Virus record (IMG/VR): IMGVR_UViG_3300022680_000058
Coordinates: 83,980-147,979 of that record
Direction: 5' to 3' (one strand)
DNA: 64,000 bases
DNA from: a virus
The notes beneath the pieces are model-generated. The model searched no databases, was not told the DNA's origin, and saw only the letters and a list, made by a program, of their open reading frames with translations. The first letter of the stretch is position 1. Every line of letters begins with the position of its first letter. This document shows, one piece after another, positions 1 to 64,000 of this stretch. The position numbers were made by a program, and so were the translations under genes.

Positions 1-296
1 CTGGAGAGCTTCGACGGATCGTAGCTGAGCATCTCTTTGATGGCAGCCTCGGTGATCATGAATGCCCCATCGATCATCTGGCCCTGAAGTCTCCCACACT
101 CGGAGAGCTCCACGACCTGTTTTCCGGTCATCCGAAGTCTTTTCGCCGCCTCCACCCAGTCATAGACTGTGGTCCAATCAGACGGCTCGAACTCGACGTC
201 CACTCGTGTGACTCTCGTCAACTCCTCAAAGAGAGATGTCTCTCTTCTAATGGCCGTCAGAAACTTCTCCCAATACTGATCCTCTGTCATCTCCAT
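1..296 (-). CDS. Small DNA-binding-like protein, cut by window edge
   Basis: The reading frame runs off the left edge, so only about 98 N-terminal residues are visible. The start at 296 is preceded by AGGAGT nine bases upstream. The central part (roughly residues 47-92) contains WVEAAKRLRMTGKQVVELSE followed by a second helical stretch, the layout of an excisionase or MerR-like winged helix, but no family can be fixed from a fragment. It is the last visible gene of a minus-strand operon that begins at 1442. Confidence 0.6.
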   Translation of the reverse strand, partial: MEMTEDQYWEKFLTAIRRETSLFEELTRVTRVDVEFEPSDWTTVYDWVEAAKRLRMTGKQVVELSECGRLQGQMIDGAFMITEAAIKEMLSYDPSKLS

Positions 297-302
297 CACA
301 GC

Positions 303-641
303 TCACTCCTTCTCGTCGTCTCCAATTGGACGCCAGTTCGACATCCGAGGCCTGTTGCATGTTCGACAGTATCCGGAATAGCCCTGCTCGACCCGCTCAC
401 CCCGATCTGTCTTTATGGAATTCCCACACTCGGAACACACCCCCTTCGGAACGATGATATCGGGCTCGATGCCAGCGAACTCGAAAAGCTTGTTGAGCTC
501 CTCCGGGGACACCTGTGGAAGTCCCATCGAGACGAAATCCCATCTCCCATCGCCTCGATAGCATGGGTATCCATCCTGACTGTCCCAACGCATCCTCTTG
601 AGGATCGTTCCGACGAGTTCTTTCGCCTCATCCGTTTTCAT
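303..641 (-). CDS. Small zinc-ribbon protein
   Basis: This 112-residue protein has two Cys-x2-Cys pairs (CSEC and CRTC) near the C-terminus, typical of a structural zinc ribbon. The start at 641 was chosen because AGGAGG lies nine bases upstream; an in-frame ATG farther upstream would extend deep into the preceding gene. It overlaps the end of the nuclease gene by 14 bases, so the two are translated together. Function is unknown; a nucleic-acid-binding accessory role is an inference from the zinc ribbon and context. Confidence 0.65.
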   Translation of the reverse strand: MKTDEAKELVGTILKRMRWDSQDGYPCYRGDGRWDFVSMGLPQVSPEELNKLFEFAGIEPDIIVPKGVCSECGNSIKTDRGERVEQGYSGYCRTCNRPRMSNWRPIGDDEKE

Positions 642-1104
642 CGAAATCTTCCTCCTGCCCAAGCTCATAAAGCATCTGAACAAAAACCTTCCGAGGAACC
701 GCGATCCAGTCCTGTTCAGCAGTCTCCACCGGGCGCCCGAGCTTTCGCCACATCTTCGAGGCTAAATCATCGAGCACACTCTTTCTGAATCTGATCGCAA
801 GAAATGGATGCTTGACGAGATCGGCAGCCTCACTCGTGATCTTGTTGAGCCACTCAGCTTTGATGCTGAGACTCTTCCCCTCAGTGGTCTTGCACTCGCC
901 GTGGAACGAAAACGTAGCAGCATCAACATTTGCCACATCTCCCTTGGCGTCGTATCGGCTCCCTGAACCCTTCTGTCGCCGACCACCCAGAGTCTTGGCT
1001 GTGGACTCCTCGTGGCGTCTGGGAGCCTCGTGGTTGGTCCTACGCCTATCAGCGTCGGGTCTCGTGAACCTCGACCCGATCGAAGGCCTCTTCTCGTCCC
1101 TCAC
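628..1104 (-). CDS. PD-(D/E)XK nuclease-like protein, possible Holliday junction resolvase
   Basis: A 158-residue basic protein. Residues 45-75 carry a glycine-rich entry (GSGSRYDAKGD), an Asp at about 56, then a beta strand ending in E-C-K (about 70-72). That spacing matches the D...ExK core of PD-(D/E)XK nucleases, including phage Holliday junction resolvases. The first 45 residues are Arg-rich and likely disordered. It sits in the recombination module upstream of the RecA-like gene, which supports a role in resolving branched DNA. The exact substrate cannot be told from sequence; another PD-(D/E)XK nuclease activity is possible. Confidence 0.6.
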   Translation of the reverse strand: MRDEKRPSIGSRFTRPDADRRRTNHEAPRRHEESTAKTLGGRRQKGSGSRYDAKGDVANVDAATFSFHGECKTTEGKSLSIKAEWLNKITSEAADLVKHPFLAIRFRKSVLDDLASKMWRKLGRPVETAEQDWIAVPRKVFVQMLYELGQEEDFDENG

Positions 1105-1442
1105 TAGATCCCACCCTTGATGAGCTCGATCAGTGCCCCCATCTCTCTCTGCCTGTCGATGAGGTCTCCGACTCTTCTGTTGGCAACGATCAGAACCTCA
1201 CGAAGCCTCAACACCTCATCCATCAAGGCGTATTCGATCAACTCCTGGCTGTCGTATTCAACACCGAGGTAGTTTCCGATCTCCACAGCCCAAAACGGAG
1301 CTGTCCCATTGGGCCATGTTCCTTTTGCTCGCAGATGGATGACGTCGTTCACATCAATTGTGTGACGAAACTTCATCACGGGGTATCCTTTTCGATACAA
1401 GTCTCGAAGGATCTCTGTCCTGCTGGTTACCGTTTCAGTCAT
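1104..1442 (-). CDS. Unknown 112-residue protein, probably leaderless
   Basis: First gene of the leftmost minus-strand operon; its last base is shared with the start of the nuclease gene. I recognise no domain. The C-terminal half is helical (LRLREVLIVANRRVGDLIDR). The ATG at 1442 has no Shine-Dalgarno sequence and lies six bases after a good -10 box, implying a leaderless message. An internal ATG at 1376, with AGGA nine bases upstream, is an alternative start. Confidence 0.6.
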   Translation of the reverse strand: MTETVTSRTEILRDLYRKGYPVMKFRHTIDVNDVIHLRAKGTWPNGTAPFWAVEIGNYLGVEYDSQELIEYALMDEVLRLREVLIVANRRVGDLIDRQREMGALIELIKGGI

Positions 1443-1448
1443 GATGTC

Positions 1449-1476
1449 ATAATATAACCTGAATAGGCTCTGTCAA
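1449..1476 (-). promoter_or_regulatory. Sigma70-type promoter, leaderless output
   Basis: TTGACA (1476-1471), a 16-base spacer and TATTAT (1454-1449) read leftward. Only six bases separate the -10 box from the ATG at 1442. Confidence 0.7.
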
Positions 1477-1505
1477 TCAATCAACACACACTTTCGTCCA
1501 GGTTG

Positions 1506-1511
1506 TATAAT
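1506..1511 (+). promoter_or_regulatory. -10 box of divergent promoter
   Basis: A perfect TATAAT lies six bases before the ATG at 1518. No good -35 box is visible at 16-18 bases. The arrangement mirrors the divergent promoter at 1449-1476. Confidence 0.45.
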
Positions 1512-1517
1512 CGAATC

Positions 1518-1835
1518 ATGAGAGACGTCATAGAGAAGGCCGTCAGACTATTGAGGCAGGGTCACAACAGGGAGGCGCTCAGGGCTCTTGAGAGAGCTCT
1601 GGACATCACAGAGACGGCGACACCCATCCCAGCCCCCATCGAGAAGGCATGCCGCCCAAGTTTCTTTGTCGAGAAAGATGGGAATGGAGGACACCTGTGT
1701 ATTGACGACACAGGATGGCACATCGAGCCGTCAGCGCTTAAGGGTCTTCCGAGCCCTCACGATGAACGGTTTGATGAACAGGTAAAGGAGGTTCTTGACC
1801 GAGGAATCGCTACCGGTCTCATTCGCCGCCTCTAA
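1518..1835 (+). CDS. Unknown 105-residue protein, probably leaderless
   Basis: The N-terminal helix (VRLLRQGHNREALRALERAL) resembles a TPR-like helical hairpin. The rest has no recognised motif. The ATG follows TATAAT by six bases and has no Shine-Dalgarno sequence. Its 3' end overlaps the convergent membrane-protein gene by 105 bases, which is unusual; both frames look protein-like, so both are kept. Confidence 0.55.
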   Translation: MRDVIEKAVRLLRQGHNREALRALERALDITETATPIPAPIEKACRPSFFVEKDGNGGHLCIDDTGWHIEPSALKGLPSPHDERFDEQVKEVLDRGIATGLIRRL

Positions 1836-2039
1836 CCTCCAAAGACGAGCTCTCGTCAGTATCTCAAACGAAGAGACACTGAAAGCGACGAACAAGACAA
1901 AAGTAAAGCCCGCATTGACCCACGATGGCTCGTACAACTGATTCTGAGGGACAAGCAAAAGTGCCTGCATACACACATTAAACGCAGCCAGAAACACAAG
2001 CACCTGTAGACCAATAAACTTCAGAAATAACCACCTCAT
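1731..2039 (-). CDS. Small membrane protein with two predicted transmembrane helices
   Basis: 102 residues with two hydrophobic segments, about residues 5-30 and 42-60, followed by a basic C-terminal tail. This fits a small inner-membrane protein with a cytoplasmic tail. Its start overlaps the stop of the upstream membrane gene by four bases, indicating co-translation. No homologue is recognised. Confidence 0.6.
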   Translation of the reverse strand: MRWLFLKFIGLQVLVFLAAFNVCMQALLLVPQNQLYEPSWVNAGFTFVLFVAFSVSSFEILTRARLWRLEAANETGSDSSVKNLLYLFIKPFIVRARKTLKR

Positions 2040-2278
2040 GATTCGTCCTCCCCTCTATTGTTTTGGCGCCATTGACTGCATGTCTTCCAAAAAGGGAGTG
2101 GCTCCCACCCCGTCCCTCCGTAAACACAGTCAATGTACTCCCTGTATCGGCAAGTGAAACATGTCTCGTTTCGACGCCTCCGGACGATTGCTGTGATCAC
2201 GACGTACAGTATTGCCGAAATGGACACGATAATCACCGGAGCGAACATGCACCAGATCACAATGTCTTTCATCTCCAT
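2036..2278 (-). CDS. Small membrane protein with cysteine-rich tail
   Basis: About 80 residues. One long hydrophobic helix (residues 5-30) is followed by RRRR and a tail with four cysteines (CFTC, C, C). The start at 2278 was preferred over ATG 2284 because GAGG then lies eight bases upstream. It follows the recombinase gene directly and overlaps the next membrane gene. Function unknown; the Arg cluster places the Cys tail in the cytoplasm. Confidence 0.6.
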   Translation of the reverse strand: MEMKDIVIWCMFAPVIIVSISAILYVVITAIVRRRRNETCFTCRYREYIDCVYGGTGWEPLPFWKTCSQWRQNNRGEDES

Positions 2279-2283
2279 GGCCA

Positions 2284-3576
2284 TCACCTCGCTTGTGCGA
2301 GCTCCTTTAGAATAGCTGTTCTAACGAGTGGGGCCAGGTCAGGATCATTCGTCACAGCCATCTTGAGAGCTGCCTGACTTGCGAACCTCTCACCGGCGAT
2401 CTCGTACTTCCCGCCGTCCTTCGGCTTCGCATCCTTGTGTTCTTTGACAAGATATTTCATCGCGTTTTTGAAGATGAAATCGTCCTCCATAACAGTACCG
2501 GCTGGAACGTTGTCCGTTGATCTCATCGTTTGAGCGAATATCCCCTCAAACCCTCTTGTCGGGGCTGTCCTGTTTTTCGTGATCTTGAAATGGATCGTCT
2601 CCTTCACCGGGAAGATATTCTTCTCTTCCTTCGACCCATACGCCTCCGTGACAGCCTCGACCTTCGACGACAGGAATTTGACCTCTGCATGAATAGCAAA
2701 ATCCTGCCCCTTCCCTCCAGGTTTCGTGCTCGGATCACCGAACATGACACCGATCTTCAATCTTGCTTGGTTCACCCAAATCATCGATGTCATGATGCCC
2801 TTATTCTTGTTCCGGGCACCCATGGAGACCCATCCGCGAATCCCCTTGTTGACCAGTCTCGCCTGAAGACCTTGCTGCCACTTCTCGGCACCTTCTTCGA
2901 TCTCTGTCCTTGGCGTGAAGTGAGCCAACGAATCCACGATGACGATGTCGAACATACCCGACTCCATGATGAGCTGGATGATGTCCGACGCCTCTTCACC
3001 GTTCTCTGGTCGAACATAATAGAGACGCCGATCATCAACACCAACTTCACCAGCCCAGACAGGATCATAGGCATCCTCAGGGTCGATCCACGCCGCAATG
3101 AACTCCTCGTATGAGTTTTCGTTGAGCTCATCTTTCCACTTCTCGACTCGTATTTTGTAGTCCTTGGCACTCTCCGAGAACTTCCCCTTGCTGTCCTTCT
3201 TTCGTTCCGGAAGAATGACAGGAAGAACGGTCTTCCCCTCTTTCACACAATCACAGAACGCCTCAGCATGCCACCTGGCGTCCGAATCTTCTTCGAGCTG
3301 CTCAGGTGTCGGAGGAATCACCTCAAGGTTCTGTGCGGGTCTCAGGCACCTCCGACACAGGTTCTGATTCTTGGCAACGATTCGAGCCGCAGTCGTGGAC
3401 TTACCGCCGGACTTTTCGCCCCACAGCATGATGTTCCGACCATGAGGGAACCCACCACCAAGGCCAGCATCCAGAACAATCGATCCTGTCGTGAGCCTCA
3501 GGTCTCGTGTTCTGTTCGTTCCAGCGTTGAAATTCTTTTTGATGAGCTTGCTTGCCCCGATAGCCCGATCACCCAT
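2284..3576 (-). CDS. RecA-family recombinase with cysteine-containing insertion
   Basis: 430 residues. Walker A is GEKSGGKST (53-61) and Walker B is the hydrophobic strand ending in DS (about 210-216), followed by the RecA-like segment NQARLKIGVMFGDPSTKPGG (DNA-binding loop region). RecA proteins form ATP-dependent filaments on ssDNA and drive strand exchange; phage versions serve recombination-dependent replication and repair. Between Walker A and the next core strand lies a long insertion (about 72-175) with CRRC and CDC pairs, which could bind a metal. It heads a tail of two membrane genes and lies between the nuclease and helicase genes, consistent with one recombination module. Confidence 0.85.
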   Translation of the reverse strand: MGDRAIGASKLIKKNFNAGTNRTRDLRLTTGSIVLDAGLGGGFPHGRNIMLWGEKSGGKSTTAARIVAKNQNLCRRCLRPAQNLEVIPPTPEQLEEDSDARWHAEAFCDCVKEGKTVLPVILPERKKDSKGKFSESAKDYKIRVEKWKDELNENSYEEFIAAWIDPEDAYDPVWAGEVGVDDRRLYYVRPENGEEASDIIQLIMESGMFDIVIVDSLAHFTPRTEIEEGAEKWQQGLQARLVNKGIRGWVSMGARNKNKGIMTSMIWVNQARLKIGVMFGDPSTKPGGKGQDFAIHAEVKFLSSKVEAVTEAYGSKEEKNIFPVKETIHFKITKNRTAPTRGFEGIFAQTMRSTDNVPAGTVMEDDFIFKNAMKYLVKEHKDAKPKDGGKYEIAGERFASQAALKMAVTNDPDLAPLVRTAILKELAQAR

Positions 3577-3640
3577 GAACGCACCTCACCTCTCTGGCAT
3601 CGTCACAGATGCCCCTCAGTGACATTGATTGACATCAAAA

Positions 3641-3985
3641 TCAGTAGCTGGGATCTTTCTTCTTGTTCGAGGCGTACTCTCGAACTCCAGCGACCTCGTC
3701 CTCGATGCGTTTCTCGACGAAATTCGACGCCCAATCGTCAGCCGCTTCGACATCTTCTGGGTAACACGGGACCTCGATCGAAACATCGACACGAGCGCTC
3801 TCGTAGTCACCGATGTTCAGAGTCAGACCGTATCCACGCCTAACCCTGGCAACGGGACCATCGAACACAGCGACAGCAACAACCTCATCACTGTGGACTT
3901 CTCGGCCCGTCCCCTTTCTGTACACGTACCTATTGTCGATTCGTGCTACCGTTGCTTCTTCGTGAGGTCCATTCTCCTTCGACAT
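3641..3985 (-). CDS. Small conserved-looking phage protein next to recombinase
   Basis: 114 residues; the start at 3985 has AGGAGGAGA five bases upstream. The core (TLNIGDYESARVDVSIEVPC) resembles a small beta-rich family I associate with phage replication regions, but I cannot name it. The C-terminus is charged. It lies upstream of the recombinase in the same orientation. Confidence 0.6.
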   Translation of the reverse strand: MSKENGPHEEATVARIDNRYVYRKGTGREVHSDEVVAVAVFDGPVARVRRGYGLTLNIGDYESARVDVSIEVPCYPEDVEAADDWASNFVEKRIEDEVAGVREYASNKKKDPSY

Positions 3986-4003
3986 AATCTTCTCCTCCTG
4001 AAC

Positions 4004-4019
4004 AGGCAATCAATTGCCC
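4004..4019. repeat. 16-bp palindrome, copy 1 (one mismatch)
   Basis: AGGCAATCAATTGCCC lies in the short gap between two minus-strand genes. It is one of four copies of GGGCAAT-N2-ATTGCCC in the window (others at 26422, 38478, 47242). Confidence 0.6.
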
Positions 4020-4022
4020 ACC

Positions 4023-4904
4023 TCATCCAGTTGAAAGAATCCCTTCATCAGGGAGTGGCTTGAATTCAGACCGTTCGAGAGCTTCTTCAATGTCACCCTC
4101 AAACCCAATGGGGACTCCGAGCTCTTTCCAGGACAACCTGATCGCCTCTTTCATCCCCTCATCGACAGGATAAAGGCGCCTCTTGTTACCCACAGCTCGC
4201 CTCACAGCCTCCATCATCTCAAACGTGTAGTACCGATACCTTCGAGTCCCCTGGACGTATGGCGTCCTTGGAATCAGTCCAGTCTGCTCCCACTGGTTCA
4301 GCGTCTGGATAGACCGATCAACGATGAAAGAGAACGCTCCGATCGAAAACATCGCGACCTCGTTCCCATCCTTCAGCCTAAAGAATTTCGGCCTCTGGCT
4401 TCTCGGGACACGAACCATCGCGTTGGTAACATCCACGTTCACATCAGACACGCCGAGATTGTCCCAAGCATCCTTGATCTCTTTGATCATGGACTCGTCG
4501 ACAGGGAACAACCTACGCTTGTCCCCGACGGCACGCTTGACGACCTCCATCATCTCACGAGTATAGAACCTGAACTTCCGCTCCCCATAGACGTATGGGG
4601 TATTCGGAATGATGCCGCTGGAGATCCAGTGATTCAACGTCTGGACAGATCGCCCCACGAACGCCGCGAAATCACCGATCGGATACAGAGTGACCTCTTC
4701 CCCATTGTCAAGAGTAAGAGTCCGGAGCTGCTGGTTCCTCGGGACACGAGCTGTTACGACATCCCGTTGCCTCTCCCGATAATTAGCAGATCTCCTCAAG
4801 ACTTTGTCCCTGTACTCTGGATCGTTGTCGTATCGCTCTTTTCGACGTTTCGCCACGTCACCCTTATTCTTTTCATACCAATTCTTGAAGTAGTCTCCAG
4901 GCAT
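4023..4904 (-). CDS. Tandem MerR-like DNA-binding protein
   Basis: 293 residues with two copies of one domain (about 60-150 and 165-255). Each copy has a strand with YPIGDFAAFVGRSVQTLNHW or its counterpart, then a wing ending IPNTPYVYGERKFRFYT, then a helix ending in RRLFPVDE. This is the winged-helix MerR pattern, with a helix-turn-helix and an aromatic-rich wing. Single MerR domains usually dimerise; a covalent tandem suggests a pseudo-dimer binding a palindromic or repeated site. The Lys/Arg-rich N-terminus may add DNA affinity. The start at 4904 follows AGGAGGAGGT. Likely a transcription factor of the early region. Confidence 0.7.
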   Translation of the reverse strand: MPGDYFKNWYEKNKGDVAKRRKERYDNDPEYRDKVLRRSANYRERQRDVVTARVPRNQQLRTLTLDNGEEVTLYPIGDFAAFVGRSVQTLNHWISSGIIPNTPYVYGERKFRFYTREMMEVVKRAVGDKRRLFPVDESMIKEIKDAWDNLGVSDVNVDVTNAMVRVPRSQRPKFFRLKDGNEVAMFSIGAFSFIVDRSIQTLNQWEQTGLIPRTPYVQGTRRYRYYTFEMMEAVRRAVGNKRRLYPVDEGMKEAIRLSWKELGVPIGFEGDIEEALERSEFKPLPDEGILSTG

Positions 4905-4924
4905 ACCTCCTCCTAAACAATACA

Positions 4925-4953
4925 AATATCAGACCATCACATGGGATTGTCAA
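4925..4953 (-). promoter_or_regulatory. Sigma70-type promoter for the tandem MerR gene
   Basis: TTGACA (4953-4948), a 17-base spacer and GATATT (4930-4925). The transcript then carries a Shine-Dalgarno sequence and is not leaderless. Confidence 0.65.
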
Positions 4954-5201
4954 GGGTTAGAGCGTTTTGGAGGCGATTCTATGCCCCCACGAGCGAACTC
5001 TTTTCCAGGGACGTATGAAACATCCCTTGGGCAATGCTTCTCAAACACAGTGAACATCTCATCAACCGCCTTAACAATCTCTCCAGTCGCCACCTCGCCA
5101 GCTCTAGCAACCTCTTCCATCCTCCTCGTCAGAACACGCCTGATGTCGAGCCTGAGAATCATATCCTCGTACTTGTTACCCTTTCGAGACCTTGAACTCA
5201 T
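4950..5201 (-). CDS. Unknown 83-residue protein
   Basis: A small, mainly helical, charged protein (RRVLTRRMEEVARAGEVATG) overlapping the helicase stop by 26 bases. No family recognised. Its last codons overlap the -35 box of the next promoter. The start at 5201 is the first ATG after the overlap, with GGAG close upstream; a longer start at 5258 is possible. Confidence 0.5.
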   Translation of the reverse strand: MSSRSRKGNKYEDMILRLDIRRVLTRRMEEVARAGEVATGEIVKAVDEMFTVFEKHCPRDVSYVPGKEFARGGIESPPKRSNP

Positions 5202-7059
5202 TGCTCCAATAGTACCTTTCTCGCCACGCCACTCTTCGAGAAGAGATCGGGACGCCAATGTCTACGATGTCAAAAATAATCGGGACACCCTTGCCCTTAC
5301 ACTTCCCAGCTTTCCATGGACAATAGTGCTCACACTTCCCAGGGTCTTTTGGATCTGGCAAGCAATGGCGCCGACCTCTACCAACAGACTGTTCAACATC
5401 AGATGTCGGGGTGGCGAATCCAACCACATCGATCGGAGGGATATCGGTTCCCTCACTCACCATCTGGAATGACGCAAAAACAACCCTCGCCCGCTCTGCC
5501 TCATAAAGCTCCTCATCAGTAAGAGCTCGCTTCTTTTCCTCAGACTTCTGTTTGATCTTAAAGTACGACGCCAGCTTGTAGAGAGCATCGTTCGAGAGAT
5601 CTTCAAGGATGATTCTCCTAAAACCATCCTCGCTGTGATTGAACTTGTCATTCTCGCACTCAAGAAACTTTTGCGGGAATCCCTCCAGGATCTCCGCTGG
5701 CAACGACACCTCATGGACCTTCTCTTTGGGGTGGTCACCCTCTTCATCAATCGGGAGATATCCGGCCTCATCCACAGCGAGACGATGATAGATAGACCCT
5801 GAATTCCCTTTCCGACGGCTCAAGCTCTTGTAGATAGCGTCAATGGCCATCTCCCTGCCGCCATCTTCCATAGGCCAATCACCCTTCCTGAGGCGTGCTG
5901 TCTTCACACCGGTAAACCACTCCCCCACATAGAATCCAGTCGTGATACCAGCCGATGACAAGTCCTTGTCATTCCTCACAGCCGCCATCAGGTCCGATTC
6001 CAGGCTCCTCAGGTGTTCGAGCCGCTCTGATAGAATCAAAATCTTCCGTCCAGATGATGCCTTCAGAGCCTTCTTCGTCTCCTCGATGATCTTCCAGTTC
6101 CGAGCCGTCAGCTTCGACAGCATCGTGATCGACACAGCGTCATTCATGTCTCTCATGAGTGGTGGAGGCGCCGATACAGGCTTCGGAACCATGACCATCC
6201 GAATATACGGTTTCGGCATCTCTGTGAGCGCCTTGACAATGATCTTGCCAATATGCCACCAGAACACACGATCAGCTCCATCTTTCCGTCTCGGAGTCGC
6301 CGTCAACCCAAGACGAATCGCCGCCGCAAACATCTCTGGAGCCACAGACCACGATGGAGCACCCACGCGGTGACACTCATCTAGAACCAAAACTCCAGGT
6401 CTCTCATATAGCGCCCTCGGGTATCTGTTCCCATCTTCGAGAGCCAAGGACTCCACCATCGCGACAATAATGTCCTTGTCCTCGAAATCACACACCGGAC
6501 CTCGAACCTGCCCGATCTTGGCGCCTGGGAAGAACTTCTTCGCCCGAGAAATCCACTGTTTGAAGAGGAGCTCTTTGTGGACCAAAATGATCGCTGGCAT
6601 CGCCATTCTGTGTATGAACGCAAGGCCAGTCACAGTCTTTCCAAACCCAGTCCCAGCTTGGAAGATACCCCCAAGAGAAAGTCCCAAATCCCTGTTGGAG
6701 TGGCCCTCCAGGCTCATAATCGGGCTGTAGTGCTCGACGAGTTTGTCAACGATCTCCCCCTGCTCCTTGTATGGACCCTCGTGACGGATAGTTGATTCAT
6801 ACTCTCTCTTCTCACCAAACGTGAGGTCCCACTCGTACTCGTAGTCCCCTTTCGCCGTCTGGAACCAGAAATCTCTCGGAACTCCGAATTCTATCTCTGT
6901 CTCTGACCACGCCTTGATCGGGGTTGGCTTCACGTCGTCATCACCGAAATTCCCCATCTTCTTCGGGACAATGAGAAGCTTCTCACGAAGATGCTCGAAG
7001 ACTCTCGGGTCCATCTCAGCCTTCGGAAGCCACACGAGCCCATCAACTCTGATCTTCAT
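5176..7059 (-). CDS. Superfamily 2 DNA helicase
   Basis: 627 residues. Motif I is AGTGFGKT (135-142), motif II is DECH (227-230), motif III is LTATP (252-256), and motif VI is QSVGRGRR near the C-terminus. This set defines SF2 helicases of the UvsW/XPB/type III Res group, which translocate on duplex or branched DNA. After motif VI comes a cysteine cluster (CEHYCPWKAGKC) that could bind zinc. Such phage helicases remodel forks and recombination intermediates, which fits its place between the RecA-like and SSB genes. The start codon overlaps the stop of a probable mobile endonuclease gene. Confidence 0.85.
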   Translation of the reverse strand: MKIRVDGLVWLPKAEMDPRVFEHLREKLLIVPKKMGNFGDDDVKPTPIKAWSETEIEFGVPRDFWFQTAKGDYEYEWDLTFGEKREYESTIRHEGPYKEQGEIVDKLVEHYSPIMSLEGHSNRDLGLSLGGIFQAGTGFGKTVTGLAFIHRMAMPAIILVHKELLFKQWISRAKKFFPGAKIGQVRGPVCDFEDKDIIVAMVESLALEDGNRYPRALYERPGVLVLDECHRVGAPSWSVAPEMFAAAIRLGLTATPRRKDGADRVFWWHIGKIIVKALTEMPKPYIRMVMVPKPVSAPPPLMRDMNDAVSITMLSKLTARNWKIIEETKKALKASSGRKILILSERLEHLRSLESDLMAAVRNDKDLSSAGITTGFYVGEWFTGVKTARLRKGDWPMEDGGREMAIDAIYKSLSRRKGNSGSIYHRLAVDEAGYLPIDEEGDHPKEKVHEVSLPAEILEGFPQKFLECENDKFNHSEDGFRRIILEDLSNDALYKLASYFKIKQKSEEKKRALTDEELYEAERARVVFASFQMVSEGTDIPPIDVVGFATPTSDVEQSVGRGRRHCLPDPKDPGKCEHYCPWKAGKCKGKGVPIIFDIVDIGVPISSRRVAWRERYYWSNEFKVSKG

Positions 7060-7784
7060 TCAGAACCCCACAACAAGTCAGTAGCTCCAAGGAAAGGCCC
7101 ATACTTTCCACGCCCAATCAATGATTTTGGCATGAGAGATATCGTTCCAACATTTGCATGTGCAACAGGAACAATAAATCGACCCTTTATCTTGTCATCT
7201 TCAACACACAATAGATCATAAAAGTCACAATCTTTCCCATACTTTATGCTTCCAAACTGATACCATCCAGTTTTGTTCAATATCGACGACTTCACATCAA
7301 CTCTTTTCCCATTTACCAACAAATCAAACGGAGCCTTTGTTGACTGCTCTTCAACATTCATACCTAAAGCACGAAAAAATACAGATTCACTCCTCTCCCA
7401 TTTCTGACCCCTGTGTGTCTCAGAGCCCTTCTGTCCAAGCGAAAGTCTCTTGGCCCAACACCGAAAACCACCTCTTTTCGAGATCACACACGCCAAATCA
7501 TTTCTACCAGCATTTCGCAGCTCCCCTACGGAAGGCATTCTTCCGAACTCCTCACAAAAAGGTTGGAGTTCGGAAGTAATACGCTCCTCAGTCCATGGAG
7601 CACCGCCCCCCTTTGTCTCCAACCCAAGTTTCTTTGCCCAAGCATAAAAACCTCCGGTATTCGACACAGCAAACCCAAGACCACTTAGCCCAGCAGCCTT
7701 TAGCTCGTCGTTTGACGGGAGCCTTCCATCAGACGAAAGTTTTAGAAGAGCGTCACCAATTGCTTCATCTGTCCATTTTTTCAT
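7056..7784 (-). mobile_element. Free-standing homing-type endonuclease gene
   Basis: 242-residue protein. Two tandem repeats of about 52 residues (2-53 and 61-112) share the pattern W-T-x-E/D...GR-(L/M)-PS...EL..AG..GL...GGF..WAK, the helical DNA-binding repeat seen with HNH-type homing endonucleases. The C-terminal part has FDLLVNGKRVDVKSS, a D-x(n)-D-x-K arrangement like a PD-(D/E)XK catalytic centre. The gene is visibly richer in A+T than its neighbours and sits exactly between the SSB and helicase genes, overlapping the helicase start by four bases. Base composition, DNA-binding repeats and wedge position together suggest a recent selfish insertion. A structural or regulatory DNA-binding protein is the alternative. 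Confidence 0.65.
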
Positions 7785-7829
7785 TCACCAAACGTACATG
7801 ATGAAGCAATCAGTGTCCAATAGAAATCT

Positions 7830-8612
7830 CTAATACGGAATGTCCTCATCGAGCGCATTGTCATCGGAGCTGTTGTCTTCCTGGCCAGAACCGCTCCCAC
7901 CGCTCGAAGAGCTCGAAGGACCACCGAGGAGAGTGAGGAGGTCCGCATTGCTTCGAGGCTTGATGATTTCCTCGAAGTTGTAGGGCTCGATCGGGTTGTA
8001 CTTCAGGAATTTCTCCAGGGTCATGTGCTTCTTCTCGTCGTCGATCCGCTCGTTGACCCTCTTGATGTGATCCGGGAGTTGAGCCTTGACCCATGCGACC
8101 ACGGCGTCTGGCTCGATGACCTCCACGACCGTGATGTCGTCACCCACACGCTCCGTCTGCTTCCCTGAGCGGTAGCAGTCGATGACGAGCCCGCGAAGGT
8201 GCCCATGCTGCTCCTTCAGTCTCTTGAGCTTCTTGAGGGTCCCCGGTCTGTCCTTCCCACCGAGTTTCGGCTCGAAGATCTTCCGACTGAAGCACCAGAG
8301 CCTGCCGTCCTTCCCCTCATTCGGCGTGAGCGTGATGATGGTGTGGAGCCCGACGAAATATGGCCGCTTGTCCGGGAATCTGTCACAGACGGCACACACG
8401 TTCTCCATGCGATTGTTCCGCTTGCACGGCTCGTAATTGTCCCACGAACCGTTGGCCTGGAACTTGTGCTCCCAGAACATCATAGGGTCGTCATCGAGAA
8501 TGATGACACGCTCGGTCTGGTCGACGTTGACCCAGAACCTGGACGGCCCCTTTGAAGGGACATCATCGTAGGCGTGATCCGTCGCTTCGTACCCAGTTTT
8601 GAACCAGCTCAC
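7830..8612 (-). CDS. Phage single-stranded DNA-binding protein
   Basis: About 260 residues. The core begins SRFWVNVDQTERVIILDDDP, a style seen in gp32-like phage SSBs, and includes a Cys cluster (C-x8-C-x2-C, near residues 70-85) that may bind zinc as in T4 gp32. The C-terminus is a Ser/Gly linker followed by an acidic tip ending DEDIPY, closely matching the DDDIPF-type tip that recruits partner proteins in bacterial SSBs. The start was set at GTG 8612 because GGAGGTGA lies just upstream. It lies directly upstream of the helicase and downstream of the primase, as expected for a replisome operon. Confidence 0.75.
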   Translation of the reverse strand: MSWFKTGYEATDHAYDDVPSKGPSRFWVNVDQTERVIILDDDPMMFWEHKFQANGSWDNYEPCKRNNRMENVCAVCDRFPDKRPYFVGLHTIITLTPNEGKDGRLWCFSRKIFEPKLGGKDRPGTLKKLKRLKEQHGHLRGLVIDCYRSGKQTERVGDDITVVEVIEPDAVVAWVKAQLPDHIKRVNERIDDEKKHMTLEKFLKYNPIEPYNFEEIIKPRSNADLLTLLGGPSSSSSGGSGSGQEDNSSDDNALDEDIPY

Positions 8613-8625
8613 TGTCTTCACCTCC

Positions 8626-8640
8626 GTACTCAATGAGTAC
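8626..8640 (-). promoter_or_regulatory. Inverted repeat in SSB leader
   Basis: GTACTCAATGAGTAC is a perfect 7+1+7 inverted repeat just upstream of the SSB Shine-Dalgarno sequence. In RNA it could form a hairpin; in DNA it could be an operator. Autoregulation of SSB translation is known for T4 gp32, so a similar role is possible here. Confidence 0.5.
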
Positions 8641-8676
8641 ACTTTCCAGTGCTTTCTCGCACCCTGTTATCCGACA

Positions 8677-8704
8677 ATATTAACACATAGTAGGCAACTG
8701 TCAA
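8677..8704 (-). promoter_or_regulatory. Sigma70-type promoter for the SSB gene
   Basis: TTGACA (8704-8699), a 16-base spacer and TAATAT (8682-8677). The -35 box overlaps the primase stop codon. The leader is about 60 bases and contains the inverted repeat at 8626-8640. Confidence 0.7.
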
Positions 8705-9897
8705 GCTGCAACATCAAAAGGTGGCGGACCCAAGAGGTCCAACAAACCATCGGCCCCCATCCCCCCAGGATCTTTACCTTCTTTCGGTATCCTTGCCATC
8801 ACTGGGATACGCCATGCGATCTTTGCCCTGATCTCCTCAGCCATCTTTCGACCAGCAGCATCACCATCCGGCACGACAAGTACCTTGTTGTAGTAAGCGA
8901 TCAACTTCTCGATCTGGCTGTCACCAGGTGCGGACCCGAGCAGAGCAACCACAGGGCGATACCCGAACTGCCAAAGAATCAAAGCGTCCAGGTGTCCCTC
9001 TACGACATACACGAGAGAATCACCATCCTGAACACGATTCTCCCCGAACAGGTGAAGGTTTCGCTTGAACCCGTCGTTGTGAAGATACTTTGGCGTTGAC
9101 GGCTTCTTACAGCCCGCACAACGCTCTTCATCACCGGTAGGCTCTCCACACCTGGAACACGCCAGCACGCCGTCAGGCTCCAGATGACGACACTCCACAC
9201 ACCGATTCTCTCTGGTTGTCTTGGATGACCCACACCACTGGCAGGCGTAGCGACGTCCAGACACCGCCACAAGGCGTCCAGAGCGGTCCCTCATCGGGAT
9301 CAGAAGTCTCCTCATCCTTTTGTCGTGGCCGAGCTCCCACGCCTTGCACGTCTCGATTGTGAGCCCACGATCCAAAGCATACCTCGGGATGCTCCCAATA
9401 AATGGCTCATAGTGAGACCATGGGATCGACAGGACTTCCTCGGCCTCCCGAATGGCTTCTTTATTGTGCCAGGCAATATCCTCGTCTGTCCCCCCCGCAT
9501 CTTTGATCTGTCGCTCGATCTTCTTCTTCTCAATCTCTTCGTGGGTGATCTTCAGGACACGCTTTCTGGCCTGATGGATGGTCGCATCCACCCCTTTTGG
9601 AACCTGCTCAGACTCGCCATCGAGATACTCAATGAACGGAAACAGGTCCGCCCCTGTCTTCGACATGTAGAGGAGGACAAGGTCTCGAAGAGGGCCGCTC
9701 TCGTGACATGTCCGGCATGCATAGATCGGGTCTCCGCTCCCCCCCTCAAGAATGACCATCGATGGTCGGCTGTCTCGACCCTTCGCATGTGTCCATTGAG
9801 CGAGAAGGCAGTTACACCTGACCTTCATGTTATCCTTGGTCGACACCTCCCGAGCCCCAAGAGCTCGCACGATCGACTCCACCTTGTAGACATTCAT
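8701..9897 (-). CDS. dnaG: TOPRIM primase (DnaG type)
   Basis: 398 residues from ATG 9897, which overlaps the upstream stop as ATGA. An N-terminal zinc-binding domain (about 25-75; paired Cys plus His, ending CRTCHESG) matches CHC2-type primase fingers that recognise the template. The TOPRIM core has the conserved Glu strand (YVVEGHLDALILW) and the DxD strand (VLVVPDGDAAGRK). Between them lie two extra zinc ribbons (YACQWC...CVEC and CSRC...CAGC), an unusual insertion. Primases make RNA primers for lagging-strand synthesis and here should work with the DnaB helicase at 12283. The C-terminus ends soon after TOPRIM and lacks a separate helicase-interaction domain. Confidence 0.85.
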   Translation of the reverse strand: MNVYKVESIVRALGAREVSTKDNMKVRCNCLLAQWTHAKGRDSRPSMVILEGGSGDPIYACRTCHESGPLRDLVLLYMSKTGADLFPFIEYLDGESEQVPKGVDATIHQARKRVLKITHEEIEKKKIERQIKDAGGTDEDIAWHNKEAIREAEEVLSIPWSHYEPFIGSIPRYALDRGLTIETCKAWELGHDKRMRRLLIPMRDRSGRLVAVSGRRYACQWCGSSKTTRENRCVECRHLEPDGVLACSRCGEPTGDEERCAGCKKPSTPKYLHNDGFKRNLHLFGENRVQDGDSLVYVVEGHLDALILWQFGYRPVVALLGSAPGDSQIEKLIAYYNKVLVVPDGDAAGRKMAEEIRAKIAWRIPVMARIPKEGKDPGGMGADGLLDLLGPPPFDVAA

Positions 9898-10157
9898 TTC
9901 GATCGCCAGAAAGGATGAGGACCCACAGTGTAATATGGATTGCTGAATTGACGATGTACCCTGTGTTCTTTTTCGAGCTGTCGAAGGGCCTTTTTGACAA
10001 AGTAAAGTGTTGGCCTCCCCCATGTCTTCGGACGGCTCAGCCTCTCCACGATCATCTGTGGATAGTTGACCCCATGAGAGACGCTCTCGAACACTTCTTC
10101 CTTGAATGTCTTGAAAAGCTCTTCATCGCCGAGAGGGCTATCAGTCTTGAACCCCAT
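9894..10157 (-). CDS. Small winged-helix-like protein
   Basis: 87 residues. The segment ...RLSRPKTWGRPTLYFVKKALRQ... followed by LEKEHRVHRQ looks like a helix-turn-helix plus wing. GGGAGG lies upstream of ATG 10157. It overlaps the primase start by four bases, so it is translated with the primase and may be a replication-linked DNA-binding protein. Confidence 0.55.
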   Translation of the reverse strand: MGFKTDSPLGDEELFKTFKEEVFESVSHGVNYPQMIVERLSRPKTWGRPTLYFVKKALRQLEKEHRVHRQFSNPYYTVGPHPFWRSK

Positions 10158-10320
10158 CGAACAAACCTCCCTGCCTTGGCGCCGATTTGAGCTTCCGCCT
10201 GAGCTCAACGTTCTCTTTTTTGAGGCGCTTGATCTCGCAGTCCTTACAGAACCCCTTCGGACCAACGATATCTACCTCCCAAACGAGCGCCCCACAATCC
10301 TGGCAATTCCTGGTATCCAT
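10141..10320 (-). CDS. Zinc-finger plus coiled-coil microprotein
   Basis: 59 residues. CQDC and CKDC form a likely zinc finger (7-28), followed by a basic helix (IKRLKKENVELRRKL) with heptad-like leucines. Its ATG overlaps the upstream TGA. Possibly an adaptor or DNA-binding dimer; function unknown. Confidence 0.6.
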   Translation of the reverse strand: MDTRNCQDCGALVWEVDIVGPKGFCKDCEIKRLKKENVELRRKLKSAPRQGGLFDGVQD

Positions 10321-10655
10321 CAACAGAAGTACTGGCCAAGAGAGTTTTTGTGGTTCTCCACCCCCTGGATGATTTCCAGGAACTCTGCGCCGGTGAAGAC
10401 CTCGCCGTACTCACTCTCGATAATATTGACCCCAAAGAACGCCTCACAGAGCAACTCGACGTTCGACCGGTGGATTGCCCAAGCAAACATCTTCGAGCTT
10501 CTCAGACCAACATGACATTGAGGCGCATCATCATGCCTCATGGTCCGAACCGCTGGGCACCCATGTGACACCTCGACGAAAGCCTCTTCCCAGCTATCGA
10601 CCGAAATGTTCGTTTTCTGGCAAATGTGACGAATGAGGTAGAAATTCTTGCTCAT
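10320..10655 (-). CDS. Unknown 111-residue protein, probably leaderless
   Basis: No domain recognised. The C-terminal half (GEVFTGAEFLEIIQGVENH) looks like a small alpha/beta fold. It heads the primase operon. The ATG at 10655 lacks a Shine-Dalgarno sequence and follows the -10 box by six bases. Confidence 0.6.
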   Translation of the reverse strand: MSKNFYLIRHICQKTNISVDSWEEAFVEVSHGCPAVRTMRHDDAPQCHVGLRSSKMFAWAIHRSNVELLCEAFFGVNIIESEYGEVFTGAEFLEIIQGVENHKNSLGQYFC

Positions 10656-10661
10656 GGATGG

Positions 10662-10690
10662 ATAGTAATCATACGGTTACGCTCTGTCAA
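10662..10690 (-). promoter_or_regulatory. Sigma70-type promoter, leaderless output
   Basis: TTGACA (10690-10685), a 17-base spacer and TACTAT (10667-10662), then six bases to the ATG at 10655. Confidence 0.7.
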
Positions 10691-10694
10691 CGAG

Positions 10695-11171
10695 CTATCC
10701 CGTCATCACCCCATCTGCCCTGAGCTGACTCTCCTCGACGTCCCACCACGGGGTAAAGTCTTCGAGGATCGCGTCGATCTGGTCCATAGAGAAGACACGG
10801 ACATTCAATGGCTTGTGGTATTCAGGGACCTTGAATCTGTGCTCATCGCCGAGCCTCGAACCAAGCCGCCTGTTGTACAGGACATCATCACCGAGTTTCA
10901 CGGGAATTCGTGGGAAGTATCGACGCTTCTCTCCTTCCCTGACGAATGGCCGACCACCGCCGATGGCCACTACGCGACCATACCTACAATCATTCAGCCT
11001 GTAGCGACCGAACTGAGTGTCTTCTTTGGCGCCAACCATCATCTCATTCCCGAGGATGATTCCACCTTCTGTCCGGTCAGGCTGTCCATATTCGACCACA
11101 TAGACGAACGCATTCATCGGTGTGATCGGAAATCCTTCAACCTTCTGACTCTCTATCAACTCTTCTCTCAC
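10695..11171 (-). CDS. GroES-like co-chaperonin
   Basis: 158 residues. The order of elements matches the Cpn10 fold: an N-terminal strand (MNAFVYVVEY), a mobile-loop position with EGGIILGNEM, a second strand with YGRVVAIGGGR, then VKLGDDVLYNRRLGS, and a final strand plus FSMDQIDAILED. GroES proteins cap GroEL during folding; T4 gp31 is the classic phage version needed for capsid protein folding. This one is longer than host GroES (about 95 residues), with inserts near residues 45-60 and 115-130. It overlaps the next gene by four bases. No GroEL is visible, so it would act with host GroEL. Confidence 0.65.
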   Translation of the reverse strand: MREELIESQKVEGFPITPMNAFVYVVEYGQPDRTEGGIILGNEMMVGAKEDTQFGRYRLNDCRYGRVVAIGGGRPFVREGEKRRYFPRIPVKLGDDVLYNRRLGSRLGDEHRFKVPEYHKPLNVRVFSMDQIDAILEDFTPWWDVEESQLRADGVMTG

Positions 11172-11752
11172 TCTCCTTCTCCTTCCTCGAAAAGTGGAAT
11201 CGTCTTTTTGTCATCTGTTCCACGGGCATCATCGACAAGCTCTCGCCAATCGACATCAACCCCACACGCTCGACACTTCAAAACAGGAATGTGGTTATCT
11301 CCAGCCCCCATCTCTCCCCGGAACTTGTCGAGTTCATCCGCATGACCACACTCTCTGCACGTTATGGTCGTGACATATGTCCTGAGGAGAGCCCATGCCA
11401 TCTCGCCGAGGTAGTCATCAAGGCCTCGGATCTTTCCTGCGAACACCCCAGCATCAGGGGATGGAACACGAGCCCCTGTAGGATGCTCTGCGTTTTGTCG
11501 CTGCACGAGCTCTTCGAGGTCCATGCTCACAGAAACATTCGGGATCTCGCCCGATAGATGGTCTATCAACTCATTACCATCCATACCTTCAGCAATTTCT
11601 TTGACAGCATCACGAGACGACGCCATCACAGTCCAAGACACAGTGAACGTCCACTGAACCTCAAAAGACCTCTGTGGATCGACCTTTTCATCCCTCAGGA
11701 ACTCGATCGCTTCCCTCTTGAACCTCTTCCTATCCTCTTCCGAGACCGTCAT
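11168..11752 (-). CDS. Unknown protein with zinc ribbon
   Basis: 194 residues. An N-terminal strand-rich part (FEVQWTFTVSWTVMA) is followed by a zinc ribbon with CREC and CRAC near residues 132-165. The acidic C-terminus overlaps the co-chaperonin gene start. GGAGG lies upstream of the ATG. Function unknown. Confidence 0.6.
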   Translation of the reverse strand: MTVSEEDRKRFKREAIEFLRDEKVDPQRSFEVQWTFTVSWTVMASSRDAVKEIAEGMDGNELIDHLSGEIPNVSVSMDLEELVQRQNAEHPTGARVPSPDAGVFAGKIRGLDDYLGEMAWALLRTYVTTITCRECGHADELDKFRGEMGAGDNHIPVLKCRACGVDVDWRELVDDARGTDDKKTIPLFEEGEGE

Positions 11753-11779
11753 CTCCCGTACCTCCTGTTGGCCCCTGAA

Positions 11780-12256
11780 TTACGCTGAAAGGTCCGCCCT
11801 GGCGTTCTCCGCATCCGCCAGAATATCAGCCTCCTCCTCCGTCAGCGCCTCCCTTGATGCTTCCCTGACCTCAGATCGAATCTCCCTCGCCTTATCAAAG
11901 ATGTCTACATGGGTTTTCCCTTTGAACGGACCCTTGTATTTCATATCGAGAGACACCTTCAGAACAAACGTCGCGAACAAGCATATGATCTCATTGGCCA
12001 CATACGAGACAACACTGATGAACCCACCAAAAACGACAATCTCTCCAATAGTCCCTGAATGAAAGTACACCCAAATGGCTCCAACCCACACCCCAGTACA
12101 CATCGAGCACGAGATGAGCTCACCAAGCCACCTGAGCGGGTTGTACTTCTTCTCAAAAGACTTCAGAAACTTCCTGAGCCCATTAAAAATCTTTCCAGTC
12201 GAGACAACGATCGTCACGCCCACAAGCCCAACAATCTCAAACGCTGAAATCTCCAT
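11780..12256 (-). CDS. Membrane protein, DUF1360-like
   Basis: 158 residues with hydrophobic helices at about 5-22, 48-66, 70-90 and 90-105, then a charged helical tail. The segment CSMCTGVWVGAI after the first helix matches the Cys-x2-Cys-TG-x-W-V-G signature I associate with the DUF1360 family of phage and spore-former membrane proteins. Function of that family is unknown to me. Confidence 0.6.
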   Translation of the reverse strand: MEISAFEIVGLVGVTIVVSTGKIFNGLRKFLKSFEKKYNPLRWLGELISCSMCTGVWVGAIWVYFHSGTIGEIVVFGGFISVVSYVANEIICLFATFVLKVSLDMKYKGPFKGKTHVDIFDKAREIRSEVREASREALTEEEADILADAENARADLSA

Positions 12257-12282
12257 TTTCTCCGTCTCCTAGTATGCTTCTA

Positions 12283-13611
12283 CTAAAAAATGACGTCATC
12301 GAAATTTTCGTCTGCGAACTCCGATGTCTCAACCTGTGTTCCAATCTCACTGAAATCCATCGTCTCCATATCCCACTTGACGACAATCGAACTGATCTGC
12401 GCCTGTCGACGGGCCTTCAATGGCACATAAAGCATCTGCTTATCGAGCTTCATGTCCACATCCTGGAACATGGCGAATAGATTCTGAAAGTCCCAAAGCA
12501 TGGTGTCTGACATCGCCAGAGCATTTTCGAGGCCACCTGTTCCGTGACCCTTCTTGATGGACTTTTTTGACCCCTTCTTGACATCGCCATCTCTGGAGAG
12601 CTGTGAGATAGCAACGAACGGGATATCACACCGCCGATTGAATCCTCTCATCCAGTCAATGGTGTCCAAGATTCGATCGTATCGACCACCCTTCGATCCG
12701 GGACCAGACTTCACACCACCGCTCGCCACCTTCAACATGTAAAGACTATCGATCCCAAGGATGTCGGGCTCGACCGCATCCACAGCCTCTTCGATGTAGC
12801 TCGGACTCAGACGTTCCTCATCATCGAGAATGAAATAATTCTGAGCCGTCTCTCTAAGATTTGTTACCGTCTCGTAATACTTCGGCTCTACGAAGTTTCC
12901 GAGAGACGCCGAAACTACGTGCCCAAAATTCAGCCGACCCCTCATCGCGATCTGCCGCTCGGCGAGCTCCCCGCGAGTCATCTCTGGAGACACAACAAGG
13001 ACCCGCTTTTTCTGCTCAAAGTAAGCATGATCCATGATATTGATAAGAGTGAACGTCTTACCAGTCGATGGCCGAGCAACAAATCCTGTGATTGTCTTCG
13101 GCCACATCCCCATGGTGACATTCGTCATCGTCTCCCACGGGAACGCAATCCCTATTTCACCCCGCTTCGTCCGCTCGTACACATCGACAGCATCATCTAC
13201 AGCTTCAGCAAGGGTGTGAATCCTCACCCGTTTGATGCTCGACTTCTGAAGATGAGCAGCAAGCTTTGAGACCTCCTCTTCCGCCTCCTTCTGCTCACCC
13301 TTCTCCAGATGCTCTGAACTTTTGCTGAGCCCATACCTGAGCGCCCTGAACCTCGACCTCTCGAAGAGTTCATCGAGCACATACGTGATCGACACACCGT
13401 CTTCCACAGGTTCGAGTTTCTTCCCTGTCTTGTCCTGGATCACAGATGACGGAGGAACCGTCTCGTGTTCAGCAATGTGCTTTAAGATAAACCGGAAAGC
13501 AGCTTTCGACGGAGGAAGTAAGATATCATCACAGAGTCCTGCTTCCCGCGCCTTCACAAAGCTTTTGTCGTCCCTGGTAGCCAACCATAGGACAGCATTG
13601 TCCAAATCCAT
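12283..13611 (-). CDS. dnaB: Replicative DNA helicase, DnaB type
   Basis: 442 residues. The RecA-like C-terminal domain starts at about 140 with IAFPWETMTNVTMGMWPKTI, then Walker A ARPSTGKT, a Walker B strand ending GIDSLY, and later VAISQLSRDGD (sensor region), all standard for DnaB helicases. A short helical N-terminal domain (about 1-110) precedes it. Hexameric DnaB unwinds DNA 5'-3' ahead of the fork and stimulates primase. The loader-like ATPase upstream and the primase downstream complete the set. Confidence 0.9.
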   Translation of the reverse strand: MDLDNAVLWLATRDDKSFVKAREAGLCDDILLPPSKAAFRFILKHIAEHETVPPSSVIQDKTGKKLEPVEDGVSITYVLDELFERSRFRALRYGLSKSSEHLEKGEQKEAEEEVSKLAAHLQKSSIKRVRIHTLAEAVDDAVDVYERTKRGEIGIAFPWETMTNVTMGMWPKTITGFVARPSTGKTFTLINIMDHAYFEQKKRVLVVSPEMTRGELAERQIAMRGRLNFGHVVSASLGNFVEPKYYETVTNLRETAQNYFILDDEERLSPSYIEEAVDAVEPDILGIDSLYMLKVASGGVKSGPGSKGGRYDRILDTIDWMRGFNRRCDIPFVAISQLSRDGDVKKGSKKSIKKGHGTGGLENALAMSDTMLWDFQNLFAMFQDVDMKLDKQMLYVPLKARRQAQISSIVVKWDMETMDFSEIGTQVETSEFADENFDDVIF

Positions 13612-13655
13612 AGGACAACCTCTCAGCCTCGAATCGAGGCCAACCTACCTTGGTG

Positions 13656-14300
13656 TTATCCGACAGCCATTCGAGAAGCCATGGCTTCAGCGGCGCCATT
13701 CCTAAGGTTCTCTCCCACGAACTTCAATGGGAGAAGTGTCTCCTTCATGACCTCCATCATCGATGGAATGTAGACACTCATCAGTGAAGCCGCACCCTTC
13801 TTCGACGACGAAAGTGGAAGATTCGTCGTGATGATCGTCGTCCTCTTGGAAGCGGACCTCTCACGGATCAGATTCTCGAAGAGCCTCTCCGTGAACCCAG
13901 TCTCCCCAGGGTGCTCTTTCCCGAGGTCATCAAGGATCAGAACATCAACGGCTCGGGCTCTATCATCAATGCTCTGGTCCTCATCGAACATCGTTCTGTT
14001 GAGGACCGCTTGCCTGAGACTCTCAGCAGTGGTGAAGAACACAGACGCACCACGGCGCCGAGCTTCCATCCCGATCAGAGCAGCCACTGATGTCTTTCCA
14101 ACACCATTGTTGCCCCAGAACAGAAGCCCCTCTCCTCTATCGAGGTTGCCGTCGAGGTCCTTGAGGTATGCCGCGACATGATCCCTGATCCCTTCCGAGA
14201 TCTGATCGAGACGAACATTCCAGAACCGTCGAGGGAGATTCATTCTTTCAACATGAGCCTGCGTGAGGCGCATCCTATGTCCGACGATTCTCATCACCAT
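13656..14300 (-). CDS. DnaC-like helicase loader ATPase
   Basis: About 214 residues. Walker A is WGNNGVGKTSV (near 65), Walker B is VLILDDLGKE (near 120), and sensor 1 is TTIITTNLPLS, the order seen in the DnaC/IstB AAA+ family. These ATPases load DnaB rings on ssDNA. The neighbouring DnaB gene makes this the obvious partner. The start at 14300 has AGGA close upstream. It ends with an amphipathic helix. Confidence 0.85.
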   Translation of the reverse strand: MVMRIVGHRMRLTQAHVERMNLPRRFWNVRLDQISEGIRDHVAAYLKDLDGNLDRGEGLLFWGNNGVGKTSVAALIGMEARRRGASVFFTTAESLRQAVLNRTMFDEDQSIDDRARAVDVLILDDLGKEHPGETGFTERLFENLIRERSASKRTTIITTNLPLSSSKKGAASLMSVYIPSMMEVMKETLLPLKFVGENLRNGAAEAMASRMAVG

Positions 14301-14335
14301 CACCGTCCTATCCCTGAGAGCTCAGAACAGGTTCT

Positions 14336-14794
14336 TCACCCCCAACCGACCGTCGGCGCGTCCTGCGCCGCCTCGTCGTCGTATTCACCTCTCAGGACCC
14401 GCTCCCTCTTCGAGGTCGGAATCCTCACCACACCGTCAATCTCAGCTTTCAGACGCTCTCGCAAGCTCCAGCACAGCTTCATCGGCGGGAGTTCATCTCG
14501 ACGCTCCTGAGCAGATGTCCTGCGTTTCTTCCAGGTCTTGATAAAGTGCCTGACAATCTCTGCTGCCTCATCGAACCCTTCTTCTGACACAAGTTTCTTT
14601 GCCAGAGAATATTCAGCCCCTCCCCACCTTGGGGTGGTACCGAATTCAGCCTTCATTTCTGACGACCATTCCCTGAACAGTGCCCTCGCAGGATTCTCCC
14701 GCTGGAGCCGCTTTGATCTTACTTCCCTGCTCGCCCTGTTTTTTGCCATCCTGGCTTCCAAGGCAGCCCTCATTCCTTGTGCTCGATCCGGCAT
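14336..14794 (-). CDS. Basic protein at head of helicase-loader operon, probably leaderless
   Basis: 152 residues, Arg/Lys-rich and helical, ending with an acidic tail. It lies directly upstream of the loader and DnaB genes, the position where phages often encode an initiator or replisome organiser, but no motif proves this. The ATG at 14794 has no Shine-Dalgarno sequence and follows the -10 box by seven bases. Confidence 0.6.
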   Translation of the reverse strand: MPDRAQGMRAALEARMAKNRASREVRSKRLQRENPARALFREWSSEMKAEFGTTPRWGGAEYSLAKKLVSEEGFDEAAEIVRHFIKTWKKRRTSAQERRDELPPMKLCWSLRERLKAEIDGVVRIPTSKRERVLRGEYDDEAAQDAPTVGWG

Positions 14795-14801
14795 TATCGA
14801 T

Positions 14802-14829
14802 ATATTAGCCCATCAGGACCGATTGTCAA
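14802..14829 (-). promoter_or_regulatory. Sigma70-type promoter for the helicase operon
   Basis: TTGACA (14829-14824), a 16-base spacer and TAATAT (14807-14802). The ATG at 14794 follows after seven bases. Confidence 0.7.
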
Positions 14830-15105
14830 TCAGTCCGGAGGCAATACCTCCTCAACATCGTTCGGTTCAACAGCCTCAAGCACTCCATGTCTACGAATCT
14901 CAATTCTGTAGTAGACAGAGAGCCAATTCTTTCCATACCTCGATTGAACATTGGGTCGAAATCTCATGGCCTGGAGTTCATCCATCGTTCTCAAAATGTC
15001 CTTCGCTCCTCTGACCGTGATGACCTCATACACCTTCTTGTCGCTCCTCAGCCTTACCCTTTCTCCAATCCTTGGCCTCGGCCATTGGTTCATGATGTCG
15101 CTCAC
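14830..15105 (-). CDS. Small KOW/SH3-like protein
   Basis: 91 residues, beginning with a strand pattern IGERVRLRSDKKVYEVITV that resembles a KOW or SH3-like barrel. GTG 15105 was chosen because GGAGG lies five bases upstream and GTG overlaps the preceding TGA. Its stop lies just beside the -35 box of the helicase promoter. Function unknown. Confidence 0.55.
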   Translation of the reverse strand: MSDIMNQWPRPRIGERVRLRSDKKVYEVITVRGAKDILRTMDELQAMRFRPNVQSRYGKNWLSVYYRIEIRRHGVLEAVEPNDVEEVLPPD

Positions 15106-15446
15106 AGCATCCTCCGGATCATGTTGCTCGTCATCACAACACCGAGCATGAACTTCTCAGCATCCTCTGGAGAAAGCCGCCTCAACTCATCCAGCCTCGG
15201 AGGTGGCCTCTTGACCTTCAGAGCTGTCTCCTGAGCTGCCATCCCAACCTCTGCGAGCTCAACCTTGTTGCCTTGGCCCCACACAGACTCGTTCGAGTAC
15301 ATGACACACCAAGCACACATAGGTCTCTTCTCAATGGTACCATCGTTTTCAACGTCAACAGACCACGAAGCAGATCGCCTCCCACAAACAACACACGCCT
15401 CTCGGTCCTTCAGGAGGCGAACTTCTTCAGCCACGATCGTTATCAA
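15102..15446 (-). CDS. Zinc-binding unknown protein
   Basis: 114 residues with CVVC and CAWC pairs (19-46) forming a likely zinc knuckle. The C-terminal part is helical. It starts at TTG 15446 with AAGGAGG upstream. It is divergent from the endolysin gene, with 56 bases between them. Confidence 0.6.
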   Translation of the reverse strand: MITIVAEEVRLLKDREACVVCGRRSASWSVDVENDGTIEKRPMCAWCVMYSNESVWGQGNKVELAEVGMAAQETALKVKRPPPRLDELRRLSPEDAEKFMLGVVMTSNMIRRML

Positions 15447-15502
15447 CCCATCCTCCTTCTTTTAAGCTATATACTAGATTTGAACTGTCAAAGGAGGTTT
15501 TT

Positions 15503-16324
15503 GTGGGAGTCATCGTAAACGGAGCAGATATCACAGTCCCTGGAGTGCCCAATATCCAGAACTACATCGAAGAACCAAAATTCGCCTTGAAAGCGAATGA
15601 TGGTCGCCCCCGTCCCAACACCTGGGTCCGAGGTATCGTCCTGCACACAACGAAAGGAATCCCTGGAGGACGGCAACGAATCCCTCAAAAAATCAAGTCC
15701 GGGTTCGGGCCAAACTATCGTCGCGATGAAAAAGTCGCCCAGATGTGGAGCATGGACGCGAGAAACGCTGGAGCCCACCTCGTGTGTGACAGCGACGGCT
15801 CCTGGGTCTGCACTGCTGACCTCCAGAATTTCGCCGCCTACCACGCCGGGAACGTCAACACCGTGACCGTCGGGATCGAGATCTATCAGGAGAGCGATGG
15901 AGGACTCTACGAATGCCAGCTCCTAGAAGTCGTCAAGATGATTGACTTCCTAACGCGCCTCTTCAGCATCCAACGACAAATCCACTGGCCGTACAATCGC
16001 CGAGCCATCAAACGAGGTCTCCGTCGAGGGCTCGACATGGTTGGTGTCTACGGGCATCGAGACTGTTCAAACAACAGGGGCCGTGGAGACCCAGGAGACG
16101 CCATCATGGAACGCTTGATCGAGGCTGGATACGAGAGCTTCAACTTCGACGAGGACGAGGACAAAAAAGCTTGGACAGAGAGACAAGAAAGCCTGAACCT
16201 TCTCACCGATGGTGTCCCTGGTCCGAAAACATCAAGGGCTCTGCTCGAAAACGGCTATCGTCACGGACTGTGGATTCCTCGTCCTGGTGACAGTGAGTCA
16301 ATCATTCAAGAAATTCTCACCTGA
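15503..16324 (+). CDS. Endolysin: N-acetylmuramoyl-L-alanine amidase
   Basis: 273 residues. The amidase_2/PGRP core is visible: GIVLHTTKG (first zinc His, near 47), the substrate strand with AGAHLVCDSDG, AAYHAGN, GIEIYQ, and YGHRDC...GRGDPGDAIM (second His and final Asp near 183-200). The C-terminal 60 residues (SLNLLTDGVPGPKTSRALLEN) resemble a peptidoglycan-binding repeat. It cleaves the bond between MurNAc and the stem peptide at lysis. No signal peptide is seen, so a holin would be needed. The start is GTG with AAAGGAGG upstream. Its stop abuts the convergent gene with no gap. Confidence 0.85.
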   Translation: MGVIVNGADITVPGVPNIQNYIEEPKFALKANDGRPRPNTWVRGIVLHTTKGIPGGRQRIPQKIKSGFGPNYRRDEKVAQMWSMDARNAGAHLVCDSDGSWVCTADLQNFAAYHAGNVNTVTVGIEIYQESDGGLYECQLLEVVKMIDFLTRLFSIQRQIHWPYNRRAIKRGLRRGLDMVGVYGHRDCSNNRGRGDPGDAIMERLIEAGYESFNFDEDEDKKAWTERQESLNLLTDGVPGPKTSRALLENGYRHGLWIPRPGDSESIIQEILT

Positions 16325-17344
16325 TCACCCGCCATATCCCATCTGAACACAGATAGGATCAATGTCCCCCTCATCGCCACACCCCCTGGAACCTGGTCGA
16401 CACCAAAAGGCATTCGCCGTCACCTTCGACGCCTCCAACGATGGGTCTCTGATGAAACCACGAGCACACCCCCAGGCATCGTCACAAGCGCCCCTTGGAA
16501 CCTCACAACGACCTCCCCAGGCAATGATTGGCGCCCCGGTAACCCTTTGCTTGTCTCTCCCGGTGACGAGCCCTGTAGCGAGCTCTACAGTCCTCTCGCA
16601 ATGACGACGATGTCTGTCACTCCAAAGCTTCTCTGGACACCCTGGGGCTTCTCCAGAGCACACCCGTCTCACAGTCCTGGGGAATGCGTCCGGCATCTCA
16701 CAACTCACATCCAACTGAGAAATCCACCGCTGTCGATCATGTCGAGGGGCAGCAGCTCCAACAACAAACCTCGACGCCCGCCTCATCACAGAGATGATTG
16801 TTTCCCCATTGACATCACATTCAGTGATCAATGGAACAGCAGGTCTGTTACAACTCCTGTTCCTGATGTTGTTCAAGACTTGCCATATACCCCTGCAATC
16901 GGCCTCAGAACCCTCCTGCTCGCTCGTGCATATCCTGAGGAGCCCCACAATCGACGCGCCTGTGGACTCCTCTCTCGGGACATTCCACGTCTCAGCACGC
17001 CGAGCCGCCGGTGACTTCCACTGCCATCGCCGAACGCTCCTACCTTGTTTTCTTGACTTGACCTTAGCCTTCTCGGGGAGCTTTATTGACTTGATGGCCT
17101 CTTCTCGTGCCCTTAGGCTTTCCTCGACGTCTACCCACCGTTGACGTTCCCTCTCATCAATCTCCTGCCATCTCCTTTCAACGTCCGAGGCGAGGTCATC
17201 AGTCTCCACGACTCCTTCAATCTCATGATCTTGAGGATTTGAACAACCAAAGAACCAGAGAGCTCCAAGCACAGCGACTGAAAACCACGTCAAAAAACCT
17301 ACGACAGAACAAAACCTTGGCGCGAACCCTTCACGAAAACTCAT
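16325..17344 (-). CDS. Exported coiled-coil protein, possible cell-wall enzyme
   Basis: 339 residues. A hydrophobic segment (13-32) ends in FFGC, either a signal anchor or a poor lipobox. A long charged helix (about 45-85) follows, then a globular part with ICTSEQ...CRGIWQVLNNIRNR. That stretch resembles bacterial muralytic proteins in which a conserved Glu sits in a Ser-Glu pair. Eleven or more cysteines suggest disulfides, consistent with a periplasmic location. It is convergent with the endolysin, supporting a lysis or envelope role, but the enzymatic call is tentative. Confidence 0.6.
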   Translation of the reverse strand: MSFREGFAPRFCSVVGFLTWFSVAVLGALWFFGCSNPQDHEIEGVVETDDLASDVERRWQEIDERERQRWVDVEESLRAREEAIKSIKLPEKAKVKSRKQGRSVRRWQWKSPAARRAETWNVPREESTGASIVGLLRICTSEQEGSEADCRGIWQVLNNIRNRSCNRPAVPLITECDVNGETIISVMRRASRFVVGAAAPRHDRQRWISQLDVSCEMPDAFPRTVRRVCSGEAPGCPEKLWSDRHRRHCERTVELATGLVTGRDKQRVTGAPIIAWGGRCEVPRGACDDAWGCARGFIRDPSLEASKVTANAFWCRPGSRGCGDEGDIDPICVQMGYGG

Positions 17345-17427
17345 GAAGAACCTCCTGTTTTCTGCTTTATTGGATTCTTTTGGTTTGGTTTGCCTCGTGT
17401 GACATCGAGGCTGGACAGGCTATCACA

Positions 17428-17685
17428 TCACCAGTCTTTCGCAAATCCAGGCGGACACGTCCGTTCCTTTTTGGACTTGATCAAGAGCTTCGATGCTGCC
17501 TCACCATGTATCCTGTTTCTGATCTTCAGATGACCACGTTTCTTCAGATACTTGTCACAGTTTTTGTGAACAGCCTTTTGAAAAGCATGCCATCCCATGC
17601 TCTTCCCTTCTCCATCCTCATCTTCATCGTCATTCTTCAGGGGGTCAGGAGGATAAAGAACGTCAACATCAAAATGACCAGCCAT
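17428..17685 (-). CDS. Small charged unknown protein
   Basis: 85 residues; an acidic run (NDDEDEDGEG) is followed by a basic helix (VHKNCDKYLKKRGHLKIRNR). No family recognised. It follows the 17701 gene in the same direction, separated by 15 bases. Confidence 0.55.
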   Translation of the reverse strand: MAGHFDVDVLYPPDPLKNDDEDEDGEGKSMGWHAFQKAVHKNCDKYLKKRGHLKIRNRIHGEAASKLLIKSKKERTCPPGFAKDW

Positions 17686-17700
17686 AAGCCACCAACCTTT

Positions 17701-18411
17701 CTATCGTTCTGTGATCCCCCACTCGACCACATCGACCACATCACCAGGCAACTGTTGGACCTGCCCGAAGCTTCTCGGGAGCTCGAACCCTTCAGCGAGC
17801 TTTTCCATTCCAGCTCGAATCAAAGTCGACGTCACGAACTCTTCGACCTGAGACTTCGCGGCAGAAACGACCCTTTCCGCCGACTCCTCGAACTGTTTGA
17901 GAATGAAAGGAGCGCTACTACTGAACCATTTGAATAGCTCAGCAAATATCCACGAGATCCTCTCTCGGTCCTTTTTTGTGAGCGTTTTTTTGCTCAAAAT
18001 CCTGTCGAGCTCTTCCTGACGACCTTCGATTGAAGATGTAAGCTCCCAGACCTGGCTCCGAAACCGCTTCAAGACCTTCACCTGCTCCGACTCGTGGGTC
18101 TCGGGAACAGGCTCGATCTCACCCTTCCCCGTGACGAACTTCAGTGTACACGGTATCCCATCACCATGGTTGAGCGTTGTAATGGCCTGGGCAAACTGGA
18201 CCGGAGACATTTCAAGCTCGATGAGCTCCTGATCCCGAAAAAACCGATCCCGAGAAAGTGAGTGCTGTCGGTATGCTGTCGAGACAACGATCTGGATCTT
18301 GTCCCTGTGATTGTCGAGGTGAGATCCAAAAAGGCGCCCTCCCCCCGTCATTCTACAGATCCGCAACATCCCAAAGCTCTCGTGTTCTTCCCGATCTACC
18401 TTCTCCTTCAT
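17701..18411 (-). CDS. Phage protein of unknown function with helical C-terminus
   Basis: 236 residues. The N-terminal half (RLFGSHLDNHRDKIQIVVST, then ELEMSPVQFAQAITTLNHG) matches a type of hypothetical protein I associate with other tailed phages. The C-terminal half is a long amphipathic helix set (SSIEGRQEELDRILSKKTLT). It may form oligomers. It lies just downstream of the terminator of the small RNA at 18435, so it needs its own promoter or read-through. Confidence 0.65.
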   Translation of the reverse strand: MKEKVDREEHESFGMLRICRMTGGGRLFGSHLDNHRDKIQIVVSTAYRQHSLSRDRFFRDQELIELEMSPVQFAQAITTLNHGDGIPCTLKFVTGKGEIEPVPETHESEQVKVLKRFRSQVWELTSSIEGRQEELDRILSKKTLTKKDRERISWIFAELFKWFSSSAPFILKQFEESAERVVSAAKSQVEEFVTSTLIRAGMEKLAEGFELPRSFGQVQQLPGDVVDVVEWGITER

Positions 18412-18434
18412 GACAACCTTCTCCTTCTACTCCT

Positions 18435-18475
18435 AAAAAACGTAGCCCCTCCGGCTGGGGTGAACCGGAGGGGCT
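18435..18475 (-). terminator. Strong intrinsic terminator
   Basis: A perfect 11-bp stem (AGCCCCTCCGG with CCGGAGGGGCT) around a 10-base loop, followed in the minus direction by ACG and six T. It ends the small RNA that starts near 18615. Confidence 0.85.
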
Positions 18476-18615
18476 TTCCTGTAACAGGGGGGGGTACTGT
18501 CACCCGAACCGATGGCTCGGAAAGACTATTCAAAGCTTCCCCTTACGAACTCAGCGACTATTCATTCGCAGGTAAAAGATCGCGTCTTTGAACAGCCTTT
18601 CCAAACCACCCGTAT
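18435..18615 (-). ncRNA. Candidate structured small RNA of about 180 nt
   Basis: There is no convincing reading frame between a good promoter (18650-18622) and a strong terminator. The RNA would form a closing helix of GGAAAG/CTTTCC (18602-18597 with 18524-18519) and TTCAAAG/CTTTGAA (18592-18586 with 18535-18529), with a large internal bubble and an inner GCGA/TCGC hairpin. Length and rod-with-bubble shape recall bacterial 6S RNA, which binds sigma70 polymerase, but I see no conserved 6S sequence. Its promoter closely resembles that of the large RNA region at 29.3 kb. Confidence 0.6.
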
Positions 18616-18621
18616 ACACCT

Positions 18622-18650
18622 ATCATGGTGTCATGGTATCCGACTGTCAA
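18622..18650 (-). promoter_or_regulatory. Stable-RNA type promoter
   Basis: TTGACA (18650-18645), a 17-base spacer and CATGAT (18627-18622). It shares TTGACAGTCG and CATGATAGGTG with the promoter at 29304-29276. The -35 box overlaps the end of the methyltransferase gene. Confidence 0.65.
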
Positions 18651-19858
18651 CTGTCTCCGTTGAATTTTTCAGTCTCAGACCCCCACACGGTCCATCCCTC
18701 ACGATTCTCTCGACAGAACATCTCCAGCTTCGATCCAGGACAAAGCTTCTCCACCAGCTCGTAGAACTCAATTGGCTTTCTCGAATGCTCTCTCACATCC
18801 CCCTTGAGTTCTGTCGTCTGATTCGTCAGATTGACCACAGGGCGCCCCCTCACGGCGAGAATGCAATGCTCAGTTTTTCCACGAAGCCAGTCCCCTAATC
18901 CCATCTTGTTCTTCACCCACGTCAGGATCGTCTTCGGAGTAAACCCCCACGCATCGATCACATGATAGGCCTCATGCATGTGAGCATTCGTTGTCCACAA
19001 CCACAGTATACAATCCTCATGTGCCACAGCGCCCACGTCGAGATCACAAATGTCCTTGATGGACATACACTTGTACTCCGTCGTCCCCCGGTGTGAGGCA
19101 TCCTCATCACGCTTCTCATAGGTCCATGGTGGATCAGCAGAAATGACCCGAAACGGTCCGGTAGGCAGCGGCTGAGGCTCACTCTCGATGCTCTTGATCG
19201 CCTCACTCCTCTTCAGGTTCCGCTGAGCAAGTTTCAGGTTCGATGTGCCCTGCTTCTTGGCAAATTCGACCACCTCTCTCTGTCTCTTTGGTTCGAGCTT
19301 TGCCAACTCGTCGAGGTTGGACCCTGTGTCGAACTCTGACCCTGTGAGCTCTTCGAGAATCTCACCAGAGACTTTCTCTCCTCTGGTGACATCCCTAGCC
19401 ACTGTGGAGCGACCCTTCCCAGAACGCTTTGCGGTGTCCTCAGTGAAAGACAAAGATCTCAAGTTGAGATCTTTCTTGTCATCGCTTTCCGATGTCGAAG
19501 TCGCCTTCCCATGGCCTGTCTCTGGATGCTTCGCCAGATAGAGTGTCTTTCGTCTGGCAGTCAGCTTGGCTCTCTGCGCCGCCGTCAACTCAGCCCTCAC
19601 GAGGTTCTCATCAATCTCGGCGAGCTCAGCTTCAATCTCGTCATATCTCTTGAAGTTCACCGGAATCTCATTCCTGCCGAGCTGTTTGAACGCCGCGAGC
19701 CTATGAGCTCCAGCAACGAGTCGCCTCTCAGGAGTAACGATGATCGGCTGGAGAAGACCAACCTCCTCAATACTCTCGACCAGATTTTGAACCTTCGCCG
19801 GTTCAACGAATCGACGCCCCGAAGGGACAATGACCTCATCCACTGCTACTGTACTCAT
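18647..19858 (-). CDS. ParB-like domain fused to MT-A70 adenine methyltransferase
   Basis: 403 residues. The N-terminus (about 1-90) is a ParB/Srx-like nuclease-fold domain with VESIEEVGLLQPIIVTPERR and AGAHRLAAFKQLG. A helix-turn-helix-like middle (about 150-215) follows. The C-terminal domain (about 235-400) has the DPPW catalytic motif and ILWLWTTNAHMHEA, then WVKNKMGLGDWLRGKTEHC, as in MT-A70 N6-adenine methyltransferases. Fused ParB-methyltransferases are common in phages and usually modify phage DNA to evade host restriction. The ATG at 19858 overlaps the previous stop and follows AGAGGT. Confidence 0.85.
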   Translation of the reverse strand: MSTVAVDEVIVPSGRRFVEPAKVQNLVESIEEVGLLQPIIVTPERRLVAGAHRLAAFKQLGRNEIPVNFKRYDEIEAELAEIDENLVRAELTAAQRAKLTARRKTLYLAKHPETGHGKATSTSESDDKKDLNLRSLSFTEDTAKRSGKGRSTVARDVTRGEKVSGEILEELTGSEFDTGSNLDELAKLEPKRQREVVEFAKKQGTSNLKLAQRNLKRSEAIKSIESEPQPLPTGPFRVISADPPWTYEKRDEDASHRGTTEYKCMSIKDICDLDVGAVAHEDCILWLWTTNAHMHEAYHVIDAWGFTPKTILTWVKNKMGLGDWLRGKTEHCILAVRGRPVVNLTNQTTELKGDVREHSRKPIEFYELVEKLCPGSKLEMFCRENREGWTVWGSETEKFNGDS

Positions 19859-20076
19859 CAAACGACCTCTACTACGCCTTCAATCCCTGGGAGCTGTAGT
19901 TGCCCTGGTAATGGGAGCACACCCACACCAGTCTTCACAATCGCTCTCTCCAAGCGACACTTCTGTTGCGATGGACACGCCCTGACATGGGCTTCAAAGT
20001 TTCTTTGGGAAAGGTTGTGGTCAGCAAAAATCTCTCGACCACATATGAGGCACGACCGTGTTAGGCGCCCAAGCAT
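19858..20076 (-). CDS. Small zinc-finger protein, leaderless
   Basis: 72 residues with C-x2-C...H-x4-C (CLICGREIFADHNLSQRNFE followed by AHVRAC), a C2HC-type finger. It is translated with the ParB-methyltransferase and might direct or regulate it. No Shine-Dalgarno sequence; the -10 box ends six bases before the ATG. Confidence 0.65.
   Translation of the reverse strand: MLGRLTRSCLICGREIFADHNLSQRNFEAHVRACPSQQKCRLERAIVKTGVGVLPLPGQLQLPGIEGVVEVV
19995..20007. repeat. 13-bp inverted repeat CAAAG-TTT-CTTTG
   Basis: One of four exact copies in the window (others at 24865, 38439, 48649), plus a variant with TGT in the middle beside the tmRNA. This copy lies inside a coding region. Confidence 0.5.
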
Positions 20077-20082
20077 TCTATG

Positions 20083-20111
20083 AATCTAGTATGACAATCT
20101 CACACTGTCAA
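20083..20111 (-). promoter_or_regulatory. Sigma70-type promoter, leaderless output
   Basis: TTGACA (20111-20106), a 17-base spacer and TAGATT (20088-20083), then six bases to ATG 20076. Confidence 0.7.
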
Positions 20112-20117
20112 CCCGAG

Positions 20118-20555
20118 TCACAATACAGCATCGAACCGCTTCTGTGCCGCCGGTCGGATGTCTTTCTTCGGCGTCGGCTTCCACCGCCCGAGGTCCATCT
20201 TGTTGACGCTCTTCTTGGCAGCCTTCTTCGCTCCCCTTCGACCGAGGACGACAGTCACCATGAGACCTTTGACGTTCCCATTCTTGAGCCAGTCCAACGG
20301 TCTGAAGTAGAGGATCTCATCAGAGAACTCCAAGGCATAGTACCAATCCTGGCCACTCCACGATGACAATGGTCCAGGCATCGACGATGAGCTTGCAGGC
20401 TTTGACTTCGACTTCTCCTTCTTGCCCATCACCTGGCCAGGAGACGGGACTGTATAGCCCCCGATCATCGCCTCAGCCATCGTCTCGGACTCACCATCCA
20501 AGAGATTCCCGATCCCCTCCAGCAACACGCCATTCACTGAACGAACATCCATCTC
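20118..20555 (-). CDS. Propeptide-family protein 1
   Basis: About 145 residues. The N-terminus has the shared module: MDVRSVNGVLLEGIGNLLDG, then ETMAE before AMIGGY and VPSPGQVMG. The M-A-E site fits the [L/I/M]-x-E cleavage consensus of T4-like prohead proteases. The mature part has a Lys/Ser linker and a small beta-rich domain (DWYYALEFSDEILYF) ending in a basic tail. Function unknown; a protein packaged in the capsid is the inference from the N-terminus. It is the last gene of the cassette. Confidence 0.65.
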   Translation of the reverse strand, partial: EMDVRSVNGVLLEGIGNLLDGESETMAEAMIGGYTVPSPGQVMGKKEKSKSKPASSSSMPGPLSSWSGQDWYYALEFSDEILYFRPLDWLKNGNVKGLMVTVVLGRRGAKKAAKKSVNKMDLGRWKPTPKKDIRPAAQKRFDAVL

Positions 20556-20557
20556 CA

Positions 20558-20896
20558 TCACCTCAAAATCTTTCCGAGCCGAACCCTACTCCTCGTAGCT
20601 CCCTCAATGTACCTAACCACATCAGGGAGTGTGTCGAGGTGTCGGCTTCGACGCCCAGTCTTCACTTGCGTCGCGACCCAGAACCGCTTCGTGGCATTCG
20701 CCGTGTCGCCCTTCTTGAGCTCGACAAACCACCTGTTGTCGCTGTCCCTGTAGACAGCCCCTCCATTGTGCCGATGGAGAACAATCTCATCTGTCCTAAT
20801 AGGCTCGACGTACAACTCCTGGAGCACCTCAAGATCACCACCTTGAAGGCCAACGATCGCCTCGCCGAGCACAAGATTCACAGCATTGATATCCAT
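20558..20896 (-). CDS. Propeptide-family protein 2
   Basis: About 112 residues. The N-terminus MDINAVNLVLGEAIVGLQGG then EVLQE belongs to the shared module; L-Q-E would be the cleavage site. The remainder (GGAVYRDSDNRWFVELKKGD and a basic Arg-rich end) is a small beta domain of unknown function. It overlaps the next gene by four bases or less. Confidence 0.65.
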   Translation of the reverse strand: MDINAVNLVLGEAIVGLQGGDLEVLQELYVEPIRTDEIVLHRHNGGAVYRDSDNRWFVELKKGDTANATKRFWVATQVKTGRRSRHLDTLPDVVRYIEGATRSRVRLGKILR

Positions 20897-20910
20897 CAAG
20901 CGCCTCTTTC

Positions 20911-21420
20911 TCAGAGCTGCTCAGCAAGGATGTGAAGCTGTGGGAGGTCACCATCTACACCAAGCGTTCCAGTGATCACCTGGAACTGGATCGATGTCAC
21001 CTCGTTGAGGACCGTGTTCCTCCCGAAGGCCTTATAGGTCCCGCTCGACGACTCTCGATAGTAGAGGTTGATATCCGAATTCGCGATTGGAGTGTTTGAA
21101 CCACCACCAACATGGCCAACGAGCGCCCCGATCTCCCCGAGGGTCCCATCGATCCGAACCGGGGTCGAGAAGTTGGCCATCTCCCACTGGATAGTCCCTG
21201 AGCTCCCACTGACGACCGTGATCGAGTTGTTCGCCTCACTGACTGTCGCGTCAGTGGAGGACTCGACGTTTTCAGCCGTGAGGCTCACTCTTTCAAGCTT
21301 CGGAAGCGCCGAGATTCGAGTCTTCAGCGCAGACTTGAAAGTGGTATCGAGGTTCGAGTATGCATCGACAGCATCCGACAGGATCTGCTGAAACATTGAA
21401 AACGTCGTTTGGATTGCCAT
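20911..21420 (-). CDS. Probable virion-associated beta-rich protein
   Basis: 169 residues. A helical N-terminus (FSMFQQILSDAVDAYSNLDT) is followed by a Ser/Thr/Gly-rich beta domain with GTIQWEMANFSTPVRIDG and NLYYRESSSGTYKAFG, in the style of phage structural or decoration proteins. It lacks the [L/I]-x-E propeptide of its neighbours. The start at 21420 was chosen over an upstream ATG that reads into the preceding gene. Confidence 0.6.
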   Translation of the reverse strand: MAIQTTFSMFQQILSDAVDAYSNLDTTFKSALKTRISALPKLERVSLTAENVESSTDATVSEANNSITVVSGSSGTIQWEMANFSTPVRIDGTLGEIGALVGHVGGGSNTPIANSDINLYYRESSSGTYKAFGRNTVLNEVTSIQFQVITGTLGVDGDLPQLHILAEQL

Positions 21421-21425
21421 GCTGA

Positions 21426-21884
21426 TCACCTTTCTATTGAGACAGGTCTCGTCTTGTCCGCCCCAGAAGGCATCGACGGCTTCTGCTCTGGTTTGAGTAT
21501 AACACCTGTCTTGGCGCCAAACTTTTTGTTCCACGCCGCGAGAGTCATCGCCCGCCTATACTCATCACCTGGAGCGCCCGTGATCCTCTTCGGTCCGTCT
21601 GACTTCACCCGCTTGAACTGTACCGGGTAGACCGTCCCGAGCGCCACCTCAATGACCGTGTTCTCGTCTTTCAACGACTCAGCGGCGAGCTCTGTCATTG
21701 TGAAGATATCTCGATGGAGAGCATCCTGTCGCCAGTTCCGCTTTGCCGTCCCGTACCCAATGAGAACAGGCGCCTCTTCCATGCGGAAAATCCACACAGT
21801 GAGCTCAGACCCCTTACGCCACCTCACAATGACCTCTCCAGGCGCCATCAAAGCTTCGGATAGCCTCTGAGACAAGGAGAGCAT
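21426..21884 (-). CDS. Propeptide-family protein 3 (short form)
   Basis: 152 residues. The N-terminus MLSLSQRLSE then ALMAPGEVIV is close to that of the 24900 gene (MRLSDVLLE then AAMAGSYKV), so it carries the short form of the module with L-S-E as possible cleavage site. The rest is a compact alpha/beta domain without recognised motif. It is separated from the 21885 gene by no bases. Confidence 0.6.
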   Translation of the reverse strand: MLSLSQRLSEALMAPGEVIVRWRKGSELTVWIFRMEEAPVLIGYGTAKRNWRQDALHRDIFTMTELAAESLKDENTVIEVALGTVYPVQFKRVKSDGPKRITGAPGDEYRRAMTLAAWNKKFGAKTGVILKPEQKPSMPSGADKTRPVSIER

Positions 21885-22910
21885 CTACGCCGCCAGGAGC
21901 CCTTTCAGGGACGCTCTGAGGGCTTCGAACATCTTGAGCTGTCGCTTGTCGACCTTCTTCTTTGGGACAGCGACACCCGCCGGAACATGTGGGAACTCTC
22001 CTCTCTGAAGATACTTTTCCATCATGTCAATCCACATCGAGACAGGCCCGAACGCTGGCGACACATAGGCGTTGTACCTATTCATATCGAACTCTCTTCT
22101 GACGACAGCCAACAAATCCTGAAGATCATCACGATCATCACTCTGCATATCCGGCTTCATCACCCGAATGACTGTAGCAAGAGAAGGTTCGTAGTCCTTT
22201 CGCTGCAAGGGAGAGTAACTTCTGTCGCTCGACCCCTTCGCTTCACTCCAAAGCAGCCCCTTCAACAGGGCGATGAACGTGAAAACTCTGGCGTCTGGGA
22301 TCTGAGGTCCGGTATTCGGTGACTTCGGTGCTCTCGGAGGAGGACCAACGATCCGGTCATAGACCGTCGGAGCGCCGCTCTTTCGAGATGCTCTCTTTTT
22401 CGGCTCCTTTACCGTCGCCTTCTTCCCAGGACCGCCGCCCTTCTGCTTCGACACAGCCGCTCTAGCAGCATCGATGAGGTCTCGGATCTTTCTCGCCGCC
22501 AGGACATCACCAAACGTGATATCCGTTCTCTGCCTTGCCTGATCAAGACGCTTCGCGTGAGCCCTTGCCACCTTGAGCCACTCTCTCAACCTGGAAAGGA
22601 CTTCTTTCCTGTACTTCGGAAGCATCTGCTCAGTCTGCTTTGGAAGCTTCTGAAGGAGCTCCCTAACGACACTCGCCTCTGGGGTTCGATTCGGGTCGGT
22701 GAGCTTCCCATGACCAGCAACAAGAGGCTCCAGAGCACTCTCGATGGGGTCCATGACCTCATCATCCGTCGCCCCGACAGCCATCCCATACTTCCGGTGC
22801 ATTTGCATCGGAGAGAGAACTTTGAACCTCTCTGTCAGAGCTTCGATCTCCTCGATCTGAAAAGCCGCGATCGACTGTTCGAGAACCAAATTGACCATCC
22901 TGATGTCCAT
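21885..22910 (-). CDS. Propeptide-family protein 4
   Basis: 341 residues from ATG 22910. The N-terminus has MDIRMVNLVLEQSIAAFQ, EALTE, then FKVLSPMQMHRKYGM, a full version of the shared module. The middle is a long basic helical region (LREWLKVARAHAKRLDQARQ) with a Lys/Arg-rich linker. The C-terminal part is helical (LQDLLAVVRREFDMNRYNAY). No enzyme motif is visible; the high positive charge would suit DNA binding inside a capsid. Confidence 0.65.
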   Translation of the reverse strand: MDIRMVNLVLEQSIAAFQIEEIEALTERFKVLSPMQMHRKYGMAVGATDDEVMDPIESALEPLVAGHGKLTDPNRTPEASVVRELLQKLPKQTEQMLPKYRKEVLSRLREWLKVARAHAKRLDQARQRTDITFGDVLAARKIRDLIDAARAAVSKQKGGGPGKKATVKEPKKRASRKSGAPTVYDRIVGPPPRAPKSPNTGPQIPDARVFTFIALLKGLLWSEAKGSSDRSYSPLQRKDYEPSLATVIRVMKPDMQSDDRDDLQDLLAVVRREFDMNRYNAYVSPAFGPVSMWIDMMEKYLQRGEFPHVPAGVAVPKKKVDKRQLKMFEALRASLKGLLAA

Positions 22911-22945
22911 CCTACACCTGCCCTCCGAAAACCAACGTACCACAA

Positions 22946-24898
22946 TCATCGATGGGCAGGACGCCCCACCGACATCTTCCCTGGGTCCCTGACAAATCCT
23001 GTGTCCCAATCTTGAGCCCCTGGATGGAGCGGAATCCCCTTCAATGAGTCACCATCATCAGACACCAATGACCCATCGAGTAGCTGTCTCGCCTTCCACA
23101 TGGGAATGATCTTGATGGATTTCACAGAAATTTCTTTCTTATGCCACAAGACTTCTTCCGGATACGCCCTGTCTGGGAATTCACTCGTTGTGAACAAGAC
23201 TGCCACGTCACGCTTCTTGGCCCTTCCCAGCGGAGAATTCTGAACCGAGGGAACATACACCCCTCCAACAGCTACGGCATAGACCGCTGGCGCCGCATAT
23301 TCGGACTGCCAGACCTTCTTCTTGTCCACCATCCCGAGTGCACCCTTCGAGTCAGTGAAGTGGATATACTGAAGCTTCGACGCTCTCATACGACCAGTCT
23401 TCGCCTCTCGCTCCGAGAGCAACGCTTCAACGAGCTGCGACGACAAGCCTGGTTTCTCTACACCTTCAAGCTTGATCGTCGGGAAAAGAAGCTTGAGCAT
23501 CCCCTTGATTTCTGGAAGCAACGTCCTCGGACCAAACCCCACAAGGTTACCCAAGACCTCACAGAACGCTTCCTCCTCATTTGTCGCTGCATACCCACTG
23601 ATCGGAAGTGCTGCCACAGAGATCCAAGGCGTACCACCGGCATTCAAATACTCTCGAATCGCCGTGATATTTCCCAGCTCATCAACACGCCTTGGATACC
23701 TGTAACGAAGTGTCCGAAGTCTAAGGTATGTGACAGGGTCCTCTTTTTCGAGCCGCTTCTCGAACTCTGAGTCTGTCTCGCCGATCTTCACTCTTCCAAC
23801 GAGCTCTTTCAGATCGAGGTCAACCTTCTTTCTCAAGAACTCCCGCCACCTCATTTTCATCTTCTGAGAGAAAAATGTATTGTAGATGTGGTGTCCCATC
23901 TCATGGGCGAGATACTGAGCAGTCTGATCCGCGCTCTTATCCATCCCCCAAAAAGTCACAAGGACATGATCCCCCTCATACGTCGCTGCATAAAATCTTC
24001 CAGCCTCATCAGATGACGAAAAGTCCAACTTGAATGGGATTTTGTATCTCAAAAGCCACGGGAACACCCTTTGAGCTCTCTTTTTGTAAAGAGCAAGACC
24101 ACGCTCGAACCTTCCCATAAGTTCCCTCTTGTGAGAGTCATTATGGTCATACCCAACGAGCTGCAACGAGAACCCGTCCTTACTGATATTCTGCGGCGCT
24201 TTCTCCTCAGGATGCTTGATCGGGAGCACCTCCCCACCGCCACCGTAGAGACTCGTGCTCTCAGTCCATTCAATAAACTCCTTCAGCCACTTCCATGCCG
24301 CCCGAGAACGCCTCTCAGCCTGTCCCTGCCACTTCTTCCTTCCCCTCTGGAAATCGTAATACTGCCCACTTTTTTCCGGCGTCACGCTTGTCCCACGGTA
24401 CTTGTGCTGAGCCAGCTCCAACCTTTCGAGTGGAAATGTGTTAAGTACGAAATTGAAATCCCACAGCGGCTTTTGGTCATCACGATAGTGACGCCCCCAC
24501 AGCTCATTCGTTTTTCGCTTCCACACTTCAAGCCGAGCCTCGCTCCTCATCATCTGATCAATCATCGGCTTGATCTGTTTGATAATGCTGAGATAGTGAT
24601 CCCTCCAACGATTCACCCCCTCGCTGACCTTCAAAGCGTCATCATAATTCTTGATGTTCCTGTAGCTCCTCATGATGGTGAGAAACTCTTTTCGGAGACG
24701 CTTGACCACGAACTCAGTCAACCCTCCGCTATGACCAGCAACTTTTGACGCGAGCCCCGCTGGAGAAAGGACATGGTAAGTCTTCCCAGCATAACCAGTC
24801 AGTGCCGCCTCGATGAGCGATTCGAGTTCACCATGCTGTAAAACATCTATGGCCTCAATGAGCTCAAAGTTTCTTTGCCTGAGTTCCTCGATAACCAT
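22946..24898 (-). CDS. Propeptide-family metallopeptidase with possible ART-like C-terminal domain
   Basis: 650 residues. N-terminal module: VLQHGELESLIE then AALTGY and VLSP. A helical region (60-290) precedes a zinc peptidase core with HEMGH at 332-336 and a candidate third ligand in EEEAF (441-445), so it is a zincin of gluzincin layout. The last 140 residues (about 508-600) read YIHFTDSKGALGMVDKKKVW, then VYAVAVGGVYV, then EEVLWHKKEISVKSIKI. That order (H-x-T, glycine-rich strand, E...I-x-V-x-x-I-x-I) resembles small ADP-ribosyltransferase-like domains found in phage and toxin proteins; this part is inference. Capsid-packaged ADP-ribosyltransferases are known in T4. Confidence 0.7.
   Translation of the reverse strand: MVIEELRQRNFELIEAIDVLQHGELESLIEAALTGYAGKTYHVLSPAGLASKVAGHSGGLTEFVVKRLRKEFLTIMRSYRNIKNYDDALKVSEGVNRWRDHYLSIIKQIKPMIDQMMRSEARLEVWKRKTNELWGRHYRDDQKPLWDFNFVLNTFPLERLELAQHKYRGTSVTPEKSGQYYDFQRGRKKWQGQAERRSRAAWKWLKEFIEWTESTSLYGGGGEVLPIKHPEEKAPQNISKDGFSLQLVGYDHNDSHKRELMGRFERGLALYKKRAQRVFPWLLRYKIPFKLDFSSSDEAGRFYAATYEGDHVLVTFWGMDKSADQTAQYLAHEMGHHIYNTFFSQKMKMRWREFLRKKVDLDLKELVGRVKIGETDSEFEKRLEKEDPVTYLRLRTLRYRYPRRVDELGNITAIREYLNAGGTPWISVAALPISGYAATNEEEAFCEVLGNLVGFGPRTLLPEIKGMLKLLFPTIKLEGVEKPGLSSQLVEALLSEREAKTGRMRASKLQYIHFTDSKGALGMVDKKKVWQSEYAAPAVYAVAVGGVYVPSVQNSPLGRAKKRDVAVLFTTSEFPDRAYPEEVLWHKKEISVKSIKIIPMWKARQLLDGSLVSDDGDSLKGIPLHPGAQDWDTGFVRDPGKMSVGRPAHR
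24865..24877. repeat. 13-bp inverted repeat CAAAG-TTT-CTTTG
   Basis: Second exact copy of the motif. It lies near the start codon side of the 22946 gene, within the coding sequence. Confidence 0.5.
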
Positions 24899-24899
24899 C

Positions 24900-26339
24900 C
24901 TACGCCTCCCTCAACGCACCAATGAGCTGATCAGACAGCGACTCCAATCGCCGCTTCTTCCCCATAAACTGCTCGAACCGCTGCCTCTGCTCACGATTGA
25001 GCTTGATCCTACTGAACTGCTGCCCCACATACCCGCTAAAGAGCTCTGCGAACTCCTCTGCATCATCAGTTCCACCGTATTTCGACGGGAACTTCACCTT
25101 CCCAAACCACTCCTTGAATCGACCACGATCATCATGGCTCATGAACTTGAACCAATACCTATGGCCCAATTCATGAATAATAATGTCGGCATCCGTATCA
25201 TTGCTGTAGATGTCCACGCCATCAAGAACACGAGAATACGCCGCTGCTGCCTTTATGGACGTTTTGAAAACAGCCTCATACGATCCAGGCGGAAGCTTGA
25301 TGAAATCCCCATACCACAGACGCGATAGACCTCGACGCCTCAAAAGCGCCTCAACCTTCCTGAGTTCAGAAACAAGCTTGTTCCTGTGTGTCGGTGACAT
25401 CCCCTTGGTGCTTGCCAGGAAAGCACGATCGAATCTCTTCGCCTCACCACCAGAGACCCTCATCTGACTTGTCATCTTCTCTTTGCGAGGGTCCTGAGCA
25501 ATATCCTTGAACACCAGGTTCACACGACCAATATGGACAACATCCTCAACGGGGACGCCAGGGCGGGTCCCATGCTCTGATGGAGCATATCTCCCACCAG
25601 TATCACCCTTAGCTTTCACGAGCCTTGAAAGCGACCTCAGGAGCCGCCCAGAGATAGCCTTCGTAGCCTCCTCAACCCCTTCATCGGCCTTCGCAGGGAT
25701 ACTCCTCAACATCCTGGCATATTCATCCACAGACCTGAACGTGTTGTAGAACACCGGCTCCCCAGAGAATGAAAACTGCCCCTCAGGATGAGACTCGTTC
25801 TTGTAGAACGTGATCGCCCCGATCGCGTCCTTGATCGCCTCCTCAGCCTTCTCGATCTCCTCCACAGTCTTCTTCACTGGCCCAAACTTCTCTTTTCGGT
25901 CCTCGTCCGCTTCCTTCTCAATTTTGACGAGCATGTCATGCATCTTTGGGTCTTCAGACTTCAGCTTTTTCTTGTAAGCTGGAGTCATCCCCGAGACCTT
26001 TCGGAAAGCCTCACGGCTCCAGAGACCCTTCGTCCAATACAGATCCGTCTTGAGCTGCTCGATGGCATTCTTGACCGAGGTCAGATACTCGATAGCATCG
26101 TCGGCAGCCTTGGCGTACTCATCCCATGTCCCGACCTCCTTGACATCCTTTGGCGGTCTCCCTGGGTAATCCTTGACCTTGTCGGCGATACCCTTCCACC
26201 ACTTCCGAATCCCAGAGATCCACTCATCGTCAATCTCATGTCTCTTCCTTGGATTTACCCTGCGATGCATTTGTTGTGGGGTAGGGACCTTGTACGAGCC
26301 CGCCATCGCCGCTTCGAGCAAAACATCGGAAAGTCTCAT
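24900..26339 (-). CDS. Propeptide-family HExxH metallopeptidase
   Basis: 479 residues from ATG 26339. The N-terminus is the short module MRLSDVLLE, then AAMAGSYKV, then PTPQQMHRRV. A long helical region (40-230) contains coiled-coil segments. The catalytic part has HELGH at 389-393 (followed by RYWFKFM) and a candidate third ligand in DAEEFAELFSGYV. Zinc peptidases of this layout cut proteins; packaged in a virion the enz­yme could act on host proteins after injection or on the scaffold in the prohead. First gene of the cassette; it lies one base upstream of the next propeptide gene. Confidence 0.7.
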   Translation of the reverse strand: MRLSDVLLEAAMAGSYKVPTPQQMHRRVNPRKRHEIDDEWISGIRKWWKGIADKVKDYPGRPPKDVKEVGTWDEYAKAADDAIEYLTSVKNAIEQLKTDLYWTKGLWSREAFRKVSGMTPAYKKKLKSEDPKMHDMLVKIEKEADEDRKEKFGPVKKTVEEIEKAEEAIKDAIGAITFYKNESHPEGQFSFSGEPVFYNTFRSVDEYARMLRSIPAKADEGVEEATKAISGRLLRSLSRLVKAKGDTGGRYAPSEHGTRPGVPVEDVVHIGRVNLVFKDIAQDPRKEKMTSQMRVSGGEAKRFDRAFLASTKGMSPTHRNKLVSELRKVEALLRRRGLSRLWYGDFIKLPPGSYEAVFKTSIKAAAAYSRVLDGVDIYSNDTDADIIIHELGHRYWFKFMSHDDRGRFKEWFGKVKFPSKYGGTDDAEEFAELFSGYVGQQFSRIKLNREQRQRFEQFMGKKRRLESLSDQLIGALREA

Positions 26340-26421
26340 CGAGCACACCTCGCCCATCCTCCCGAGTATACACCGCCACTCGGATAGAGCCTATCCGTCT
26401 GATTTGATTGGGTCTCAGAAT

Positions 26422-26437
26422 GGGCAATTGATTGCCC
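26422..26437. repeat. 16-bp palindrome, copy 2
   Basis: GGGCAATTGATTGCCC in the gap between the tmRNA terminator and the metallopeptidase gene, a position suited to an operator. Confidence 0.65.
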
Positions 26438-26440
26438 ACT

Positions 26441-26482
26441 CCAGAAAGAGAAAGGGCCACCATAGTCTCACCATGGCAGCCC
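26441..26482 (-). terminator. Intrinsic terminator after tmRNA
   Basis: GGGCTGCCAT pairs with ATGGTGGCCC (10 bp with two G-T pairs), followed by the T-rich tract TTTCTCTTTCT. Confidence 0.65.
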
Positions 26483-26499
26483 TAACGTATTGAAAACAT

Positions 26500-26865
26500 T
26501 GGAGGCGGTCAGAGTCGAACTGACGTCCACACCCCCTCTGCTCGTGAGCTCTACGTGCGTATCTCCTGATCAATCTCGGCGTCATCGAGTTCAGGAGCAA
26601 ACTCTCTGAGCCAGTCGTGCGAGATGTCAGCCGCGCAGGTTACAGAATGAGTCACACACGAGACACTCACTCACTACGCGCCGCTAATGGCGCCCCTTGT
26701 TCCCATAGCAGCAGTCTGGGAGGGACGTGAGATTACGCCGCCAGGCTCATCTCAGGATAGCTGTCAGTGTTGGCAACTGGTTGTTCGTCCTGTTTGACGC
26801 ACAAGGACGATCCTCGGCACGCTCACACAAACGTCATGGGATCTGTCGAAACCTTTTTCGCCCCC
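26500..26865 (-). ncRNA. ssrA: Transfer-messenger RNA (tmRNA)
   Basis: The 5' end GGGGGCG (26865-26859) pairs with the 3' CGCCTCC to form the alanine-tRNA-like acceptor stem, with A as discriminator; CCA is not encoded. A perfect T-arm (GTCAG-TTCGACT-CTGAC) lies just inside the 3' end. The tag frame starts at GCC 26774 and reads ANTDSYPEMSLAA followed by TAA (26735-26733). The start follows the tRNA-like part by a normal distance and the tag ends in LAA, the degron recognised by ClpXP in bacteria. tmRNA with SmpB rescues stalled ribosomes. The tag middle differs from the common ANDENYALAA, so it is not a simple copy of the enterobacterial gene. Total length 366 nt, typical of bacterial tmRNA. 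Confidence 0.92.
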
Positions 26866-26871
26866 TCAAGT

Positions 26872-26884
26872 CAAAGTGTCTTTG
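26872..26884. repeat. Inverted repeat CAAAG-TGT-CTTTG next to tmRNA
   Basis: A variant of the 13-bp CAAAG-N3-CTTTG motif lies seven bases upstream of the tmRNA 5' end, between it and the ParB stop codon. Confidence 0.45.
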
Positions 26885-26890
26885 GTGAGC

Positions 26891-27739
26891 TCAGCCACCT
26901 TCTTCGATGTCCTCGATGATTCCGGCGAGACCCTTGATCGCCTTGGCCTCGGAATCTCCGATCGCCCAGAGCACACCCTTGATGAATCCGTCTCCGAGAA
27001 CTTTCGCTGTCTTCGGGTTCTCGATGACCTTCCGGGCGAGTGACTTCTTCGGGGCGAGCACGACAGGACTCTCCGTCGTACCCTTCTGCCCCTTCGCATC
27101 TCGAACCGTCGTTTTCCCCGTCTCCAGCATATTCTCCAGAGCAGCCTTCTGCTCTTCCGGAGAGAGGTCGGCGAGTTCCACAGCCGCACTCATCGAGATC
27201 TTCCCAGCCTCGACAGCGTTTTTGACCTCGGGAATGCAGTCCAAAACCTTCAGCCAGTTGGCGATGGCCGTAGCAGAGACACCGAAGATGACGCCGACCT
27301 CGGCGTTGTTCTTCCCCCTCTGCTTATACCGCTCGGCCTTTTCCGCCTTGGCGATCGGGTCATCATCGACGCGGTGCTCGTTCTCACTCAGAAAGATCCC
27401 CATGATGTGCTCATCACTTCCACGTTTGAGCATGGCAGGGACCTCGATGGGCTGCTCTCCCATCGACAAGAGCTTCTCATTCGCCTTTCTGGCTGCGACC
27501 ACACGACGTCGACCGGCGACCACGAGAGCCCTGTCCCCATCCTTCCGGATCGCGATGGGCTGGATGATACCGTTGACCATGATGTTCTTGACCATCTCCG
27601 GAGAAATCGGCTTCTTGAGCCGCTTCATGTCGTAGAGGTCATGCTCCGGACCATCGTCTGTATCGAGACCAATAATCACAAGGTCTTTTGGATCAAACGA
27701 GTACGCCGTCACCCGCTTCTCGAAGGCGTGCTTCCCCAT
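26891..27739 (-). CDS. ParB/Spo0J-family DNA-binding protein
   Basis: About 282 residues from ATG 27739 (a GTG at 27766 is an alternative; it overlaps the microprotein stop). The N-terminal ParB domain has ISPEMVKNIMVNGIIQPIAI and AGRRRVVAARKA, matching ParB boxes. The middle helix-turn-helix region reads GVIFGVSATAIANWLKVLD followed by AGKISMSAAVELADLSPE, as in ParB proteins that bind parS sites. The C-terminal tail is helical. It could serve plasmid-like segregation or transcription control. No ParA is visible. The palindromes at 4004, 26422, 38478 and 47242 are candidate binding sites (inference). Confidence 0.8.
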   Translation of the reverse strand: MGKHAFEKRVTAYSFDPKDLVIIGLDTDDGPEHDLYDMKRLKKPISPEMVKNIMVNGIIQPIAIRKDGDRALVVAGRRRVVAARKANEKLLSMGEQPIEVPAMLKRGSDEHIMGIFLSENEHRVDDDPIAKAEKAERYKQRGKNNAEVGVIFGVSATAIANWLKVLDCIPEVKNAVEAGKISMSAAVELADLSPEEQKAALENMLETGKTTVRDAKGQKGTTESPVVLAPKKSLARKVIENPKTAKVLGDGFIKGVLWAIGDSEAKAIKGLAGIIEDIEEGG

Positions 27740-27762
27740 ATCTCCATCTCCGTCTTTCTTGC

Positions 27763-27918
27763 TCACCCTGGAACTCCAATCAGAGCTGCGAGGAAACCAA
27801 TGGTTCCTCCGATATACCAAGGGGCCATGATGACAGCGAGCAATATCGCACCAGCAACGATGTTCAACCCCTCGGCAATCATCCTGACCAGCGACTCAAC
27901 CATCTTTGCCCACGTCAT
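27763..27918 (-). CDS. Membrane microprotein, 51 residues
   Basis: MTWAKMVESLVRMIAEGLNI begins a 51-residue protein with a hydrophobic helix pair (VAGAILLAVIMAPWYIGG and IGFLAALIGV). GGAG lies eight bases before ATG 27918. It overlaps the alternative GTG start of the ParB gene (GTGA), so it looks genuinely translated. Possibly holin-like or a membrane anchor; function unknown. Confidence 0.55.
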   Translation of the reverse strand: MTWAKMVESLVRMIAEGLNIVAGAILLAVIMAPWYIGGTIGFLAALIGVPG

Positions 27919-28398
27919 GGACCATCTCCAGAATCAAATCAAGCACTGTGTCGCGATGACAAAGTGTACACCACACCGCCGGGTAAGGCGGCGACAGGCG
28001 GACAAACCTGCTCCTCTGGGGTTTCAATCCAGCGTGCGTTCTGGGGTGGCAGCCCCAATGTCCGATCACTTGTCATCACGAGCGCCCCTCTGCCAAGGGA
28101 ACGACACACAATGCGGTAGGGTAGGCTGGACTCGAACCAGCTAGTGACACGGAGACACTCTTTTTTGAGTATCAGAATGGCGACGAAATCAAAACGACCC
28201 ATTCCGACTAGCAACTTCCGTATCGCCACGCTCCCTGTGAGCTCTCACCCCAAAAAGGAAGTCTAGCCTTTCTCCTCAACTAAAAGCACAACACTTCAAA
28301 GTGCTATGAATCGCCTAATTAGGGCGGTCTAGTCTCGATCCTGGCACACGTAGTCCAAAAGTCCCTTGCAGCAACAGGGCGGTACTGGGCTGACTTCC

Positions 28399-28551
28399 TG
28401 GTGACGATGGCTGGACTCGAACCAGCGCCTCCCCTCGATACTTCCAGGGCTACCTTCCTCTACAAGGTTTCGGTCTCCTAATCCCTTGCAGGCGGGTCAT
28501 CGCTCAATATGGAGGTACCAATTCCACGAGCCCCGCTTAGTACACATCGTC
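28399..28551 (-). ncRNA. tRNA-like ends with long insertion
   Basis: GACGATG (28551-28545) pairs perfectly with CATCGTC, followed by ACCA (28402-28399), and a T-arm (GCTGG-TTCGAGT-CCAGC) precedes the 3' strand. At 153 nt it is far too long for a tRNA and the D and anticodon arms are not convincing. It may be a tRNA-like part of the large RNA. Confidence 0.3.
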
Positions 28552-29089
28552 AATTCGCGCTTGCTTTTCTTGACAACCAATCCGGACAAGGCGAGATGCT
28601 GGGCTTCCAGCATCGAACCTCGAAAAATTGTCCCTGGCGATTCGCCAGACGCCAAGCGCCACCTCACTCTCAAGTCTGTCCGGCCAGATTCCTCCACCTG
28701 GCTCCAGTTTCAGTCCGCACAATGCGGAAACCGTCGCACCATCGAGCTCAACCACCACCCGACAGCACAGACCTTTCTAGGCCCACTCCAACCAGGGCAC
28801 CACACGCCCTCGGACAGCTTCAGTGGAAAGTCGAGGACCCGCCCCTCGATGAGACCTGACGCGCCCATTACAACGTCCGTCTCTTCCCAGCCGGGAGACA
28901 GAGACCAAAGAAAAGTCCCGAGGCCATGCCAGATGGTTTTTCTTTCATAACACCTGGGCGACCAGTCTCCCTTATCGAGTTCTTCCGCATTGATCGAGGG
29001 TGGTCGACTCAAACCTCACACGGCGACTGCACCGTATGGGTGGCGCCCATGATTGACACGCCTCGCCTCCACGAATGCTTAGAACCCGG

Positions 29090-29175
29090 TGGGAAGCCGG
29101 GGAATCGAACCCCAAGGCCCAGTGAAAACGACGTGAAGCAACCCGTGTAAGCTTCTATCATTTATGCCGCTTCCC
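29090..29175 (-). tRNA. Degenerate tRNA or tRNA-like element, isotype unknown
   Basis: GGGAAGC (29175-29169) pairs with GCTTCCC, then A and CC; a T-arm (TGGGG-TTCGATT-CCCCG) lies just inside. Length is 86 nt, like a class II tRNA. A weak D-arm (GCAT...AAGC) exists but no standard 5-bp anticodon stem with 7-nt loop, so the anticodon cannot be read. It is probably non-functional as a decoder or part of the large RNA. Confidence 0.35.
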
Positions 29176-29275
29176 ATGGCGCGAACAAAACAAGAGTACA
29201 TGGACTCTTTATCGGAACTCTGCCCTGACCGACATGAAAGGAGAGCATTCACTCTCATCTGTCCGCGTCCCACCT

Positions 29276-29304
29276 ATCATGATGCTGTGAACAGCGACTG
29301 TCAA
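29276..29304 (-). promoter_or_regulatory. Promoter for large RNA region
   Basis: TTGACA (29304-29299), a 17-base spacer and CATGAT (29281-29276). It overlaps the stop of the upstream nuclease-like gene and shares sequence with the promoter at 18650. Confidence 0.65.
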
Positions 29305-30221
29305 GAATCTTTTTTCACCTCGCCAGTACTTTCTTCCTCGTATCTCTCCAAAGCCCTCTTCGCCTCACCTATGGCGAGCTCACAAGCATTCAATGGAACC
29401 AAAAGCTTCTTGACCGCTTGGCCCTCCACACTCTTGATCCACTCCCTGACCTGGTCGACAGTGACAGGCGCCTCCCCATGCCTGAGGATAGAACTCGCCT
29501 CAGCCCCCATGGAAACCCACTTACCCGAAGCCATGGCGAGGACTTCAAGAGGCTGTTCGAGTTCACGACGCCTCTTCTTGAGCACCTTCCTCTCATCCTC
29601 CATCCTCAAGCGAGCTCTCTCTAAATCCTGCCGCTCCCTCTTCACGAGCCTCTCGACCATCACGTCGATCTGTTCAGGCCGAAGCCAGAGACCCTCGAAG
29701 AAGTAGTGCCGATGCTTCACCTGATCCAACTGGACCGCCAGAGCTCGAATCGTAGAGAGTGCCAACTCCTCAGGGAGCGGCTCGATCTTGCGATGCTTCG
29801 CAACCTTCACCTCTCGAATCTTCGAGCCGTTCTTCGTCGCGACCATGAGCCCCCAACCCTCTGGGACCTCATCAGGCTTCACGAGCCCACTGGGAACCGC
29901 GAAGTAGCACTTGTGGAAGTTTTCCTCGACCCACTTCCGCTTGAGAGGGTTCTCCATCTCCTTCCGGAAGTCCGCCCGAGACCTTTTGACTTCGTAGGCA
30001 ACCCGAGTAAACCCCTTGCTGGGCCAGCAGTTGAAAGCCGCGACATCGATCCGCCCTTCGCGACCGTCACCGTATCCCACCCCGGCACGAAGCTCTGTCA
30101 CCACGACCCACTCTGTTCGGTTCGTGTGACGAGCCCTCAGGAGTTCCTCAATGTTGATTTGTGACTTCTCTCTCTTAGGCTCGAAACCGAACCTAGAAAG
30201 AACCTTTGGGGAGTCCACCAC
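29301..30221 (-). CDS. MmcB/PD-(D/E)XK-like nuclease with coiled-coil
   Basis: 306 residues. The N-terminal 160 residues contain GRIDVAAFNCW and VAYEVKRSRADFRKEM, a D...E-x-K arrangement of a PD-(D/E)XK nuclease fold like the MmcB group of DNA repair proteins. The region from about 190-245 is a strongly charged helix (ERARLRMEDERKVLKKRRRE), then a small C-terminal domain. It might process or protect DNA ends. The start is GTG 30221, overlapping the stop of the upstream gene by one base. Confidence 0.6.
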   Translation of the reverse strand: MVDSPKVLSRFGFEPKREKSQINIEELLRARHTNRTEWVVVTELRAGVGYGDGREGRIDVAAFNCWPSKGFTRVAYEVKRSRADFRKEMENPLKRKWVEENFHKCYFAVPSGLVKPDEVPEGWGLMVATKNGSKIREVKVAKHRKIEPLPEELALSTIRALAVQLDQVKHRHYFFEGLWLRPEQIDVMVERLVKRERQDLERARLRMEDERKVLKKRRRELEQPLEVLAMASGKWVSMGAEASSILRHGEAPVTVDQVREWIKSVEGQAVKKLLVPLNACELAIGEAKRALERYEEESTGEVKKDS

Positions 30222-30520
30222 TACTCCATGGAGGAGGATTCGGGCGGCTCTGGTTCATCACCACTGACGGCGCTCTTGATCTGCTCTTTGGTGTAAACGA
30301 GCGGCGCCTCCTTCTCGACTCGCCTGACGGTCATCCTGAGGAGCTTCATCCTGTCGCCGATTTCCTTGTCGAGGCTGGCCCTCTTCAACTCCAGCTCTTC
30401 GATCTCTTCAGCGAGCGCAGCCGACGAGGAAAACACCCCAGCGGACCACGCCGTCTCAGGCAAATCTGCGACCCATTCGATCTTCTCCACGAGCTCTTTT
30501 GCTGTGACCTTTTTCGGCAT
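30221..30520 (-). CDS. Small coiled-coil protein
   Basis: 99 residues from ATG 30520 with GGAGAAG upstream. The middle is a long helix (LAEEIEELELKRASLDKEIG). The C-terminus is acidic and Ser/Pro-rich. It is translationally linked to the nuclease-like gene and may be its partner. A plausible -10 (TATAGT) lies about 50 bases upstream. Confidence 0.6.
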   Translation of the reverse strand: MPKKVTAKELVEKIEWVADLPETAWSAGVFSSSAALAEEIEELELKRASLDKEIGDRMKLLRMTVRRVEKEAPLVYTKEQIKSAVSGDEPEPPESSSME

Positions 30521-30611
30521 ACTGCTTCTCCTTTGGCTACTACTACAGCAGAGCCACACTATACCACAAAGATGCTCTGTGCCATAATATCGAAAAGGTT
30601 GGAGGCACAGG

Positions 30612-30929
30612 ATGGGAGCAGGAGCAGTGAGAAGCTTGAGAGTAGTCGAAGATCCCCACGAGGATTTGCAGGAACTCCTGGAGGCCATGGTCACCAGGCT
30701 CGTCGATAGACCTGATGACATCGTCATCAAAACCATGAAAGCAGCGGACGGATCATCAATCACGTTCGAGGTATTCTGCGACGAAGACGACGTTGGCGCC
30801 GTTCTCGGGTCAAGGGGACGTCACGCCGAGGCGATGAGAACACTCCTCACCGCCGCCGCCGCAGCGATGAGGACACGCGTCTACGTCCAGTTCCTGTCGA
30901 GGGACCACGATGGCATGCCGCCCAGATAG
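30612..30929 (+). CDS. KH-domain RNA-binding protein (KhpA-like)
   Basis: 105 residues. The fold order and motif match small bacterial KhpA proteins: an N-terminal helix (LQELLEAMVTRLVDRPDDI), a strand (ITFEVFCDEDDV), the nucleic-acid loop GSRGRH in place of G-x-x-G, then a helix (AEAMRTLLTAAAAAM) and final strand (RVYVQFL). KhpA binds RNA and, with KhpB, affects cell division and translation control in bacteria. A phage copy could modulate host or phage RNAs. It is divergent from the nuclease operon and overlaps the next gene by 20 bases. Confidence 0.7.
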   Translation: MGAGAVRSLRVVEDPHEDLQELLEAMVTRLVDRPDDIVIKTMKAADGSSITFEVFCDEDDVGAVLGSRGRHAEAMRTLLTAAAAAMRTRVYVQFLSRDHDGMPPR

Positions 30930-31650
30930 TTTCACACCGAACCCGGTATTCTCATTCGGATTCCCTGGTATCCTCGGGGTCCTTCCATCAACTCAGGAGG
31001 TAAAGGCTGTGTTCCCAGCACTCAGCTCAACAGTCATACCCCACGCCCAGGAAATCAAATTCCGACGTGGCGACAGCTTCGACATCGATATCCAAATCCA
31101 GGATGACAGAGACCCTCCAAGCGAAGTCGACGCCTCGAACTCTGTCCTTCGGTTCGGCGCCAAACCAGGATATGGACAATACAACGTTTCCACCCCAAGC
31201 CTGGTCTATGGGAATGATGGGCTTCAAATCTACAAACGATCATACGATGAACTGGAAATCGAACAGGTAAACCCATCAAATGGTCAATTCAAGATTCACA
31301 TCAAGAAGTCAGACACTGTAGAGCACCCTGCGATTCCAATGGTATGGGACCTTGAGCTCACGATACCAACTTCACAACTCTCTGCACCTGGAACAGTCAT
31401 CGTACAAAACGGAGACCCGATCATCCAAGGCATTGGAACCAACTTTGGTGACGATGGCCTCACCGCTGGCGACATCATTGTCATCGAAGGCAGAAGGATC
31501 ATGATCGACACAGTTCACAGTGAAACGTCCATCGAGACAGACTTCACCGGATGGTCTGGAGGGACTGGCCTATCATACGAGCTCTATGTCAGCCAATCTC
31601 GTGTAATTGCCAGTGGTCATTGGACATGTCTCGCTGACGTCGTCATCTAG
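30910..31650 (+). CDS. Virion-like protein, BppU-type N-terminus
   Basis: 246 residues. The segment EIKFRRGDSFDIDIQIQDDR then SEVDASNSVLRFGAKP resembles the N-terminal domain of phage baseplate upper proteins, which begin with a polymer of strands and an Asp-rich turn. The rest (IPTSQLSAPGTVIVQNGDPI, GDIIVIEGRRIMID) is beta-rich, as in tail or decoration proteins. A structural role is likely but the exact one is unknown. Confidence 0.6.
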   Translation: MACRPDSFTPNPVFSFGFPGILGVLPSTQEVKAVFPALSSTVIPHAQEIKFRRGDSFDIDIQIQDDRDPPSEVDASNSVLRFGAKPGYGQYNVSTPSLVYGNDGLQIYKRSYDELEIEQVNPSNGQFKIHIKKSDTVEHPAIPMVWDLELTIPTSQLSAPGTVIVQNGDPIIQGIGTNFGDDGLTAGDIIVIEGRRIMIDTVHSETSIETDFTGWSGGTGLSYELYVSQSRVIASGHWTCLADVVI

Positions 31651-31657
31651 CCCCTCC

Positions 31658-31686
31658 TTGACAACTCGTATTAGTATATACATACT
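31658..31686 (+). promoter_or_regulatory. Sigma70-type promoter with very short leader
   Basis: TTGACA (31658-31663), a 17-base spacer and CATACT (31681-31686), then 10 bases without a Shine-Dalgarno sequence to ATG 31697. Confidence 0.5.
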
Positions 31687-31696
31687 CTCCACCAGT

Positions 31697-31972
31697 ATGG
31701 CTATAAGAGTTCAAAAAGGCGTTGAGGTGCCCAAGCGGTGCCGTGGGTGCGGAAAACCAATCCAAGAGGACGACCGCCGCACCGTCAGAATAACAGTCGG
31801 GCAGCTCCACTCCCTCGAAAAGAAAAAAGAACGATTCGAGGAGGAGCCATCGGACATGTGGGGCTATATGCATGAAATCTGCTTCGGGCTCGCCATCCGC
31901 GACCCTGACGCCATTCGCAAACAAGCGTCGAAATTCAAATCTGCCGACGCCACCGCATCCCCACTCGAATAG
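31697..31972 (+). CDS. Small zinc-binding protein
   Basis: 91 residues with CRGCGKP near residue 15 and a later HEIC, giving a plausible CxxC...HxxC zinc site. The middle helix is Lys/Glu-rich. Function unknown. Confidence 0.6.
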   Translation: MAIRVQKGVEVPKRCRGCGKPIQEDDRRTVRITVGQLHSLEKKKERFEEEPSDMWGYMHEICFGLAIRDPDAIRKQASKFKSADATASPLE

Positions 31973-32031
31973 TCCTATCTCCACCCCACAACCCCTGGCT
32001 CTCTTTTTTACAAATTTCTACGCCCTGATTA

Positions 32032-32059
32032 TTGACAAACTGAAATCAGGCTATAATAT
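32032..32059 (+). promoter_or_regulatory. Strong promoter of the plus-strand family
   Basis: TTGACA, a 16-base spacer and TAATAT; the following leader begins TAGTGGTGAAAGAGGAG, similar to leaders at 60280 and 62307. Confidence 0.7.
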
Positions 32060-32083
32060 TAGTGGTGAAAGAGAGGAGTTCTC

Positions 32084-32362
32084 ATGAAAGTTTTCGCCAC
32101 CATCATCACCGGCACCACCTGGGCAATCTACAATCTCCACACCGGAGAACTCCTCGAAAAAAGCGGGGACCGCCGGAAAGAAGTCACTTACAAGGTCGAC
32201 TTCGACTTCGATTGGCCATGGTCGGCTGATCGCAAGTACCAAGACTCGATCCACCAAGTCAGCAACGAAGAGCGGGCCAAGCGCTTTCAGGAGCGTTGGC
32301 CAAACGAATTCGAGGACCCGAACGCCTACACCCCACCGGCTCCCTCGGCCCTCGGTTTCTAA
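32084..32362 (+). CDS. Unknown 92-residue protein
   Basis: Begins MKVFATIITGTTWAIYNLHT; beta-rich N-terminus, then a charged tail. GAGGAG lies upstream of the ATG. First gene of the operon leading to the UvrD region. No family recognised. Confidence 0.6.
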   Translation: MKVFATIITGTTWAIYNLHTGELLEKSGDRRKEVTYKVDFDFDWPWSADRKYQDSIHQVSNEERAKRFQERWPNEFEDPNAYTPPAPSALGF

Positions 32363-32373
32363 AGGAGGACACC

Positions 32374-32916
32374 ATGGCCACTAACACCAGCAATGGAAGA
32401 TTCGTCAACATCCCAGCAGAAGACATCAAACGGTGTCTCAACGACATCTGTGAAAAGGTCTCCGAAGCTGGCGGTGTGTGCTCCGAAGGCACCTCTGGGA
32501 AAGAGGTCACCTTCGACATTCAACCCCCCGGCGTGAAAACCTTCGTGAGAGTCTTCACCTCCCTCGGGAGAGGGAGCTCTTCAGTCCGTGGTTGCGGTGA
32601 GGACGCCGTGAGACTCATCGTCGGGTTCATGGGCAAGGACAGACGAGACAGAGACAGGTTCTTCACTGTCAGAAAAAAGACGGTCTACAGGACCGCCCCA
32701 CAGAACGATGACGAATCAGTCCGCGTCGAAGCATTCCTCGAACGCTTCAAAGAGGCGATCAGGGGTGGGTACAAAATCGCCAAACTACACCCCCATTGTC
32801 CTGATTGCGGCGCCCCCATGGCGATCAGAGAAAACAGGGCAACGAAGCACGAATTCCTGGGCTGCTCTAAGTACCCACAATGCAAGAAAACCATCCCACT
32901 CCCCAAAGAGTCATGA
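32374..32916 (+). CDS. Protein with topoisomerase-type C4 zinc finger
   Basis: 180 residues. The C-terminus has CPDCGAPM...FLGCSKYPQC, the C4 zinc finger found at the ends of type IA topoisomerases and restriction-linked proteins, which binds single-stranded DNA. The first 130 residues form an alpha/beta domain of unknown type. AAAGGAGG lies upstream of ATG 32374. Likely a DNA-binding accessory factor. Confidence 0.65.
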   Translation: MATNTSNGRFVNIPAEDIKRCLNDICEKVSEAGGVCSEGTSGKEVTFDIQPPGVKTFVRVFTSLGRGSSSVRGCGEDAVRLIVGFMGKDRRDRDRFFTVRKKTVYRTAPQNDDESVRVEAFLERFKEAIRGGYKIAKLHPHCPDCGAPMAIRENRATKHEFLGCSKYPQCKKTIPLPKES

Positions 32917-33269
32917 GCTACTACGAACGCACAATCCGCGAAATCAATCGACGGCAATGGATCGACCTCGCTTTCGAACTCATCGAAGAGATGATGGACG
33001 AAGGCGAGGACCCTGATTGCAGGCTCCTGAAAGCCGCAGAGAACGTCCATGGATTCATGGAAGGTATGAAACCAGTCAAAGCTCTCAGAACCGCTGGGAA
33101 GCTCGCCCTGGACTATCAAGGATGCCTCCCTCCATCAACAGACTGGCTCAGTTCAAAAGAAATGAGGGCACACTATAGACGTAATGACGCCGCCCAAGTC
33201 ATCAGGTACGCTACAGCCAAGATTCCGCCCTCGAAGAAACTTTTACAAAAAACTCTCCACTCCCGTTGA
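32913..33269 (+). CDS. Unknown helical protein
   Basis: 118 residues, helical (LAFELIEEMMDEGEDPDCRL), starting at an ATGA overlap with the previous stop. No family recognised. It lies just upstream of the UvrD promoter. Confidence 0.6.
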   Translation: MSYYERTIREINRRQWIDLAFELIEEMMDEGEDPDCRLLKAAENVHGFMEGMKPVKALRTAGKLALDYQGCLPPSTDWLSSKEMRAHYRRNDAAQVIRYATAKIPPSKKLLQKTLHSR

Positions 33270-33293
33270 CAAACGCAAACCAGTGCATATGAT
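33266..33293 (+). promoter_or_regulatory. Promoter for UvrD-like helicase
   Basis: TTGACA, a 16-base spacer and TATGAT. It shares TTGACAAACGCAAAC with the promoter at 60252. Confidence 0.7.
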
Positions 33294-33362
33294 GTAAGTG
33301 AACTGGCAATGACATCCAGCGGTGATCCTCTCGGAATTCCGAGAGAAGAAAGGTTTTTTGAT

Positions 33363-35417
33363 ATGGCACTCGGAAAAGCAATCGCAACCATGGCGACCGC
33401 AGTCGCAATCTCCACCCAGGACGCTGAAAAAAAGCTCCTCGGTGGCCTCAACCCCGAACAGAAAGAGATCGTTCTCCACGACAAAGGTCCGATCCTCGCC
33501 GCCGCCGTCGCTGGGTCGGGTAAGACCCACACCTTGGTCAACCGGGTCGGCTACCTCACCGCAGTCCGTGGCGTAAATCCTCGCCGCGTTCTCGCCGTCA
33601 CCTTCTCGCGAAAGGGTGCCGAAGAAATGAACGAGCGGCTCGTCTCGCTCATCGGAGACACCGGAGCCAGAGTCGGCACCTTCCACTCCCTCGCTCTCCA
33701 GATTCTCCGAGAAGAAGGACGCATCAAAGACTGGACGATCGATGATCGGGATCGCTACCGCTACTGTGTCAAGGATGCTGTCAGTTGGCAGGGTATGAAG
33801 TGGACCAGAGCTGACCTCACACTTCTTGTCCAATACATCTCGCTTTGCAAGTGCGCTCTCGCCCGTCCCATGACCGCCGAAGCCGAAGCTATCGCCCAAG
33901 ATATCCGGGCGAAAAACCCGCGCCCCTCGACCGTCGTCGAAAAGATGATGGAAGCCTACGATCGAGCAGAAGAAGTCCGAAAAGAGCGTATGATTATCAC
34001 CTTCGATGACATGCTCTTCGACGCCTGTGAACTCCTCTCCAATGACGAAGGTCTCAGGGTCCGCTGGGCTTCAAAATGGGATTACGTCCTTCAGGATGAG
34101 GCCCAAGACCAAAACCTCGGGCAGCTCCTCCTTGGAGAGCTCCTCGCCAAGGACCATCGGAACTACATGCTCGTTGGCGACCCCGCACAGACCATCTACA
34201 CTTGGCGCGGCGCCCGCCCGGAAAAACTCCTCGGGTTCGAGGAAAAGTGGGACGCAAAGAAGGTCATCATGTCGCGGAACTACCGCTGTGGCCAAGAAAT
34301 CATCGGAGTCGCCAACAAGGTGCTCGAATCGATGGACCCAGCGACTCGCCTCGACACTCAAATGATTTGTGAACTCGGAACCACTGCTCAAGTCACCTGC
34401 CGACAGTTCGAGGATCTCGACGAAGAGGCAGAAAGCATCGGTGTCCAGATCAAAGAGGCACTCGAATCCGGTGTGAAGGCCCGAGACATCGGAATCCTCT
34501 ACCGGACCAACGCCCAGAGTCGAGGTCCAGAAGAGGCACTCATTGGTCTCGGAATCCCATACAGGATCATCGGCGGGGTGAACTTCTACGAGCGGAAAGA
34601 AGTCAAGGATCTCCTCGCATACCTCAGGCTCGCCGAAGGCCGTGGGTCGCTTGACGACGTCGCCCGGTGCATCAATGCCCCGTTCCGCTACCTCGGGAAA
34701 GCCTTCGTCGGCAGGGTCCGAGAAGCCACCAAAAAGGCCCGCGTCGCCGCTCGCAAGAACAACGGGCGGATCAGCTACCCAGCACTCATCAAGAAAGTCG
34801 CCCAGCAAGAAGGAATCCAAGCCCGCCAGCGATACTCAGTCCAAGACTGGGCTGACATGATCGAACTCTGTCACTCGAAGATCCAGGCAGGAGAAAAGCC
34901 CGCCAGAATCCTCGAACAGATCATCCTCGATACCCAATATATCGGCTGGCTCACCCGCGACCAAGGCGAGGAGAGCACGGAGAACTCGCGGGTCTCGAAC
35001 GTCCGTGAGATGGTTCGAGCCGCCGAACGATTCCCGACAACCAAAGGACTCCTCGACTACATCGACAAGACTCTCAAGGCCAGCAAAGACCAAAAGAGCA
35101 AAAACAAGAACCCGAACAAAGTTACTTTGACGACGATCCACCGCTCGAAGGGTGGAGAGTTCCCCGTTGTGTTCTCCATCGGCGTCAACGAGGGGATTCT
35201 TCCCCACGCCCGAGCTGAGGAACCCGAAGAAGAGCGACGCCTCTTCTATGTCGCCGTCACCAGGGCAATGAATGAGCTCCACATCTCCTGTGTGAGACAA
35301 GCTGCCATCGGTAACAGAGTCCTCGCTCTCTCCCCCTCACCATTCATCAAGGATGCCGGTCTCGTCATCGAGAGCGACCCCCAAGACATCGCCTTCGGTG
35401 ACCCCAGAGACGTCTAG
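33363..35417 (+). CDS. uvrD: UvrD/PcrA-type superfamily 1 helicase
   Basis: About 684 residues from ATG 33363, with AAAGG nine bases upstream; an upstream ATG at 33309 would add 18 residues without a Shine-Dalgarno sequence. SF1A motifs are clear: Q motif LNPEQKEIV, Walker A AAVAGSGKT, motif Ia VTFSRKGAEEM, motif II LQDEAQD, motif III LVGDPAQTIYTWRGA, motif IV NYRCGQEII, motif V TTIHRSKGGEF and motif VI FYVAVTRAMNEL. UvrD/PcrA helicases unwind 3'-5' in repair, mismatch correction and removal of recombinase filaments, and can support rolling-circle replication of Rep-dependent elements. A Rep-like protein is encoded at 46849. Confidence 0.9.
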   Translation: MALGKAIATMATAVAISTQDAEKKLLGGLNPEQKEIVLHDKGPILAAAVAGSGKTHTLVNRVGYLTAVRGVNPRRVLAVTFSRKGAEEMNERLVSLIGDTGARVGTFHSLALQILREEGRIKDWTIDDRDRYRYCVKDAVSWQGMKWTRADLTLLVQYISLCKCALARPMTAEAEAIAQDIRAKNPRPSTVVEKMMEAYDRAEEVRKERMIITFDDMLFDACELLSNDEGLRVRWASKWDYVLQDEAQDQNLGQLLLGELLAKDHRNYMLVGDPAQTIYTWRGARPEKLLGFEEKWDAKKVIMSRNYRCGQEIIGVANKVLESMDPATRLDTQMICELGTTAQVTCRQFEDLDEEAESIGVQIKEALESGVKARDIGILYRTNAQSRGPEEALIGLGIPYRIIGGVNFYERKEVKDLLAYLRLAEGRGSLDDVARCINAPFRYLGKAFVGRVREATKKARVAARKNNGRISYPALIKKVAQQEGIQARQRYSVQDWADMIELCHSKIQAGEKPARILEQIILDTQYIGWLTRDQGEESTENSRVSNVREMVRAAERFPTTKGLLDYIDKTLKASKDQKSKNKNPNKVTLTTIHRSKGGEFPVVFSIGVNEGILPHARAEEPEEERRLFYVAVTRAMNELHISCVRQAAIGNRVLALSPSPFIKDAGLVIESDPQDIAFGDPRDV

Positions 35418-35528
35418 TCTGTGAGTCCGCCCCTCCCGGCGGTTGCGACATAGGGGGGGCGGGGAGCTCCGGTTCCTCGCCCCCAAACTTTCCCATGTGG
35501 TATGGTTGAAACAGAGAAGAGGGACACC

Positions 35529-36170
35529 ATGGATATCCAAGAAGTCAACGCAATCTTGAACCAGGCGATCGAAGGTCTTCAGTTCGCCGAGATCGAAGCC
35601 CTGGCAGAGTTCACCATTCCATCGCCCGCAGAAATGCACAGACGCTCCGGAATGCCCCTTCCCAAGCCCGAGGTCCCGACACCGGCAGAGATGCACAAGC
35701 GCTCTGGAATGCCCCTCCCTGGCAGCGTCAGAGTGACCAAAGGGAGTCAGCATCCAAAGACAGCTTACCAGTCCGTAGCGTCATCCAAGAAAACGAAGCC
35801 GACCCACTTCTACAATCCACAAGGCAACCTCATGGACCCCGACAAGGGGAGTCGAGCCAACGTCAAGAAAGCTGAAGAGCTCGCCCAGGTCATCCAAGCC
35901 GCCACAGATGAGGTCTACAAAGATTTCGGCATCGAGGGATACTCTCGAAGCAAGAGCGGTGGACTCGTCACCGTGAATCCCAAGAAGAAGTTCATCGCAA
36001 TCGATATCGGGAGCTCAGGAAAGCTCCTCGTTGGTCCGAACAACTTCGTATGGGGCATCAAGGGCTACGGAGTCCGCCACCCTCAGAAGTTCTATGGAAC
36101 TGTCGACGAAATGATCCGGAATGGATTCTCGATCACCATCGGCGGGACGCCCTACATCATCAAGGCCTAA
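35529..36170 (+). CDS. Propeptide-family protein 7 (distant member)
   Basis: 213 residues. The N-terminus is the clearest version of the shared module: MDIQEVNAILNQAIEGLQ, EALAE, then FTIPSPAEMHRRSGM, and the PSP-type segment repeats once more (VPTPAEMHKRSGM). L-A-E is the candidate cleavage site. The C-terminal domain (FIAIDIGSSGKLLVGPNNFV) is beta-rich and unknown. It lies 9 kb from the main cassette, on the other strand, which shows the module is independent of operon context. Confidence 0.7.
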   Translation: MDIQEVNAILNQAIEGLQFAEIEALAEFTIPSPAEMHRRSGMPLPKPEVPTPAEMHKRSGMPLPGSVRVTKGSQHPKTAYQSVASSKKTKPTHFYNPQGNLMDPDKGSRANVKKAEELAQVIQAATDEVYKDFGIEGYSRSKSGGLVTVNPKKKFIAIDIGSSGKLLVGPNNFVWGIKGYGVRHPQKFYGTVDEMIRNGFSITIGGTPYIIKA

Positions 36171-36399
36171 ACAGGCTCATCACCACAATCACCACCGCCA
36201 GAACTACCGTCACCAAGAGCCGCCTCAGCATCTTCTTTCGCCACCGCCTCGCTGCCCTCTGCTCAGAAGTTCTTCGACGCCTGAGGCCCTTCCGACGCCT
36301 CACAAAGCTATTCATCCTGTAGCGCCTGTTGACCGAACCGGTCCGCCGCCGCTTTTTGTCCCGTGGTCTGATATTCCAATATCCCATCAAAAAGGCCAT
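36160..36399 (-). CDS. Small basic protein with C-terminal membrane helix
   Basis: Up to 79 residues; very Arg-rich (RRRKGLRRRRTSEQRAARRW), ending in one hydrophobic helix (LLVTVVLAVVIVVMSLF). This is a tail-anchored layout. It overlaps the upstream SLOG gene by 13 bases and the end of the plus-strand gene by 11. Start uncertain; an ATG at 36387 is possible. Confidence 0.5.
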   Translation of the reverse strand: MAFLMGYWNIRPRDKKRRRTGSVNRRYRMNSFVRRRKGLRRRRTSEQRAARRWRKKMLRRLLVTVVLAVVIVVMSLFRP

Positions 36400-36902
36400 G
36401 TAGTTGGATCGAAAAACTCGACAGTGAGCTCAGCACTTCTGGCCCTTTTGATACAATCCCAAGTACCACCCTTCTCTACCTCATCCCAGACGGACAAAAG
36501 AACCCCTCCAGGGGTCTCCGACGCCCAGTCAACCATGTCCTGGTTCCTCTGGGTCATGCACCACGGCCCAGGCCACGGAGCATCACAAGTATACCTCTCC
36601 TCCCGAGCATGAGACAAAAGACGCCTGTGAAGGTCTCTGGACTCTGCTGGCCACCTCTTGTCCTGGTCATGACACGGAAGAAAAGCAATGAAGGGGACAT
36701 GGTTGTGATAGCACCTCGCCGCGAAAAACTGATCCACGCCAAGCGCCATCCCGGTTCCAGCAATCAAGTCGCCCTGTTTCTGGTAGTGCTTCAGGCGCTC
36801 CTCCATCCAATCTCGAATCGCAATGTTCCGTTCGTCGTCCCAGTCATATCCTCCCGGTAACCGGGTCGGCCTGTGACCTGTCACAATGACTCTTAAATCC
36901 AT
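36387..36902 (-). CDS. SLOG-domain (Rossmann) nucleotide-sensing protein
   Basis: 171 residues from ATG 36902. The N-terminus VIVTGHRPTRLPGGYDW and the later AGTGMALGVDQFFA match the SLOG/YspA-like Rossmann fold, which binds nucleotides or nucleotide-derived signals. SLOG proteins appear in DprA-related and anti-phage signalling. Here it might neutralise or sense such a signal (inference). Alternative longer start at 37004. A TACTAT box lies seven bases before the ATG, so it may also be leaderless. Confidence 0.65.
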   Translation of the reverse strand: MDLRVIVTGHRPTRLPGGYDWDDERNIAIRDWMEERLKHYQKQGDLIAGTGMALGVDQFFAARCYHNHVPFIAFLPCHDQDKRWPAESRDLHRRLLSHAREERYTCDAPWPGPWCMTQRNQDMVDWASETPGGVLLSVWDEVEKGGTWDCIKRARSAELTVEFFDPTTWPF

Positions 36903-37102
36903 GAAATCTATAGTAACCACATAGCATCCACTTGCCATATGAAAAACCAATCCTATACTATTATTCAAATCTAGTGGTTCGAGGTATTGGCCCCCTGGCG
37001 CCATCCAGGCGGGCCATCTTTGTGAACAAAGTCTCTTTTACTCTTGACAGGCTATTGACAAACCTAAATCAGTCCACACCTTGCTTGTGGAGGTCAAGAG
37101 AT

Positions 37103-38431
37103 ATGAGAACTCTTCCGATCATCATCGCCATGCTCGCCCTTCTGGCGGCATGTGACGCAGGCCCAGAACGAAGAACCGATGACACAGATCCACCATTGGA
37201 TGGTGACGTCGAACAGCCAGATGGAGACGCCGACGGTGACGCCGAACCAACCGACGGTGACGGAGATGTCGACGGTGACATCGACGGTGACAGTGACGTC
37301 GATGGAGATGTCGACGGTGACGCCGATGGTGACACAGACGACTGCTCCGAAAGCATCGAACTCTGTGATGGCATCGACAACGACTGTGACGGACTCATCG
37401 ACGAAGATGAAGCATCCGACGAATGCACTGCCGGAAACATGTGTATCGACGGAGCATGTGAAACCTCACAGATTACCCACATCACAACCGGCGGGTCACA
37501 CAACTGCGCCCTGAGACACAACGGCAGAATCGCTTGCTGGGGTGGTCCTGGTCGAGCTCTCGGGTATGGCTCCGAAGAACCATCAACACAACCGGTGACA
37601 GTCGCCGAGATTTCAAACGCTGTCGAAATCTCAGCCGGTGGAATCGACGGTGGCGGTCACTCCTGCGCCATCCTTGACACCGACGAAATCTGGTGCTGGG
37701 GTGACAACGACCAAGGCCAACTCGGGACATCTTCGAGCTCCAGAACGAGCACGCCAACGCTCGCAACAAGGACCAGAGCAGAGAGCATCTCCTCGGGGTA
37801 CAAGCACAACTGTGCAATCTCAGACGGAATCCCGCTCTGCTGGGGACAGGGATTCTCCATGAGCCCGATCCCGCTCCCGACGATCTATGCAATCAGCCTC
37901 GAATCGTTCGGAAGCCTGAGCTGTGTCAACCAAGGGTCGTCAGATACAGATTGCTTCGATGGCGTCGGGTCCCCAGATTACTCCTACGACATCACAGGTA
38001 TCGACATCGCCGTCGGATCGAACCACGTCTGTGTGGCCACAGGAGCCCCCTCTTACGGCGTCGAGTGTGCTGGTGACAACACCTATGGCCAGACTTCCAC
38101 GGGTGGCTACAGCCTCCCCAGGGTCGCCGAGGTCACCGCTGGGGACAACCACTCATGTTTCCTCTCGACGAACGGGCACGTCTACTGCTGGGGAAGGAAC
38201 CACAGAGGTCAGCTTGGGATCGGAAACACCACGGACACCTCTGTTCCAACCCAAGTCTATGTCGGGTTTGACCCGCTGTCAGGGGTCATTCAGATTGACG
38301 CTGGGAACAATCACACCTGCGCCCTGACGAACATGGGCGAGGTTCTGTGCTGGGGGGACAACAGCAACGGTCAGCTCGGAAACCTTCACTCTGGTGACTA
38401 TGAGACCCTTCCGTCTCCCGTCGACCTCTAA
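37103..38431 (+). CDS. RCC1-repeat lipoprotein with MopE-like motif
   Basis: 442 residues from ATG 37103, with GGAGGT eight bases upstream. MRTLPIIIAMLALLAAC is a lipoprotein signal with lipobox LAAC. Next comes a Gly-Asp-rich acidic stretch (about 25-75), then CDGIDNDCDGLIDED, the MopE-type calcium-binding-like motif common in Myxococcota outer-surface proteins. Seven Cys-anchored RCC1 repeats follow (each with H-x-C...C-W-G or similar), enough for a seven-bladed propeller. This is a host-type exported surface protein carried by the phage, perhaps a receptor mask for superinfection exclusion. Its composition differs from all neighbours. Confidence 0.75.
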   Translation: MRTLPIIIAMLALLAACDAGPERRTDDTDPPLDGDVEQPDGDADGDAEPTDGDGDVDGDIDGDSDVDGDVDGDADGDTDDCSESIELCDGIDNDCDGLIDEDEASDECTAGNMCIDGACETSQITHITTGGSHNCALRHNGRIACWGGPGRALGYGSEEPSTQPVTVAEISNAVEISAGGIDGGGHSCAILDTDEIWCWGDNDQGQLGTSSSSRTSTPTLATRTRAESISSGYKHNCAISDGIPLCWGQGFSMSPIPLPTIYAISLESFGSLSCVNQGSSDTDCFDGVGSPDYSYDITGIDIAVGSNHVCVATGAPSYGVECAGDNTYGQTSTGGYSLPRVAEVTAGDNHSCFLSTNGHVYCWGRNHRGQLGIGNTTDTSVPTQVYVGFDPLSGVIQIDAGNNHTCALTNMGEVLCWGDNSNGQLGNLHSGDYETLPSPVDL

Positions 38432-38438
38432 CCCTGTC

Positions 38439-38451
38439 CAAAGTTTCTTTG
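38439..38451. repeat. 13-bp inverted repeat CAAAG-TTT-CTTTG
   Basis: Third exact copy, eight bases after the stop codon of the RCC1 gene, between it and the converging gene. Confidence 0.5.
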
Positions 38452-38477
38452 GGGGACTCCCCATAATCAAGGCTGGT

Positions 38478-38493
38478 GGGCAATCAATTGCCC
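38478..38493. repeat. 16-bp palindrome, copy 3
   Basis: GGGCAATCAATTGCCC at the 3' edge of the convergent 38484 gene; it overlaps its last codons. Confidence 0.65.
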
Positions 38494-39056
38494 GGTCTCT
38501 TCCTCTTCAGATGACGAGCTCTAGAGTTCCTGCTGTGCAAAGCGTCACGAACCACTTCGACATCAACAACTTCAGGCTCCCACACTTGACTCTCGACCTC
38601 GACCCTCACGATCAGAACAGGAATGAATCCGAAAACACTCGGCTCATGAACATGGAATTCCCCGTCTGTCCACCTGAGGTTGATCCCCTTTGCCTTGTTT
38701 TTCTCTCCATCGATCTTGTATCCAACGAGTTTCACACTGACGACATCAATAGCCTTGTCGCCACACCCGCCATATTCCAGACCAAACATTGTCTCCCTTT
38801 CCAGCTTCGCATTTCCAACGATGCTCTGGAAAAGGTCTTTCGCCTTTCTGATCAGGTCAAAATCATGGAATTCCCCACCTTCTCCGTCTCCGACTAGACG
38901 AACCTCAGAGACATCTTGTGGGTAGTCCGTCATCGCCACAAGTCCATGATCCAACTCGATCCTGTCGAAGTGGAACCCATTCTCACAGAGCCACGCTTCA
39001 ACCTCCGGGATCGAGAACATCAAATCAATCGTCTGGCAGTTTTTCACCGCAAACAT
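38484..39056 (-). CDS. Unknown protein, paralogue A of a pair
   Basis: 190 residues. The N-terminal 60 residues share a pattern with the next gene upstream: N...(D/L)-L-x-F-S...E-(V/I)...C-x-x-G-x-x-F-D-x-(I/V)-E-L. The C-terminal part is basic. Function unknown. It follows the 39108 gene in the same direction. Confidence 0.6.
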   Translation of the reverse strand: MFAVKNCQTIDLMFSIPEVEAWLCENGFHFDRIELDHGLVAMTDYPQDVSEVRLVGDGEGGEFHDFDLIRKAKDLFQSIVGNAKLERETMFGLEYGGCGDKAIDVVSVKLVGYKIDGEKNKAKGINLRWTDGEFHVHEPSVFGFIPVLIVRVEVESQVWEPEVVDVEVVRDALHSRNSRARHLKRKRPGN

Positions 39057-39107
39057 ACTCCTGCTCCTTTCGCCCGAATCAAGGGCAACTACTCCTACTC
39101 AATCACG

Positions 39108-39515
39108 TCAACGGTCTAGGACTGAGAATGCCTCTGGGGCTATACCGCCGAGCACTCCGAACTCGACCGAGACAAACACATCTGCTCGACCTTTTACACG
39201 ACGAACGCCGACCACGGAAAATGTATCACCGAATGAATCCCCTGGCTCACCTATCGACTCGAACTCACCAGGGTTTGACTTGATGACATCGGCGAAGAAC
39301 ATGGCGGCATCAATCCTCGTCTCAACAACGAACATCTCTGCAAGCCCATGGGCTTTCCGAAGAAGGAGGCCATCAATCGCGATATCCCAACCCTTCTCTG
39401 CCACAGGGTAGAGCTCCACTTCGTCAAATTTGATACCACACTCCATCAGATGAGAATGAATCTCGTCCCTGCTGAACTCCAAGTCCAGCCGTTTTCCAAT
39501 GTTGCGAACATGCAT
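39108..39515 (-). CDS. Unknown protein, paralogue B of a pair
   Basis: 135 residues. Resembles the 38484 product over the first 60 residues (RLDLEFSRDEIHSHLMECG). The rest is strand-rich (FSVVGVRRVKGRADVFVSVE). Function unknown. Confidence 0.6.
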   Translation of the reverse strand: MHVRNIGKRLDLEFSRDEIHSHLMECGIKFDEVELYPVAEKGWDIAIDGLLLRKAHGLAEMFVVETRIDAAMFFADVIKSNPGEFESIGEPGDSFGDTFSVVGVRRVKGRADVFVSVEFGVLGGIAPEAFSVLDR

Positions 39516-39538
39516 TGATCAAACCCCTTCCCACCCCA

Positions 39539-40150
39539 TCAGTTCCGATACGGACTCGATGTCTCTGGAGGGGCGAACTCTTTTGGTTCCTCCCACCCAG
39601 CAACGTGATGACAATTCGGACAGATGATGGCGCAATACGGCCTCGGTTTCCATAGATTCCACCATGGGCGCCTCACCCTCTGACTCATACCCCTAACGAG
39701 TGGCGTGTGTGGATCGCTGTCCTCACCTGGATGGAGTTCGAACCCACAAAATGGACACGTCCCGAACGGAAGCTCTTGGCCCCTCAAACGATCGCATTCA
39801 TCAGGCATAGAAAATGGCGATACGAGCTCTATACTGGCCACATCGCCCCAGCCCGTTTGGACGGTGACAGGCCTTGTATGAGTCGCCTTTTTGAGTGTTT
39901 TGAGGAACGAGAGGATATTAGGGACACGACCAGTCCTCACAATACTGGACCTATCAAACAGCATCCCCTGTGGGTTCAGGTTCAGTTTGATCGAAACCTC
40001 TGGCGCCTTCTCTCTGAGCTCTATCAACCTGTTGTGATCTTGGATGCCTTTCACAACATGAGGGACCTCTCGGTCCATCCTCTCAATCATCTCGCTGATA
40101 ACGCCTCTCGCCCTGAAAATCTCATCAGGAGACATCATCTTGTGGCTCAT
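39539..40150 (-). CDS. Unknown protein with C-terminal zinc ribbon
   Basis: 203 residues from ATG 40150; a GTG 36 bases upstream is possible. CPFC and CPNC near 145-195 form a likely zinc ribbon. The N-terminal 60 residues are helical. Function unknown. The 270 bases upstream of this gene (40151-40419) hold only an imperfect promoter (TTGACA 40293-40288, no good -10) and a small CGCCA/TGGCG hairpin near 40390; I see no further gene there. Confidence 0.6.
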   Translation of the reverse strand: MSHKMMSPDEIFRARGVISEMIERMDREVPHVVKGIQDHNRLIELREKAPEVSIKLNLNPQGMLFDRSSIVRTGRVPNILSFLKTLKKATHTRPVTVQTGWGDVASIELVSPFSMPDECDRLRGQELPFGTCPFCGFELHPGEDSDPHTPLVRGMSQRVRRPWWNLWKPRPYCAIICPNCHHVAGWEEPKEFAPPETSSPYRN

Positions 40151-40419
40151 GATACCGCCACACACGAAATGGGGGTAAACGTCCACACAGCCACGGGTCC
40201 ATCAGAACAGCCCATCCTTCCCATCATGGCAGAAATCACTAGGAACCTCCAACACTCTCATCGCTGAATGCTGTGTCCAATCCATCTGTCAATGTGGTCT
40301 GTAGACCGCACCACCGCATCGAATCACAATCCTTCCACAATGATAGTGCGTCTAAACTGCTCTGGAGGGTGCCAACCACATCGCCAAGATGGCGACGAAA
40401 TAGGACAAGTCAATGCCGG

Positions 40420-41046
40420 TTATGGAGAAAGGATTTCGATAGCCTTGTCGAGGTCTGCTCGGACCATGCCATTCTCCGTCACCGGCTGGACATGCCGACC
40501 CCTAATGACATTCAGACTCACGCGGTCCGGAAGGACTCCTTCGCTTACACCGTATGGCCAAAGTTTCTTGTCATCGATGACCACGAAACCCTTGACCCAC
40601 CGATTCCTGACCAGCCACCGATGAATTTCAGAAATCCTCGGAAGCGTTGTGTGCTCTGTCGCCCCAATCACCCACCCCTCGAAACCCTTCTCTCGAAGAA
40701 CGTTTTCCATGAACCTCGGACGGCCGTTGAGACGCCACCTCGATATCATCACAAACCCGAGTGCCTCATCCATGTACACCTCCGCAACACGCCTTGCGAG
40801 CTCATTGAGGAGCTTCACAGGTTCTGGGTCGACATGTTCTGCCCACCACTCCGCAGAGCCGTAGTGAGCTGCCTCAAGCTCCTCCTGTGGGTCTCTGGCA
40901 AGAATCTCACCGTCTGGATAGAGCTCGTCAAAAAATGCCTTCGAGTTCAGCACCCCATCAACGTCCAGAAAACAGATGTAACGAACATGACGAAAGTCTC
41001 TTTGAGGGGAATCCTCCTGTATGATGCAAGGAACCTGAGACGGCAT
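40420..41046 (-). CDS. HAD-superfamily phosphatase
   Basis: About 208 residues from ATG 41046. Motif I is FLDVDGVLNS, motif II is the Ser of VMISRW, and motif IV is VIDDKK, the HAD layout with a DxD nucleophile. The insert between motifs suggests the Swiss-army-knife RNA-repair HAD group or a small-molecule phosphatase. In T4 a HAD domain removes 3'-phosphates during RNA repair; a similar role alongside tRNA-like elements is possible but unproven. Confidence 0.75.
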   Translation of the reverse strand: MPSQVPCIIQEDSPQRDFRHVRYICFLDVDGVLNSKAFFDELYPDGEILARDPQEELEAAHYGSAEWWAEHVDPEPVKLLNELARRVAEVYMDEALGFVMISRWRLNGRPRFMENVLREKGFEGWVIGATEHTTLPRISEIHRWLVRNRWVKGFVVIDDKKLWPYGVSEGVLPDRVSLNVIRGRHVQPVTENGMVRADLDKAIEILSP

Positions 41047-41047
41047 G

Positions 41048-41479
41048 TCAACCACACCCATTCATATCATCGGGGACAGAGACCCACACCGGAGAGACCG
41101 TCAAAAACTTGCAGGGAAGGTTCTCGAAGTTGATCTTCGACTCTGCGATCCACCCTCTAACGAACGTGTGCCCACTCCTGCACTGTTCCGGCTCTGGTGG
41201 ATACTCCAGCACTTCGAGCCAATCGAAGACCATCGAGATCAGAGTCTTCGTACTCGCCCTACACGGGAAAACTGTCAAACAGTCAGACTTCAATATCGAA
41301 TCAGGATCGCCAGCATAGAACCTGATCGAGTTCCCCCTTGTATCGACAGCCGTCGCACTGAACTCCCTAAGGTCAGACGGCCACCTATCTCCCCATGGCC
41401 TTCTCGATACGAGATCGACAACCCGCTCGAAATCATGCTTCCCATGCGAGCGAACCTCCACATAACTTTCATCAATCAT
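41048..41479 (-). CDS. Unknown protein, paralogue of 42784 gene
   Basis: 143 residues. The C-terminal half shares FPC...LIS-V-WLE-EYPP-P...GW...LTVSP-W with the product of 42784. This family looks like a compact alpha/beta domain. Function unknown. It is immediately upstream of the HAD gene. Confidence 0.6.
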   Translation of the reverse strand: MIDESYVEVRSHGKHDFERVVDLVSRRPWGDRWPSDLREFSATAVDTRGNSIRFYAGDPDSILKSDCLTVFPCRASTKTLISMVFDWLEVLEYPPEPEQCRSGHTFVRGWIAESKINFENLPCKFLTVSPVWVSVPDDMNGCG

Positions 41480-41531
41480 CTTTTGCTCCTTCTCCTTGTC
41501 AGCCGTGTTCTCGTCGCGTATCGACCATCAC

Positions 41532-42560
41532 TCAATCAACATCTCTCTCATCAGGTGGAAACGCACCAGGAGGGTTCTGAGCTGCCAGAAACGCAAATTG
41601 AGACAGGTCTGGGTTATCCCCATTGGTCTCCGAAATGTGAATCAAAGACCTCCTGAGGTGTTCAATTGTCTCCTTTTGCTCCTGAGGCACTCTGAACATA
41701 CTCATACTCTCGGCATATTTGAGTGCGTCAGAGAGCTTTTTGTCCGCCATTTCGATCTGGTCAGGAACCACATGCCCATAGACCTCAGACTCCTCGTCGT
41801 TTCTAAGAGCAAGAATCGCCTGACGAATACTCCAAATCACACGATCGAAGACCAATTTCTCCCTCTCGATTCGGGACTCTTCCATCGCCTCAGAAAAGCT
41901 CTTACCACCAGGGACGTGGATACGCCCGTCATTGTCACACGTAGCCACGACAGGTATTGACGTCTTAGGGAAAGGTGCTCCAGAGACACCTGGAAGGGTG
42001 TCACCAGACGAAAGATGAATATCCGATGACGACGTATTGGTGATTGTCAGACGAGGGTCTCTTATATCTCCCTTATCGACCCAGATGATACCATCCTCGG
42101 TGATCCTGCAAATGTTCTGTCCAAGCCACTGCCAAAGCTGCGGAATGTTCTCCACCATGGCTGTCGCCCACAAATGAACAGGACTCCTCTCGCCCTTTCT
42201 AGGACTCCCCACCACAACAGAAGGAACACCACGACCCAAGGCATAGGCCCAGTCAGCCGTAGCATCGACTCCACAAGGCAAGAACATGATCACGAGATCC
42301 GCCGTATCGAGGTGCCTCTTGTTCTCCTCGACGTCAGCTCTCCAATCCGGACGGTCCAGATACGTCCCATAGATGTGACGATCCGGATTGAACTCCTCTG
42401 GGAACTTTTCCGGTGCGAGCTCCGGAGCGGTCCGACAGCTCGGGTCCGTGAAGTCATAGGGCTCGAACCCATCCTCCCTCAACATCTCGGCGAGAGCTCG
42501 GACCTGCTCACGATTCTTCCACGACGACGCGATATAGACCTCTGGCTTTCCGTTTTTCAT
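41532..42560 (-). CDS. Nucleoside 2-deoxyribosyltransferase-like protein with extra C-terminal region
   Basis: 342 residues. The N-terminal 130 residues match the NDT-like fold: VYIASSWKNREQVRALAE, a middle with DWRADVEENKRHLDTADLVI, then DATADWAYALGRGVPSVVV. Such domains bind or cleave nucleoside bases and appear in phage nucleotide metabolism and in defence-related effectors. The long C-terminal region (140-342) is not recognised; its last half is helical (VFDRVIWSIRQAILALRND). The start at 42560 is preceded by GAGG. Confidence 0.65.
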   Translation of the reverse strand: MKNGKPEVYIASSWKNREQVRALAEMLREDGFEPYDFTDPSCRTAPELAPEKFPEEFNPDRHIYGTYLDRPDWRADVEENKRHLDTADLVIMFLPCGVDATADWAYALGRGVPSVVVGSPRKGERSPVHLWATAMVENIPQLWQWLGQNICRITEDGIIWVDKGDIRDPRLTITNTSSSDIHLSSGDTLPGVSGAPFPKTSIPVVATCDNDGRIHVPGGKSFSEAMEESRIEREKLVFDRVIWSIRQAILALRNDEESEVYGHVVPDQIEMADKKLSDALKYAESMSMFRVPQEQKETIEHLRRSLIHISETNGDNPDLSQFAFLAAQNPPGAFPPDERDVD

Positions 42561-42567
42561 CATAACC

Positions 42568-42774
42568 TCACACGTATCGCACTTTCGATACGTAGCCCTC
42601 ATAGCCCTCGAATACGACGAACCTGATATCCTCGCCGCCCTCGACCACGATCATGTCCCACATGTACGGGTGGTGACAGCTCGGGCACTCGCCCTCGTTA
42701 CCACAAATCGGATTGGCCTCGGGCGGATCGAATTCATGCCCACACTTCGGGCACTCGGTTTCCTTAGAGCCCAT
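42568..42774 (-). CDS. Zinc-ribbon microprotein
   Basis: 68 residues with CPKCGHEF and CPSCHHPY, a classic two-knuckle zinc ribbon (8-40). A short strand-rich tail follows. It lies just upstream of the deoxyribosyltransferase-like gene. Confidence 0.65.
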   Translation of the reverse strand: MGSKETECPKCGHEFDPPEANPICGNEGECPSCHHPYMWDMIVVEGGEDIRFVVFEGYEGYVSKVRYV

Positions 42775-42783
42775 AACAAGACC

Positions 42784-43161
42784 TCACTTGTGGTGCATCG
42801 CCCACTCAGGCGAAACCGTCATGAATGCGGAACTCCAGCCGTCAGCCTCCTCAGCAATTAGATGCCACCCCTTGGTGCAATGGCCATCAATTCCCGGATC
42901 TGGTGGGTATTCCACCGAATCGAGCCATTCCACAATCACCGACACAAGAGCTTCACCCTTGATTTCACAAGGGAAGGGTGTGATATTCTTCTCTTTTGCT
43001 CTCGCCTCGTCATAGTGCCAATAGAAGATGAGAAGCGGCTTCTTTTTTCCATCGATGAGTGTTGATTGAGCATACGCCACAGCACCTTTGTCAATAAGCT
43101 TCATCGCCATATAAAGGTGCTCACGTCCCCTTGAAACAATCTCCACCTTGAAGTTGTCCAT
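42784..43161 (-). CDS. Unknown protein, paralogue of 41048 gene
   Basis: 125 residues. Shares FPC...VSVIVEWLDSVEYPPDP...GW...VSPEW with the 41048 product. The N-terminal half has a basic helix (REHLYMAMKLIDKG). Function unknown. Confidence 0.6.
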   Translation of the reverse strand: MDNFKVEIVSRGREHLYMAMKLIDKGAVAYAQSTLIDGKKKPLLIFYWHYDEARAKEKNITPFPCEIKGEALVSVIVEWLDSVEYPPDPGIDGHCTKGWHLIAEEADGWSSAFMTVSPEWAMHHK

Positions 43162-43167
43162 CTACTT

Positions 43168-43476
43168 CTACTCCTTCGCTTTCTTCATACTCTCCATGAC
43201 TTCCGCCCGAGGATCAGGATCGTCGCCTTTCGACATTCGGTCTGAAAGCATCCCTCGTGTGGACCAGTTACGACCACACCGGAAATCCACCTTCTTCACA
43301 ACCTCGACGCTCCATTTGTGAGAGGTCATCATGGTCATGTCGAGGTTGACAATCCCACAGACCCTGATGATGTAGTTATCGAGAGAGAGTCTCCCATCGT
43401 CATACTCATGAGCAACATCTCTGATCTTGTCGAGCTCCTCACGAGTCACATATAGCTTTCTCGGGGACAAGAACAT
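43168..43476 (-). CDS. Unknown 102-residue protein
   Basis: Helical N-terminus (VTREELDKIRDVAHEYDDGR) and charged C-terminus. Directly follows the 43480 gene (3 bases between them). No family recognised. Confidence 0.6.
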   Translation of the reverse strand: MFLSPRKLYVTREELDKIRDVAHEYDDGRLSLDNYIIRVCGIVNLDMTMMTSHKWSVEVVKKVDFRCGRNWSTRGMLSDRMSKGDDPDPRAEVMESMKKAKE

Positions 43477-43479
43477 CGA

Positions 43480-44769
43480 CTACTCCTCCAACGGCTCGTC
43501 TCCATGTGATTGTTGAACGTCTCTGAGGTAGCAGATCGCAACGGACGTAATGGTCATCCCGCTTTCGATGACATTGACCTCGTCTTTGGACTCCGAAGGA
43601 TTCCCATACGCCACACATGCCCCGGCAAGGGCGAGCTCCACAGACCGCGTCGGGCCGGAAGCACTCGCCAACAATCCATGGTATATCGGTGGGTTGAATA
43701 AAGCGTGAGGCATCGTCTCGACAGTCACCCTCACGACACCATTATCGTCAATGTCGATCTCCTTGAGCTCTCCAATGACGTCACGAATCTTCGGATCGAC
43801 CACACACTTGTAGACCGTCACCGGAATGAACGAATTCCCCTTCGCTCGCTTGACCGCTTCTTCGAGAGCCCCCTTGGTGTAGACGACATTGTTGGTGTTC
43901 GGAACGCCAGCCTTATACAGAATCCCCGAGACTGTGAATGTATCTTCGCCAGGCTTCTCTTCGTCCCGATTCCAGGTGACCTCTGCCACACGACTTGGCA
44001 TCAATCGCTCTTGGACAGCGGCCTGATCATTTTTGACCCATTTGTACCAAGTATCGTCAACAATCTCTGTCATCTGATTGGCTGAGATAATCTCATCCAA
44101 AGTCAAAACACTCGGCTGCACCTCCTCCAAAGGGTTGTGCTGAGCAGCCATGAGTTCATCGAACCCACAACTACAATGCTTCGCGGCCTCACTCCCAGGA
44201 AACATCCCCCTGGTACAGGTCAACGAGTGCCCCCGCTCTTGAACCCACTTCCGGAGCCTCACAACCTCATCCTGGTACGGCAAGAGAGCTTTGGTCATCT
44301 CGCCCTGAAACTGAAGGTCATCACTGATTCGTTTGTTTTGGGCCTTGAGAAGACGAATCTCACCCCTCATCGCGTCGATATCAGACCGCAACATTGCAGT
44401 ATTACTCGTCGACAAACCTTTTTGTGCTTTCACACCAAAGGCCTCTTCGAGCAATGGCTTGACCTCTGTGACGTCAGATATCACTCTATGATTCTCTGAA
44501 GCACTCCTCCAAGGCATCGGCCTGTCGAACTCTTCGGGGTGTGCCTTCACCCAATCAGGAAGGCCAGGGACGAGCTCAATAGTCGACTCGATCGAACCCT
44601 CGACGAGACATTTTCTATACTCCGGGTCATGGAGAGCATGAGCCGTCGTGGCGACAACACAACAGATCATGTTGCCGCCGCGTGTCTTATTCTCCACCTG
44701 CTCGACGAACCACCCCACATCAGGATGGTCGGAGGTCTTGAGCAGCTCGATAACGTGTTCTCTCTTCAT
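43480..44769 (-). CDS. Multi-domain protein with possible prohead-protease-like C-terminal part
   Basis: 429 residues. N-terminal helical region, then a coiled-coil (about 125-180) and a Cys cluster (C...CSCG near 200). The C-terminal third reads SGILYKAGVPNTNNVVYTKG, then LEEAVKRAKGNSFIPVTVYK, then VIGELKEIDID; this order resembles the start of phage head-maturation protease domains, but the catalytic residues are not clear, so I give no function. It starts as ATGA overlap with the upstream microgene. Confidence 0.6.
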   Translation of the reverse strand: MKREHVIELLKTSDHPDVGWFVEQVENKTRGGNMICCVVATTAHALHDPEYRKCLVEGSIESTIELVPGLPDWVKAHPEEFDRPMPWRSASENHRVISDVTEVKPLLEEAFGVKAQKGLSTSNTAMLRSDIDAMRGEIRLLKAQNKRISDDLQFQGEMTKALLPYQDEVVRLRKWVQERGHSLTCTRGMFPGSEAAKHCSCGFDELMAAQHNPLEEVQPSVLTLDEIISANQMTEIVDDTWYKWVKNDQAAVQERLMPSRVAEVTWNRDEEKPGEDTFTVSGILYKAGVPNTNNVVYTKGALEEAVKRAKGNSFIPVTVYKCVVDPKIRDVIGELKEIDIDDNGVVRVTVETMPHALFNPPIYHGLLASASGPTRSVELALAGACVAYGNPSESKDEVNVIESGMTITSVAICYLRDVQQSHGDEPLEE

Positions 44770-44885
44770 TGTCTTCTTTCTCCTCGCCGACGATGGAACC
44801 TGAAGAACGATCTCAGGACTGCATAGACAGAACTACTCTTCTGATGCTCTGCCAAGAAAATCCCCTCGTCCAAGATGGCATTCAC
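44766..44885 (-). CDS. Microprotein, 39 residues (GTG start)
   Basis: GTG 44885 overlaps the stop of the previous microgene and the stop TGA overlaps the ATG of the 43480 gene by four bases. The product ends in an Arg-rich tail (RFHRRRGERRQ). No strong Shine-Dalgarno sequence. Kept because of the chain of start-stop overlaps. Confidence 0.4.
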   Translation of the reverse strand: MNAILDEGIFLAEHQKSSSVYAVLRSFFRFHRRRGERRQ

Positions 44886-45007
44886 GAGCTCAGATATGAC
44901 ATCATGATCTTGACGACCTCGACCTCGACGCCCTTTCCAGCTCTCATCGCCGGATGGTCCAAGAAGAATGTGACCTTCACCTCGTACCCATCGAACAAAT
45001 CAATCAT
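44882..45007 (-). CDS. Microprotein, 41 residues
   Basis: MIDLFDGYEVKVTFFLDHPA begins a small beta-rich protein. ATG 45007 overlaps the preceding TGA and follows CAGG. It is part of a chain of four overlapping frames. Confidence 0.5.
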   Translation of the reverse strand: MIDLFDGYEVKVTFFLDHPAMRAGKGVEVEVVKIMMSYLSS

Positions 45008-45081
45008 CACGACCTGTTCCCCCTTTCGTCGTACCCGTCATATGCGTCGATCTCACAACTACAGCCCAGCATCTCACTCAT
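45007..45081 (-). CDS. Microprotein, 24 residues
   Basis: MSEMLGCSCEIDAYDGYDER and four more residues. ATG 45081 overlaps the stop of the HTH gene; TGA overlaps the next ATG. It could be a real peptide or simply a translational coupling frame. Confidence 0.35.
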   Translation of the reverse strand: MSEMLGCSCEIDAYDGYDERGNRS

Positions 45082-45340
45082 CCTCCGCGTCGAGGAAGAA
45101 CCACGCCACCTTCCGATTCATGACCCTCGCAGCCTGTACGAGCGTCCGAATCGAGACCGCCGCCTCTCCGGGCCACTCGAACATGAGGCGCCGCATCTGC
45201 CCTTCTTTGATTCCAGAACGGCTCATGAAGTCCTCACGAGTCACACCTTCTTTGGTCATCCACCGCGAGACCTTCTTCGCGATCCGCGTCCGATGAGCCT
45301 TCTCAAGACTTTTCGCTTCCCTCTGTGTAATCATCGCCAT
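45074..45340 (-). CDS. Cro/CI-type helix-turn-helix regulator
   Basis: 88 residues. TREDFMSRSGIKEGQMRRLM followed by AVSIRTLVQAARVMNRKVAW is the HTH_3-type pattern of phage repressors, with a basic N-terminal arm. GGAGAAC lies upstream of the ATG. It likely controls nearby operons; whether it indicates lysogeny cannot be told. Confidence 0.7.
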   Translation of the reverse strand: MAMITQREAKSLEKAHRTRIAKKVSRWMTKEGVTREDFMSRSGIKEGQMRRLMFEWPGEAAVSIRTLVQAARVMNRKVAWFFLDAEDE

Positions 45341-45355
45341 GGTCTTGTTCTCCTC

Positions 45356-45562
45356 TCAGAGTGAGCCCTTCACAATCCACCGGTCGTTATCCCCTCGGTG
45401 CTCATGTACGATCTTCCATGCACCTCCAGCGGAGAGGTCTCCGAGGTAAGCGCCATCCTCGTTATAGAGCGCCTTTTTACCGGCATGCTTCCCCGGTTCC
45501 CTGCAAACCCCGAGACTGTCCAGTGCCTCGTTCAGCGTCTCTCTCCCCTCAGAATCAGGCAT
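45356..45562 (-). CDS. Unknown 68-residue protein
   Basis: Pattern ALYNEDGAYLGDLSAGGAWK then RWIVKGSL suggests a small beta barrel. It overlaps the previous gene by eight bases. Function unknown. Confidence 0.55.
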   Translation of the reverse strand: MPDSEGRETLNEALDSLGVCREPGKHAGKKALYNEDGAYLGDLSAGGAWKIVHEHRGDNDRWIVKGSL

Positions 45563-45740
45563 GTCGCAGAGACCTTTTCACAATCTTCCGGAGCTCTTCG
45601 ATTGGTTCTCCGAATTCTTTCTCGATTGACCTTCTGAAGTAGACATCATTCCAACAGTGATTGTTTGGAGTGTTGTAAGGCGGCTTCCCGTCAAGCAACA
45701 TCAAATTTCTTTTCAACTTCGCGATATCCATCGTTGTCAC
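45555..45740 (-). CDS. Unknown 61-residue protein
   Basis: Basic, partly helical; start overlaps the stop of the previous gene by four bases. No family recognised. Confidence 0.5.
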   Translation of the reverse strand: MTTMDIAKLKRNLMLLDGKPPYNTPNNHCWNDVYFRRSIEKEFGEPIEELRKIVKRSLRHA

Positions 45741-46006
45741 TCCATCTGTCCTACAGGACCAATGACGCGGCGATGGTAAATCCCGCCTCCAACTTTGGTT
45801 CCATCACTCTTGTAAAGAGACCCGTTGTCCATCCTAAGCTTGCCGCCTTTTGTAATTTTGACGATCGTACTCTCGTAGATCATCCGGATATCATGACGAA
45901 CATCCTCGTAAACTCCAACAACATCACCGACCTTCAGCTTGGACGCCCACTCAGCCCTCTCAGCATTAGTCATCTCACACCTCAAACCCGACATTTCCTT
46001 TGCCAC
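45737..46006 (-). CDS. Unknown KOW-like protein
   Basis: Up to 89 residues; ATG 45973 with GAGGT upstream is an alternative start. KVGDVVGVYEDVRHDI and ESTIVKITKGGKLRMDNG give a beta-barrel pattern like KOW/SH3 domains. Function unknown. Confidence 0.55.
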   Translation of the reverse strand: MAKEMSGLRCEMTNAERAEWASKLKVGDVVGVYEDVRHDIRMIYESTIVKITKGGKLRMDNGSLYKSDGTKVGGGIYHRRVIGPVGQME

Positions 46007-46082
46007 TTACCGACATGTTGCAGTCGATCAGGACAATGTTCGGGCGATCAGTATCCAATGGTCCATCAGCTATGATGAGACA

Positions 46083-46754
46083 TTAGAAATCCCAATTCAT
46101 CGACCCGTTAGGACTCATGGGGTCAAAAATCTCTCCTGGGCCAAACCCACCACCATGACCCACCACGCTCGAAGACCCTGCCGACGGGCTCTTCGTTACA
46201 CCACTCAGTGTCTTGGTCCGAGTTCCTATCGACACACCTCTCGGCGTCACAGTCAGGTTTGAAAACCTTTCTTTGATTCCCGGTCGACCGAAAGCATCGC
46301 TCATCACAAGCCTATGAACATCCATGGGCTCCAACTCTAGATCCCCACCCATCTCCACCGCCTCGAACCCAAGCCAGTACACATACCTAACGAGGTCTCG
46401 AATCGCATTGACGACAATCATGGAAAAAACTTCGATCAACGACACAGAAGTCACAGACGCCCTGATCATCTCTTCAACACAGTCCCCAACACAGCGCCCC
46501 GGCTCTGTCTTTGGCGAGCCATGCTCCTTGACCTCGAAATCAAGCCATCCATCAAGACCCTTTTCGAGATCATCATTTGAAATGACAGGAACCGCATCAG
46601 GGTGACTTCTCGCCAGCTTGTAACCCATGGAATAGACTTCGGAGACCAAACAATCGATCGCCTTCCTGTACTCCCTGGCCCGCCTCGGCATGTCCCTTGA
46701 AGCAGCCCTGCAAGACTCCTCAAGCCTAACCCGCGCCTCAGTAACACTCGTCAA
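46083..46754 (-). CDS. Unknown 223-residue protein
   Basis: Starts at TTG 46754 with GGAG eight bases upstream, downstream of a TTGACA element (46805-46800). The N-terminal two thirds are helical (MSLIEVFSMIVVNAIRDLVR-like segment near 110). The C-terminus is Gly/Ser-rich and probably disordered. No family recognised. Confidence 0.55.
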   Translation of the reverse strand: MTSVTEARVRLEESCRAASRDMPRRAREYRKAIDCLVSEVYSMGYKLARSHPDAVPVISNDDLEKGLDGWLDFEVKEHGSPKTEPGRCVGDCVEEMIRASVTSVSLIEVFSMIVVNAIRDLVRYVYWLGFEAVEMGGDLELEPMDVHRLVMSDAFGRPGIKERFSNLTVTPRGVSIGTRTKTLSGVTKSPSAGSSSVVGHGGGFGPGEIFDPMSPNGSMNWDF

Positions 46755-46848
46755 AACTGATCTCCAATCTATTCAGCCATCTTATACACTGAGTTCGGCT
46801 TGTCAATCTCTTCGGAGGCCATTAATCCAGCCAATCCTATCCTGAAAT

Positions 46849-48132
46849 CTATCCATCATCAGAACCCTTCCCTCGGAGCCAGGGCGGCTTCCACTTCCCC
46901 TTGACGAAGGCTGACACCCCCTCGTCGTGACACTTAACGATCCAGAGCTCGGCACTCCTGTATGCGTTTTTCCACTCTCCAACGACGCCACAACTCTGAC
47001 AGGCGACCTCAGAATCATCTGGTTCCTCGTGGGTATAATCGCTCCGCTGGTACTTGATACCCCTGAGTGCCCCGTATTTCTGCGAGAGGTGGATTCTCTG
47101 GCTCGCAATCTCCCACCGGGCTGCCAAGACAGGGTCCATGCCCACGCCGTTTGTGAGGCCCGCCTGGTAGTCCTCATCGAAGTCTGATCCGTAGCCACTT
47201 GTTCCCTTGGCCATGTACCGGACCGCCCGCTCGATCGAAACGGGCAATTGATTGCCCATCTGGTCGCCGAACTCAATGACCTCTCTGTGGACGTGTCCGA
47301 TTTCCTGGCCACAGAAATCCTGGGCGGCGACGGTCAAATCCTCACCAGAGAGCTCGGGGCCAAAGTACAGGACATGAGAATGGACGTGTCCCCTGACCGA
47401 GCACTCGATGGTCCTGAACATCGCCGCCTCGTCACACTTCAGGACTTTGTTCCAAAGGGTCGATACAGCCTTTTTGATGGCGAATGTACGACGCCGAAGA
47501 GCTTCGACGGTCACATCCTCCTCATCAAATGGGTTGTACTTGGTGGTCACAGTGTAGAACTGCCACTTGTAGTCCTCGGGACCTGAAATCCTATCCCAGA
47601 TGTCATTGTAGAATTCCTGTACCTTCTTTGACCTGACCCAGCCACACGTCGGACACGTCGTCCACTTACACGTCCTATGTGAGCCAGCATAGGAACCCGA
47701 CCCCACCCGCTCCTCACCACAGCATTCACACTTCCGGACAGCGACGACAGCTCCACACCTCTCGAACTCCTTGAACCGGCGGGACCACCTGTCTCTCTCT
47801 GGCTTCGGGGCGCCCCTCAGAATATCTCGGGCGGCATCCACTACCCGCTGACGAAAAAGTCGGGGCGAAACACTCTGCACCCTGTCAAAGATTGGATAGG
47901 CACGGATAGAACTAGAATCACCAAAGAGTAACTTACCATCTATAGGGATAGAGGAATCAGAACCGTCTACGTCTCCTCCTCCATGGCTCAGTATCTGGCT
48001 CCCGTACTCCTGTGATAACGCCAGCTCTGCCAGCTCGTCCTCTTCGTCAACACCTTCTGGTATGTACAAACAAGAGTCGTCACTCTCATGCAGCTCTCCA
48101 CTTTCGCTCATCAATCGGTCGGTGAAGCTCAT
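46849..48132 (-). CDS. HUH endonuclease, rolling-circle Rep-type initiator
   Basis: 427 residues from ATG 48132, with GGAGGTGGAG upstream. A zinc-binding region (CECC...CKWTTCPTCGW, about 125-165) precedes the HUH core: QFYTVTTKYNPF (motif 1), GHVHSHVLYFGP (motif 2, HVH), and RAVRYMAKGTSGY (motif 3, Tyr with Lys). HUH Reps nick a specific origin strand through a Tyr and start rolling-circle replication; PcrA/UvrD helicases usually assist, and one is encoded at 33363. A C-terminal zinc knuckle (CQSC...) follows. Its presence with a full theta-type replisome is unusual. Confidence 0.75.
   Translation of the reverse strand: MSFTDRLMSESGELHESDDSCLYIPEGVDEEDELAELALSQEYGSQILSHGGGDVDGSDSSIPIDGKLLFGDSSSIRAYPIFDRVQSVSPRLFRQRVVDAARDILRGAPKPERDRWSRRFKEFERCGAVVAVRKCECCGEERVGSGSYAGSHRTCKWTTCPTCGWVRSKKVQEFYNDIWDRISGPEDYKWQFYTVTTKYNPFDEEDVTVEALRRRTFAIKKAVSTLWNKVLKCDEAAMFRTIECSVRGHVHSHVLYFGPELSGEDLTVAAQDFCGQEIGHVHREVIEFGDQMGNQLPVSIERAVRYMAKGTSGYGSDFDEDYQAGLTNGVGMDPVLAARWEIASQRIHLSQKYGALRGIKYQRSDYTHEEPDDSEVACQSCGVVGEWKNAYRSAELWIVKCHDEGVSAFVKGKWKPPWLRGKGSDDG
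47242..47257. repeat. 16-bp palindrome, copy 4 (inside Rep gene)
   Basis: GGGCAATTGATTGCCC, identical to the copy at 26422, within the coding region of the HUH Rep. Confidence 0.65.
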
Positions 48133-48713
48133 TCTCCACCTCCGTTCCATGAACACTTCGACTCTCCGTCACTATTCTTCGTGCATTCAAATCTTGAGCA
48201 CTCTCGCTCTCTTATGATTCTTTTTACCTTCTTATCGAGGCGCAGGATCGTGGGGCGAGCCGACCAGGTGTGGCCGACCAGCAGAGACACGTCAGACGTG
48301 AGGGAATTTTGGTGTAAAGATGCTGATAGGGGTAGACAGCGCACTCGTGGGTGCGCTAGATTTCTTCTTACCATCGAAGCTCTTTCCTTCGTTGGCCAGC
48401 CTGGGCGCCCCGCCCGACCCTCTCAGCGATGATTGGAGCCATCACTTTGAGGGGGCTGGTATGTCTCGCGACCGATATTAGGGTCTATGTGAGGATCGAC
48501 TCTACAGCCGGATCGATGGCAGAGTCAAGCATCATGATCCCTGCGAGTTCACCACCAGAAAATTCATGAATCCATTAAGCGGAAAGTTTGAAACTTTCAA
48601 TCTGTAAGTTGTCGAAATCTGTACGATCTGTGAATTTGTCAGAAAAGACAAAGTTTCTTTGGTTACAACGTGTACGGGGAACCTACGAACTGCTGTGACT
48701 ATTCTCCTTCTCC
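48133..48713. other. Non-coding region upstream of Rep, candidate origin
   Basis: 580 bases without a convincing gene. It holds a hairpin AGCGCAC/GTGCGCT (48334-48353), CACGTC-A-GACGTG near 48300, GAAAGTTT-G-AAACTTTC near 48590, and the fourth CAAAG-TTT-CTTTG motif at 48649. Repeats and hairpins next to a Rep gene suit a replication origin or operator, but no nick site is identified. Short frames on both strands were judged unlikely to be genes. Confidence 0.4.
48649..48661. repeat. 13-bp inverted repeat CAAAG-TTT-CTTTG
   Basis: Fourth exact copy, in the non-coding region upstream of the Rep gene. Confidence 0.5.
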
Positions 48714-49052
48714 TCAGGTATCGTACCACCTTACCCATGTGACTCCAGACCTAGACAGCGACAGCGACACTGCTCTTGTAGCTGTTCTCGATATTGATTT
48801 TTGTGAAAGTCCGAATCTGGATGCAGCAGTCCTAGACCACGATCTAACCCTTGAACATGATCGCGACCTGAGTCTCGGCCACTTTGATTTGCTCACCGTT
48901 CTCACAAGAACCATGTGTTCAAGATTGGATGGTGAACATGAGCTCATCACTTGTAATGCCAAAATGAGGGGCGCCAAGAGATCAGGGTCCTCTCCCCCTT
49001 CAAGGAGGTGGTCCCAAGCTACTTGGATGTCTTCGGGGAGGTCAAAGATCAT
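48714..49052 (-). CDS. LPEDVQVAWD-family protein with RS-rich tail, copy B
   Basis: 112 residues. The N-terminal 33 residues (MIFDLPEDIQVAWDHLLEGG, then EDPDLLAPLILALQ) are nearly the same as in the next gene and in the partial gene at 63902. The C-terminal part is rich in Arg-Ser (RSRSCSRVRSWSR), a shorter form of the tail in copy A. Its ATG overlaps the stop of copy A by four bases. Function unknown; the acidic head plus RS tail would suit phase-separating or RNA-binding scaffolds. Confidence 0.65.
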   Translation of the reverse strand: MIFDLPEDIQVAWDHLLEGGEDPDLLAPLILALQVMSSCSPSNLEHMVLVRTVSKSKWPRLRSRSCSRVRSWSRTAASRFGLSQKSISRTATRAVSLSLSRSGVTWVRWYDT

Positions 49053-49390
49053 TGCGTTACTCCAGATCTAGACCTAGACCTAGACCCAAACCTAGACCCA
49101 AACCAAGACCTAGACCCAAACCTAGACCAAGACCTAGACCAAGACCTAGACCAAGACCTAGACCAAGACCTAGACCAAGACCCAGACTTAGACTTAGACC
49201 AAGACCTAGACCAAGACCCAGACTTAGACTTAGACTTAGACCAAGACCTAGACCTAGACCAAACTAGAAACGGAACTGATTGTCCATCTTGAACAGCTAA
49301 GATAAGAGGAACCAAGAGTTCGGGGTCTTCTCCTCCTTCAAGAAAGTAATCCCAAGCAACTTGGACGTCCTCTGGCAGATCGAGGATCAT
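49049..49390 (-). CDS. LPEDVQVAWD-family protein with long RS-repeat tail, copy A
   Basis: 113 residues from ATG 49390 (AAGGA upstream). Residues 1-34 form the shared head. Residues 45-113 are a low-complexity tail of Ser-Arg-Ser-Trp units (SRSWSRSWSRSWSR), encoded by the tandem repeat at 49064-49266. RS tails in eukaryotes bind RNA and proteins; in bacteria or phages they are rare. The repeat can slip, so tail length should vary between isolates. Confidence 0.65.
   Translation of the reverse strand: MILDLPEDVQVAWDYFLEGGEDPELLVPLILAVQDGQSVPFLVWSRSRSWSKSKSKSGSWSRSWSKSKSGSWSRSWSRSWSRSWSRSWSRFGSRSWFGSRFGSRSRSRSGVTQ
49064..49266. repeat. Tandem 6/12-bp repeat coding for RS tail
   Basis: About 200 bases of imperfect AGACCT/AGACCA units on the plus strand. 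Because the unit is a multiple of three, several frames stay open; on the minus strand it encodes Ser-Arg/Ser-Trp repeats. Confidence 0.85.
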
Positions 49391-49401
49391 CTGAATATCC
49401 T

Positions 49402-49794
49402 TTACGGTTTGGGAGGATGCTTGATGTGCCTGGAAGAGCCATGCCCACCACCACAAGTCGGGCAAGCATCTTTGGTGTCAGGCCGATCAGCGCCACAGTG
49501 GCGACACTTCACCTCATGAGAAAGAGCTGTAACGTCGAGATACTTCGGCTGCTCTCCACACTTCGGACACGCCTCATTGGTGTCCGGGCGCCGAGTATGA
49601 CAGGAGTGACACTCAATAACCCTTACCCCAATCACAGGTTCATCATGCTCAATCCGTTTGATGGAAAGAGGATTGAAGCTCCTTGCTTTGAAGAAATCCG
49701 CGATACACTCGGAGCAGAATAGCCCACCACCGAGCTTGATCATCTCCGGATCATCACCATGGACATCACAACTGTACCTGAGTTCGATTGTCAT
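49402..49794 (-). CDS. Multi-zinc-ribbon protein with internal duplication
   Basis: 130 residues from ATG 49794 (an earlier start near 49860 is possible). Five Cys-x2-Cys pairs are present. Two units, CHSCHTRRPDTNEACPKCG and CRHCGADRPDTKDACPTCG, are clear duplicates. It lies directly upstream of the RS-tailed pair; a zinc-finger gene also precedes the third copy at 63902, so the pairing may be functional. Confidence 0.65.
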   Translation of the reverse strand: MTIELRYSCDVHGDDPEMIKLGGGLFCSECIADFFKARSFNPLSIKRIEHDEPVIGVRVIECHSCHTRRPDTNEACPKCGEQPKYLDVTALSHEVKCRHCGADRPDTKDACPTCGGGHGSSRHIKHPPKP

Positions 49795-49904
49795 CTCTTG
49801 GGTACCCAGCACCTTTCCGGCGGCGAGCGTCGGCAGATCATTCCCAATCCACTTCCGCATGTGATGCAGAAGTACCAACTGGTACTACTGCGAACCTTGA
49901 TCAT

Positions 49905-50156
49905 TTACGACTTCTGTTGTTTCGCAAGTCTCCAGACACTCGGCTTTCTTCCGCGCCCTTCGACGTCGGCGAACTCGTTTGTCTCTACCAGGCCTTCGCC
50001 TTCGAGCTTTTTGAGCTGATAGAAGGTGGCCTGTCGTGTGATGTTGAGTTCTGCGGCGATTCCTACAGTGGTCATGCCGAACTCTTTCTCTCTCTTCAGG
50101 ATGCCAAGAATCTTGTTCCACTTGGCGTTTGGTCCTTTTTGAGGTCTCTTTCCCAT
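49905..50156 (-). CDS. Winged-helix transcription regulator
   Basis: 83 residues. Helix-turn-helix TTVGIAAELNITRQATFYQL, then KKLEGEGLVETNEFADVEGR wing, as in MarR/ArsR-like regulators. Basic ends. It may regulate the overlapping downstream operon. Confidence 0.7.
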   Translation of the reverse strand: MGKRPQKGPNAKWNKILGILKREKEFGMTTVGIAAELNITRQATFYQLKKLEGEGLVETNEFADVEGRGRKPSVWRLAKQQKS

Positions 50157-50168
50157 CGTTCTGTCCTT

Positions 50169-50444
50169 TCAGTTCTGACCGCCCACGAGTTTCTCTCGGA
50201 TCTCTTTCAGCGCGTCGATGACTCCATCCACAACCTCGACATCATCCATTCCGATGATGACCCCTTTTTGGTAGTAAAGGCTCTCAGCGACTGGATTGTT
50301 CTTCGTTTTGAATGCGAGGTATTCAACTCGATTATGCCCCGCCTTCGCCTCGAAGGTTGCAACATCAATATCGCTTTCCAGGAATACAAACGCTTGGCCA
50401 TCTTTGAATTCGATTGTCACGGTATCCTCTCCCTGCTTCCCCAA
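50169..50444 (-). CDS. Unknown 91-residue protein
   Basis: Beta strands in the first half (VTIEFKDGQAFVFLESDIDV) and helices in the second. Overlaps the upstream gene by 28 bases. Function unknown. Confidence 0.55.
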   Translation of the reverse strand: MGKQGEDTVTIEFKDGQAFVFLESDIDVATFEAKAGHNRVEYLAFKTKNNPVAESLYYQKGVIIGMDDVEVVDGVIDALKEIREKLVGGQN

Positions 50445-50662
50445 GCCTTGATCTCGTACTCGAAGTGGCGCTTGAGTGGTCCGCTATTTGAGACGCTACT
50501 GCTCTCGACATTGGGAGTCTCAACTCTCCAGCCTTCGGCGCCAATGCCGTTGGCCCAGCTCTCCAGCCGCTTGGTGATTTCCTCCTCAACCTCTGAGACG
50601 TACTTCCCAGCTTGGTCGAGAGTGAACGTGAGATGAAACATCTTGTGCTCGTAGGCCTTCAT
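50417..50662 (-). CDS. Unknown 81-residue protein
   Basis: A charged helix (VSEVEEEITKRLESWANGIG) followed by strands. The ATG shares a base with the preceding stop. Function unknown. Confidence 0.55.
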   Translation of the reverse strand: MKAYEHKMFHLTFTLDQAGKYVSEVEEEITKRLESWANGIGAEGWRVETPNVESSSVSNSGPLKRHFEYEIKAWGSRERIP

Positions 50663-51144
50663 CAGAACGCCACCAAACTTTCTTTGGACGCATTCTTGAG
50701 CGTCAAGCGATGAGCATCCCTGACCTTCTCTTTCAGCTCCCCATTGACGATCCAGAGTCCTTGTCGCCCTTTGGCATAGACCGGATCATCAAACGGGAGA
50801 ACATTGGCGAGAAGCCATCCATACGGCCCGGAGAACCACGGGTCATAGAGGAACTCATCTTGAGCTGTATCCTCGTGGACATAGCCTATGATCTGTGCCA
50901 CGCCGACGATACATCCTGATGGACACCACTCGTCCGCTGGCGGGTCATAGAGCCTGGCGACCCTCATCGACTCGGCGGCGCCAACGTCGTACTTCATACC
51001 AGCGTGAATCGCGATGAACTTCCCGATCACATCATTGAATGGTTTCCATGGCCTGTTCTCGATACGCTTCCCTCCATAGAAGATCGCGTGAGGCCATGGG
51101 CGCCACAACGTCAGAGCTCGAAGGACTTCTTGTTTCTTCGGCAT
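50662..51144 (-). CDS. ASCH-domain protein
   Basis: 160 residues. The start ALTLWRPWPHAIFYGGKRIE, the middle IGVAQIIGYV-like strand, and the end YGWLLANVLPF...GRQGLWIVN fit the ASCH/PUA-like fold, which binds RNA or modified nucleotides. Phage ASCH proteins are common; likely an RNA-linked accessory role. Confidence 0.7.
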   Translation of the reverse strand: MPKKQEVLRALTLWRPWPHAIFYGGKRIENRPWKPFNDVIGKFIAIHAGMKYDVGAAESMRVARLYDPPADEWCPSGCIVGVAQIIGYVHEDTAQDEFLYDPWFSGPYGWLLANVLPFDDPVYAKGRQGLWIVNGELKEKVRDAHRLTLKNASKESLVAF

Positions 51145-51155
51145 CGACTTCTCCT

Positions 51156-51620
51156 TCAGATGGTGTGCTTTTTCCCCTCAAAACTTACCCTGACTGGCGG
51201 GTTGATGCTGTCGAGGTGCTCCATGTAGGTCATCGCCGCCGGACCATCGAGGTCTCCAGCTTTCGCCATGGATGTGACCTCGATGTCACACATGAGAGCT
51301 CCACTCCTGTGATCCACAATCCACCGGCTCACACAGGCAGCATCGAATTCGAGGTCGTAGAAGCTCATCTGGCTGTTCGACTCGAATCGCTCCATCACAC
51401 ACAACTCGTACAAGAGATGGAGATCCCGTGAACTCTCGAAGAAGACCTCATAGAGTGGGACACCCACACCATTGTCCCTGGCGCAGTTCGTCTGTGTGAC
51501 CACGTCAGCCGGGAGCTTCGAGACCATGCCCTGACAGATCCATGCTCGGCGCCCAGTCAGAGGCATCGAGACCACTGGCTGGAACATGAAGAACGGCGAG
51601 ACCAAGAGCTTGAAACGCAT
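51156..51620 (-). CDS. Unknown 154-residue protein
   Basis: Alpha/beta pattern with an aromatic core (VPLYEVFFESSRDLHLLYEL). No family recognised. Same operon as the genes around it. Confidence 0.55.
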   Translation of the reverse strand: MRFKLLVSPFFMFQPVVSMPLTGRRAWICQGMVSKLPADVVTQTNCARDNGVGVPLYEVFFESSRDLHLLYELCVMERFESNSQMSFYDLEFDAACVSRWIVDHRSGALMCDIEVTSMAKAGDLDGPAAMTYMEHLDSINPPVRVSFEGKKHTI

Positions 51621-51631
51621 GACGACTCCTT

Positions 51632-52336
51632 TCAGACATCCAGCCTTTCTCTGATGATGTCAGCGAGACGACTGACGGCGGCATATGCCATGATGACGCG
51701 GTCTGACGGGACCATCCCGACGTCATAGATCCATTCCCAAGCGTCCGGCTCGATGTCAGAGTTCATGAGCCCCCTGTAGAGCGTGTCATGAACTTCTCTC
51801 CCGTCACCGTCGAGCCCGATAACATCCTCAGCGTCTCTGATAGCGGCAGTGTAGTCGTCACCAATCTCAGCCCATGTGTCCTCACCGTAGCTCTCGGGCG
51901 CCATGTCGAGCTGGAATTTGATGTCATCACGAGCAACTCGGGACACGAACTGTTTGGTACCGATACCCGTCATGCCGATGGACGCCTTCTCTTCGGCGTG
52001 GTCGAGGCTTCCGTTGGCGATCCAGAACACGAGCTGGCTGGGGACCTCCATTCCGCTGTAGTTGGCGAAGAAAACCCCGTCGATGTCCCCCCACACGGCG
52101 AGACATCGATTCGCCATGACGGCAATCTCACACCAGAGCTGCCCACTCTTGCTGCGAAGCTTCCACCACCCATGACCAAGCTCATCCATGGTGTGCTCGG
52201 CGAACAGTTTGTCTGCATCTGCAATCATCATGGTCTCCCACTCATCGGAAGACATGGGCTCCTTCGCTTTCGCCTTGATCTCCTCCATCTTGGCGCTCAT
52301 CTCATCGAGCTTTTGCTGTGTCGACTTATCGGTCAT
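51632..52336 (-). CDS. Unknown 234-residue protein
   Basis: Acidic coiled-coil N-terminus (LDEMSAKMEEIKAKAKE), then a globular part (CEIAVMANRCLAVWGDIDGV). No motif recognised. It overlaps the upstream membrane gene by 11 bases. Confidence 0.55.
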   Translation of the reverse strand: MTDKSTQQKLDEMSAKMEEIKAKAKEPMSSDEWETMMIADADKLFAEHTMDELGHGWWKLRSKSGQLWCEIAVMANRCLAVWGDIDGVFFANYSGMEVPSQLVFWIANGSLDHAEEKASIGMTGIGTKQFVSRVARDDIKFQLDMAPESYGEDTWAEIGDDYTAAIRDAEDVIGLDGDGREVHDTLYRGLMNSDIEPDAWEWIYDVGMVPSDRVIMAYAAVSRLADIIRERLDV

Positions 52337-52634
52337 CTGTGGTTACCTCCATCAAATCGGATTCCAAGTCCTGGTCTGGAACACCATCGTGATCAGATTC
52401 GAGCGGCGATGGGCCTGTGTTCTCGAACATCACCTTGAAAGTGTCAGAGAATGGTTTCTTCCCAGAAGCGATCCAGATCGGGAGGTCGAGTGGCATCAGG
52501 ACAACCAAAAGTGTCCCGAAACAGACCATGATTGCCGCCGCAATGACGCAACAGATGATAAACACAATCATCTTGATCGTGTACCACAGGCGACCCAAGA
52601 ACCCCTCTGGTTTTTTGTCAAAATCTCCGAACAT
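52326..52634 (-). CDS. Small membrane protein
   Basis: 102 residues with a long hydrophobic segment (VFIICCVIAAAIMVCFGTLL) that could span the membrane once or form a hairpin, and an acidic C-terminal tail. Function unknown. Confidence 0.6.
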   Translation of the reverse strand: MFGDFDKKPEGFLGRLWYTIKMIVFIICCVIAAAIMVCFGTLLVVLMPLDLPIWIASGKKPFSDTFKVMFENTGPSPLESDHDGVPDQDLESDLMEVTTDDR

Positions 52635-52720
52635 ACCCCATCCTCCTTGAACGGGAGCTTCCTTTTGTGTGAACAGGTTACCGTTCTATCTTGATGGTTG
52701 TTTTGAATTTGTCAAGATGT

Positions 52721-53806
52721 CTAGTCGCGGAATGTGGAGGGCATGATCGCGTCAGAGCCGGTGAAGTAGTGTTCGGGCCAGACGCCAATATGACTGGCAA
52801 GCTTTCTGGTGCGTCTCCACCGCCCGTTCATGATACTCTGGTTCCAGCGACCATAGTTCGACGTGGCGAGCATCCTGAGCAGTGTTTTGGCGAAGATACG
52901 CTCGTTGGACTTCATCCGATCTCCAGGAACGATGAACCCGGACGCTCCGATCGCATCTCTCATGACGCGGTAAGCGATACTGGGGGCATTCACAGTGTGG
53001 CTGTGAAAGACACACATGGCCAGGTCGAGCTCCAACGTGACACACTTCACAGGATTCTGACAAAGCTTCGCCCGCTCCGGAAGTTCCAGGCTCGAAATAG
53101 AGTCCCCATACACGACGTCCTGAACTGGCATCCGGCGCCGCTGCTTCCGGAAAAGAAACTTTCGCGAGGCCACCCGCTCGGCGAGGTGTTTCTTCTCGAA
53201 GAAGAGCTGTGTCTCGATGGACTTCGGATCGGCGAAGACATTGTGGAAGAGAGTCGCCCAACGCTTGGCTATGAGCCAATTCTCCGTTCTCGCTTTCACC
53301 TTGCCGTGTATTGGGGTGATTCTGTCGCGAAGAATGGCACCGTGAATGATGTCACCAGCAGAATGCTTGATTCGCTCTCCTTTGATGAAACGAGATCCAG
53401 CTTCACGCCATCGAAGGAACCCGTCCTGGGCTAGGTACCAACCCTCAACCTCGAATTGAGTGAAGAGTGCCTGAAGGTGCATCGGGGGCTCTTGAGAAAC
53501 CTCCAGCATCCTGAGGAGCCTCCCAAGACCTCCCTGGTCATCCTCAGCGTTGAAATCCTCATTGGCGAGTTCTCGTGGGTAGACCAGAATGTGCTGACCG
53601 AGTCCGGCGGACATCGCTGTTCCATCCGCCGCCATGATGGACCCGATCCGGCCACCTGTCTCGACCAAAGCTGTCAGAAAAACCGCACGGTCAAGGTGAC
53701 TCTCCTTGATGTCAAGCCCGAAACGTTTGCTGGCGATGTTGTATTCGGGACCGTAGATGACCGGCCCGGAATAGTTGCCGATGCTTTTGTGTCTCACTTG
53801 GACCAT
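52721..53806 (-). CDS. Possible lysozyme-like peptidoglycan-active protein
   Basis: 361 residues. The stretch VFLTALVETGGRIGSIMAAD, then GTAMSAGLGQHILVYP, resembles lysozyme-like or chitosanase-like proteins in which the Glu of an ETGG motif is catalytic. Basic C-terminal half (FRKQRRRMPVQD). A role in peptidoglycan cleavage, maybe at infection, is inferred. A TTGACA element (52713 region) lies after its stop, not before its start. Confidence 0.5.
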   Translation of the reverse strand: MVQVRHKSIGNYSGPVIYGPEYNIASKRFGLDIKESHLDRAVFLTALVETGGRIGSIMAADGTAMSAGLGQHILVYPRELANEDFNAEDDQGGLGRLLRMLEVSQEPPMHLQALFTQFEVEGWYLAQDGFLRWREAGSRFIKGERIKHSAGDIIHGAILRDRITPIHGKVKARTENWLIAKRWATLFHNVFADPKSIETQLFFEKKHLAERVASRKFLFRKQRRRMPVQDVVYGDSISSLELPERAKLCQNPVKCVTLELDLAMCVFHSHTVNAPSIAYRVMRDAIGASGFIVPGDRMKSNERIFAKTLLRMLATSNYGRWNQSIMNGRWRRTRKLASHIGVWPEHYFTGSDAIMPSTFRD

Positions 53807-53809
53807 GAA

Positions 53810-54082
53810 TCAACACCAATCGGCGGGGATTCCCATATCTTTCAGGAAATCGATGAAATCGTTGTATCCGTTTCCGACAAAGAGTTCTCGACCCTTGGTC
53901 CTCATATCGTCGTTGAACTTGTCCTCGTCCATCCCAGGAGCGCTGAAGTCCGGTTTCTGACCAACCCACACGAGCTGTGAGAAGTCGTTGTCCACTTCGA
54001 GCTGCCAGCCGTCGAGCTCACCGTCCTTGAACGCTTTGGCGAGCGCCGCATAAGTTGTGTACTTTCCCTTTTCTTCTTCCAT
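53810..54082 (-). CDS. Unknown 90-residue protein
   Basis: Mostly charged; pattern YAALAKAFKDGELDGWQLEV then DFIDFLKDMGIP. Follows the next gene upstream with a gap of 11 bases. Function unknown. Confidence 0.55.
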   Translation of the reverse strand: MEEEKGKYTTYAALAKAFKDGELDGWQLEVDNDFSQLVWVGQKPDFSAPGMDEDKFNDDMRTKGRELFVGNGYNDFIDFLKDMGIPADWC

Positions 54083-54093
54083 GATTTCTCCTT

Positions 54094-54384
54094 CTACTCC
54101 CTCATCTGGGGTTTGTTACCGCGACCCTCCATCGCTGCAACAGGTACAGCATTGAGGAGTCGCTTCAACCTCTTCGACACAATAAGGTCGTTGATAGGCC
54201 TACCCATATCGATACATGCCTTGATCTTCAACACGAGCGTGAGGGCTTCATTTCGATCATCCTCAAGGTCTTCGTTCGATCTGTTCTCAGCCACGAGTTT
54301 CTCATTCTGGTGCCTCAGACGCTCAATCTCAGAATCCTTCTCAGCGAGAAGCCGAGACATCCTCATCATGCCTTTGCGGCTCAT
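54094..54384 (-). CDS. Coiled-coil protein
   Basis: 96 residues with a strong heptad stretch (LLAEKDSEIERLRHQNEKLV). It overlaps the upstream gene by four bases. Function unknown. Confidence 0.6.
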   Translation of the reverse strand: MSRKGMMRMSRLLAEKDSEIERLRHQNEKLVAENRSNEDLEDDRNEALTLVLKIKACIDMGRPINDLIVSKRLKRLLNAVPVAAMEGRGNKPQMRE

Positions 54385-54746
54385 TCTGTTCCCTTTCTAG
54401 ATACTTTTCGCCCTGCCTTACCGTCCCCGCTGCCGTCGGGAAAGTGGAGCCATCCCGCCTCCTCAGCGGCTTCGAGGGTGTCAGCAATCAGACGGAGTTC
54501 ATCCGGCGTGAAATCCGAGAACCGGATCGAGTCCCCGAAGAATCCAGATTTTAAACCAGCACAGAACCGAACCTCACCAACCCCTGTGCGACCAACATAG
54601 AGCCCAGGCTTCCCACAACTCGGACACATGTTTGGCTCCCCTGACCGGTATGGAATGGTCGCGCCTTCAGAACTCACAGCGCCGCCACAATGGAGGCAAT
54701 ACAGGGTGTATCGGCTGGTTGATTTGAAATTGACGTTCGACGGCAT
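54381..54746 (-). CDS. Zinc-ribbon protein
   Basis: 121 residues with CLHC and CPSC near 17-45, then an alpha/beta domain (RFSDFTPDELRLIADTLEAA). Function unknown. Both ends overlap neighbours. Confidence 0.6.
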   Translation of the reverse strand: MPSNVNFKSTSRYTLYCLHCGGAVSSEGATIPYRSGEPNMCPSCGKPGLYVGRTGVGEVRFCAGLKSGFFGDSIRFSDFTPDELRLIADTLEAAEEAGWLHFPDGSGDGKAGRKVSRKGTE

Positions 54747-55063
54747 CAGTATTCCATCTCTCCATCGTGGCCGTGGTTCGTGACTCGTTTTTCGACAATT
54801 GCCAGTTTTGTGTCGATATCCGAGACCTTAGCTTCAAGTTCTCGGATCGCCGTCATGATGTCCGAGACAGACCACTCCTCAACCTCAGACGATTTGAGTT
54901 GTCGAACACGGACACCACTATCGAGGAGTTCTTCGAGCTGCCTGATCCGGTCACAAGCTCGACACCCAGCAGCCCAGCCAGTTCTTTTCCCGTCGGAATC
55001 GACCCCAGCCAAACGATAGGCGCCGCACTCGCACTCCATCATTTTTGTTTCCGGAGTGGTCAT
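54746..55063 (-). CDS. Cys-pair plus coiled-coil protein
   Basis: 105 residues from ATG 55063, overlapping the upstream TGA. CECG and CRAC near the N-terminus, then helices (IMTAIRELEAKVSDIDTKLA). Function unknown. Confidence 0.6.
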   Translation of the reverse strand: MTTPETKMMECECGAYRLAGVDSDGKRTGWAAGCRACDRIRQLEELLDSGVRVRQLKSSEVEEWSVSDIMTAIRELEAKVSDIDTKLAIVEKRVTNHGHDGEMEY

Positions 55064-55392
55064 CAGTCCCTGTCTCCACACAGCTCAATCTCAGTGTCCC
55101 CGTCCTCCCACGGAACGTGATCCCACGGCGAAATCGCCGGATTCAACATCTGACCATCCTCAGGGTCGTGAACCCAATGCATCGGCACACCCAGCACTGG
55201 ATGGATGACGCGGGTGAGGTCCACAACGTCAGAGAGTTTCCTTTTGACGCACTTCGTCACCCTCGACATCAAAGACGGAACGTCACTCCTGTGTGGGAGA
55301 ACAACGTCATTGACCCAGTCACCTTCAAGGACATCCGTCTCGAATGTCTCGATCCTGTCGCCCTTGTCTTTCTTGATCACATTTCCGAGCAT
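55063..55392 (-). CDS. Unknown 109-residue protein
   Basis: Charged helices followed by a Pro/Trp-rich part (VPMHWVHDPEDGQM). No family recognised. Confidence 0.55.
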   Translation of the reverse strand: MLGNVIKKDKGDRIETFETDVLEGDWVNDVVLPHRSDVPSLMSRVTKCVKRKLSDVVDLTRVIHPVLGVPMHWVHDPEDGQMLNPAISPWDHVPWEDGDTEIELCGDRD

Positions 55393-55421
55393 TTCAGTAC
55401 CCCTCTCAGTCTTGTTGCAGC

Positions 55422-56624
55422 CTACAGGTGCGGAGGCTCCTTGGCGCCGGGGAAGAGCTTCCTCCCCGTTACGTGGACCTGTTTGAGACCTTCTTTGGAG
55501 TCGGGGTCGACTGGAAGCCTGACGACCTTTCCGTCACCGTCAGGACTCTTCTCGATCTCGACGAGGTTCTCGGCTTCGAGTTCATTGACGATCTGTCCCA
55601 GGCTCTTCTCATCAAGCTGAGCCATCTCCATGAACCAGACGAGTCCTTTCGCGTCCAGTCCAGGTTTTTTGATCTGCAACTCCTGAAGGAGCTTTTTTTT
55701 CGCCATGGCGAGGTATTGAGGTGTCATCTCGATCTCTGGAGAGAGTTTCACCTCACCCTCGGGGACATTCGGTTCGAGCTCCCCGGAATACACCACAACG
55801 AATGAACCATCATCCTTCTCCTCGAAGACCAGAGCACCCATGGCGACCATATCGAAGATGATACTGGCAAGGTTTTCCGAAGCGATAACCCCAGAAGCGA
55901 GAACAAACACATCGCGTTCTGTGAGCCCACCTGGAGCGACATCCCGAGCTCTTCTGAGGAGTTCTGATTGGAATTCTCTGGTAATAATGCCAAACATAGC
56001 GTCAAGGGGCAGAGTCTCTATCTCCTGAGCCTTTTTGAAGAGCTTGCTTGCCTTCACCTGTTCCTCGAACTCGGGAGTGTCTGGCTTGTGGTGCGTGATA
56101 GTAACAGGACCACCATCACCATCATCGGTGGCATCCATCATGAGGTCGGCAGCAGACCCGACGATAACCCAAGACCTGTCACCTCGTGGCCCGAACTCAC
56201 GAAGAACTCCCTGACGCGTCAGTCGAGCGAGTCCGCTCCGGACAGTCGACGGGTTGGCGTTCGGCTTGATCTTGCGGACCTCATCGACAGCATCTTTGAA
56301 GCTGAAGGTGTCCATCACGGTATCTTTGATGAGCTGCCGAAGGACAGTGATCACTCCCCTGTCTCTCTTCTTCGGTTCTTCGGACTTCTCGCTGTCGGCG
56401 TCCCCACCGAAGATTGCTTCGAGCTCCTTGATCTGTTCATCGACTTCGCTGAGCTCGGCTTCGATGGTGACTTTCTTTTTCAGAAGTTCCTCTTTCCTCT
56501 CCCGAAGGACATTGAGGCCAGCATTCGCCTCATCGAGCCTCTCTTGCTTTCGCTGTTCCTCACGCTTTTTGAATTCCTTGAAATCGAACAACTCTTCCTC
56601 CGCTACAAAGCAAAACGTTTCCAT
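55422..56624 (-). CDS. Coiled-coil protein with winged-helix repeats
   Basis: 400 residues. The N-terminal 80 residues form a strong coiled-coil (LNVLRERKEELLKKKVTIEA). Two or more winged-helix-like segments follow (SGLARLTRQGVLREFG; VNELEAENLVEIEKSPDG). Likely a dimeric DNA-binding regulator. It heads a long minus-strand operon. The palindrome CAAACGTTTG (56640-56649) sits upstream and may be its own operator. Confidence 0.6.
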   Translation of the reverse strand: METFCFVAEEELFDFKEFKKREEQRKQERLDEANAGLNVLRERKEELLKKKVTIEAELSEVDEQIKELEAIFGGDADSEKSEEPKKRDRGVITVLRQLIKDTVMDTFSFKDAVDEVRKIKPNANPSTVRSGLARLTRQGVLREFGPRGDRSWVIVGSAADLMMDATDDGDGGPVTITHHKPDTPEFEEQVKASKLFKKAQEIETLPLDAMFGIITREFQSELLRRARDVAPGGLTERDVFVLASGVIASENLASIIFDMVAMGALVFEEKDDGSFVVVYSGELEPNVPEGEVKLSPEIEMTPQYLAMAKKKLLQELQIKKPGLDAKGLVWFMEMAQLDEKSLGQIVNELEAENLVEIEKSPDGDGKVVRLPVDPDSKEGLKQVHVTGRKLFPGAKEPPHL

Positions 56625-56706
56625 AAACCTAAATCATCACAAACGTTTGTCAAGGTATTATGACAGCCATCTCACACCTGATTACAGGGGGAAGTATTTT
56701 TTCGTC

Positions 56707-56826
56707 TTGTCAACGACTTACGGATGCCCATAATGGGTGGTGCATGCGGCGGGACTACTGATACAAGCTCCTTTCCATGATGCCCCAGGGGTCGACAATG
56801 GCTGCGCTCCCTGGGGTTTTCTTTTT
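56707..56826 (+). ncRNA. Small RNA unit 1 (promoter to terminator)
   Basis: Promoter TTGTCA (56707-56712), 16 bases, CATAAT (56729-56734). Predicted RNA about 56741-56826, ending in a terminator with stem CCCCAGGG/CCCTGGGG and a T tract (56817-56826). It contains GGGACTACTG (56751-56760), shared with unit 3. Confidence 0.6.
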
Positions 56827-56835
56827 CACCCATCC

Positions 56836-56937
56836 TTGACATTCCATCCTCAGAGGATAAGTTGATCTACAGCCGATGGTCGCGGTGCCATGCACGCCGC
56901 AGTCACCCCCTGGGGATGGGCCTCAGGGGGTTTTTTA
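56836..56937 (+). ncRNA. Small RNA unit 2 (promoter to terminator)
   Basis: Promoter TTGACA (56836-56841), 16 bases, TAAGTT (56858-56863). RNA about 56870-56937, ending with CCCCCTG/CAGGGGG and TTTTTT. It includes CATGCAC, complementary to GTGCATG in unit 1. Confidence 0.6.
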
Positions 56938-57031
56938 TTGACAGAGCATAATCGATGCACATAATGTGACTGTTGGTTGAGGGACTACTGGCCTGGCCCC
57001 CTGGGAATGGTTCTCAGGGGGCTACTTTTTT
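56938..57031 (+). ncRNA. Small RNA unit 3 or attenuated leader
   Basis: Promoter TTGACA (56938-56943), 16 bases, CATAAT (56960-56965). RNA about 56972-57031, ending with GCCCCCTG/CAGGGGGC and TACTTTTTT. The T tract abuts AAGGAG, the Shine-Dalgarno sequence of the gene at 57044, so it could also be an attenuator of that gene. Confidence 0.6.
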
Positions 57032-57043
57032 AAGGAGCACAGA

Positions 57044-57244
57044 ATGTCAAACGATCCAATCGTGGTCGAACTCACCAGAGAGGAAGCCCAAGCCCTGGCC
57101 GACTCCACAAAGGAAACCATCTGGTTTTTGAAAGGAGCGAAATCGAAGTCGAGCAGTGGAAGGGTGAGAAAAGCCCTCAAGGACGTTCGAGATCGACTCC
57201 TGAAAGGGCTTCAGGATGTGAAGGGTTCCAGTGCCTCATCGTGA
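57044..57244 (+). CDS. Small helical protein downstream of RNA array
   Basis: 66 residues. ELTREEAQALADSTKETIWF is a helix, then a basic helix (SSGRVRKALKDVRDRLLKGL). AAGGAG lies nine bases upstream of the ATG. Expression should depend on read-through of the terminator at 57031. Function unknown. Confidence 0.6.
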   Translation: MSNDPIVVELTREEAQALADSTKETIWFLKGAKSKSSSGRVRKALKDVRDRLLKGLQDVKGSSASS

Positions 57245-57417
57245 CAGCCGAATCCCTCTTTGTGGAAGGTGAAGCCGTTCTCATCATCGGCCCATACGTG
57301 CCGTTGATAGGGCTTCCCTTCCGGGATCGGAGCTCCACACACACAAGTGTGCTCTTTACGAGCCTTCTTGACGAAACGGCTCGACGAGAAAAGAATCTTG
57401 GGGCCTTCGTAATCCAT
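57211..57417 (-). CDS. Small zinc-binding protein
   Basis: 68 residues from ATG 57417. CVCGAPIPEGKPY followed by GFGCHDE gives a zinc site. It overlaps the convergent 57044 gene by 34 bases. Confidence 0.55.
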   Translation of the reverse strand: MDYEGPKILFSSSRFVKKARKEHTCVCGAPIPEGKPYQRHVWADDENGFTFHKEGFGCHDEALEPFTS

Positions 57418-57419
57418 GA

Positions 57420-57614
57420 CTACCTCTCTCCTTTGCACTGTTGACGCGCCGCCGCCTGAATATCTGACATGTCAACGTTGTCAACGTGTTCACAGAACCC
57501 GTCAAAGCACGACGGACAGATCCCATGAGTAACTGTGTCGTCGGGCATCAGGCCCTTGTTGACCCACTTCCCGTCAACAAGGACCCGCTTACACCATGAG
57601 CATTGCCGATACAT
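57420..57614 (-). CDS. Small zinc-knuckle protein
   Basis: 64 residues: CSWCKRVL...CPSCFDGFC, a two-pair zinc site. It reads in a longer open frame, but the region upstream of 57614 overlaps the 57637 gene and is treated as its shadow. Confidence 0.55.
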   Translation of the reverse strand: MYRQCSWCKRVLVDGKWVNKGLMPDDTVTHGICPSCFDGFCEHVDNVDMSDIQAAARQQCKGER

Positions 57615-57636
57615 CCCACACCCCCCCAACGACGGC

Positions 57637-58566
57637 TTACGCCGCCTTCTGGACGTTATCGAGGCTTGTCCAAACAGTTCCAGCGGCTGTCTTGAGACCA
57701 ACCCTCTCACACCCTTCATTGTATTTGTCAGGACCGCGCCAGAAAACCACACCGACTGTCCCATCAGGGGCATCACCGCCGTCAACGACCTTGACCTTGA
57801 CACCCTTCCTGACCCCGTCATTGTCCTGGCGAGCAGCCGATTCTTGCTCTGCTCTCTCTCGGGCCTTTTCGGCTTCCGCGAAACGCTTCTCACACTCATG
57901 ACAGCGAATAGTTCCGCCCTTGCCGTCGTAGGCAGGGACGTAACCGTGGCCACCACAAACCGGGCAGCTTCCGTCCCAATTCTCATGACCTTTGACTGTC
58001 CGAACATTGGCGGCAGCGGTCCAATAGGTCTCGCCGTCGTCGCCATTGAATCCAACTCGCTCGCCGTAGTGCGAGTTGCCGACCCAGAAAACGCGCCCCT
58101 TGGTGCCTTGCTTAACCTTGCAGCGTTTCTTGTAGAGCTCGACATACGAGCCCTTGCGAGGCTGGCGGGCGCGGTCTGTCGCCTCAGCAACGCGAAGCTC
58201 ATGATTCCGGACCACCAGCTTCTCGTTCTCGGCGTCCTGCCATCTGTCATAGAGCGCCTTGACTTCGTCAGTGGCATCAACAATAGCCGTCGAGTCCCAC
58301 TCTTCCCAGGGGCGGCTGTAGTAGCCAGCGTTGCTGTCGTAGACGCCCAAGCTCACCTTCCTGGGCTCGCCCTTGTCGAAATCCCAGACGAGAGCGAAAC
58401 ACTGAGTTCCCCAGACGTCGCTCATGATCCGGACCGACTCCGATCCCTTGTCGAGGACACAGCCGACGAAGGCGACCTCTTCCCACTGGGTCTCGATCGC
58501 CCGGTATCTACCAGCTTTGTAAGGGGCAACCTGAAAGGACTGAGTTCTTCGGAATGTGACGGCCAT
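57637..58566 (-). CDS. Tandem KOW-like domains flanking a zinc ribbon
   Basis: 309 residues. An N-terminal domain (1-110) is unknown. Then comes GTKGRVFWVGNSHYGERVGF (KOW-like), a zinc ribbon (CPVCGGHG...CHEC, about 200-225), a charged helix, and GTVGVVFWRGPDKYNEGCER (second KOW-like unit, a clear internal duplication). KOW domains bind RNA or ribosomal partners. The plus-strand frame over the same region is long but lacks such motifs and is rejected. AGGAG precedes the ATG. Confidence 0.65.
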   Translation of the reverse strand: MAVTFRRTQSFQVAPYKAGRYRAIETQWEEVAFVGCVLDKGSESVRIMSDVWGTQCFALVWDFDKGEPRKVSLGVYDSNAGYYSRPWEEWDSTAIVDATDEVKALYDRWQDAENEKLVVRNHELRVAEATDRARQPRKGSYVELYKKRCKVKQGTKGRVFWVGNSHYGERVGFNGDDGETYWTAAANVRTVKGHENWDGSCPVCGGHGYVPAYDGKGGTIRCHECEKRFAEAEKARERAEQESAARQDNDGVRKGVKVKVVDGGDAPDGTVGVVFWRGPDKYNEGCERVGLKTAAGTVWTSLDNVQKAA

Positions 58567-58590
58567 TTGCTTTCTCCTGCCAACAACTCC

Positions 58591-58619
58591 AATCTAGTGC
58601 CATGATTAGCGTCTGTCAA
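58591..58619 (-). promoter_or_regulatory. Promoter with A/T-rich upstream tract
   Basis: TTGACA (58619-58614), 17 bases, TAGATT (58596-58591). With the tract upstream it is nearly a duplicate of the promoter at 60142. Confidence 0.7.
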
Positions 58620-58672
58620 CTAGCCATGGAAGAAAAAAGCAAAAAAGCGATCATGGAGATGATCTGGAGTTC

Positions 58673-58717
58673 GAAAGAAAAGAAGGCGCCTCACCGGTCG
58701 TCGGAGCGAGGCGCCTT
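58673..58717 (-). terminator. Intrinsic terminator of the 58787-60089 operon
   Basis: AAGGCGCCTC pairs with GAGGCGCCTT (10 bp), followed in the minus direction by CTTTTCTTTC. Confidence 0.75.
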
Positions 58718-58786
58718 CGAGCCCTTAGGCTTATGGTTGGCTGGGCAAAACGTAATCACGACATTTCAGGTGTCAACAAGGTGAGG

Positions 58787-59200
58787 TTAGTCTTTTTTCG
58801 TATCAGACCTTTCGATCCTTCTGCGAGCTATCGCCGCCGCATGGAACGGGCCGTCCTCGGACATGGCGAGCAGTCCTGACCCAGACCCGAAGACGAGCCA
58901 AGATTCTTTGATGTAAACCCCGGCGACAATACGTCCAGGCTTGAAGACGATGGCGAAGATCTCGTATTGCCCCTTGGCAATCGTGAGAATTTCTGAGCCA
59001 TAGAGGCTGACAGCAAAGTTCCAACCGTCAGTACCTGCACCCTTCGGGATGTTGCGAATCAGCTCGGACGCCACGTCAGTCTGATACAAAAACCCATTGA
59101 CCCGCACCGTGTCTTGTTTTCCAGAGAATTCATACTCGAATGGATATCGAGCTCCATCATTGACCCATTGAGCCCTCACCTCAAAAAGCAGACCTGACAT
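58787..59200 (-). CDS. Unknown 137-residue protein
   Basis: Beta-rich (LFEVRAQWVNDGARYPFEYE; VFKPGRIVAGVYI), start at ATG 59200 with GGAGG upstream. Last gene before the terminator. Function unknown. Confidence 0.6.
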   Translation of the reverse strand: MSGLLFEVRAQWVNDGARYPFEYEFSGKQDTVRVNGFLYQTDVASELIRNIPKGAGTDGWNFAVSLYGSEILTIAKGQYEIFAIVFKPGRIVAGVYIKESWLVFGSGSGLLAMSEDGPFHAAAIARRRIERSDTKKD

Positions 59201-59202
59201 GG

Positions 59203-59421
59203 TCACCTCCCCCTTTTGATGAGACCGGCTTTCTTGAATCGCCGGATGTATTCGTTCCATCGCTCTCGACCGCCGACGGCACTAACGATGTCGTTGGGGG
59301 TCGCCCCGAGGTCAGCAGCCTTATCGATCGCCGCCTTGAGAACCGAGGGGTCCTGAGCACTGAGGTGCCGACCGATCTCGTTGAGCGCTGGCTTGATCAC
59401 TGTGTCGTATTTGTTTTCCAT
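59203..59421 (-). CDS. Small helical protein
   Basis: 72 residues; ends in GGRERWNEYIRRFKKAGLIK, a possible helix-turn-helix. Separated from the next gene by two bases. Function unknown. Confidence 0.6.
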   Translation of the reverse strand: MENKYDTVIKPALNEIGRHLSAQDPSVLKAAIDKAADLGATPNDIVSAVGGRERWNEYIRRFKKAGLIKRGR

Positions 59422-59434
59422 CGTTCATGCTCCC

Positions 59435-59764
59435 CTAGTTGATGATTTCTGTTTGCCAGTAACGTGTGCCGCCCCGAACGTCGCACCCAACGATCTGGAT
59501 CTTCCAGACTCTCATGAGCTCATCAATCGTTCCGTACCAGTATCCAAAACCCCGCCAGAGCTTCTCTGGGTCCAAGACCCACCAGACCTTCCCAGCGACG
59601 TCATAGGCCACTACAGGCGCCTCGAAAGGCACCCCAGCGTTCTCCACCTTCTCGACTGCATTCCAACGATCCATCATCTCGAACTCGACGGGGCGCCGTG
59701 GATGGTCCTGCTCGACTCCTCTACTGATCACTTCGTTACCTCTTCTGTATGCCGCAATACCCAT
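59435..59764 (-). CDS. Unknown 109-residue protein
   Basis: Aromatic-rich (GKVWWVLDPEKLWRGFGYWY). No family recognised. In the operon 60089-58787. Confidence 0.55.
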   Translation of the reverse strand: MGIAAYRRGNEVISRGVEQDHPRRPVEFEMMDRWNAVEKVENAGVPFEAPVVAYDVAGKVWWVLDPEKLWRGFGYWYGTIDELMRVWKIQIVGCDVRGGTRYWQTEIIN

Positions 59765-59771
59765 CGTCTTC

Positions 59772-60089
59772 TCACTTTCCCTCTGCCGAGAGAGCGAGCA
59801 ATTCTTCCGCTCTCGAAGCGAACCAAGCGTAGACCGCCAAGTCTTGGATCTCGTGGTCTCTCATGATCTTGATCCGCCCGGCTTCATCGACCCTCGACTT
59901 GACCCGACGGAATCCACCTTCAGGGAGCTCGATGAACTCGGGGACGTCTGCCGTCTCCCTCATGAGCCGAGCAATCTTTCTGATGATGGTGAACTCGTCA
60001 GTCCTGTGCGTCGTACATGCCCCGAAGAGGACCGCTCTGTCCTGCTCGTTCCTGAGTTCCATACCTTCAGCGTAAGTCGTAAGTGCCAT
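59772..60089 (-). CDS. Unknown 105-residue protein
   Basis: Starts at ATG 60089 with GAGGGAGAG upstream. Helical (TIIRKIARLMRETADVPEFI). First gene of the operon. Function unknown. Confidence 0.6.
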   Translation of the reverse strand: MALTTYAEGMELRNEQDRAVLFGACTTHRTDEFTIIRKIARLMRETADVPEFIELPEGGFRRVKSRVDEAGRIKIMRDHEIQDLAVYAWFASRAEELLALSAEGK

Positions 60090-60113
60090 GGGGTCTCTCC
60101 CTCTCACATCAAC

Positions 60114-60142
60114 AATCTAGCCCCATGATTTGCGTCTGTCAA
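60114..60142 (-). promoter_or_regulatory. Promoter with A/T-rich upstream tract
   Basis: TTGACA (60142-60137), 17 bases, TAGATT (60119-60114). Near-duplicate of the promoter at 58619, including the CTTTTTGCTTTTTC tract upstream. Confidence 0.7.
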
Positions 60143-60251
60143 CTACCATGCGAAAGAAAAAGCAAAAAGTTGGTTTTGGGTGATCACATCGTTTTACGAT
60201 CTTCCTATATAGGCTCTCAATGCCACCTGAAGAGAAATCGAGCGCCCATTA

Positions 60252-60279
60252 TTGACAAACGCAAACATGGCCATACTAT
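60252..60279 (+). promoter_or_regulatory. Promoter of the plus-strand family
   Basis: TTGACA, 16 bases, TACTAT, followed by CAGTGGTGAGAGG, shared with 62278 and 32032. Confidence 0.7.
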
Positions 60280-60297
60280 CAGTGGTGAGAGGCCGTC

Positions 60298-60429
60298 ATG
60301 AAAAACACAGAACAGCATGATGATTACGACGCTTGGGCCGAAGAGCGAGCCCATGAGTTCAATGAGCTCGATGACGACAGATTCGACATCAGCTCGTGGC
60401 GCCAATTCAACGACGGAGACGAACAATGA
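60298..60429 (+). CDS. Acidic microprotein, 43 residues
   Basis: MKNTEQHDDYDAWAEERAHE begins a 43-residue, very acidic protein. GAGAGG lies upstream; the stop TGA overlaps the next ATG. Possibly a DNA mimic, judging only from charge. Confidence 0.55.
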   Translation: MKNTEQHDDYDAWAEERAHEFNELDDDRFDISSWRQFNDGDEQ

Positions 60430-60818
60430 GCTATACCATCGAACAGGTCTACAAAAGGATCGAAGCAATCACCGGGAAGAAGCATCGACACGGACAGCTC
60501 AGCGTCTCCAGGTCTCAGGAGTCACAGAACCCAGGTTCTCCACACACATACTTCGGCACCCTCTCTGTGATAATGGGGATGGAGAAATGTCCAGAGGGGG
60601 GGGAGTACGAGCACAAGGTCGACACCAAGCTCACGATCCAAGCGCTCAACACCTCAGACGAGACAATGGCACTCGCCCATGTCGCCGCGACCTCCGAGCT
60701 CACTCTCATGCTGAGCCATATCAATGCCATCGTCAGAGATGAGCGGTGGGACGACAAGGAATCCATGGACTTCCACATGAAGTGCCGTGAAGAGCTCAAG
60801 GAGACAGAGCATGAATGA
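60426..60818 (+). CDS. Unknown 130-residue protein
   Basis: Starts at an ATGA overlap with the microprotein. Alpha/beta (YTIEQVYKRIEAITGKKH; TSELTLMLSHINAIVRDE). Function unknown. Confidence 0.6.
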   Translation: MSYTIEQVYKRIEAITGKKHRHGQLSVSRSQESQNPGSPHTYFGTLSVIMGMEKCPEGGEYEHKVDTKLTIQALNTSDETMALAHVAATSELTLMLSHINAIVRDERWDDKESMDFHMKCREELKETEHE

Positions 60819-60999
60819 CACGCCACCATACAAGCGGTTCAGGCTCCACTGGCTCTCTGGTGACACTGAAGTAACCGAGGGACACAACATCGCCCACGCC
60901 TTCAGTCGCGCCGGATATGGGGGTGGTGCAATCAGAGCTCTCGACTGGTACGAGGAGATCAAAGAAGAGGAGAACCATGAGCCGCCGTCGGATCAATAA
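60811..60999 (+). CDS. Unknown 62-residue protein
   Basis: Starts at ATG 60811 within the end of the previous gene. FRLHWLSGDTEVTEG is strand-rich; the end is acidic. Function unknown. Confidence 0.55.
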   Translation: MNDTPPYKRFRLHWLSGDTEVTEGHNIAHAFSRAGYGGGAIRALDWYEEIKEEENHEPPSDQ

Positions 61000-61423
61000 G
61001 GGACGAGAGAGAAAGCTCTTCAAAAAGCTCAATGCCAGACGACGAGAAGCGAGAGCTCTCCTCGAACGTCCAGACACATGGCCTGAACACTGGATCATGG
61101 AGCGTGTCCTCGACTCATTCAACCTCAAACCAGCATCATGGATCATTCTCAGGACTGGAACATACACCGGTTGGATTTACTGGGAGCAGGAGAATGGATA
61201 CTGGACAGGCGACGTTGATGAGTTCGAGGGTAGAATCCCGACACCTCACGTCTCTGGACGGTCCGCCCAAGAAACTTTGGATGCCTTGAAAAGCTTCATC
61301 GTTGGTGAGATCGCCCGGTATTCAGAGAGACGAGAAATCATCCCGGACGTACGAGGTGACGGTCTTCTTCACATCGTCATTCACAAGGACGACGAAATTA
61401 CAACGAAAAGGGCAGGACAATGA
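60977..61423 (+). CDS. Unknown basic-headed protein
   Basis: 148 residues from ATG 60977. The N-terminus is very basic (RRRINKGRERKLFKKLNARR). The rest is alpha/beta with GTYTGWIYWEQENGYWTGD. Function unknown. Confidence 0.55.
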   Translation: MSRRRINKGRERKLFKKLNARRREARALLERPDTWPEHWIMERVLDSFNLKPASWIILRTGTYTGWIYWEQENGYWTGDVDEFEGRIPTPHVSGRSAQETLDALKSFIVGEIARYSERREIIPDVRGDGLLHIVIHKDDEITTKRAGQ

Positions 61424-62253
61424 CAACATCAGGGAACCTCAGGGCTTTTCAATCCACCGTGTACATCATCAATCGAGACATCACGCCTCTCGGTCACTGC
61501 GTGAAGTATGAGGTCGAAGAGGTGAGAGTCCTTCGACGACAATGGGCGCAGTATCCTGGCGCCGTCTGTGTGGAGCTCAGAACCTCCGAAGGCACCATCA
61601 AGGTCAACATTGGAGATCGTCCCTATGTGGTGATCCTTGGCCACCATGGTCACCCAGAACCTCCTGAGCCCTTTCAAATCAAGACTCAAAAGACGAGACA
61701 TCTCCCCGACGGAACAGCCTACGAAGTCACAACAGAACAAGCCAAGTTCCATTCGATCGGCATGGGGTACGCTCGTGAGTTTGATCAATTCCTCGAAGAG
61801 TACCTCAACGAAACCCCGAGCGTCGCTCTCATCGGGGACTATCGGTTCACCAATGGACTCGACACCAGGGATCAGGGTGCCGCCGCTGACTTCAACATCG
61901 CCCGCGTCGACAGCATCTATGGACAGCTCACAGAGGACGCAGGAGTCGACAACCTCATAGCACAGATGACGGCTCAGAAGTATGTCTACGGGAGCCCCAA
62001 CGCCGCCGCCATGGTCCTCTGCAACGCCAAAATTATGTGCACCGTCGTTCCCGGTGAAAAGCTCCCTGAAGCCCTCCACGTCAACGGTGTCACCATCGAG
62101 CCCGAAGACTTCTTCGAGAGAAAGCTCAGAATCAAGCCCATTACCACACCTGTGGACACCAAAGGGGAGCGCATCAAATTCGGCGGAAAAGGGAACATCT
62201 ACACGAAATCATGGGTCGGCGATGCCATCGCCAAATGGCGAGAAAACAGATAA
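61420..62253 (+). CDS. Unknown 277-residue protein
   Basis: Begins with strands (STVYIINRDITPLGHCVKYE), later PGEKLPEALHVNGVTIEPED. No motif recognised. Overlaps the previous gene by four bases. Last gene before the promoter at 62278. Confidence 0.6.
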   Translation: MTTSGNLRAFQSTVYIINRDITPLGHCVKYEVEEVRVLRRQWAQYPGAVCVELRTSEGTIKVNIGDRPYVVILGHHGHPEPPEPFQIKTQKTRHLPDGTAYEVTTEQAKFHSIGMGYAREFDQFLEEYLNETPSVALIGDYRFTNGLDTRDQGAAADFNIARVDSIYGQLTEDAGVDNLIAQMTAQKYVYGSPNAAAMVLCNAKIMCTVVPGEKLPEALHVNGVTIEPEDFFERKLRIKPITTPVDTKGERIKFGGKGNIYTKSWVGDAIAKWRENR

Positions 62254-62277
62254 TCGTCAAAAACTTCACCCCCACTG

Positions 62278-62306
62278 TTGACAAACCAAAACCATACCAC
62301 TAAATT
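62278..62306 (+). promoter_or_regulatory. Promoter of the plus-strand family
   Basis: TTGACA, 17 bases, TAAATT, then GATTGGTGAGAGG in the leader. Confidence 0.65.
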
Positions 62307-62326
62307 GATTGGTGAGAGGTCAGTGA

Positions 62327-62668
62327 ATGAACGACTTTGTCACCAGAACTGTTGACGGCGCGGCTGCTTTCGCCCGCGCATATCCAACTTGCCCCCCTGA
62401 TGTCACTCTTGCCGATGTCATCGAACCCTATGAAGAGGTCGATGGTGACGTCAAGCAGACCATGGGAACAGTCACAATCCATCGAGCCATCAAGGACCAT
62501 GGACAGAACATCAAAGCTGGTGATCGATACGTTCGGATCGTCACCGGTGGTTACACTGTCGGCGGCGCTCGATGGCTCGATGTCATCAAGGCCAAGCTCG
62601 AAGAAGGACAAGAGATCCCAGGGTGGGCATGGGCCAGGGTTTGTTTTCGCGGATACGTTGAGGAGTAA
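62327..62668 (+). CDS. Unknown 113-residue protein
   Basis: Leader with GAGAGG. Alpha/beta: TMGTVTIHRAIKDHGQNIKA, then WLDVIKAKLEEGQEI. Function unknown. Confidence 0.6.
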   Translation: MNDFVTRTVDGAAAFARAYPTCPPDVTLADVIEPYEEVDGDVKQTMGTVTIHRAIKDHGQNIKAGDRYVRIVTGGYTVGGARWLDVIKAKLEEGQEIPGWAWARVCFRGYVEE

Positions 62669-62672
62669 AACA

Positions 62673-63029
62673 ATGAGCACCAAGCAAGAAGAGATCGATC
62701 TCGATCCCAACAACCCCATCGGGAGAGCCTATGCAGAGGAACTCTGTGAAATCATGGAAGTCGATGCAGGCGCCTTTGCTGGAGATCTTCAAGATATGGC
62801 TCTTGATGCTCATCAACTCGGGCGCCGTGAAGGAATCGAAGAGGGACGAATCAAAGGAATCGAAGAGACTCAACAGTATTTTGACAAACTCCTCTCAAAA
62901 ATCGACGAAAAAATGAACAGAACTACCAGTCTCGGGGCACTTGTTGAGTTCAGAGACCTCCATGAAAATGTCACCATCTTTTCAGGGAATCTCAAGAAAC
63001 TCTTGAAAGACGCCAAAAAAGGATCATGA
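62673..63029 (+). CDS. Acidic helical protein
   Basis: 118 residues. A coiled-coil region holds GRREGIEEGRIKGIEETQQY; the C-terminus is Lys-rich. GAGGAG upstream of the ATG. Function unknown. Confidence 0.6.
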   Translation: MSTKQEEIDLDPNNPIGRAYAEELCEIMEVDAGAFAGDLQDMALDAHQLGRREGIEEGRIKGIEETQQYFDKLLSKIDEKMNRTTSLGALVEFRDLHENVTIFSGNLKKLLKDAKKGS

Positions 63030-63259
63030 CAATGCCGAGTTCCTTCAGAAGCGACTTTCCAGGCTTCAAAAACTATCCGGCATGCGAAGCCTGTGGAGGT
63101 CCACTAGCCAAGTTCGAGAGCATTCAATGCTCGAAGTGTGCCGCAGAAAATGTCAGACGATTCCTCCAATCCAACGCGTGGCGTCGAGCCAGGGGACACA
63201 AGAACGTCAAAGAATTCGAGATGGAACTCGTCATTCTAAAGAGCAGGTGTAAATCATGA
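63026..63259 (+). CDS. Zinc-ribbon protein
   Basis: 77 residues with CEACGGPL and CSKCAAEN. It overlaps the previous stop by four bases and the next start by four. Function unknown. Confidence 0.6.
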   Translation: MTMPSSFRSDFPGFKNYPACEACGGPLAKFESIQCSKCAAENVRRFLQSNAWRRARGHKNVKEFEMELVILKSRCKS

Positions 63260-63912
63260 CAAAGTGTTTTGGATGTGGAAGAGACCTCGACCATGGCCAC
63301 GATTTCAACTACGGAACTGCTGATCTCGCCGGTGAAAGCAGAAGTTTCTGTGGACGCAACTACCAATACAACAAAGGCTGCTTCATGAAGGCGCTGAAGC
63401 GGCTCCATGATGATGGGCTCTGTGTCATCTGTGGGGAGCAGAATGACTACTACGCCCCAAGCGGCCCTTGTCACAGGTGTCGAGACAAACTCACATTCGC
63501 CGAAAAGTACCAGCACGAGCCAGCAAGAATCCAGCAAGACGCCATGGAAAAGCTCGCTTACGGACTCGCCAACTACTCTCGATATGGCAAAGAACCAGGA
63601 CAATTGAGAGACCGCTGGCCAGTAATCCTCCTCAAGGACTGTAATGAGGAACTCTCCAGGGCGCTCCTGACATGCCTCAGAGACCTCTGGGAGCTCGACG
63701 TCTCACAGTCACAGGAGAAAGGATTTCAAGAAGGAGCAGACCTCCTCAGAGGCCTCAAGGCTGGAACGATCGGACTCTCCAACTTTCAGGAGAAGGTGGA
63801 AAAGTCTCACAACCGGTGGTCCGACTACGAAAAAGATCGGCGCGGCAAGATTCAGGAACTTCTCGCCATGGCCCTGAAGCTCAAATCAACCGAGGCTAGA
63901 GATGATCTTTGA
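63256..63912 (+). CDS. Protein with multiple zinc knuckles
   Basis: 218 residues. CFGCGRDL and later CVICGEQN...CHRC form two or more zinc sites in the first 80 residues. The rest is helical. It is immediately upstream of the third LPEDVQVAWD gene. Confidence 0.65.
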   Translation: MTKCFGCGRDLDHGHDFNYGTADLAGESRSFCGRNYQYNKGCFMKALKRLHDDGLCVICGEQNDYYAPSGPCHRCRDKLTFAEKYQHEPARIQQDAMEKLAYGLANYSRYGKEPGQLRDRWPVILLKDCNEELSRALLTCLRDLWELDVSQSQEKGFQEGADLLRGLKAGTIGLSNFQEKVEKSHNRWSDYEKDRRGKIQELLAMALKLKSTEARDDL

Positions 63913-64000
63913 CCTTCCCGAAGATGTCCAAGTTGCTTGGGATCATCTCCTCGAAGACGGGGATGACCCAGAGATTTTGGCGCCCCTCATTCTGGCTCTT
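63902..64000 (+). CDS. LPEDVQVAWD-family protein, copy C, cut by window edge
   Basis: The visible 33 residues (MIFDLPEDVQVAWDHLLEDG, then DDPEILAPLILAL) are almost identical to the heads of the proteins at 48714 and 49049. It overlaps the upstream gene by 11 bases. Whether it also has an RS tail lies outside the window. Confidence 0.7.
   Translation, partial: MIFDLPEDVQVAWDHLLEDGDDPEILAPLILAL

What the first reader, a model, noticed from the sequence alone, without database searches (positions are those of the whole stretch)
56707..57031. Array of three tandem promoter-terminator units
Three consecutive units each have a -35, a 16-base spacer, a -10 and a G/C-rich terminator with T tract, spaced only 1-9 bases apart. 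Predicted RNAs are 86, 68 and 60 nt. Units 1 and 3 share GGGACTACTG; units 1 and 2 have complementary 7-mers. These look like a small-RNA array, or serial attenuators for the small gene at 57044.
Basis: partly seen in the sequence, partly recalled or inferred. Interest (0 to 1): 0.8.

Follow-up and report, generated by a model that had tools for sequence, protein, structure and literature searches.

The report
Three-unit small-RNA array in a phage
An uncultured bacterial virus carries, in 325 bases between two genes, three back-to-back 'start-stop' transcription units that should make only short RNAs of 60-86 bases; this looks like a compact small-RNA array whose last member also gates a tiny gene, but no RNA data or close relative is available to prove it.

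Summary
The array is real. In a 419-bp intergenic stretch of an uncultivated tailed phage (148-kb IMG/VR record), three intrinsic terminators are each preceded by a sigma70-like promoter. None of 2,000 dinucleotide shuffles gave even two such terminators. P1 (10/12) and P3 (11/12) are among the phage's best promoters; P2 has a perfect -35 but a poor -10 (TAAGTT). Of 32 strong promoter-like sites in the contig, only P1 and P3 run into a strong terminator. Terminators 2 and 3 are duplicates (22/25 identical) with one compensatory base-pair change. Units 1 and 3 share promoter-core sequence and GGGACTACTG (13 of 5,000 shuffles).

Terminator 3 ends directly before the Shine-Dalgarno of a 66-aa gene, so that gene needs read-through.

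Best reading: a duplicated small-RNA array whose last unit doubles as a leader/attenuator; serial attenuation alone is the main rival. Nothing like it was found in about 0.9 Mb of distant relatives or by pattern in IMG/VR, but the closest relatives held do not reach this region. RNA target and function are inferred only.

The parts
56707..56734 (+). Promoter P1: TTGTCA-16-CATAAT
   Evidence: 10/12 consensus match; GATGCNCATAATG core shared with P3
56741..56826 (+). Predicted RNA1, about 86 nt, with terminator T1 (stem 56783-56816, then TTTTCTTTTT)
   Evidence: terminator hairpin -19.9 kcal/mol; no ORF with a Shine-Dalgarno found downstream of P1 within 150 nt
56751..56760 (+). Shared motif GGGACTACTG, copy 1 (starts 16 nt after the -10)
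   Evidence: shared 10-mer in 13 of 5,000 shuffles
56836..56863 (+). Promoter P2: TTGACA-16-TAAGTT (weak -10)
   Evidence: 9/12 by the scan; missed by the stricter scan
56870..56936 (+). Predicted RNA2, about 67 nt, with a 5' hairpin GCGGTG/CGCCGC and terminator T2 (stem 56905-56931, then T6)
   Evidence: fold z = -2.09; terminator -19.9 kcal/mol
56938..56965 (+). Promoter P3: TTGACA-16-CATAAT
   Evidence: 11/12, among the best promoter-like sites in the contig
56971..57031 (+). Predicted RNA3, about 61 nt, with terminator T3 (stem 56994-57024, then CTTTTTT)
   Evidence: fold z = -2.86; terminator -21.8 kcal/mol; T3 is 22/25 identical to T2 with one compensatory pair
56981..56990 (+). Shared motif GGGACTACTG, copy 2 (starts 15 nt after the -10)
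57032..57244 (+). Shine-Dalgarno AAGGAG (57032-57037) and 66-aa gene (57044-57244), directly downstream of T3
   Evidence: weak relative of the second half of a 114-aa protein in the phage G014 (34%, E = 4e-4 for the single comparison); predicted helical hairpin, pLDDT 71
55422..56624 (-). Divergent 400-aa gene upstream of the array; weak relative in G014

Best explanation
A compact array of three short-RNA genes on the + strand, set in a stretch where most genes run on the - strand. RNA polymerase with the host's main sigma factor starts at P1, P3 and, more weakly, P2, and stops 60-86 nt later at an intrinsic terminator, giving three discrete RNAs. The array probably grew by duplication of units: T2 and T3 are copies, and P1 and P3 share the promoter core and GGGACTACTG in nearly the same register. 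The RNAs act as regulators during infection, with GGGACTACTG as the likely shared contact site in RNA1 and RNA3 (by base pairing or protein binding). RNA3 also serves as the leader of the 66-aa gene, which can be expressed only when polymerase reads through T3. Shown: the sequence signals, their excess over chance, the duplication and the position of T3. Inferred: transcription, the discrete RNAs, their action in trans, and the role of the motif.
For: Three promoter-terminator pairs against at most one in 2,000 shuffles. Only P1 and P3 of 32 promoter-like sites at or above 10/12 lead into a strong terminator; many of the others have an ORF with a Shine-Dalgarno 7-30 nt downstream. The contig has only about six compact G/C-rich terminators of about -20 kcal/mol or better, and three lie here. 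T2/T3 homology with a compensatory G-C to A-U pair. Shared 10-mer and promoter core in units 1 and 3, while the sequence between them differs. P1 and P2 have no gene between them and their terminators.
Against: No expression data. No array found in the relatives searched or by exact pattern in IMG/VR. P2 has a poor -10. Motif GGGACTACTG shows no better pairing with the phage's own translation starts than shuffled motifs (13 of 60 as good). RNA1-RNA2-RNA3 pairing is not above chance. No Rfam family reached its threshold here.
Confidence: 0.55

Rival explanations
1. Serial attenuators: the three promoter-terminator units together are the regulatory leader of the 66-aa gene. Transcription from P1-P3 is mostly stopped and a phage or host antitermination event lets it through late or under a given condition, as at lambda PR'-tR'. 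The short RNAs are by-products.
For: T3 ends 1 nt before the Shine-Dalgarno and no promoter lies between T3 and the gene, so the gene must be read through T3. All units point at the gene. Lambdoid late promoters use exactly a promoter, a short leader and a terminator that Q overrides (PMC6606751).
Against: Two further promoter-terminator pairs upstream add little to control of one gene; T1 and T2 lower rather than raise its expression. No -10-like pause element was evident by eye just downstream of P1 or P3. No antiterminator gene was sought or identified. The shared GGGACTACTG lies in the transcribed part rather than in the promoter spacer.
Confidence: 0.27
2. Remnants: duplicated promoter-gene-terminator cassettes for small phage genes, two of which have lost their reading frames, leaving promoter next to terminator without function.
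For: Many promoters of this phage sit about 20 nt before a small gene, and large phages often carry small genes each with its own promoter (own knowledge: SPO1 host-takeover module). P2 is weak. The array is not found in relatives.
Against: T2 and T3 differ by 3 of 25 bases and two of these form a compensatory pair, which fits selection on the hairpin; the shared 10-mer outlived its diverged surroundings; three of three terminators remain strong.
Confidence: 0.13
3. A site for starting DNA replication, with the short transcripts as primers.
For: Tandem promoters next to an A/T-rich stretch (56600-56720).
Against: The terminators would cut such primers off; no change of GC skew is seen at this place in the 2-kb profile; no other origin hallmark was sought.
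Confidence: 0.03

Closest known systems
LhrC1-5 multicopy small RNAs of Listeria monocytogenes (PMC4132741)
   Same: Several related small RNAs, each with its own promoter, sharing a short motif (UCCC) that pairs with targets
   Different: Bacterial, conserved, expression and targets shown; here phage, only two of three units share the motif (GGGACTACTG), and nothing is shown by experiment
Brt/Trp loci of Bartonella henselae (PMC5387305)
   Same: A short, highly transcribed RNA directly upstream of a poorly transcribed small regulator gene; proposed to act in trans and as a cis switch, like RNA3 and the 66-aa gene
   Different: One RNA (194-203 nt) per gene, nine separate loci; the downstream protein has a helix-turn-helix, whereas the 66-aa protein is predicted as a plain helical hairpin
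GraL, the leader RNA of greA in E. coli (PMC6829880)
   Same: Premature stop in a leader gives a small RNA that acts in trans and also in cis on its own gene
   Different: Single unit, bacterial, verified
Lambdoid late control region PR'-tR' (Q antitermination; PMC6606751)
   Same: Phage promoter, short leader RNA, intrinsic terminator, then gene
   Different: One unit; needs QBE and a -10-like pause site, which were not found here by eye; controls all late genes, not one small gene
Highly transcribed non-coding RNAs of lytic myophages: Listeria phage CKA15 (PMC12282133) and Staphylococcus phage 515A1 (PMC7698491)
   Same: Non-coding RNAs made from early-type promoters of virulent myophages; in CKA15 three neighbouring ones
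   Different: CKA15 RNAs lack canonical intrinsic terminators and 515A1's regions are over 500 bp; no tandem promoter-terminator array is described in the passages read

Membership tests
Tandem small-RNA array (works like LhrC1-5) | Each unit has its own promoter | tested here: met
   P1 10/12, P3 11/12, P2 9/12 with a poor -10
Tandem small-RNA array (works like LhrC1-5) | Each unit ends in an intrinsic terminator | tested here: met
   -19.9, -19.9 and -21.8 kcal/mol with T tracts; 0 of 2,000 shuffles have two
Tandem small-RNA array (works like LhrC1-5) | Units are related and share a pairing motif | tested here: inconclusive
   T2/T3 homologous, units 1/3 share GGGACTACTG; unit 2 lacks it
Tandem small-RNA array (works like LhrC1-5) | Discrete RNAs are made | not testable with these tools
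   no RNA data
Tandem small-RNA array (works like LhrC1-5) | Trans targets paired by the shared motif | tested here: inconclusive
   phage translation starts show no excess pairing; host unknown
LhrC family itself, or any Rfam small-RNA family | Covariance-model match at gathering score | tested here: not met
   only the tmRNA matches in the window; weak sub-threshold hits only in the array
Transcription attenuator of the 66-aa gene | Terminator between promoter and ribosome-binding site | tested here: met
   T3 57031, Shine-Dalgarno 57032-57037, ATG 57044
Transcription attenuator of the 66-aa gene | Conditional read-through (antiterminator structure or factor) | tested here: inconclusive
   the fold of 56968-57090 shows only the terminator hairpin as a strong element; protein factors were not tested
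Q-dependent late promoter (PR'-tR') | -10-like pause element in the initial transcribed region and a QBE between -35 and -10 | not tested
   only looked at by eye; criteria from PMC6606751

The most novel reading that the evidence does not exclude
A virulent phage of an uncultivated bacterium carries a dedicated, duplicating array of promoter-terminator small-RNA genes that act in trans on host RNAs or an RNA-binding protein through GGGACUACUG, while the last copy doubles as a read-through gate for a small protein.
Probability: 0.3. Interest if true: 0.65.

Novelty: new variant of a known kind. Interest (0 to 1): 0.42.

Why it matters
Small RNAs of virulent phages are poorly known; in the passages read here none is described as a tandem promoter-terminator array. 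If confirmed, this would show that such phages can carry multi-copy small RNAs in the way bacteria do, and would give a compact system in which trans-acting RNAs and attenuation of a neighbouring gene come from the same units. It also matters for annotation: gene callers skip this stretch, and promoter-terminator pairing is a simple way to find more.

Tried and rejected
RNA1-RNA2-RNA3 pairing: within shuffles; complementary 7-mers: 680 of 5,000 shuffles. Motif targets among the phage's own translation starts: no excess. Rfam: nothing above threshold. Protein reading of the array: only small frames overlap it and no Shine-Dalgarno-led ORF was found downstream of P1. DNA relatives in GenBank phages: none. 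Relatives of the 66-aa, 400-aa and UvrD proteins by single-sequence scan of IMG/VR: none. Relatives by major head protein: 23 IMG/VR contigs and one 183-kb contig in a Phycisphaerae MAG; array DNA not found in them beyond short chance matches. Exact patterns for the units in IMG/VR: none. Structure of the 66-aa protein: helical hairpin, no significant structural match in the viral library. A CRISPR-repeat mimic and CsrA decoys were considered from the sequence alone and dropped as unsupported, not tested.

Full report
Setting. The window is bases 83,980-147,979 of a 147,979-base IMG/VR virus record. It encodes a tail sheath, tape measure, major head protein, UvsX-like recombinase, DnaB-like helicase and UvrD-like helicase and a tmRNA, so it is a large contractile-tailed phage. 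No DNA relative was found among GenBank phages. The major head protein found 23 IMG/VR contigs at 63-79% identity and one 183-kb contig in a Phycisphaerae MAG. The last is only a hint at the host, since phage contigs are easily mis-binned.

The observation. Between the 400-aa gene (55422-56624, minus) and the 66-aa gene (57044-57244, plus) lie three units, each a sigma70-like promoter with a 16-nt spacer followed by an intrinsic terminator. P1 and P3 match 10 and 11 of 12 consensus bases. P2 has TTGACA but only TAAGTT, so the strict scan misses it. The terminators fold with -19.9, -19.9 and -21.8 kcal/mol. In 2,000 dinucleotide shuffles of the intergenic stretch, 28 had one such terminator and none had two; one shuffle had a single promoter-terminator pair. 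Promoter-like sites of at least 9/12 occur at 0.016 per 45 nt per strand, so three pairs in a row are not an accident of a promoter-rich genome.

The array is also odd within its own genome. Of 32 promoter-like sites at or above 10/12 in the contig, only P1 and P3 run into a strong terminator; many of the others are followed by an ORF with a Shine-Dalgarno 7-30 nt downstream. In about 0.9 Mb of related phage contigs, none of the strong compact terminators listed (14, 11) had a promoter-like site in the 110 nt upstream. Those phages are often richer in G+C and may use other promoters, so this is a comparison, not a proof.

Signs of descent and selection. T2 and T3 are 22/25 identical; two of the three differences are the two sides of one base pair (G-C to A-U), so the stem is kept. 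With only two sequences this is a single event and the tool's shuffle control cannot weigh it. Units 1 and 3 share GATGCNCATAATG around the -10 and GGGACTACTG 15-16 nt further on, with unrelated sequence between. The shared 10-mer is reached in 13 of 5,000 shuffles. It occurs nowhere else in the contig.

The downstream gene. T3's T tract ends at 57031; AAGGAG begins at 57032 and ATG is at 57044. No promoter fits between, so the gene depends on read-through of T3. The gene is plausibly real: good Shine-Dalgarno and a weak relative in the 114-aa protein encoded just upstream of the 400-aa gene's relative in the 191-kb phage G014. In G014 this neighbourhood lies all on one strand and carries no array in the sequence read. 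The 66-aa protein is predicted as a helical hairpin at modest confidence (pLDDT 71) with no significant match.

Mechanism. P1 and P2 have only a terminator and then another promoter downstream, so short RNAs are their only evident product. That, the duplication and the shared motif favour a small-RNA array (0.55). Unit 3 must also act as a leader/attenuator. Serial attenuation of the 66-aa gene as the sole purpose (0.27) explains unit 3 but makes units 1 and 2 wasteful. Remnants of lost small-gene cassettes (0.13) would explain the lack of conservation but not the preserved stems and motif. Transcription, stability of the RNAs and targets were not tested; no pairing excess with the phage's own translation starts was found, so a target, if any, may be in the host, which is unknown.

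What is known. Multi-copy small RNAs with a shared motif are known in bacteria (LhrC1-5, PMC4132741). RNAs that are both small RNA and gate of a downstream gene are known (Brt/Trp, PMC5387305; GraL, PMC6829880). A phage promoter-leader-terminator gate is known (Q, PMC6606751). Abundant non-coding RNAs of lytic myophages are reported (PMC12282133, PMC7698491), the former without canonical terminators. Memberships in named families are not claimed; Rfam finds none.

Limits. The closest relatives by head protein are fragments; the one matching nearest to the window start (G019, 72% over the 628-1104 ORF) shows no match near the array, so conservation could not be tested at the distance where it would be informative. 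The search tools may leave out records very near the window's own.

Noticed in passing
window 63902-64000 and the first 99 bases of the contig (L002:1-99): The two ends of the 148-kb contig are a perfect 99-bp inverted repeat; either terminal inverted repeats or an assembly artefact.
   Followed up: no
56613-56620 and 56641-56648: Two AAACGTTT palindromes 28 bp apart upstream of the divergent 400-aa gene, near a minus-strand TTGACA-16-TAGGTT; only five such sites in the contig, two here. Looks like an operator.
   Followed up: partly
26500-26865, minus: Phage-encoded tmRNA with tag ANTDSYPEMSLAA; the relative G024 also has one, tag ANDNGTVAQRLAA (L086:1047-1424).
   Followed up: no
L037:12347-16669 and L038:187-2498 (G014): The relative G014 carries 37 tRNA genes while ARAGORN finds none in this phage's scanned pieces.
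   Followed up: no
58774-58685, minus: Possible fourth promoter-terminator pair (TTGACA-16-TACGTT, terminator -20.0 kcal/mol), but directly after the end of a gene, so probably that gene's terminator.
   Followed up: partly
60252, 62278, 32032 (plus) and others: Many phage promoters read TTGACA-16/17-TAnnnT followed by GGTGA(A/G)AG and a start codon about 20 nt downstream: a very short leader with a recurring sequence.
   Followed up: no
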